This document shows, piece after piece, positions 1 to 22,348 of a DNA stretch of 22,348 nt. This stretch comes from a virus: positions 1 through 22,348 of IMG/VR virus record IMGVR_UViG_3300019487_000100. One strand, 5' to 3'. The notes beneath the pieces are model-generated. The model did no database searches, had not been told where the DNA came from, and saw only the letters and a program-made list of their open reading frames with translations. The first letter of the stretch is position 1, and every line of letters starts with the position of its first letter. The position numbers and the translations under genes were made by a program.

Positions 1-168
1 ATAGTTTAATTCTTGAACGATAGTGCGGCCGCCAGAGAAAGTTTTAATCCTTCCCTTGCGGTTTAATCTTGTAAGCAGTGCATTATTTCTGCTTACGTTA
101 TCTTGTAATACACCCGTTCGATTACGCAGCGTAGTAGTAACAATTTCAGAAAGATTTGGAAACGCCAT
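1..168 (-). CDS. Major capsid (coat) protein, N-terminal 56 residues
   Basis: An ATG at 168 opens a frame that stays open to the window edge, giving exactly 56 codons that begin MAFPNLSEIVTTTL. The pattern of a short N-terminal helix, then a basic segment, then an FSGGRTIVQELNY-like stretch is typical of the start of phage major head proteins, and the position directly after a scaffold-like gene fits this. It starts 12 nt downstream of the scaffold stop, with only a weak purine-rich AAAAAG before the ATG, so translation may be coupled. The rest of the gene lies outside the window. The coat call rests on gene order and N-terminal style. Confidence 0.7.
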   Translation of the reverse strand, partial: MAFPNLSEIVTTTLRNRTGVLQDNVSRNNALLTRLNRKGRIKTFSGGRTIVQELNY

Positions 169-179
169 CTTTTTAACTC

Positions 180-1421
180 TTAATTAGATTGTTGCTCTTG
201 AATAGCAGCTAAAATAGAACCACGGATAGAATTACTATTTGATTTTTGATTAGAACTACCGCCATTTAAAGTAGGCGCGTTTGGACGTAGAGAAACATTC
301 TTCGCAGCCGCCTTTCTTGCCTGTTCGGCTTTCTTTGCCGCGGCTGCTTTACGTTCCTCAACTTCTTTTTGTTTTTTCTCTTCTTGAATATCATTCCAAA
401 TATCATCATCGCTTCTTAGTGCTTTATCATATGCTTTGTCTAAAACACCGTATGTTATTTGGTTATTTTCAAGAGGAATAGCGCCACTTTGAATTAAACC
501 AGTCATGACCCCCCGCACTTTTTCAAAATGCTGTTTATCTTTAGACCAGTTATTTATATACTCCAAGGTATTAGCTTGCCGTTGAGTAGCAGCCGCTTCT
601 CTTGAAGCATTCTGTTCTCTAATAATAGTTTTAGCCCAAGTAGGTATTTCTTCCGTAGTCTCTTCTTGCTGCTGCGAATTAGTGCCAGATGTTTGCTGCT
701 GGGTCTGCCGTTGAGAGGCTAACTGCGAAACATCTACATTACAATTTTGTGCAAGCGTCTTGAATGCCGCTTGTCTAAATTCATTATTAGGATTAGATAA
801 TGCCTCCATCCATAAAAACAATCTATCAATTGTTTGTGCTGGAGTAGCGCCAAACTGTTGAATAGCTTGGAGCCTAGGAGAAATAACATCATCTATTTCT
901 TTTAACCTAGCTTTATCAACTTTAGTACCAGCGAAACCATCAGAAACTTCTTTTTCCCTTTTGAGTATCGAGCTTTGAACCTCGGCGGGAAGATCGTTCC
1001 ATTTTTCTTTCGCTGCTTTCGTCCAACCGACAGGAGCTTTTGTTTCTACCTTTAGCTGGGAAGAAATTTCTACTTCATTTTCTACTTCATTTTCTATTTC
1101 ATCTTCATCTTCATCTTCATTTTCAGTTGGTTCTTTCTCTTCTTCCAGAGCCCCATCATCGCCATCTGTATTTTCGGAATCAGTTTTTTTCCTTCCTGAG
1201 CTTGATTCCACAGGCTTTTTACGCTCTTCTTTTTCTTCTTTTTTATTGGAGCGAGCCTTAGATTTTCTATCTTCTTTATTGCTATCAAACTTGTCGCTAT
1301 CGTTATCATCGTCGCGTTCTTGTATCTCATCGCGCGCAGCTGTAATAGCCTCGCGAATGCTCATCTTCGCAGGGGCTTTATCGTCAATCTTATCGTCAAT
1401 TTCTTCGATATCCTTAGCCAT
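180..1421 (-). CDS. Scaffold-like head assembly protein
   Basis: This 413-residue protein probably acts as the internal scaffold that guides coat assembly and is absent from the mature head. Residues about 40-125 are very acidic and lysine-rich and look disordered, with EDEDE and ENEVENEVE runs. A folded part follows from about residue 130 (VGWTKAAKEKWNDLP, then an ILKRE helix, then a GATPAQTIDRLF segment). The tail, about 350-413, is a charged, alanine-rich helix and then a Ser/Asn-rich end. An acidic N-terminus plus a helical C-terminus between portal and coat is the usual place and make-up of podophage scaffolds. It follows the 149-aa gene after 32 nt. Function is inferred from position and composition. 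Confidence 0.65.
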   Translation of the reverse strand: MAKDIEEIDDKIDDKAPAKMSIREAITAARDEIQERDDDNDSDKFDSNKEDRKSKARSNKKEEKEERKKPVESSSGRKKTDSENTDGDDGALEEEKEPTENEDEDEDEIENEVENEVEISSQLKVETKAPVGWTKAAKEKWNDLPAEVQSSILKREKEVSDGFAGTKVDKARLKEIDDVISPRLQAIQQFGATPAQTIDRLFLWMEALSNPNNEFRQAAFKTLAQNCNVDVSQLASQRQTQQQTSGTNSQQQEETTEEIPTWAKTIIREQNASREAAATQRQANTLEYINNWSKDKQHFEKVRGVMTGLIQSGAIPLENNQITYGVLDKAYDKALRSDDDIWNDIQEEKKQKEVEERKAAAAKKAEQARKAAAKNVSLRPNAPTLNGGSSNQKSNSNSIRGSILAAIQEQQSN

Positions 1422-1453
1422 GCTCCACCTTTAAATCGGTACTTGGTTTGAGG

Positions 1454-1903
1454 TCAATTCTTAAATGCGTTTAAACGTCTTCGACGCTTTTTTGCTCTAA
1501 ACGCTGAAGTCTTAAATATTCCTTCATAAGGGGTATTCTTAAAAGTATCTACCCCATTCTGTATTTCATTTATAGCTCTTTTTATATCTTCTCTTCTTTG
1601 TTTTTTATCTACCGTTTTAGCTACTCTTGGTTTTAAATGTGATGTATCATTGCCTATTTCTATACAACCTCTAGCACGTGTTTCGTCTCTAAATTTTTTC
1701 TTAGATGTGTAATATTTATTATTACACATATGAAGTGTAGGCTCCATAGTATCACTTATAAAATTTAACTCTATAACTTTATTACCTATTATAGCTCTTT
1801 TATCTTCTTCATAAAGATATTTATATTGATAATAATTTTCTTCCGAAACCATACCGTTTTCATTGGCAAATGGGTTATCAGGCTGGTGAAAAAATCTAGC
1901 CAT
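1454..1903 (-). CDS. Phage protein between portal and scaffold, function unknown
   Basis: This 149-aa basic protein is not assigned to a function. Visible features are an aromatic N-terminus (MARFFHQPDNPF), a tyrosine-rich stretch at about 24-31, a central segment with FISDTMEPTLHMCNNKYYTSK and a KFRDETRARG helix, and a strongly basic C-terminus containing KKRRRR. The arrangement 'ISDTMEPT...K.Y.SK..FR.ETRARG' is one I associate with conserved small proteins in podophage head modules, but I cannot name a family. It begins 2 nt after the portal stop, so it is part of the same transcript and probably translationally coupled. The basic tail could bind DNA or the acidic scaffold; that is speculation. 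Confidence 0.6.
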   Translation of the reverse strand: MARFFHQPDNPFANENGMVSEENYYQYKYLYEEDKRAIIGNKVIELNFISDTMEPTLHMCNNKYYTSKKKFRDETRARGCIEIGNDTSHLKPRVAKTVDKKQRREDIKRAINEIQNGVDTFKNTPYEGIFKTSAFRAKKRRRRLNAFKN

Positions 1904-1905
1904 AA

Positions 1906-4464
1906 CTAAGCAACCTTATTTTTCTTTTTATTTTGTAATTTTCTATCTTGGCGCTTAGCTTCATTCTCTTTAGATTTTAAAGTTAATTCTTTCATGCTCA
2001 TTTCGTGTTCATCTTTACGATATTTTGCTTCACGATCCATTTGCTCCATATCCATTTGAAATTTACGCTCAGAAATTTGTTGTTGCATTTGTAATTCACG
2101 TTCTTTCATACTCATTTCCATTACAGCAATACGTTCTGCTCGCTCTTGTTTTTGTTGTTCCATAACCGCTTTACGAATATCATCTTGTTCTTGCATTTTT
2201 GCTTCACGATCATCATTTGCAGCTTGTTTTTCATAGTCTCTTTGATCGTTAACCATCATCATTTGATGCTCCACTCCTTTCATCTTTAATTCAGCTTCAA
2301 CTTTTTGCATTTCTGGGTCAGGGGGCGGATTTTCTATTAATTGTTTAGATTTTACACGCATTTTAGATGCAAAATCATCAATAGCAGCTTCTAAATCTCT
2401 ACCAGCTTTATATTTACGTGCAGAAAACTGTAAAAATCTACTAGCTAGAGGTATCCATTCAGGTAGTGTTGCTCCTAATTGCCCTGACTCGCCTATAAAT
2501 GCTGTAATGGCTGTTATAAATTCTGTGGCATCCGCACGTTCTTGCATTTGATCACCAAATACAGTACTATCAGTTTCTATATCTATACGATAGCCGCGCT
2601 CTATGTCGTTACGTAATAAATCTAATGCTTTTTGAACTTTATCGGCTATAATAAACTCTGTTGGTATAGCTGACATAAGTTGTTGCGGCGATGGAGCCCC
2701 AGCAGCAGAGGCTCCAACACCTTGATTGCCCCCCGGAAATGGCACTACATTATTGCCTTGCTGTTCTGCGTCCATAAGAGAAGCGCCCGGTGCCACAGCC
2801 TGTTGTCCTGGAGCGGAGACGCTAGGCTGAGCACCGGGCAGCGCAGCGCCACTGCCGGCCCCCTGCATAGACACCGCGCTAACTTGTTTTCTTTGTTCTT
2901 CTTCTATAAAATCAGGTTGTAGTTCATCCTCATATAATATACCACTAGATTTAATCAATGTCTCATCTGAGAAATGTTTTGCTTGTATCTCAGCAATTAA
3001 TCTAACATTATCTCTAGCAAAACGAGCAACATCACGCTGACGCTGTGATAATCTAGTCCCAGCATTATTATTTTTGAGACGAAGCCCTCCTAAAGTTTCT
3101 CTACTATCTGTAGTGCCCCTTAAAATATCACTTAAGCCAGTTATTTCATCTAAATCTTGCTTTACCTGGCGCCTAACTTCTTGCAAAGTAGATATTGTCT
3201 CTTGTACTTCTTTCAAAGGAAGAAAACTTATACTTCCTTGAACCCCGCCGCGGTCTGCGTGTATAGCCCAATTATCCACTGGTATAAGTTGGTTTTCAAC
3301 GCTCTCATTTAATAATCTTCTGAGTCCTCCGTTCGCTGCATCATAAGTACCTGCTACCTTACAAGCCCGAGCAAGCATTGCTATACGTTGTGTAAGTTCA
3401 TCAATCTGTATAGCTTGATCCTGCCATTCCCAAAAATCAGGAACTGGCACAACAGTATCATTAGTATATGTAGCAACCAAAGGCTTAGGGCAAGGAAAGA
3501 AACCTTTTAATTGTAAAGGATCGTTCCTAACATCGCATAAATAATCATATCCTGTACTAATCCAGTATACTCTTTTATCTGTCTTATTCCATATTTCATA
3601 TACTACTATACTACGTTCATTTAAATCTTGAAATACAGCTGTATCAGACCAAGTCTGTTTAGTTTCTTTATCCATTGGAGTAGTATCTGGCCGCATCTCA
3701 CGACCAATTTCTTCTCCAAATCTTTCAATTGCTTCTTCTTTAGATATATAAAGACGCTTACCAACAGCTTGAACTTCCCGCCAAGTACGCGCTTTAGCGG
3801 GGAACATAAGAAAATCTTTCCAATTCATATAATCAATTGGAGCGCTTTCTTTTAATAATTGTTGATTAGTTCCTTCTAGCTGCTCTTCTTCTGGAGTCTC
3901 ATCTACTTCAATTTCTCCATTATTTTGTATCTTATTTAATTCATCTTCCATGTTTGTTTCCATAGAAGATGGTATCGACGGTCCTTGACCTATTTCCGGC
4001 TCGTATCTAGCCCAAGTTTGCCCTCTACCAACTAATAAATAATCTAATACAGATTGTGATACACTATCATGTAATGTATCATCCTCCATTTCATTTCTTA
4101 CTGACCGCTCCAGCATTCTTGCTGATAATCTACCAACCGGATCGCGATCTAAAAAAGTACGATCTATATTTGCTATCGGCCTATTACTATATAAAGCCGG
4201 TATCATAATTTGAGTATTAGTCCAAAGTATATTAAACTTACGCTGCCCATCTGTTTCTAATTTGTTGCGCTCATCGCGATAACGCTTAGATATTTGTGCG
4301 CCTTTTTTATACCAATTAGCATCTCTAGTATCTACATCTTCTATCTGTTCTTTCCAAAAAGCAGCCAATTTACGAGAAATTACATTCTCGCCGGGCTGTA
4401 ATTCCTTAGTTTTATCTTTTATTATTTGTTTTATTTTAGTTGGGCGCTCTTGGGTATCTGCCAT
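1906..4464 (-). CDS. Portal protein (P22-like), with extended C-terminal coiled coil
   Basis: This 852-aa protein is the likely dodecameric portal at the head vertex, through which DNA is packaged and ejected. The N-terminal half has features usual in podophage portals: a WYKKGAQISKRYRDER helix at about 51-66, an NILWTNTQIMIPALYSNRP stretch at about 78-96, and the DYLLVGRGQTWARYEP segment at about 141-155. Residues about 520-595 are a low-complexity Gly/Ala/Pro/Gln linker with clearly GC-richer codons. Residues about 710-850 form a long charged coiled coil rich in Met, Gln, Glu and Lys (the 'barrel'-like tail), unusually long and repetitive. It abuts the 359-aa gene, with its ATG next to the upstream stop. 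Portal identity is confident; the tail's role is not. Confidence 0.85.
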   Translation of the reverse strand: MADTQERPTKIKQIIKDKTKELQPGENVISRKLAAFWKEQIEDVDTRDANWYKKGAQISKRYRDERNKLETDGQRKFNILWTNTQIMIPALYSNRPIANIDRTFLDRDPVGRLSARMLERSVRNEMEDDTLHDSVSQSVLDYLLVGRGQTWARYEPEIGQGPSIPSSMETNMEDELNKIQNNGEIEVDETPEEEQLEGTNQQLLKESAPIDYMNWKDFLMFPAKARTWREVQAVGKRLYISKEEAIERFGEEIGREMRPDTTPMDKETKQTWSDTAVFQDLNERSIVVYEIWNKTDKRVYWISTGYDYLCDVRNDPLQLKGFFPCPKPLVATYTNDTVVPVPDFWEWQDQAIQIDELTQRIAMLARACKVAGTYDAANGGLRRLLNESVENQLIPVDNWAIHADRGGVQGSISFLPLKEVQETISTLQEVRRQVKQDLDEITGLSDILRGTTDSRETLGGLRLKNNNAGTRLSQRQRDVARFARDNVRLIAEIQAKHFSDETLIKSSGILYEDELQPDFIEEEQRKQVSAVSMQGAGSGAALPGAQPSVSAPGQQAVAPGASLMDAEQQGNNVVPFPGGNQGVGASAAGAPSPQQLMSAIPTEFIIADKVQKALDLLRNDIERGYRIDIETDSTVFGDQMQERADATEFITAITAFIGESGQLGATLPEWIPLASRFLQFSARKYKAGRDLEAAIDDFASKMRVKSKQLIENPPPDPEMQKVEAELKMKGVEHQMMMVNDQRDYEKQAANDDREAKMQEQDDIRKAVMEQQKQERAERIAVMEMSMKERELQMQQQISERKFQMDMEQMDREAKYRKDEHEMSMKELTLKSKENEAKRQDRKLQNKKKNKVA

Positions 4465-5544
4465 TTAAAAACTTCCATCAAACAATTCAGGATGTAATTT
4501 CACATACATTTCAAAGTAGCCTAAACCTGTAGGATCTATACCTTTTTTCCTCAGTTGTTGTTCCATTAGTGTCAAGTCGTATTTACCTTTATCTGTTTTA
4601 CGTATACCTTCTATAAATGGATCAGTAGAATAATTATTTATAAGCTTTGATGGTATATTTTCATTAGCTCTATTACCTATATTATCCCATCTTTCTTGCA
4701 TTTTTTTAGAAGTGCCGGGAATACCTGGAGCAGTTTCTAAAGTTTGTGGGATTCTCAATTGCTCAATTGGAATATTTCCAGGAATTTCCATATTTTTAAG
4801 CATATCATCTATCATAGATGGATGATACTCTTTTGGTGCTTGTGGAGCATCTACTTGTTTTACATTTCTAAAATGTGGTGCTTTATCAGGAGAAGTCAAC
4901 CAAGTTTCCCCTGAAGGTGCACTACTTGTACGAGTTTTAAGCGCTTCTTTCAAAGTATCTAGATTTCCAAAACTTTCACCAGAAACATTTCTGGTGCTCA
5001 AAGGATTACCTTTTGATGCTTTGCTTGGTATAGTGCCCATATCAAAATAGTTACCTACATCATATAGAGTAGGCTCCCGCCCTATGTGCCTATCCGCAGG
5101 TATTCTTATTGTAGGTGTACTCTGCTCCATACCTTTTCCACCAACAGGGCCATACGGGCTTTCAAATTTAATATATGTTGTGCCGCCTGGGGTATCCTTA
5201 ACAGTTTTTATAGGTATCTTACTCTGTGAAAAAAAATTTAATATTTCTTGAGTGTCTTTAGCAGCTGGCCCTGTTGGATTATAATTAACAGGTTTATCTA
5301 AACTAGGTTGCATATTATTTATATTTGGCTTATTTAAATTTAATTTAGGCCCAACAACTGCTGCCGGCGGCATTCTAGCTCCAATAAAACCAAGTGCAGT
5401 AAGTGCTGCTAAACCTGTTTTTTGTGCTTGTTGTTTAAATGTATCTTCTTTTGTAACTTGAGGTAATAACGGAGCATTGCGCAAAGCTCTAAGCTGTGCT
5501 AAGATATCTTCATTAATATTATATGGATTATCTAACTCTGGCAA
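4465..5544 (-). CDS. Unknown 359-aa protein between terminase and portal
   Basis: I do not recognise this protein. It starts inside the last codons of the large terminase gene (17-nt overlap) and ends immediately before the portal ATG, so it belongs to the packaging operon. It has a moderately hydrophobic Ala/Gly segment at about residues 44-63 (GLAALTALGFIGARMPPAAVV), which could be a weak membrane or pore-lining helix, then a Pro/Asn-rich low-complexity region. A middle part contains GGTTYIKFESPYGPVGGKG, and the C-terminus is a compact helical part. The size and the disordered Pro-rich body suggest a virion-associated or ejected protein, but nothing proves it. Confidence 0.6.
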   Translation of the reverse strand: MPELDNPYNINEDILAQLRALRNAPLLPQVTKEDTFKQQAQKTGLAALTALGFIGARMPPAAVVGPKLNLNKPNINNMQPSLDKPVNYNPTGPAAKDTQEILNFFSQSKIPIKTVKDTPGGTTYIKFESPYGPVGGKGMEQSTPTIRIPADRHIGREPTLYDVGNYFDMGTIPSKASKGNPLSTRNVSGESFGNLDTLKEALKTRTSSAPSGETWLTSPDKAPHFRNVKQVDAPQAPKEYHPSMIDDMLKNMEIPGNIPIEQLRIPQTLETAPGIPGTSKKMQERWDNIGNRANENIPSKLINNYSTDPFIEGIRKTDKGKYDLTLMEQQLRKKGIDPTGLGYFEMYVKLHPELFDGSF

Positions 5545-8185
5545 GGTTTATACTCTTAGGTGTATCTACGGGTAAATCATCTAATATATCATGCAATACT
5601 AAACTTGTATTATCATTCTTTTTAAATAATTTCCTTACTAAATCTACGCCTGTAGGTCTATGATAAGGTCTACTCATACAAGCATATCTTATTTCATCTG
5701 GCGCGTGATCCTCACCAGTAGTATCAACATCTTCCATTTTATCTTCATTGTGTTGTAATGCTGGCAGAGTTCTTATGGCATCAACACAATTATCCATAAA
5801 ATACATCATAGGGCGCCCATCTTGACCTTTTAAGCGGGCTCTAACTTGATCCCAACCCCCCATAGCCCCATTTTTAGATACTCGTGCATTGTCAGCACGA
5901 TTAAAATAAATATGTACATGGGCGCCCATACGCTCAACTACGCTGGGGCCCCCATCTTCTTTAAATGCAGCCGGATCGATTACTCTATATGTAATTCTTG
6001 GTTTGCCGTGCTCATTCTTAGGCTCATCTATTTCTCTAAGTGCTACACCTTCAGCTATTTCTTCTGCGGTTAATTTAAGTCCTTCATTGGTGCCTTCTTT
6101 TTGATTATTTTCATTAGGTTTAGACCCATACCATTCTTTATATCTTATAATAGCATTTTTAGGGAGTAATAATTTATTATCTTTAACCATATTGGGGGAT
6201 TGAAACAACCTCCAATCTTTTTCTAATATATCACTGCTTATTTCGTGATCTTCTCCAACTATACACCACCAGCCAATGGAAAATGGACTAGCAGAGCCCC
6301 AATCCATTGACATAAATCTAGTCCAATTTTTAGGCGGAGTAAAAGTTTTAATTACATGTATTTTAGTATCCCACTCTTGAAAGAAAGCACCACTAATAAT
6401 ATTCCAATCGCCAAACAACCAAGCTTTAACTAACTCTTCGTTACCAGACATATAAAGTCTACCAATATACCCAGAATTGTTGGTATATTTATTATCTTGT
6501 ACTCCAGAAGGTATAAAAACTCTTTCAGCTGTAATAGTTTTACCTGTTATACTATCCGGGAACTTATCGTATAGTATTTTCATTCCCATAGGAGCAGGAT
6601 CTATATATCTTTGTTTAATCCATCCATGGCCTGGGCCGCCAGGATTAGCTGTCGCAATAAATCTAACAGGCACACCAGCGCCAGAACGAAGCGTAGCCAT
6701 TAATTTTCTAATAGGCTTAAAACTCGGAAAAGTACCCATTTCTTCGCAGTAAATACGGGTGTTCGCCTCAATTAAGCCACATTCACTGATATAATGGTTG
6801 GCATCTTCAATACAAAGGTCTGATACCCATGCATATTGAACGCCAACTACTTCCATCATTCCCTGACCGACCCGCTCCAAAAGATAATGTTCCTCGCCGG
6901 TATACGGGTGCACCCATGACTGCGGGGCGGGATGGGTATGTCTGGGAATGGTGTCCAACACACCCCATGGCGACAAACGGAATTTGGCTTCAACATCGTT
7001 TAGTAATGGAGGTGCATTTAAATAGGTTTTTAACTCGAAAAGAACGTGTTGATCATATTGATAAAGTACGTCATCATAATAAGATTGAGAATTTGAGATT
7101 ATTTTCCTCTCATTCTGAGCATATGAAAGCACATTGGTCTGGAAAAGGTAAAAACGATCCAATGCTTGTTGAAAAAGTGAGACTTTACGCCGCAGACCCT
7201 CGTAAAAATATTTCAAGTTTGGGACTTTCACCAACTTTAGTTGGAACAATTTGTAAAGAAAATAATATAAAATGGGTTTGCGGACCGAAGGCAAAGAATT
7301 CTGCTCGACATTTAACTGAAGATATGGTTCGTGAAGCACTACAGGAACGAACAACGATCCAAGCTGCTGCGTTTCTTGGCGTAAACGTTGGTACGCTTTA
7401 TGGTAATTTTGACCATCTTTTGAAAAAGAGAACCAAGCCGCGTTTCCTCGATCAGTATCGCGATGAAATTGAAAAGATGTATTACAATGGCCATTTAACC
7501 AAGACAAAAATCGCTGAAATTTATAAAGTATCTGATTTTTGTGTTTTGAAGACACTCCAGCGGTGGTCAAAACAGGATGCCAAACCGGAGCAACCCTCTG
7601 ACCAACAACCTGATATTTTGACTGAAATTTTCGGTGAACATTAGTTACTATACAAGGAGCTAAATATGAATTTATTTTATATAATACTTTTTTGGGGCCT
7701 AATAATGTTAATACTTTTTCTCCTACTTCTATATCTTTTATTTTTTTAAGCGCCCCATCCGCCATTTTAATTTTAGTATTCTCTTCAACACAATAAGAAT
7801 GCCCTTGATAATTCATAGCATCAGAGTCGTTTTCTAAAAATGCAAACCGTAATCTGGCTCCATTTGGGAAGCGCCACATTTTATCTATTTCATGAAAAGT
7901 AGCCCCTAGGGGCTTATATAAAACTTTACTTCGTTCTATTAGTTCAACTAACTGTGTACGTTCTCGACGTACGCAAAGCCCTATAGCATTTATTCCGTAT
8001 TGGTCTGCATGTATAGCCCATTCACCAAGCACTGCGTCACTTTTTCCACCCCCCCGGCTTCCGCCAAAAAGTGTTTCGAATATCGGACAAGATATAAGAA
8101 GCGCCTGCTTTGGTTGTGGCTTCCAAACAGTTACAGTTTCTACATTTAATTCTTTATATCTGGGAGAATTTTTTTGTGCTACCAT
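5528..8185 (-). CDS. Terminase large subunit, interrupted by an intein
   Basis: This is the packaging motor ATPase and nuclease. The 885-aa reading frame becomes about 541 aa after removal of residues 132-475, the normal size for the family. Walker A is GGSRGGGKS at 41-49. The spliced product would read AMNYQGHSY-TRIYCEEMGTFPSF, which restores the classic terminase sequence leading into Walker B (IYCEE). The ATPase coupling region follows (ATANPGGPGHGW, about 511-522). The RNase H-like nuclease has MSMDWGSASPFS (Asp at about 628), VIDPAAF (Asp about 737) and MDNCVDAIRTLP (Asp about 798 and 802). Its ATG overlaps the preceding stop (TAATG) with no clear Shine-Dalgarno, indicating coupling. The terminase call is very secure. 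Confidence 0.93.
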   Translation of the reverse strand: MVAQKNSPRYKELNVETVTVWKPQPKQALLISCPIFETLFGGSRGGGKSDAVLGEWAIHADQYGINAIGLCVRRERTQLVELIERSKVLYKPLGATFHEIDKMWRFPNGARLRFAFLENDSDAMNYQGHSYCVEENTKIKMADGALKKIKDIEVGEKVLTLLGPKKVLYKINSYLAPCIVTNVHRKFQSKYQVVGQRVAPVWHPVLTTAGVSSKHKNQILYKFQRFLSWLNGHCNTSFQFHRDTDRGNAAWFSFSKDGQNYHKAYQRLRQETQQLGSLFVPVVLHEPYLQLNVEQNSLPSVRKPILYYFLYKLFQLKLVKVPNLKYFYEGLRRKVSLFQQALDRFYLFQTNVLSYAQNERKIISNSQSYYDDVLYQYDQHVLFELKTYLNAPPLLNDVEAKFRLSPWGVLDTIPRHTHPAPQSWVHPYTGEEHYLLERVGQGMMEVVGVQYAWVSDLCIEDANHYISECGLIEANTRIYCEEMGTFPSFKPIRKLMATLRSGAGVPVRFIATANPGGPGHGWIKQRYIDPAPMGMKILYDKFPDSITGKTITAERVFIPSGVQDNKYTNNSGYIGRLYMSGNEELVKAWLFGDWNIISGAFFQEWDTKIHVIKTFTPPKNWTRFMSMDWGSASPFSIGWWCIVGEDHEISSDILEKDWRLFQSPNMVKDNKLLLPKNAIIRYKEWYGSKPNENNQKEGTNEGLKLTAEEIAEGVALREIDEPKNEHGKPRITYRVIDPAAFKEDGGPSVVERMGAHVHIYFNRADNARVSKNGAMGGWDQVRARLKGQDGRPMMYFMDNCVDAIRTLPALQHNEDKMEDVDTTGEDHAPDEIRYACMSRPYHRPTGVDLVRKLFKKNDNTSLVLHDILDDLPVDTPKSINLARVR
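6829..7644 (+). CDS. HNH homing endonuclease encoded antisense within the intein
   Basis: This 271-aa HNH nuclease probably cuts intein-less terminase genes to spread the element. The core is at about 36-102: GYVWEWCPTHP, then QHRLVMEVHL (His56), then ERVDHIDKVRHHNKIENLRLF (Asp75, His76, Asn88) and SSHSEHMKAHW, a good match to phage HNH endonucleases. Helix-turn-helix-like segments follow at about 126-146, 162-192 and 222-246 (HLTKTKIAEIYKVSDFCVL) and probably provide DNA recognition. AAAGG lies about 10 nt before ATG 6829. A second in-frame ATG at 6916 would avoid overlap with the C-terminal splicing block and retain the HNH core. The whole gene lies on the strand opposite the terminase. Confidence 0.88.
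   Translation: MHIERQLLPSFPDRPAPKDNVPRRYTGAPMTAGRDGYVWEWCPTHPMATNGIWLQHRLVMEVHLNRFLTRKERVDHIDKVRHHNKIENLRLFSSHSEHMKAHWSGKGKNDPMLVEKVRLYAADPRKNISSLGLSPTLVGTICKENNIKWVCGPKAKNSARHLTEDMVREALQERTTIQAAAFLGVNVGTLYGNFDHLLKKRTKPRFLDQYRDEIEKMYYNGHLTKTKIAEIYKVSDFCVLKTLQRWSKQDAKPEQPSDQQPDILTEIFGEH
7666..7749 (+). other. 27-codon hydrophobic ORF with strong ribosome site, antisense to intein N-block
   Basis: Seven bases after the endonuclease stop region there is AAGGAG (7654-7659), six bases, then an ATG opening a 27-residue, almost wholly hydrophobic frame (MNLFYIILFWGLIML...). It could be a tiny membrane peptide translated after the endonuclease. It is antisense to the Lys/Glu/Ile-rich N-terminal intein block, and the complement of AAA-rich codons is automatically Phe/Leu-rich, so the hydrophobicity may be an accident. 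Only the good ribosome site argues for it. Confidence 0.2.
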
Positions 8186-8397
8186 TATTTATGTTCAAAC
8201 AATTTACACCACATTTCTGCGTTTATGCGCCCCTTTACTTTTCGACATTCTCCATCGTCTGACCCGCGTTGCTCCGGTATAAAATATCTACATAATCCAC
8301 ATTTTTTCTTGCGCATTCCCACAGAATAGTCTACTTCTTTTTTAGTTTTCTTTTTACTTTCTTCTATAGAAGAAATAATAGTTGCTCTTAGCGTCAT
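8185..8397 (-). CDS. Small cysteine-motif phage protein
   Basis: A 70-aa protein with a CGLCRYFIPEQRG...GECRKVKGRINAEMWCKLFE C-terminal half. The spacing C-x2-C, C, then G-x-I-x(4)-WC-x-LF is a recurrent phage small-protein motif that resembles a high-potential iron-sulfur or metal-binding knuckle. Four cysteines (about 33, 36, 51, 63) could hold a metal. The N-terminus is Lys/Glu-rich. It overlaps the terminase ATG by one base and its own ATG overlaps the upstream gene by four (ATGA), so it sits in the packaging operon. The ligand is unknown. Confidence 0.7.
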   Translation of the reverse strand: MTLRATIISSIEESKKKTKKEVDYSVGMRKKKCGLCRYFIPEQRGSDDGECRKVKGRINAEMWCKLFEHK

Positions 8398-8609
8398 TTT
8401 TTCTTCTTAGTTATGTTATCTATTTCTTCTATATTAAAAAATGCTTCAACTTGTTTATTGGCTAATATTTTTATATTTGTTGTAATTCTTATATTTTCAC
8501 ATTTAAAATCTATTAAATTAGTTAGTAATTCATTTATATAAGGTATAATTTTTTGTTTAGCGTTTTCTTTAGTCAAACCAATTATATCAGAGTCAAAAGT
8601 GAGTTTCAT
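8394..8609 (-). CDS. Small hypothetical protein (71 aa)
   Basis: I do not recognise this 71-aa, AT-rich coded protein. It has an alternating hydrophobic pattern (NIRITTNIKILANKQVEAFFNIEEI) that suggests a small beta sheet after an N-terminal helix, and a KKKK C-terminus. Its stop shares ATGA with the next gene, which supports it as a real, coupled operon member. Confidence 0.6.
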   Translation of the reverse strand: MKLTFDSDIIGLTKENAKQKIIPYINELLTNLIDFKCENIRITTNIKILANKQVEAFFNIEEIDNITKKKK

Positions 8610-8628
8610 AATTTCGTCTCGTTATTCA

Positions 8629-8865
8629 CTAACGCTTACCAATCCTATGCGCTTTTGGATTGCCACTCATACGTAATTTACCTACTCTTTGCGTGGCGTT
8701 ATACCCATAACCAGAAGCTTTTTTACCAGGAGAAATACCTCCAATAGGGTACATATATTCCCAATAATCTTGTTCTATTCCTTTATTTTCAAAACTAGTT
8801 TTCACAAAATTTTTATTAGGGGCAGCGAAGTCAATGCCATTGGGGTGTGATTTACGTGGTGCCAT
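8629..8865 (-). CDS. Small hypothetical basic protein (78 aa)
   Basis: Unknown 78-aa basic, Gly/Tyr-rich protein (MAPRKSHPNGIDFAAPNKN, then a YWEYMYPIGGISPGKK segment, then an Arg/Lys-rich tail). Its ATG overlaps the preceding stop by one base (TAATG), so translation is coupled. Similar small basic proteins are common between fibre and terminase genes in podophages, but no function can be read from it. Confidence 0.6.
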   Translation of the reverse strand: MAPRKSHPNGIDFAAPNKNFVKTSFENKGIEQDYWEYMYPIGGISPGKKASGYGYNATQRVGKLRMSGNPKAHRIGKR

Positions 8866-9005
8866 TATTTTTTACCTTTCCTAGCTTCACTCAAAGCAAT
8901 AGCCACAGCCTGCTTTCTAGAAGTTACTTTCGGACCTTTCTTAGAACCACTATGTAGCTTACCTTGTTTATATTCACGCATTACTTTATGAACTTTATTA
9001 GGCAT
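8865..9005 (-). CDS. DUF6496-like small basic protein (46 aa)
   Basis: This short gene encodes MPNKVHKVMREYKQGKLHSG, then SKKGPKVTSRKQAVAIALSE and a basic end. The pattern 'VM.EYK.GKLHSGSKKGPKVTSRKQAVAIALSEA' matches the widespread DUF6496 family of tiny phage and bacterial proteins of unknown role. GGAG lies about 9 nt before the ATG, a good ribosome site. The stop overlaps the next ATG. The basic helix suggests nucleic-acid contact, unproven. Confidence 0.75.
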   Translation of the reverse strand: MPNKVHKVMREYKQGKLHSGSKKGPKVTSRKQAVAIALSEARKGKK

Positions 9006-9025
9006 TATTTCCAACTCCATTTAGG

Positions 9026-9211
9026 TTATTTAGTTTTAAGCCCAGCTTGTCTATAATTACCACTACTAAATGTACGAGAACCTGCACCGACAGTATTTTT
9101 ACCTCCTTGGTTCATGTTATTAGACTTAGATTGGCCGGTTGTTCCGTGAGCGCTGCTCATTTTACCCTGGTTTGTTTTAAGAGGACCTTTAGTTCTAGAA
9201 ATACTTTTCAT
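9026..9211 (-). CDS. Small hypothetical basic protein (61 aa)
   Basis: Unknown, Gly/Ser/Asn/Lys-rich and probably disordered (MKSISRTKGPLKTNQGKMSS, then a Gly-rich stretch with TVGAGSRTFSSGN). I chose ATG 9211 because GAAAGG sits about 9 nt before it. A longer frame from 9268 has no ribosome site, and its extra residues look like untranslated leader. Confidence 0.55.
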   Translation of the reverse strand: MKSISRTKGPLKTNQGKMSSAHGTTGQSKSNNMNQGGKNTVGAGSRTFSSGNYRQAGLKTK

Positions 9212-9268
9212 TTTACTAAACCTTTCACTTAGTTTTAAAAAGACTAGTCTACTGGTATAAATACACAT

Positions 9269-9502
9269 TTAATTTTCAGTATTCGACTTTGTCAGATTTG
9301 AATCTTGTTGTTCCTCACATTTCTTCCGAAGCTCCATTAATTCCCTCATCGCAGCATAATATCTTGCTTCCCATTCGCCGCTCCTTTGGTTTGCCTCAAT
9401 TAACCTGCGCTCCACCGTCATAAGCATATCCATCATGTTTGGCTGCGGTGTATTTGAATCCTCACTTGGACTTTGCATAGTCATCTGTTGCTTCAAACTC
9501 AT
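9269..9502 (-). CDS. Small coiled-coil protein (77 aa)
   Basis: This 77-aa protein starts MSLKQQMTMQSPSEDSN and continues into a helix with heptad-like spacing (MLMTVERRLIEANQRSGEWEARYYAAMRELMEL), so it is likely an oligomeric coiled coil. The start at 9502 follows a strong AAAGGAG seven bases upstream, which rules out the longer frame beginning at 9559. It lies 35 nt downstream of the fibre gene. It might be a fibre-associated chaperone or a small virion protein; this is only from position. Confidence 0.6.
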   Translation of the reverse strand: MSLKQQMTMQSPSEDSNTPQPNMMDMLMTVERRLIEANQRSGEWEARYYAAMRELMELRKKCEEQQDSNLTKSNTEN

Positions 9503-9537
9503 TTCATCTCCTTTTATACATATATATATATAACTCG

Positions 9538-11901
9538 TTACGGCACTGGAATAATACAAAAAAGAACGTCTGCTGTAGCAGCTGAGCCTTGCGGAGTAAT
9601 CACACGAAAGTATATATTAGGTTGCGTTGCTAGCTCAAAAGTCTGTGTTACACCATTTGTAATATTAACCTGCTGTGCATTATTATTCGTGTTCTCCGCC
9701 GCAGTGTTAATTGTCACCGCAGTAGGATTAGTTGTAATAGCTGAGCCTCCGCCACCAGCGGCGGTAAAAGCAGCAACAGTTGCTGTAGTTAAAGTACCAC
9801 TGGCACGTGTTATAAAGAAAAGATTTGCGCGGTATCTAGTAAAACCAACAGGGAGTGTTATCGCAAAAACAGTGTCTCCGGTTGCATTGAAATCCACGGT
9901 CTGCTTAAAAAAAGAATAAGTTAACAACCCCGTGCCACTTCCCCCACTCAAAAAGCCGATTTTATCAACATTTGCGTTTCCTATCAAAGTCTGTGTACCA
10001 ATGGGCAGCGTCAGAACATTAGTACCCGTTGCGCCTGGCAAAACTTGGGTCGATCCACTAGCAGTATTAGCAAGAAACAGGGAACCACGTTGTGCATCAG
10101 CCACGCCAATAGTAACATCAATAGCCCCCGCAGCTGTTGTTTTGAAGGTAAAGTTGCTAGCAATAAGGACAACTGGGATATCTACAGCACTGCCATAATT
10201 CCGACCTTTGAGTTCTACTGACCCAGAATTTATTCTCGCAGAAAATCCTGTGCCTGTTGATGGTTGTTGAGAACCAGCTACAAATAAACCAAGATTAGAA
10301 TAAAAGGAACTACCAGAAGGCGTAACATTTATACCTATACCACTGGACGCAGATAAAATTATTTGTTGGCTGCTCTCCATATTCATAGCGCCAGAGCCGC
10401 GACTATAATAAATGCGGTTTACAATTGTAGTATTATTTGGATATTTATCAAACCAAATTCCAGAATTTGCCGAGCTGTCTATAGCTGGAAGATTAATAGA
10501 ACCTGGCCCCATATCACGAAGGGCGCTATCGGAAAATGGAGCACCTCCACTGTTATGCCAAATACCTTGTCCAAACCACCAACCGCCCCCTGGACCACCG
10601 GGCTGCATTAAAAACGCAGTATAAACAAGAGCGTCACTAGAACCAGAATAAGAAGGATTCACGACCCAAGACGAGAAAACACCATAGTTTGCCGATCTAG
10701 TAGTTGGCGTTCTTGTAGTCGGGCCAGTACTATAAAGTACATCAACAATGCTTCCTGTTGGAGGTGCAAAACCGGGCTCACGACTCCGCACATATACTGG
10801 ATTATTATCCAAATAATTCGGGAGAGTAGTGCTCACGCTCTCTGTGTTGAAATTATTTATAAATATAGAAGATTGATGTAGTCGAAAAAATGTTCCGTCA
10901 TATACCGCAGTATAAACAAGTCCGGCAATAATTTCATTTCCAGATAGCGCAGACAAGGCCCCACTAGGCCAATTGTTATCTGTTTTACGGAAAGCAATTG
11001 CCCCCAAACTATTAACATTCAATGTAGCAGCGCCGCTATTAGTGAATCCTGCTGTAAAGCGTATCCACTTACCAGCAGAAAGCGTAAAACCCGTAGCATT
11101 AGCTGTTTGCGCATTGGCGCTACCACCTGTAGTGCCGCCGTCATAATTAGCCGGATGGCTAAACCAACCACCGGAAATGGTCATACTTGTTGTAGACGCT
11201 CCCGAGAAAGAATAACTAAGGACCATCGGAGTCCGAGCATCGTAGTCAAAAGCCAAACCGTTTTGATACTGTACGGTATAACCAATAGGCTTTCCGTTAC
11301 TATAACCACCACCAACCATATGATTGGTTGGGTCTGGGGGGCTTCCAGGAGTATATAAATTAGAGTTTGACCTTATAGCCTCTGCAACCCGTATTCCAAA
11401 AGAATTACCTGTATCGCCCGGCTGAACCGTGGCTTGAATAGAAGTACTTACAACGCCCCAAGTAAAATTAATTGTAAGAATTTCACCAGATGTTACGGAG
11501 GCAAATGACAAAACTGCAACAGAAGACGGATCAGTAGAAAAATGATGTATTCCATCTGAGTTTAATTGAGCATTCTGATCTGACCTCAAAAATTGCGTGA
11601 CAAATGTACTAATATTGGACGCACCAGAGCCACGAAAATTGCCACTAGATGGTTGAACAACTGAATACGGTGTTAAATTTACACTATTTATAGAAGTAAA
11701 GATACCATCCTTTCCATATGCATTGCCTTGTAAATCTACACCAAAAACTTCTGTGTTGTTATTTTTAAGTTTTAGAAGTCTAGACGCAGCCGCTCCTACT
11801 GCCGCCCCTCCAGCGCCATTAGTAGCATTTAATTGTATGCTTTCATAGGTTACTAGAGAACTAACCCACCTACTATCGCTTAAACTATATATAAAACTCA
11901 T
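9538..11901 (-). CDS. Tail fibre / appendage-like virion protein (787 aa)
   Basis: A large protein with very high Ser, Thr, Gly, Asn and Ala content and almost no charge clusters, the hallmark of trimeric beta-rich phage fibres or appendages that bind the host. Near the N-terminus LLKLKNNNTEVFGVDLQGNAYGKDGIF resembles the repeat strand found in phage fibre and structural proteins (a 'nnt..f.vd..Gna' motif). The middle has WF and YYSRG segments, and the end is a beta-rich domain with many T/V strands (TVAAFTAAGGGGSAITTNP). GAAGG precedes the ATG. The role in host recognition is inferred from composition; no receptor domain was identified. It is GC-richer than the flanking small genes. Confidence 0.7.
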   Translation of the reverse strand: MSFIYSLSDSRWVSSLVTYESIQLNATNGAGGAAVGAAASRLLKLKNNNTEVFGVDLQGNAYGKDGIFTSINSVNLTPYSVVQPSSGNFRGSGASNISTFVTQFLRSDQNAQLNSDGIHHFSTDPSSVAVLSFASVTSGEILTINFTWGVVSTSIQATVQPGDTGNSFGIRVAEAIRSNSNLYTPGSPPDPTNHMVGGGYSNGKPIGYTVQYQNGLAFDYDARTPMVLSYSFSGASTTSMTISGGWFSHPANYDGGTTGGSANAQTANATGFTLSAGKWIRFTAGFTNSGAATLNVNSLGAIAFRKTDNNWPSGALSALSGNEIIAGLVYTAVYDGTFFRLHQSSIFINNFNTESVSTTLPNYLDNNPVYVRSREPGFAPPTGSIVDVLYSTGPTTRTPTTRSANYGVFSSWVVNPSYSGSSDALVYTAFLMQPGGPGGGWWFGQGIWHNSGGAPFSDSALRDMGPGSINLPAIDSSANSGIWFDKYPNNTTIVNRIYYSRGSGAMNMESSQQIILSASSGIGINVTPSGSSFYSNLGLFVAGSQQPSTGTGFSARINSGSVELKGRNYGSAVDIPVVLIASNFTFKTTAAGAIDVTIGVADAQRGSLFLANTASGSTQVLPGATGTNVLTLPIGTQTLIGNANVDKIGFLSGGSGTGLLTYSFFKQTVDFNATGDTVFAITLPVGFTRYRANLFFITRASGTLTTATVAAFTAAGGGGSAITTNPTAVTINTAAENTNNNAQQVNITNGVTQTFELATQPNIYFRVITPQGSAATADVLFCIIPVP

Positions 11902-11902
11902 T

Positions 11903-12118
11903 TTACCTTCGCCTTCTTACATATATACATCCATTACATGCCAACGTGCCTATAACAAATGAAGCATTTACATTAGCATAAAGTGTAGTTGTCGCAGCTA
12001 CTAATATTCTTACTTGTGGAACTTCCTGGGTAATTCTAGCTATAGTAGCAAAAGGAACTACACTATTATAAAATCTTGCTATAGGAGACCCATTTGCTGC
12101 TGTTATTACAGATAATTC
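11903..12118 (-). pseudogene. 72-codon frame with no usual start (truncated or nonstandard)
   Basis: Just after the 90-aa gene a frame runs 71 residues with a stop just before the fibre ATG (ELSVITAANGSPIARFYN..., TTTLYANVNASFVIGTLACN, ending YVRRRR). It looks coding: it is open in AT-rich DNA and has an alternating beta-like pattern similar to the neighbouring 90-aa protein. It has no ATG or GTG; the only TTG is near its end. A TAG closes it 5' before the first codon, and a TGA ends the 90-aa gene just before. It may be a remnant of a longer fibre-type protein, a gene using ATA after AGGA, or a sequencing error. Confidence 0.4.
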
Positions 12119-12126
12119 CTATAATA

Positions 12127-12399
12127 TCACAATAATCCAAATTGACTAGTAGCTGTGACTATAGCACTAACAAATGCGCCACTCACCCAAATAGTAGTGT
12201 TTTTCGCTATATTATCTAATACCATTGTATTACCGTTAAAACTAGTAATAGACAAAGATGTACTAGTTTTAATATAAAGTCCTGCAAATGGTCCTACTCC
12301 AGCAGCAACAGCGCTGGCTTCTGTACTTACAGAAGTTGTTATATCAAAAAATGTAAAACCAATCGGCGCATAATTAGCTGGTCTAGTTTGTCCGGGCAT
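12127..12399 (-). CDS. Small beta-rich virion-like protein (90 aa)
   Basis: A 90-aa Ser/Thr/Val/Ala-rich protein (MPGQTRPANYAPIGFTFFDI, then TSLSITSFNGNTMVLDNIAKNTTIWVSG). The composition is like a small fibre or decoration protein. AAGGAG is about 10 nt before ATG. It is followed after 8 nt by the start-less frame, which could once have continued it. The gene carries a repeated hairpin element 35-60 nt upstream. Confidence 0.6.
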   Translation of the reverse strand: MPGQTRPANYAPIGFTFFDITTSVSTEASAVAAGVGPFAGLYIKTSTSLSITSFNGNTMVLDNIAKNTTIWVSGAFVSAIVTATSQFGLL

Positions 12400-12433
12400 T
12401 ATATTTTTAACTCCTTATGTTTTATTCTTCTCG

Positions 12434-12460
12434 CTCTGCGCCTGAGCGCAACCGCTCAAA
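12434..12460 (+). repeat. Hairpin repeat element, copy 1
   Basis: The core CTCTGCGCCTGAGCGCAACC continues for 7 more bases and is identical to 13033-13059. Within it TGCGC-CTGA-GCGCA and GAGCG-CAAC-CGCTC are two short hairpins that share bases and exclude each other. The copy lies upstream of the 12399 minus-strand gene. Confidence 0.75.
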
Positions 12461-12475
12461 GAATATTCTACATTT

Positions 12476-12895
12476 TTACTCGCCCCCGGCAAGATTGGTC
12501 GCTCGCTCGTTATTTTCCATCTTTGGTGTTATATCTATTAATTTCTTACTATTTTCTAGCCATGCATGTGAAGACATCATTTGTTGTGGTGCTTCAATAA
12601 CAAAACGCTGAGTTATTTTTTTATTTACTTCCATAGATTGGAGTTTAGGGGATTGATATGGGGCAAGTTTAGCGGCACAATCAATAGCAATATCGTTACA
12701 ACGTTGTAATTGCTTAGCCATACCTGCTAAAACATCTGCTCTAGCACCATCTTGCCTTAGTTTTTCTATAATTGCGGCGTAAAGAAGTTTAGCTTTACGA
12801 TTGTAAAAAATCATTTTTTCATAAAGCACCTGAGTAGCTGCTTTTTTAGTATCTAGATTAAAATTTAAAAGACGTTTATATCTGTAATATTTCAA
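12476..12895 (-). CDS. Possible terminase small subunit-like protein
   Basis: A 139-aa mostly helical protein. The segment IAIDCAAKLAPYQSPKLQSMEV, then FVIEAPQQMMSSHAWLENSK resembles the C-terminal region of many phage small terminases (CAPY.HPKL..VEV, then FVVEAP). A DNA-binding N-terminus is not obvious, so the assignment is tentative. The only start at this length is TTG 12895 with a GGAG eight bases upstream inside a strong stem. An ATG at 12814 (MIFYNRKAKLLYAAI) is an alternative without a good ribosome site. The frame is open upstream only to a TAG about 24 nt back. It is the first gene of the left module. Confidence 0.45.
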   Translation of the reverse strand: MKYYRYKRLLNFNLDTKKAATQVLYEKMIFYNRKAKLLYAAIIEKLRQDGARADVLAGMAKQLQRCNDIAIDCAAKLAPYQSPKLQSMEVNKKITQRFVIEAPQQMMSSHAWLENSKKLIDITPKMENNERATNLAGGE

Positions 12896-12899
12896 ACTC

Positions 12900-12966
12900 G
12901 GGGCTCCAGGGAGCGGCTACAACCTGGGGCACAGTTAGGTCACAGCTGTGCTCTACCTGGAGCCCC
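12900..12966 (-). promoter_or_regulatory. Nested hairpin in leader of small-terminase-like gene
   Basis: GGGGCTCCAGG (12900-12910) and CCTGGAGCCCC (12956-12966) are an 11-bp perfect inverted repeat. Inside, GCACAG and CTGTGC pair, and a second CCTGG (12923-12927) can compete for CCAGG. On the minus strand the 3' arm carries a GGAG eight bases before the TTG start, so folding would hide the ribosome site. This is a candidate translational switch; it resembles a damaged tRNA in the outer arms but lacks a normal anticodon arm. Confidence 0.5.
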
Positions 12967-13032
12967 TACGTTAACCAGTTGCACAGAGATTTAGGGTATG
13001 GTAGGTTGAAAACGATTTTAATTTGCTTCTCA

Positions 13033-13059
13033 CTCTGCGCCTGAGCGCAACCGCTCAAA
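13033..13059 (+). repeat. Hairpin repeat element, copy 2
   Basis: Identical in 27 bases to 12434-12460, with similar flanks (cttctc before, aat then tct after). It is in the leader of the 13087 gene, 27 nt before its ATG. Possibly an operator or RNA control element shared by divergent transcripts. Confidence 0.75.
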
Positions 13060-13086
13060 CAATACTCTATACAAAGGACCCACAAA

Positions 13087-13431
13087 ATGATGACCACACA
13101 AGAAATATTCGATAAAGTAATAACGCATTTAAGAGAACAAAAAAGCAAAGCTGTAAACCATGAAAATAAGTGTATGTATCGTGCTCCAAACAATAAAAAA
13201 TGCGCATTTGGTGTATTGATACCTGATGAAATATATAGTATTGATATGGAGGGTAAAAAATCTTATACTGTTATTGAAAATAATAAACCACTAAATGACA
13301 TATATGGAAAAAATATAGATATAATACAAAACTTACAAAATATACATGATACTTGTAGTGTTGATGCTTGGGAGCGTAATTTTGAACTTACTGCTAGAAT
13401 ACATAGAGTAAACTATACACCTCAGTCATAG
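13087..13431 (+). CDS. Conserved hypothetical protein (114 aa)
   Basis: The N-terminal part reads MMTTQEIFDKVITHLREQ..CMYRAPNNKKCAFGVLIPDEIYSIDMEGK, a pattern I know from many phage and bacterial hypothetical proteins ('CMYRGPNG.KCAVGVLIPDE'). The C-terminus has LQNIHDTCSVDAWERNFELTARIH, an amphipathic helix. The two cysteines flanking the RAPNNKK turn could bind metal or a nucleotide; the role is unknown. AAAGGA is about 10 nt before the ATG. It opens the right module and shares its intergenic region with the left module on the other strand. Confidence 0.65.
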   Translation: MMTTQEIFDKVITHLREQKSKAVNHENKCMYRAPNNKKCAFGVLIPDEIYSIDMEGKKSYTVIENNKPLNDIYGKNIDIIQNLQNIHDTCSVDAWERNFELTARIHRVNYTPQS

Positions 13432-13465
13432 CCTTACTACCCACATAAGGAAACTTAACGTAACC

Positions 13466-13538
13466 CTATATCAACCCTCTGCAAAAGGACATAACATGAT
13501 ACCATATGAAAAGAACCACTATATCAACCCTCTGCAAA
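13466..13538 (+). repeat. 20-bp direct repeat, period 53
   Basis: CTATATCAACCCTCTGCAAA occurs at 13466-13485 in the leader and again at 13519-13538 inside the 13496 gene, where it codes INPLQ. A partial duplication of the start of the gene is the simplest explanation. Confidence 0.8.
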
Positions 13539-13687
13539 TCGTGCAAATGGTTGATCACCCGCAAAGTAGAACATCTATGAGAGTACTAAGATGTTATATG
13601 GCAAATGGTGCAACTATAGAAATAACAAATAATATAGATAGTATCAAAGAAGAAATAGATAAAATTGTGAAAGGGAGGAAAAAATGA
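13496..13687 (+). CDS. Small hypothetical protein (63 aa)
   Basis: A 63-residue protein (MIPYEKNHYINPLQIVQMVD, then beta-like RTSMRVLRCYMANGATIEIT, then a Lys/Glu helix). No family is recognised. AAAGGA precedes the ATG by about 7 bases. It overlaps the next gene by four bases (ATGA). Its 5' end is duplicated in the leader. Confidence 0.55.
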   Translation: MIPYEKNHYINPLQIVQMVDHPQSRTSMRVLRCYMANGATIEITNNIDSIKEEIDKIVKGRKK

Positions 13688-13998
13688 GCAATACATTTAA
13701 GCCAGGAGATAGAGTACAGGTAAAACAAGGTAGAGTATATAAAGATTATATTGAGTATGATAAAATTTATATTGTGAATTCTATAACTAAAGGACTAGTA
13801 TTTCTTGAAGGAATTTATTGTAAGCACAATAGCAAAAAACTTAAAGATTTAGTACATGATAGATTTGAACTAGCTCCAGTTTTACTAAACATCGATACTG
13901 GTGATTTTGAAACTGTTCAAAATAAAATAGAACAAAATAAACCAAATATACTACAAATTACAAGGGACTTTCTTGGTAATAGGAGCATATGGTCATGA
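13684..13998 (+). CDS. Small hypothetical protein (104 aa)
   Basis: A 104-aa protein beginning MSNTFKPGDRVQVKQGRVYK, then alternating hydrophobic strands, like a small SH3/KOW-type beta barrel ('F.PGDRV.VK.G'). That is only a fold guess. A GGGAGG ribosome site is close to the ATG. It overlaps the preceding stop and the next ATG, both by ATGA. Confidence 0.55.
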   Translation: MSNTFKPGDRVQVKQGRVYKDYIEYDKIYIVNSITKGLVFLEGIYCKHNSKKLKDLVHDRFELAPVLLNIDTGDFETVQNKIEQNKPNILQITRDFLGNRSIWS

Positions 13999-14093
13999 TA
14001 TCAAAAACACTAAGTTATATAATTAATTGGGTGTATGCTCTGTTAGCATGGGGTGTATTAATTAGCGTGGGAGCGGTGATATGGTATCTATAG
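13995..14093 (+). CDS. Short single-pass membrane peptide (32 aa)
   Basis: MISKTLSYIINWVYALLAWG and 12 further residues form one hydrophobic helix of about 20 residues (INWVYALLAWGVLISVGAVIW). Its ATG overlaps the preceding stop (ATGA), as seen across the operon. It could be a holin-like or spanin-like fragment, or an accessory membrane peptide; no signature decides. Confidence 0.5.
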   Translation: MISKTLSYIINWVYALLAWGVLISVGAVIWYL

Positions 14094-14140
14094 ATAAAAA
14101 AGCTCTAATGGCTGAGATAAATAGTAGTGGGGAAGTTTAG
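14081..14140 (+). CDS. Very short ORF (19 aa), possible 5' remnant
   Basis: MVSIDKKALMAEINSSGEV has a GGAG about 7 nt upstream and overlaps the end of the membrane peptide. Its last bases (GGAAGTTTAG) are repeated at the end of the downstream endonuclease gene. It may be a real mini-protein or a host gene end copied when the nuclease cassette arrived. Confidence 0.3.
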   Translation: MVSIDKKALMAEINSSGEV

Positions 14141-14167
14141 TGAAATAGGAAATCTGGAAATTTTGGC
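14131..14167 (+). repeat. Left flank repeat of endonuclease VII cassette
   Basis: 37 bases match 14648-14684 at 29 positions, with no gaps. The left 11 bases (GGAAGTTTAGT) are identical and include the stop codon of the preceding short ORF. Confidence 0.7.
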
Positions 14168-14177
14168 AAGTTAAAAT

Positions 14178-14657
14178 ATGGGAAAAACAAACAAATGCCA
14201 CTATTGCGGGTATGAATTTAATCAAAGAATAAGTGAGCATAAATTCTGTAAAAGACAATGTAAAGAGGCGTACAGACGAAAAGGAAGAGGTAAATTACCT
14301 GATGAGGAAAAAGCTATACGTCAAGAACTAAAAGCTAAATATGAAAGAAAATACTTTAAACCGAATAGAATAAAAAATAAGTATCAAATGTCTTTGTATT
14401 ATAAGAAAAAATTTAATTTAACATTAAAACAGGTTGAAGAGCTTAGAAAAAATCATTCTGGGGTGTGCGACATATGCGGAACCAATAAGCCAGGAGGCGG
14501 GTTTGGTATATTTCATATAGACCATATAAAAGGAACAAAAATCATTAGAGGTTTGTTATGTAATAACTGTAATGTTGGTATTGGATGGCTTAAACACGAT
14601 ATAAATATATTACAGCGAGCTATTGAATATTTATCTCGGTTTACCACGGAAGTTTAG
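14178..14657 (+). CDS. Endonuclease VII-like HNH nuclease (159 aa)
   Basis: Matches the recombination endonuclease VII / HNH family related to T4 gp49. The N-terminal zinc knuckle is CHYCGYEF...KFCKRQCKEAYRRK (Cys7, 10, 24, 28). The catalytic part is VCDICG (97, 100), then HIDHIKGTKIIRGLLCNNCN (His113, Asp115, His116, Cys128, Cys131, Asn132). The family resolves branched DNA or acts as a free-standing homing nuclease. Direct 37-base flanking repeats suggest it entered as a cassette. The ATG has only a weak AAG-type site. Confidence 0.8.
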   Translation: MGKTNKCHYCGYEFNQRISEHKFCKRQCKEAYRRKGRGKLPDEEKAIRQELKAKYERKYFKPNRIKNKYQMSLYYKKKFNLTLKQVEELRKNHSGVCDICGTNKPGGGFGIFHIDHIKGTKIIRGLLCNNCNVGIGWLKHDINILQRAIEYLSRFTTEV

Positions 14658-14684
14658 TAAAAATTGATATTTGAAAATTTAGGC
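14648..14684 (+). repeat. Right flank repeat of endonuclease VII cassette
   Basis: Right partner of 14131-14167. It begins in the last codons of the endonuclease gene, so that gene and the upstream short ORF share the same final three-codon stretch (GAAGTTTAG). Confidence 0.7.
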
Positions 14685-14713
14685 GGATTATATATTTCAA
14701 GTAGGGGCCCCAT

Positions 14714-14751
14714 GTTGTAAAAATGTCACTACCATTTTTTATTTTTACAAC
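14714..14751. other. 11-bp inverted repeat, GTTGTAAAAAT / ATTTTTACAAC
   Basis: Perfect 11-bp arms separated by 16 bases, downstream of the endonuclease stop. The arms are A/T tracts, so this could be a weak bidirectional terminator or a protein-binding site. Confidence 0.5.
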
Positions 14752-14928
14752 ACTATACAGCGTTCAATAAGAACAAACAACATACAAAACAAAAACATAC
14801 AACAAACATTTAGCATGAGTTGCATATACATCGCATAAATGCAACACAGTGTCGCACAGCAAGTTATATACCAACTATCTGTCAAATCACTTTAATGTGA
14901 TAATAGTTAATGAGGCGTTAACACAAAG

Positions 14929-14943
14929 TTGTAGATACTACAA
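14929..14943. promoter_or_regulatory. Operator-like palindrome TTGTAGATACTACAA
   Basis: A perfect 15-bp inverted repeat containing TGTAGATAC, a member of the TGTAGATACA family. It lies 6 bases after a GTTAA..TTAAC element. Confidence 0.5.
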
Positions 14944-15034
14944 TCTTACAATAAATAACTTGACACATTAATTTTCCATAACGAATGTTATGCGAACAGA
15001 GTCATAATGTACCTACAAGTTGTATTGCGTGAGA

Positions 15035-15044
15035 TGTAGATACA
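15035..15044. promoter_or_regulatory. TGTAGATACA palindrome site
   Basis: Exact copy of the 10-bp TGTA-GA-TACA element, in front of the end of the minus-strand nuclease gene. One of five exact copies in 3.5 kb. Confidence 0.55.
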
Positions 15045-15063
15045 CTACGCGCCTAAACATATT

Positions 15064-15372
15064 TTATTTCTTATTTAGATACTTAATCATCTTATTTAAT
15101 AAATTATTATCTAATATGTATTCTAAATGTCCTAAAGCGAAATTACATTTTTGACACAATACTCCGCGTAATTTATTTGTTTTGTGGCAATGATCTAAAT
15201 AGAATTTATCTTCTGTTTTCGTATCACATAATTCACATGGCCCTTTTTGCATTTCTAATAGAATTTTATAATCGACTTTATACTGCCTAGCTAATTTTCT
15301 GGTATAGCTAATTTTGCTATTAGCCAAATATTTTGCTATTTTTGCTGCGCGAATTGCTTTTTTATCATTCAT
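15064..15372 (-). CDS. Second endonuclease VII-like nuclease (102 aa)
   Basis: C-terminal HNH/ENDO VII core: GPCELC (Cys46, 49), LDHCHKTNKLRGVLCQKCNFALG (Asp60, His61, Cys73, Cys76, Asn77). It lacks the N-terminal zinc knuckle of the 159-aa relative and is only distantly similar to it. It is on the opposite strand, so the two nucleases face each other across the noncoding DNA. No Shine-Dalgarno is seen; TATAAT ends only three bases before the ATG, an odd arrangement. A single TGTATCTACA site lies 46 bases upstream. It could be an intergenic homing nuclease. Confidence 0.75.
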   Translation of the reverse strand: MNDKKAIRAAKIAKYLANSKISYTRKLARQYKVDYKILLEMQKGPCELCDTKTEDKFYLDHCHKTNKLRGVLCQKCNFALGHLEYILDNNLLNKMIKYLNKK

Positions 15373-15417
15373 TCTATTATAATACTATAAATATATAAAC
15401 AAACAGTTAATAAAAAT

Positions 15418-15427
15418 TGTATCTACA
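15418..15427. promoter_or_regulatory. TGTATCTACA palindrome site
   Basis: Exact reverse-oriented copy inside the 16-bp perfect inverted repeat AATTGTATCTACAATT (15415-15430). It is upstream of the minus-strand nuclease and may control it. Confidence 0.6.
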
Positions 15428-15448
15428 ATTCAGCCACTCAAGTCGGCA

Positions 15449-15462
15449 GAGTTGCATATACA
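15449..15462 (+). repeat. GAGTTGCATATACA, copy identical to 14817-14830
   Basis: 14-base exact repeat; it belongs to the AGTTGyATATAmA group together with the 15525-15538 and 17386-17464 copies. Confidence 0.6.
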
Positions 15463-15524
15463 ACATGTGTCAAGAGCAAAATAAGTCAAATCAAATCAAA
15501 TTAAAGTGATAATAGTTAATATAA

Positions 15525-15538
15525 TTTTATATACAACT
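15525..15538 (-). promoter_or_regulatory. AGTTGTATATAAAA element (minus orientation)
   Basis: Same 14 bases as 17451-17464; 17 bases (GAGTTGTATATAAAATT) are identical between the two. It looks like a promoter-type (TATATAAAA) or binding element, upstream of the hairpin terminator. Confidence 0.45.
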
Positions 15539-15549
15539 CTCACTAAATT

Positions 15550-15575
15550 AGCTGCGTTGTTGCGCAGCTGTTTTT
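15550..15575 (+). terminator. Rho-independent terminator
   Basis: AGCTGCG-TTGTTG-CGCAGCT stem (7 bp, 6-base loop), one G, then TTTTT. No gene ends here on plus, so it may end an unseen short noncoding RNA that starts in the repeat region. Confidence 0.6.
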
Positions 15576-15903
15576 CCTTTCATTTAGACATATTGAGGTG
15601 CAGACGCCACATATTATAATACTGAAGAAGAAAAGCATTAGCCCCAGGCGCGTAAGGGCTAAGACTGATATAACGATAACAAAAATATCTCGCTACGTGT
15701 GCGCAATGGTTCATATCACATACACTCCCCGAGCTACGTAGTTCGCGCGATCGGCGCGCATGCCGCAGAAACGCAAAACAGCACGGATAACAAGGAATTG
15801 CATATTGCGTGACATTGTCATTCTCCGTTGTTTGCGCCTTTGACTATATACCTATTCGCTTCGCGTTCAAGCAAAATAATAGCGTTGCGGAGATATTTTT
15901 TAG

Positions 15904-15918
15904 TTAACAAAGTGTTAA
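15904..15918. promoter_or_regulatory. TTAACAAAGTGTTAA palindrome
   Basis: Perfect TTAACA-N3-TGTTAA inverted repeat. It is followed after 5 bases by TGTAGATACA (15924-15933), the same pairing as upstream of the XRE gene. Confidence 0.6.
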
Positions 15919-15923
15919 TGCGA

Positions 15924-15933
15924 TGTAGATACA
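15924..15933. promoter_or_regulatory. TGTAGATACA palindrome site
   Basis: Exact copy, five bases after the TTAACAAAGTGTTAA palindrome. A near copy (TGTAGATGCA) is at 15956-15965. Confidence 0.6.
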
Positions 15934-15985
15934 GACCAGGGGCGCAGTTTAGTATTGTAGATGCAACAATACAAGCATCAAAATC

Positions 15986-16000
15986 TTAACAAATAGTTAA
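15986..16000. promoter_or_regulatory. TTAACAAATAGTTAA near-palindrome
   Basis: One mismatch from TTAACA-N3-TGTTAA; third member of the family, 82 bases from the perfect copy at 15904. Confidence 0.45.
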
Positions 16001-16087
16001 TTTTTAATCACATTATTGTGAATTCGCATAACATCACAATATGGAAAATAGTAGATACAGCTCACGCAGAAGTGAATTGACATAAAG

Positions 16088-16097
16088 TGTATCTACA
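16088..16097. promoter_or_regulatory. TGTATCTACA palindrome site
   Basis: Exact reverse copy. A one-base variant, AGTAGATACA, lies 29 bases upstream (16050-16059). Confidence 0.55.
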
Positions 16098-16538
16098 ACA
16101 CGGTTTAGATACGTTAAGAGCTTATTAATACATCAAACAATGGAAACGTCAATACCAGAAGTTGATTAGCCTAGGCTAACTTACAACCTTAACGTGCACA
16201 CACCAAACGCGCCACCAACCGCGACGGCAAACGCTACACATGGGACTAGAGGGGGACATCCCCAAGAAAATGGGGGGAAATCAAGGTAAAACCAAAGAAT
16301 AATATACATAATATACACCTAACTCTTATACTAAGAAGAATAATATAAATTGAACGGTGTATAGTAGAACAAATAGAGAATAGATGAATAAGAGGTAGAG
16401 AGAGGTAGTAAAGGGTTTGACCCATTTTGCTGTTTGTGTGTGTACCCCCGTTCAGCGCCCCAGCGTCAAAACCCCAATAAAACCTAGCTTTTCACGCAAA
16501 TTTTACGCCCATATTCATACGTGGAGTTTGCCGTATAC

Positions 16539-16593
16539 TTTGGTGTTACGGGGTAGGTTTTGGTGTTAGCACGCGGAGGTTGTACCCTACCCC
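16539..16593 (+). promoter_or_regulatory. Leader repeats before HTH gene
   Basis: TTTGGTGTTA occurs at 16539-16548 and 16559-16568 (20-base period, two helical turns), and GGGGTAGG (16550-16557) pairs with CCTACCCC (16586-16593). This is a candidate operator or leader hairpin for the HTH gene at 16661. Confidence 0.45.
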
Positions 16594-16660
16594 AATTAAC
16601 TTCCCAGCAATAACTTTACGCTACCATCCCACTACAGCAAAAATACAAGGTATACACAAC

Positions 16661-17026
16661 ATGACAACCCGTCTTCCACTGCCGTCTGCACATTCCAAGC
16701 GGCCAACTGGTGAAAAGATGGTGATACATCAATATCACGGTTTCAGCGCAAAGGAAATTGCTAAGATATTTGGCCTGCAAATAACAACTGTCTACAGCAC
16801 CATTGGCGTCACAAAAGCAAAGTGGCGCAAGATGTGCGATGGAAAGAAGACCGACAACAACGATTACAACCCCGAGGACGCCCTAGCAGCCTATTCACAA
16901 GCCAACAGCGTCGGATATTTTGTATTTTATATGCAAACCAAATACAAAAATCTCACAACCGAGCACGCCACCTATATTTATCATATTTTGCATCGCATCA
17001 AAACAAAAGGCTTGACCCCTTTGTAA
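16661..17026 (+). CDS. Helix-turn-helix DNA-binding protein (121 aa)
   Basis: After a basic Pro-rich start (MTTRLPLPSAHSKRPTGEKM), residues about 26-52 read HGFSAKEIAKIFGLQITTVYSTIGV, with the spacing of a sigma-region-4/LuxR-type HTH, then KAKWRK. The C-terminal half is helical (TTEHATYIYHILHRIK). I chose ATG 16661 (AAGGT about 10 nt upstream) over a TTG at 16580. It could be a phage transcription activator. The base composition is GC-richer than the AT-rich neighbours, suggesting foreign origin. Confidence 0.55.
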   Translation: MTTRLPLPSAHSKRPTGEKMVIHQYHGFSAKEIAKIFGLQITTVYSTIGVTKAKWRKMCDGKKTDNNDYNPEDALAAYSQANSVGYFVFYMQTKYKNLTTEHATYIYHILHRIKTKGLTPL

Positions 17027-17067
17027 TTTGTTGCTACTGTGTCCCCAGTTTAGTAAATCAACCTCAC

Positions 17068-17092
17068 GCGGTTGCGCTTCAAAGCGCAGAGC
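17068..17092 (-). repeat. Hairpin repeat element, diverged copy 3
   Basis: Read on minus it is GCTCTGCGC, then a short spacer, then GCGCAACCG, the same core as 12434-12460 and 13033-13059. It forms TGCGCTT/AAGCGCA and sits 18 bases before the 17110 gene. Confidence 0.55.
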
Positions 17093-17109
17093 TAGAAAGC
17101 TAAAAGCAA

Positions 17110-17334
17110 ATGACCATGACACTCAAAGTCCGCAACACCAAAATGAAACCCAAGATCGGTATGCCGCGCGCCATCGCATACGCACATCGCATCCACGACG
17201 CTGGCACTGATCTTGAAGCAATGATCGAGTGCTACGGTTTGCGCTCCGTTATTCTCTTTGCGGAGGCAATCGAGCGTCGTCGCAATGGCTTGCCCGTTGA
17301 ATGCTTTGACGTATATCCATTGATCAAAAGTTAG
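17110..17334 (+). CDS. Small hypothetical protein (74 aa)
   Basis: Unknown 74-aa protein (MTMTLKVRNTKMKPKIGMPR, then AIAYAHRIHDAG and AMIECYGLRSVILFAEAIERRRNGLP), mainly helical. Codons are GC-rich compared with the AT-rich genes on both sides, as in the upstream HTH gene, so the two may have arrived together. ATG 17116 is an alternative start. A hairpin repeat lies just upstream. Confidence 0.5.
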   Translation: MTMTLKVRNTKMKPKIGMPRAIAYAHRIHDAGTDLEAMIECYGLRSVILFAEAIERRRNGLPVECFDVYPLIKS

Positions 17335-17385
17335 CAACTAATTTGGAAGTAACTAAGTAAAGCGTATTTTTTTTTAATCTATAAG

Positions 17386-17464
17386 TTTTATATACAACTA
17401 ATCCCGTCTCGTAGTTTAGGATACAACAACACTCGCAATAAAAATTCCCGAGTTGTATATAAAA
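17386..17464. repeat. Inverted repeat TTTTATATACAACT / AGTTGTATATAAAA
   Basis: Perfect 14-base arms at 17386-17399 and 17451-17464, 51 bases apart, in the gap between the 17110 and 17522 genes. The arms match the AGTTGTATATA element at 15525-15538. Confidence 0.7.
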
Positions 17465-17521
17465 TTTGCCAAACTATTCTACTGAGCAATCATGCTTATT
17501 CACCAAAGCACGTGAACAACA

Positions 17522-18115
17522 TTGCGCAACATCTTGCAAAATGCGTTCCCCAATGTCCCACAAAACGATGTAGCAGAATGGATCATATCTAAATTTGGTC
17601 ATAATTACCATTTGATAGAGCGCGTTGTCGGTTTTATCCCTAATGTTCCCACTTCTATTATTGGCCATCCTAAGAATATGTGGCGCCGCGATATGAGCGA
17701 GCAAGAAAATCTCATCACTATTTATACTGAGGTGGTGGTTAGTGGCGGTGTCTCGCACAAAGAAATGGTGCAGCGCGGCATTGCGTTGCTGGCGTTTGTT
17801 ATGGTCATGCAAGCGGTACGGCCCATTGAGCTTTACACCATCAATATGTTAGGCGGTAATAAAGGCTGTTATGGCACTGTAACTAAGATAGAGACAAAGC
17901 CGCCAAATAGCGAATACGAGCCTGCAATGCGAGAAATGTTAGGGATGCAACCAGAAGATATTTTCTTGTGTGGCGCATTTTTGCACGACAAACTTGCGTT
18001 GACAAATCCAGTGCAGTGGGTTAAAGATATGATTGCTAACAACTATTTATTAAATAATGACATTAGCTGGTATGGTGCCGCAATTCCTCTTCGATTGCGG
18101 CGAAGAGCTTTTTAG
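17522..18115 (+). CDS. Hypothetical protein (197 aa), nonstandard start
   Basis: Unknown. It contains NYHLIERVVGFIPNVPTSII, then GHPKNMWRRDMSEQENLIT, then a hydrophobic stretch (GIALLAFVMVMQAV) and GCYGTVTKIETKPPN, which look like a compact enzyme-like domain, but no catalytic motif is recognised. No ATG lies near the 5' end; TTG 17522 follows an in-frame TGA (17513-17515) closely, with no Shine-Dalgarno, so the gene may be 5'-truncated or use TTG. The 3' end overlaps the convergent XRE gene by 53 bases and runs into a terminator. Confidence 0.5.
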   Translation: MRNILQNAFPNVPQNDVAEWIISKFGHNYHLIERVVGFIPNVPTSIIGHPKNMWRRDMSEQENLITIYTEVVVSGGVSHKEMVQRGIALLAFVMVMQAVRPIELYTINMLGGNKGCYGTVTKIETKPPNSEYEPAMREMLGMQPEDIFLCGAFLHDKLALTNPVQWVKDMIANNYLLNNDISWYGAAIPLRLRRRAF

Positions 18116-18395
18116 GTTCTGTCTTCAGTATGCTTGCCAAGTTCCACACATCTTCAAGATAGACACGTTGACGGCCTGCCTCGATATTTGTCAGAGACGT
18201 TCGCGACATGCCGAGCGCCTTCGCCACATCTTCTTGTGTCATGTTAAGCCCAAATCGAAGGTTACGAATCACTTCGGCTAAGGCTGTATAGACAGGACCG
18301 TAGCTTGTCACCTTATGCTCGACAGTAATATAAACCACCATCTTTTTGCGTCGGGGGACGACGGTTATGTTCTTAGAATGTGCGCGGCGACCCAT
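18063..18395 (-). CDS. XRE-family repressor-like HTH regulator (110 aa)
   Basis: A Cro/CI-type HTH is clear at about residues 52-80: MTQEDVAKALGMSRTSLTNIEAG, then a helix (LEDVWNLASIL). A short basic N-terminus (MGRRAHSKNITVV) precedes it. GGAGAG is about 6 nt before the ATG. The upstream region holds TGTAGATACA (18468-18477) and TTAACAATTTGTTAA (18495-18509), candidate operators. It is likely a repressor controlling itself and the early genes on plus. It is convergent with the 17522 gene, sharing 53 bases of 3' sequence. Confidence 0.75.
   Translation of the reverse strand: MGRRAHSKNITVVPRRKKMVVYITVEHKVTSYGPVYTALAEVIRNLRFGLNMTQEDVAKALGMSRTSLTNIEAGRQRVYLEDVWNLASILKTEPKKLFAAIEEELRHHTS
18087..18113 (+). 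terminator. Terminator in convergent gene overlap
   Basis: CTCTTCG-ATTGCGG-CGAAGAG stem, then C and TTTTT. It ends the plus-strand 17522 gene at its stop codon, inside the coding end of the XRE gene. Confidence 0.55.
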
Positions 18396-18467
18396 AGCGT
18401 CTCTCCGTTATCCAATAGCCTGAGCATAGGTGCGACGCTTGATATTGTCAACATCAATGATATTGCT

Positions 18468-18477
18468 TGTAGATACA
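18468..18477. promoter_or_regulatory. TGTAGATACA palindrome site at XRE gene
   Basis: Exact copy, 73 bases upstream of the XRE start and 17 bases before the TTAACAATTTGTTAA site. Confidence 0.6.
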
Positions 18478-18494
18478 GTTACATCTTTTGTTTA

Positions 18495-18509
18495 TTAACA
18501 ATTTGTTAA
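18495..18509. promoter_or_regulatory. TTAACAATTTGTTAA operator candidate
   Basis: Perfect palindrome, 12 bases before the TTGACA of a plus-strand promoter candidate and about 100 bases upstream of the XRE start. It matches 15904-15918 and 15986-16000. Confidence 0.65.
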
Positions 18510-18720
18510 AATAATGTTAACTTGACAAAGCATATTTAGTGTGCTTAGCTTCACCTACCGGCTACCGGGAACGCTACAGAGTAGCAGCTAGCTGCTCAAG
18601 CTTAATGGGGTACAGCATCATGATCTCCAGAACGCTTTTCACGTGAGTCACCATTTTGGCTCTTAATGTGCGCTTGCACAGTTATATGCCGGCGTCACAA
18701 TGCATCGAGGCTATGAGCAA

Positions 18721-18909
18721 ATGAGTAAGGATAACTTGGGAAAGTTTATGGGCGATGTTATATACCAAGATGCAAATATTGTGATTAGATTAATAGATAA
18801 GAAAGACTGTAAAGCAATATTTATAAATAGTAAGAATGCAGAAGGCATAGAGCAATGGCCACTTGGCTGTCTGTTGAGTGTCAACTATATGCGATGGGAA
18901 AAAAGATGA
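18721..18909 (+). CDS. Small hypothetical protein (62 aa)
   Basis: Unknown small protein (MSKDNLGKFMGDVIYQDANI, then VIRLIDKKDCKAIFINSKN), beta-rich at its start. GAGG is about 11 nt before ATG 18721; ATG 18700 is a longer alternative. It overlaps the next ATG by four bases. Confidence 0.5.
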   Translation: MSKDNLGKFMGDVIYQDANIVIRLIDKKDCKAIFINSKNAEGIEQWPLGCLLSVNYMRWEKR

Positions 18910-19253
18910 TCAGCAAACAAACCGGCACAGAGCGCGATATAGCGCATATGCGCAGCACAGAAGAGTTACTCACAGAAATAATGGAGGCGCAGAAAATTCC
19001 ATTGGATATTTTTATTGCGGCTTGTTGGGCAATGTGTGTTACACAAATTTGGATCAATGCGGAAAGCACAGATGATTTTGTTCGTCAAGCAAGCGCAACA
19101 CTCGATAAGTTTGATAAGTATGTGCCTATATTTATGTTAAAAGAGTTAAATAATTTCAGAAAAACAGCTGATACAGCTAAGTTTATTGAATTGGCTACAA
19201 GAATGATGAAACGTCAGGATGTAAAACTCGAAAATGGGAAGATAAAACTATGA
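18906..19253 (+). CDS. Hypothetical helical protein (115 aa)
   Basis: Unknown helical protein (MISKQTGTERDIAHMRSTEE, then LLTEIMEAQKIPLDIFIAACWAM). I chose ATG 18906, which overlaps the previous stop (ATGA) and has a purine-rich GGGA stretch before it, over 18855. It overlaps the next gene by four bases. Probably an early operon member of unknown function. Confidence 0.55.
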   Translation: MISKQTGTERDIAHMRSTEELLTEIMEAQKIPLDIFIAACWAMCVTQIWINAESTDDFVRQASATLDKFDKYVPIFMLKELNNFRKTADTAKFIELATRMMKRQDVKLENGKIKL

Positions 19254-19723
19254 ATTCGGATCAAAACTCTAATCAAGAGCCCGAAATAGATAGTTTTTTT
19301 GACCAATTAGATGAAAATAACAAAGCTAAGCCTTTTGATACTCCAGAAGAAGAGTTTTATAGCTATTTTATTGGGCACTCTGGTAAATTAGCGCTCTTAA
19401 GATATTGGATATATAGTTATGCTATGCCTGTGTATTATTTTATGTTGGAGAAGAAAATTGGTTTAACTATCGCAGATACAATAGAGACTAAACCTATAGT
19501 TGGCTCTTCAACAGTTAAACCAAGTACTAAACAAATACAACGTTTAGTAACGCCCCAAGAATGGGCAAAACTAATCACCGAGCAATATTTGTTGACGTAT
19601 CATTATCCTAGGTTTGTTGTTTTGGACGATCAACCACAACGCAAAGTGTGCTCGATCAGCGCCATGGTTGACATGCTCACAGCACACGAGGCTATTCAAG
19701 AGGCTGTGAACAAGAAATATTGA
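19250..19723 (+). CDS. Hypothetical protein (157 aa)
   Basis: Unknown. Acidic N-terminus (MNSDQNSNQEPEIDSFFDQL), an aromatic, hydrophobic middle (YWIYSYAMPVYYFML, possibly a membrane or buried helix), and a helical end. It starts within the ATGA at the end of the preceding gene and ends the three-gene set at 18721-19723. Confidence 0.5.
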   Translation: MNSDQNSNQEPEIDSFFDQLDENNKAKPFDTPEEEFYSYFIGHSGKLALLRYWIYSYAMPVYYFMLEKKIGLTIADTIETKPIVGSSTVKPSTKQIQRLVTPQEWAKLITEQYLLTYHYPRFVVLDDQPQRKVCSISAMVDMLTAHEAIQEAVNKKY

Positions 19724-19743
19724 GCGAAGCATCGTTTTTGTTG

Positions 19744-19772
19744 TTGACGTAAGAATGCAAAGCATCTAGAGT
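19744..19772 (+). promoter_or_regulatory. Sigma70-type promoter for 19830 gene
   Basis: TTGACG, 17 bases, TAGAGT, about 57 bases before the ATG. The -10 is imperfect but spacing is ideal. Confidence 0.55.
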
Positions 19773-19829
19773 GTTTGTTACTGGCTCAATGGTGAGCACA
19801 GAAACCAAACTCTAGGAGGCTTATTAACT

Positions 19830-20459
19830 ATGGCTACTCAGGCAGTGACTAAGCCGGCAACGGCTGAGAAGACCAAGCGCGGTACGGGTCCGGTTGTCGT
19901 GACCTATATCGACGCTGAGAACAAGGAGCACAAGCGCGTTCCAGCTACTATTTCGCAGATCAAGGTTGCGTCGCGGGATGGTAAGAAGTCGAAGAATTAC
20001 GCGGTTGATAAGCTTTCCCCTGCTACCATGAAGCAGATGGTTGGCTTTGCTATCGCAAAGAAGTTCGACACGGGCATTCGTAACAGTGCAGATGACGATG
20101 GCATGGTTGATGTCATTGCATCGGCTGATGCTATGTGGGCCAACTTTGTCGAGGGTAAGCTTTATACTCGCGGTGAAGGCAAGGGCGGCCCCGGGCGCAC
20201 TTTCGATGTGCAGATGTGGGCTGACATTCTTGTTGCAGCGTATGAGCGCAAGACGAAGAAGGTCGCCACGGAAGCCGACAAGAAAAAGGCGCTTGTTAAG
20301 GTTGAGAGCGTGGAAGGCGCATCGCGGCGTGAGATGATTAATGGTTGGTTGCGCAACGATCCTTTGATCAAGATCATCAAGTCTGAGATGGATTTGAAGA
20401 AGGCAAAGGAGAGCGCTAAGGGTAAGGACGGCAAGAGCGTTCTTGACGAGTTGTTTTAA
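19830..20459 (+). CDS. Strongly initiated early protein (209 aa), function unknown
   Basis: Lys/Ala-rich basic N-terminus (MATQAVTKPATAEKTKRGTG), then a beta-like region (VVVTYIDAENKEHKRVPATI), a helical middle with MWANFVEGKLY, and a charged helical tail ending SVLDELF. The acidic, Phe-terminated end vaguely recalls single-strand DNA-binding proteins, but no OB fold is proven. AGGAGG is about 9 nt before the ATG, and a promoter and terminator bracket it as a single-gene unit, implying high expression. Codons are GC-rich relative to neighbours. Confidence 0.55.
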   Translation: MATQAVTKPATAEKTKRGTGPVVVTYIDAENKEHKRVPATISQIKVASRDGKKSKNYAVDKLSPATMKQMVGFAIAKKFDTGIRNSADDDGMVDVIASADAMWANFVEGKLYTRGEGKGGPGRTFDVQMWADILVAAYERKTKKVATEADKKKALVKVESVEGASRREMINGWLRNDPLIKIIKSEMDLKKAKESAKGKDGKSVLDELF

Positions 20460-20496
20460 GGAATTATTAACTAATTTGGTTTAGCGTAATGGTGGG

Positions 20497-20528
20497 ATGC
20501 CCTGGAGAAATCCGGGGCATTTTGCTTT
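20497..20528 (+). terminator. Rho-independent terminator after 19830 gene
   Basis: ATGCCCTGG-AGAAAT-CCGGGGCAT (9-bp stem with one T-G) followed by a T-rich TTTTGCTTT tail. Confidence 0.75.
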
Positions 20529-20636
20529 AAGTAGGTGCTCTGTGAAGTGTGGCAAGACTTTTACGCTGCCCCAACAGGCTTAAATTTGGCATGGTTAAAG
20601 AAGCCAAAGCCTATCTTTACACAAGGACGCAACACA

Positions 20637-21404
20637 ATGGGCACGTTAGCTTGGCATTTTGTGGGCGATAAACTCAGTGATGGTTCACCTATCCCATTGG
20701 ATAATAAACCTTTAATTTATAAAGGTAAACTAGAAATTTGTGTTTCTGGTTTGCATGCTTCTGTGCGAATACTTGATGCTTTAAGATATTCCCCAGGTAA
20801 TACTATTTGTAAAGTACAATGTGAAGGAGATGTTATCCAGGAAAAAGATAAATTAGTTTGCTCTCAAAGAACTATCCTTTGGAGAATAAATGGGGAAAAA
20901 ATTCTTAAAGAATTTGCTAGAAAGCAAGCTTTATCGGTAATACATTTATGGAAAGCGCCTCAAGTAGTAATTGATTACTTAAACACAGGAGATGAAGAAA
21001 TAAGAATTAGTGCTAAAAAGATTGCTTATGTTGCGGATGCTGCTGCTTATGCTGCTTATGCTGCTGATGCTGCTTATGCTGCTGATGCTGCTGCTTATGC
21101 TGCTTATGCTGCTGCTTATGCTGCTTATGCTGTTTATGCTGCTGATGCTGTTTATGCTGCTGATGCTGTTTATGCTGCTGATGCTGTTTATGCTGCTGAT
21201 GCTGTTTATGCTGCTGATGCTGCTTATGCTGCTGCTGCTGATGCTTATGCTGCTGCTGCTGCTGCTGATGCTGCTTATGCTGCTGATGCTGCTGCTGCTG
21301 CTGCTGCTTATGCTGCTGATAAAAGTTATTACAAAGAAAAACAAAATATCATGCTTACTGACATGGCGGAGAAAGAGTATACCAGGAGTATAACACAATG
21401 CTAG
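20637..21404 (+). CDS. Phage protein with GLHAS domain and alanine-repeat tail (255 aa)
   Basis: N-terminal domain (MGTLAWHFVGDKLSDGSPIP, then GLHASVRILDALRYSPG, EKDKLVCSQRTILW and KEFARKQALSVIHLW) is a recognisable family of phage/bacterial proteins of unknown function, often linked to Ala repeats. From about residue 132 to 228 it is an AAYAAD/AVYAAD repeat with Tyr or Asp every third residue. The ATG 20637 has AAGGA about 10 nt upstream; a longer GTG start (20535) lacks support. The charged end (SYYKEKQNIML...) follows. Role unknown. Confidence 0.65.
   Translation: MGTLAWHFVGDKLSDGSPIPLDNKPLIYKGKLEICVSGLHASVRILDALRYSPGNTICKVQCEGDVIQEKDKLVCSQRTILWRINGEKILKEFARKQALSVIHLWKAPQVVIDYLNTGDEEIRISAKKIAYVADAAAYAAYAADAAYAADAAAYAAYAAAYAAYAVYAADAVYAADAVYAADAVYAADAVYAADAAYAAAADAYAAAAAADAAYAADAAAAAAAYAADKSYYKEKQNIMLTDMAEKEYTRSITQC
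21031..21320 (+). repeat. Triplet/9-bp alanine-coding microsatellite
   Basis: Tandem GCTGCTTAT / GCTGATGCT / GCTGTTTAT units. Nearly all alanines use GCT, and D/Y and V differ by single bases, so this is a slippage-prone tract. Confidence 0.9.
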
Positions 21405-21487
21405 ATATATTTTTATTACTTAATTATTTTGCTCCATGGCCTTGGCTAATTATATTATTTATTCTTTGGCTATTGGCTAAATCATGA
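21398..21487 (+). CDS. Short membrane peptide (29 aa)
   Basis: MLDIFLLLNYFAPWPWLIIL and nine more residues form a single Trp-rich membrane segment. AGGAG is about 9 nt before the ATG. It overlaps both neighbours (the upstream stop region and the downstream ATGA), supporting translation. It could be holin-like or a small signalling peptide. Confidence 0.5.
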   Translation: MLDIFLLLNYFAPWPWLIILFILWLLAKS

Positions 21488-21744
21488 CGTGGTATATAAC
21501 CGCTGAATTTAGAAATGATACTTATTATATAGCAGCTGCATTAAATTCTAATCAAGCTGTTCTTATTAAGAATCTATATTCTAATCAATTTAGAGACGTT
21601 AGATTTGAAGCAAGATTGTGTAAACTGTCTAAACTAGATAGAGAAAGTATGCATACGCAACATCAATTTATATTGGATTACAAGCGTTCGCACTATGTAG
21701 TGGCCCATATAGACCATCCTGATTTGAGCGTTCGTTATGACTAA
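21484..21744 (+). CDS. Hypothetical protein (86 aa)
   Basis: Unknown small beta-type protein (MTWYITAEFRNDTYYIAAAL, then NQAVLIKNLYSNQFRDVRF and HYVVAHIDHPDLSVRY). It starts within ATGA at the end of the membrane peptide and overlaps the next gene by eight bases, an operon arrangement. Confidence 0.5.
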   Translation: MTWYITAEFRNDTYYIAAALNSNQAVLIKNLYSNQFRDVRFEARLCKLSKLDRESMHTQHQFILDYKRSHYVVAHIDHPDLSVRYD

Positions 21745-22039
21745 TCACATAGATGACGAATTACCCATCTTCGCTTCACTAAATACTAATCCTTTAGGTT
21801 GTGATTGCTGTGGTAAATCACATATGCTACGCGCTATTTATATAAGTTCAACTGAGATCGGGCCAATAAACCTAGGCGTAAAGTGTTGTGGGAAATGGTT
21901 TGACTTAAATCTCACTGGAAACCCATATAAAGCAGTAAAAAAGTTAAATGTAAAATTTCGTAAAATGAGCAATAGTGAAATTGCTGATATCATTGATCAA
22001 ATCAAAGACAGTGAGCGCGAATGGCAAGATAAGGGTTGA
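21737..22039 (+). CDS. Hypothetical cysteine-containing protein (100 aa)
   Basis: A GCDCCGKSH knuckle and a second CCGKW separated by about 25 residues (Cys22, 24, 25; Cys49, 50) suggest a small zinc ribbon. The rest is a helix with KAVKKLNVKFRK and IADIIDQIKDSE. It probably binds DNA or RNA as an accessory protein. No family is recognised. Confidence 0.5.
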   Translation: MTNHIDDELPIFASLNTNPLGCDCCGKSHMLRAIYISSTEIGPINLGVKCCGKWFDLNLTGNPYKAVKKLNVKFRKMSNSEIADIIDQIKDSEREWQDKG

Positions 22040-22071
22040 CAAAGCTTAAATTCCTTTAGTAGTCTAACCCT
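22032..22071 (+). promoter_or_regulatory. Promoter inside inverted repeat, before YdaS-like gene
   Basis: TTGACA (22036-22041), 18 bases, TAGTCT (22060-22065). AGGGTT (22032-22037) and AACCCT (22066-22071) flank it, so a repressor could bind across the promoter. Confidence 0.5.
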
Positions 22072-22104
22072 GACGGAGTTGAAGCCGCTGAAGGCTTGTC
22101 GCGA

Positions 22105-22348
22105 GTGACGCTTAGAGAGTACCTAGAAACGTCAGGGATGACCAGTAGCGCCTTTGCGCGCCTGATCCCCTGCTCCCCTACCTTCCCATGGATGATCGCT
22201 CACGGGCGCGCTAGGCCGTCCTGGCAGATGGCCTGTCGGATCGAGCAGGTGACGGACGGCGCTGTATCGCGCCGTGAATGGTATCCAGAAGAAAAATTAA
22301 ATGAGATGGATGAAGAAGAAAATAATTTTGGTAATATAAACATAGCAG
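22105..22348 (+). CDS. YdaS/Cro-like regulator, N-terminal 81 residues
   Basis: From GTG 22105 the frame gives VTLREYLETSGMTSSAFARL, IPCSPTFPWMIAHGRARPSW and RIEQVTDGAVSRREWYPEE, a YdaS/Cro-like fold with the helix-turn-helix at about 11-35. GAAGG precedes the GTG by about 10 nt; an ATG at 22138 would remove part of the first helix. GC-rich up to WYP, then AT-rich (KLNEMDEEENN), as if fused to a local tail. It runs off the window. Confidence 0.7.
   Translation, partial: MTLREYLETSGMTSSAFARLIPCSPTFPWMIAHGRARPSWQMACRIEQVTDGAVSRREWYPEEKLNEMDEEENNFGNINIA

What the first reader, a model, noticed from the sequence alone, without database searches (positions are those of the whole stretch)
6761..7792. 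Intein whose endonuclease is encoded on the opposite strand
The terminase intein has no in-frame endonuclease. The space between its two splicing halves is instead occupied by an HNH nuclease gene (6829-7644) read on the other strand. The HNH stop (7642-7644) falls at the T-N-V-H block, and its ATG (6829) close to the last beta strand before block F. So 816 bases code on both strands, with the minus frame stop-free. Known inteins usually carry the nuclease in frame; a reverse-oriented nested nuclease would be a new or rarely described arrangement with independent expression of nuclease and splicing.
Basis: partly seen in the sequence, partly recalled or inferred. Interest (0 to 1): 0.93.

Follow-up and report, generated by a model that had tools for sequence, protein, structure and literature searches.

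The report
Terminase intein with antisense homing nuclease
A self-splicing insert (intein) in a phage DNA-packaging gene carries its DNA-cutting "homing" enzyme on the opposite DNA strand, so one stretch of DNA is read both ways; dozens of relatives in uncultured phages show this is a real, mobile and apparently undescribed kind of intein.

Summary
The minus-strand terminase (TerL) ORF 5528-8185 holds a 344-residue intein (7792-6761) between GHSY and TRIY; about 80 relatives have the empty site. AlphaFold folds both intein ends into one Hint domain (Z 15.8 to the Mtu RecA intein) and leaves residues 84-287 disordered. That linker is antisense to an intact HNH endonuclease gene (6829-7644, +). 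In 66 of 66 unique loci the HNH lies antisense inside a TerL intein, in one fixed phase, with no stop in the intein frame; synonymous shuffling predicts 552. Free-standing HNH relatives have 210 against 245 expected. The HNH frame is under purifying selection (dN/dS 0.2); the linker frame is not (1.4). Inteins about 96% identical sit in TerL genes with 62-73% identical flanks, and an intein-less relative shows a co-conversion-like mismatch peak at the site. Eight more loci have the arrangement at the TerL P-loop. Best reading: a mobile intein whose homing nuclease is a separate antisense gene, the host frame being kept open for cis-splicing. No published description was found; one unheld preprint might overlap. 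Splicing, cleavage and antisense transcription are untested.

The parts
5528..8185 (-). TerL precursor ORF (885 aa), host gene of the intein
   Evidence: PHROG terminase large subunit, E 2.5e-26
7793..8185 (-). N-extein of TerL (Walker A region), ending GHSY
5528..6760 (-). C-extein of TerL, starting TRIYCEEMG (Walker B)
6761..7792 (-). Intein, 344 aa, C1 to N344, +1 Thr
   Evidence: empty sites; family alignment
7544..7792 (-). N-terminal half of the Hint splicing domain (residues 1-83), block A at CVEENTKIKM
   Evidence: (pLDDT mostly 85-97)
7556..7588 (-). Block B, PVWHPVLTTAG, antisense to the HNH C-terminal tail
6926..7543 (-). Linker read in the TerL frame, predicted disordered, antisense of the HNH core
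   Evidence: pLDDT mostly below 50 over residues 84-287
6761..6925 (-). C-terminal half of the Hint domain (residues 290-344), with HPYTGE motif and blocks F/G (VSDLCIEDANHYISECGLIEAN)
6829..7644 (+). HNH endonuclease gene, 271 aa
   Evidence: (PHROG HNH E 7.4e-18)
6994..7122 (+). HNH catalytic motif region (QHRLVME ... VDHID ... HHNKIENL ... SEH)
7285..7575 (+). Helix-turn-helix-rich C-terminal part, probable DNA-binding region
6814..6818 (+). Shine-Dalgarno-like AAAGG 10 nt before the HNH ATG, made by the antisense of the intein block F codons for Asp-Leu
   Evidence: enrichment over the family

Best explanation
This is a mobile intein in the phage terminase large subunit whose homing endonuclease is a separate HNH gene encoded antisense, nested between the two splicing halves, where ordinary inteins carry an in-frame endonuclease domain. 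The TerL strand is translated as one polypeptide; the ends fold into a Hint domain that splices in cis, and the antisense of the HNH gene is read as an unstructured linker that is discarded with the intein. The HNH protein is made from a plus-strand transcript, cuts intein-less TerL genes at the conserved Walker B coding sequence, and repair copies the whole element. Selection therefore acts twice on the same DNA: for HNH amino acids on one strand and for absence of stops (plus Hint residues at both ends) on the other. Shown by computation: anatomy, empty site, fold, dual-strand constraint, recurrence in relatives, horizontal movement with co-conversion-like flanks. Inferred: splicing activity, cleavage activity and target, antisense transcription and its timing.
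For: Exact empty sites. Hint fold from residues 1-83 and 290-344, linker disordered; VIA-align Z 15.8, 129 residues, to Mtu RecA mini-intein 2imz, and Z 15.6 to gp41-1. HNH homology, confident fold over residues 11-250. 66 of 66 unique loci: antisense HNH, identical codon phase, 0 stops against 552 expected. Free-standing HNH relatives in the same frame: 210 against 245, no covering antisense ORF. dN/dS 0.195 in the HNH frame and 1.44 in the intein frame over the same DNA. Shine-Dalgarno matches enriched before HNH ATGs, P 1.7e-12. Intein DNA about 96% identical between TerL genes with 62-73% identical flanking DNA; intein more alike than extein in 129 of 136 pairs. L133 versus intein-less L217: mismatches 18-20 per 60 nt at the site against 0-4 further downstream.
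Against: No splicing, cleavage or RNA data. No clear sigma-70 promoter for the HNH (8 promoter-like sites, 9.7 expected). The penultimate intein residue is Ala (Lys in most relatives), not the usual His, and block B lacks the usual Thr. Foldseek finds no confident whole-protein match for the HNH model. The L133-like group has weak or no Shine-Dalgarno sequence. The mismatch peak at the L133/L217 site could in part reflect a resistant allele. Loci were collected by HNH- and intein-derived patterns, so intein-bearing TerL without HNH could be under-counted.
Confidence: 0.9

Rival explanations
1. A split intein of the 'fractured gene' kind: the HNH interrupts TerL, the halves are made separately and trans-splice; the open minus frame is incidental.
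For: Free-standing endonucleases between split-intein halves are known in phage (Dassa et al. 2009, own knowledge, cited in PMC7090010).
Against: TerL is one open frame in every locus that holds both halves. Zero stops against 552 expected is not incidental, and free-standing HNH relatives do not avoid stops to any such extent.
Confidence: 0.04
2. The HNH ORF is a spurious antisense ORF and the minus frame is the only gene.
For: Long antisense ORFs can arise by chance in biased codon usage.
Against: HNH homology at E 7e-18 to 2e-19, free-standing homologues, purifying selection in the HNH frame only, intact HNH motif, confident fold.
Confidence: 0.01
3. Same anatomy, but the HNH is a decayed or domesticated gene (for example a packaging accessory nuclease), and the intein spreads with the phage or by general recombination rather than by its own endonuclease.
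For: HNH proteins next to terminases can assist packaging (Kala et al. 2014, cited in PMC12613952); no cleavage data.
Against: dN/dS 0.2; near-identical inteins in divergent TerL genes and site-centred mismatches; about 80 relatives of the window's TerL and a 97% aa-identical relative of L133's TerL lack it, so packaging does not need it.
Confidence: 0.05

Closest known systems
Canonical bifunctional mobile inteins (e.g. PI-SceI; Hint plus in-frame endonuclease)
   Same: Hint domain split by the endonuclease-coding region, precise insertion at a conserved host motif, sporadic distribution, homing-like spread
   Different: Endonuclease is a separate HNH gene on the opposite strand, not an in-frame LAGLIDADG or HNH domain
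ShiLan-type hidden HNH insertion in phage DNA methylases (PMC11855218)
   Same: HNH gene hidden in a host ORF that stays open without stops; spreads as a selfish element
   Different: [quoted passage not shown] here the HNH is on the opposite strand and lies within a recognisable intein
Fractured genes with split inteins and free-standing endonucleases (Dassa et al. 2009; own knowledge, cited in PMC7090010)
   Same: Free-standing endonuclease gene between the two splicing halves, mostly phage
   Different: There the host gene is broken in two and trans-splices; here one frame is maintained across the antisense gene
Antisense homing endonuclease genes in nuclear group I introns (PMC9548176)
   Same: Endonuclease gene in reverse orientation within a self-splicing element; I-DsqI shown there to be expressed and active
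   Different: An intron needs no open frame over the nuclease; an intein does, so dual coding is required here
[quoted passage not shown]
   Same: Title suggests unusual intein layouts in phages
   Different: Not held in the library, content unread; possible prior art that must be checked

Membership tests
Intein (Hint protein-splicing element) | In-frame insertion with a precise empty site in homologues | tested here: met
Intein (Hint protein-splicing element) | Hint fold formed by the two ends | tested here: met
Intein (Hint protein-splicing element) | Nucleophile Cys1, C-terminal Asn, Cys/Ser/Thr at +1 | tested here: met
   C1, N344, T+1
Intein (Hint protein-splicing element) | Penultimate His and TxxH block B in canonical form (typical, not essential) | tested here: not met
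   Window has A343 and PVWH; relatives mostly Lys at the penultimate position. Non-canonical variants are known, so this is typical rather than defining (own knowledge)
Intein (Hint protein-splicing element) | Self-excision with extein ligation | not testable with these tools
   needs expression
Canonical bifunctional intein | Endonuclease domain encoded in the intein reading frame | tested here: not met
   Linker disordered and without family match; nuclease on the other strand in 66 of 66
HNH homing endonuclease | HNH motif and homology to phage HNH endonucleases | tested here: met
   (HNH_3 above cut-off in L093 and L133)
HNH homing endonuclease | Lateral spread with conversion of empty alleles | tested here: met
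   Lateral spread clear; conversion inferred from the mismatch profile
HNH homing endonuclease | Cleaves the insertion-free allele | not testable with these tools
   needs in vitro assay
Fractured gene with split intein | Host gene broken into two separate ORFs | tested here: not met
   single open frame
ShiLan-type hidden HNH insertion | HNH in another frame of an insertion that lacks a Hint domain | tested here: not met
   PMC11855218; here opposite strand with a Hint domain

The most novel reading that the evidence does not exclude
Antisense endonuclease genes define a distinct, widespread and long-lived class of mobile intein in phage terminases (at least two insertion sites, Walker B and Walker A), in which nuclease expression is uncoupled from host-protein synthesis, the discarded linker is simply the antisense of the nuclease, and in some members intein block F codons double as the nuclease's ribosome-binding site.
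Probability: 0.55. Interest if true: 0.9.

Novelty: new variant of a known kind. Interest (0 to 1): 0.86.

Why it matters
It is a natural case of two overlapping genes on opposite strands with opposite demands: one strand must encode a working nuclease, the other only needs to stay open between two halves of a splicing domain. It shows another way for an endonuclease to arm an intein, one that leaves nuclease and splicing separately expressed and regulated. It gives a clean system for studying antisense overlap (fixed phase, measurable constraint on both strands, free-standing controls), shows how an automatic annotation could drop either the HNH or the TerL as an overlapping false gene, and supplies dozens of new splicing domains that appear to tolerate long disordered linkers.

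Tried and rejected
HNH family PF01844 finds nothing in the window; HNH_3 and PHROGs do. Close-relative scans with single proteins gave one locus each; alignments and a DNA pattern YQGHSYC gave the family. A hand-typed composite query against phages is not used as evidence. The first dN/dS run included a misaligned row (L149) and is replaced. L035, suspected of carrying an insert from its match span, has a plain empty site. phiCbK was fetched because its TerL is reported to hold a 341-aa intein (PMC3556154); the stretch did not include TerL and I left it. Isolated phages: no record has a full-length HNH or intein match to the queries used. Genomes: the scan gave 8 HNH loci; one of them (L211, a bacterial MAG) lies in a P-loop-site intein of the same architecture. 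Foldseek on the HNH model gave nothing at E below 1e-3. Promoter scan uninformative. Literature searches found no description of an antisense endonuclease in an intein; Gorbalenya 1998 and the 2025 preprint are not held.

Full report
OBSERVATION. The window is a 22,348-base IMG/VR virus record. On the minus strand 5528-8185 encodes an 885-residue terminase large subunit (TerL; PHROG terminase, E 2.5e-26). On the plus strand 6829-7644 encodes a 271-residue HNH endonuclease (PHROG HNH, E 7.4e-18; Pfam HNH_3, E 2e-4, below the cut-off). Alignment with L002 (62% identical TerL) places the insert exactly between GHSY and TRIY: L002 reads YQGHSYTRVYVEEMG. About 80 further TerL relatives have the same empty site. 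The intein is 7792-6761, C1 to N344, with Thr at +1. It interrupts the strand leading into the Walker B motif.

IS THE DOUBLE READING MORE THAN CHANCE? Over 6829-7644 only the HNH frame and the TerL frame are open; the other frames have 11-29 stops. When HNH codons are replaced by synonyms, the TerL frame acquires 14.7 +/- 3.0 stops (phage usage) or 11.6 +/- 2.2 (permutation); none of 20,000 simulations has zero. Other genes of the window show about the expected number in the same antisense frame.

ANATOMY. AlphaFold with 25 family members gives high confidence (pLDDT mostly 85-97) at residues 1-80 and about 290-344, and mostly below 50 at 84-287. The two ends form one Hint domain: VIA-align Z 15.8 over 129 residues with the Mtu RecA mini-intein (2imz), Z 15.6 with gp41-1; the profile also matches PI-SceI and gp41-1 by sequence. 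The disordered part is the antisense of the HNH core. About 32 HNH codons at each end are antisense to Hint codons. The HNH tail (252-271) and its first residues are the least confident parts of its model, so the overlap with the Hint halves falls partly where the HNH is flexible, though HNH residues 11-31 are confidently modelled and also overlap.

RELATIVES. A DNA pattern for YQGHSYC found L093, a divergent phage with an intein at the same site and a 48%-identical HNH antisense within it. Scans with the intein and HNH alignments gave 66 unique loci. In every locus that holds both Hint halves they lie in one frame with the HNH on the opposite strand. All 66 have the same codon phase (position 1 opposite position 1) and zero stops, against 552 expected from permuting synonymous codons; the lowest of 1000 simulated totals was 496. 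A last scan added more. Eight loci carry an antisense-HNH intein at another TerL site, the P-loop (...GGxG|C ... HN|SGKT); one is in a Phycisphaeraceae MAG (L211). They show the same phase and zero stops. L190 passes the Pfam Intein_splicing cut-off, and the hosts tested are terminases. The embedded HNH ORFs form 91 distinct sequences, some partial, and 59 clusters at 70% identity. As a natural control, 28 free-standing HNH loci (some of them the same contig fetched twice) have 210 stops in that frame against 245 expected.

BOTH STRANDS ARE USED. In a group of 17 closely related loci the HNH frame has dN/dS 0.195, with 57% of differences at third positions; the same DNA in the intein frame has dN/dS 1.44. 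So the HNH protein is selected for its sequence, whereas the linker seems to be selected only to be open. 5.5% of HNH-synonymous single changes would make a stop in the intein frame. Shine-Dalgarno matches upstream of HNH ATGs exceed those at internal ATGs (mean 3.96 versus 2.47 nt, P 1.7e-12). In the window the AAAGG at 6814-6818 is the antisense of the block F Asp-Leu codons; several relatives have a similar AGGTC there. Others, such as the L133 group, have no clear site.

MOBILITY. The TerL of L133 is 97% identical in protein and 94% in DNA to L217, which lacks the intein. Their mismatches peak at the insertion site (18-20 per 60 nt) and fall to 0-4 per 60 nt from about 60 nt downstream, as expected if the flanks were copied with the element. 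Among 136 pairs of related loci the intein is more alike than the downstream extein in 129; several pairs have 95-97% identical inteins in TerL genes with 62-75% identical flanks. The window's own nearest TerL relatives (L006, 75%; L009, 64%) lack it.

MECHANISM. Most likely TerL is translated through, the Hint domain splices, and the antisense-coded linker leaves with it; the HNH, made from plus-strand RNA, cuts intein-less TerL genes and repair copies the element. Shown here: anatomy, fold, dual constraint, lateral spread. Inferred: splicing, cleavage, antisense transcription. The penultimate residue is Ala here and Lys in most relatives rather than His, so splicing efficiency needs testing. 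No clear plus-strand promoter was found, which such a scan cannot settle.

KNOWN OR NEW. Known inteins usually carry the endonuclease in frame. The nearest published things are the ShiLan element (HNH hidden in another frame of an insertion without a Hint domain, PMC11855218), fractured genes with split inteins (host gene broken; Dassa et al. 2009, own knowledge, cited in PMC7090010), and antisense endonuclease genes in nuclear group I introns, one shown to be active (PMC9548176). Ten full-text searches found no antisense endonuclease in an intein. A 2025 preprint on actinobacteriophage inteins with 'non-canonical architecture' and Gorbalenya's 1998 paper are not held and could contain it. I therefore rate it a new variant of a known kind, with high interest.

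Noticed in passing
L166:2920-7296 (minus): A TerL that appears to carry three inteins: at the P-loop, the antisense-HNH intein near Walker B, and one at the GNPGGSGH motif.
   Followed up: partly
L173:2149-5460 and L199:2248-5841 (minus): TerL ORFs with what looks like a second intein (ending HNC) besides the antisense-HNH one, near the C-terminal nuclease domain.
   Followed up: no
L086 and L329 (both from IMGVR_UViG_3300047478_000221): The contig ends seem to split one antisense-HNH intein: N half at one end, HNH and C half at the other, as expected for a circularly permuted assembly.
   Followed up: partly
window about 6890-6915; A5 columns with HPYTGE: HPY is invariant in the 25 aligned Walker-B-site inteins and lies antisense to a nearly invariant Tyr of the HNH (RRYTGA in the window); which strand drives this conservation is unclear.
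   Followed up: no
Streptococcus phage Javan74, MK449005.1 6796-7071: An HNH match in a stretch with no annotated gene; possibly another hidden or unannotated HNH.
   Followed up: no
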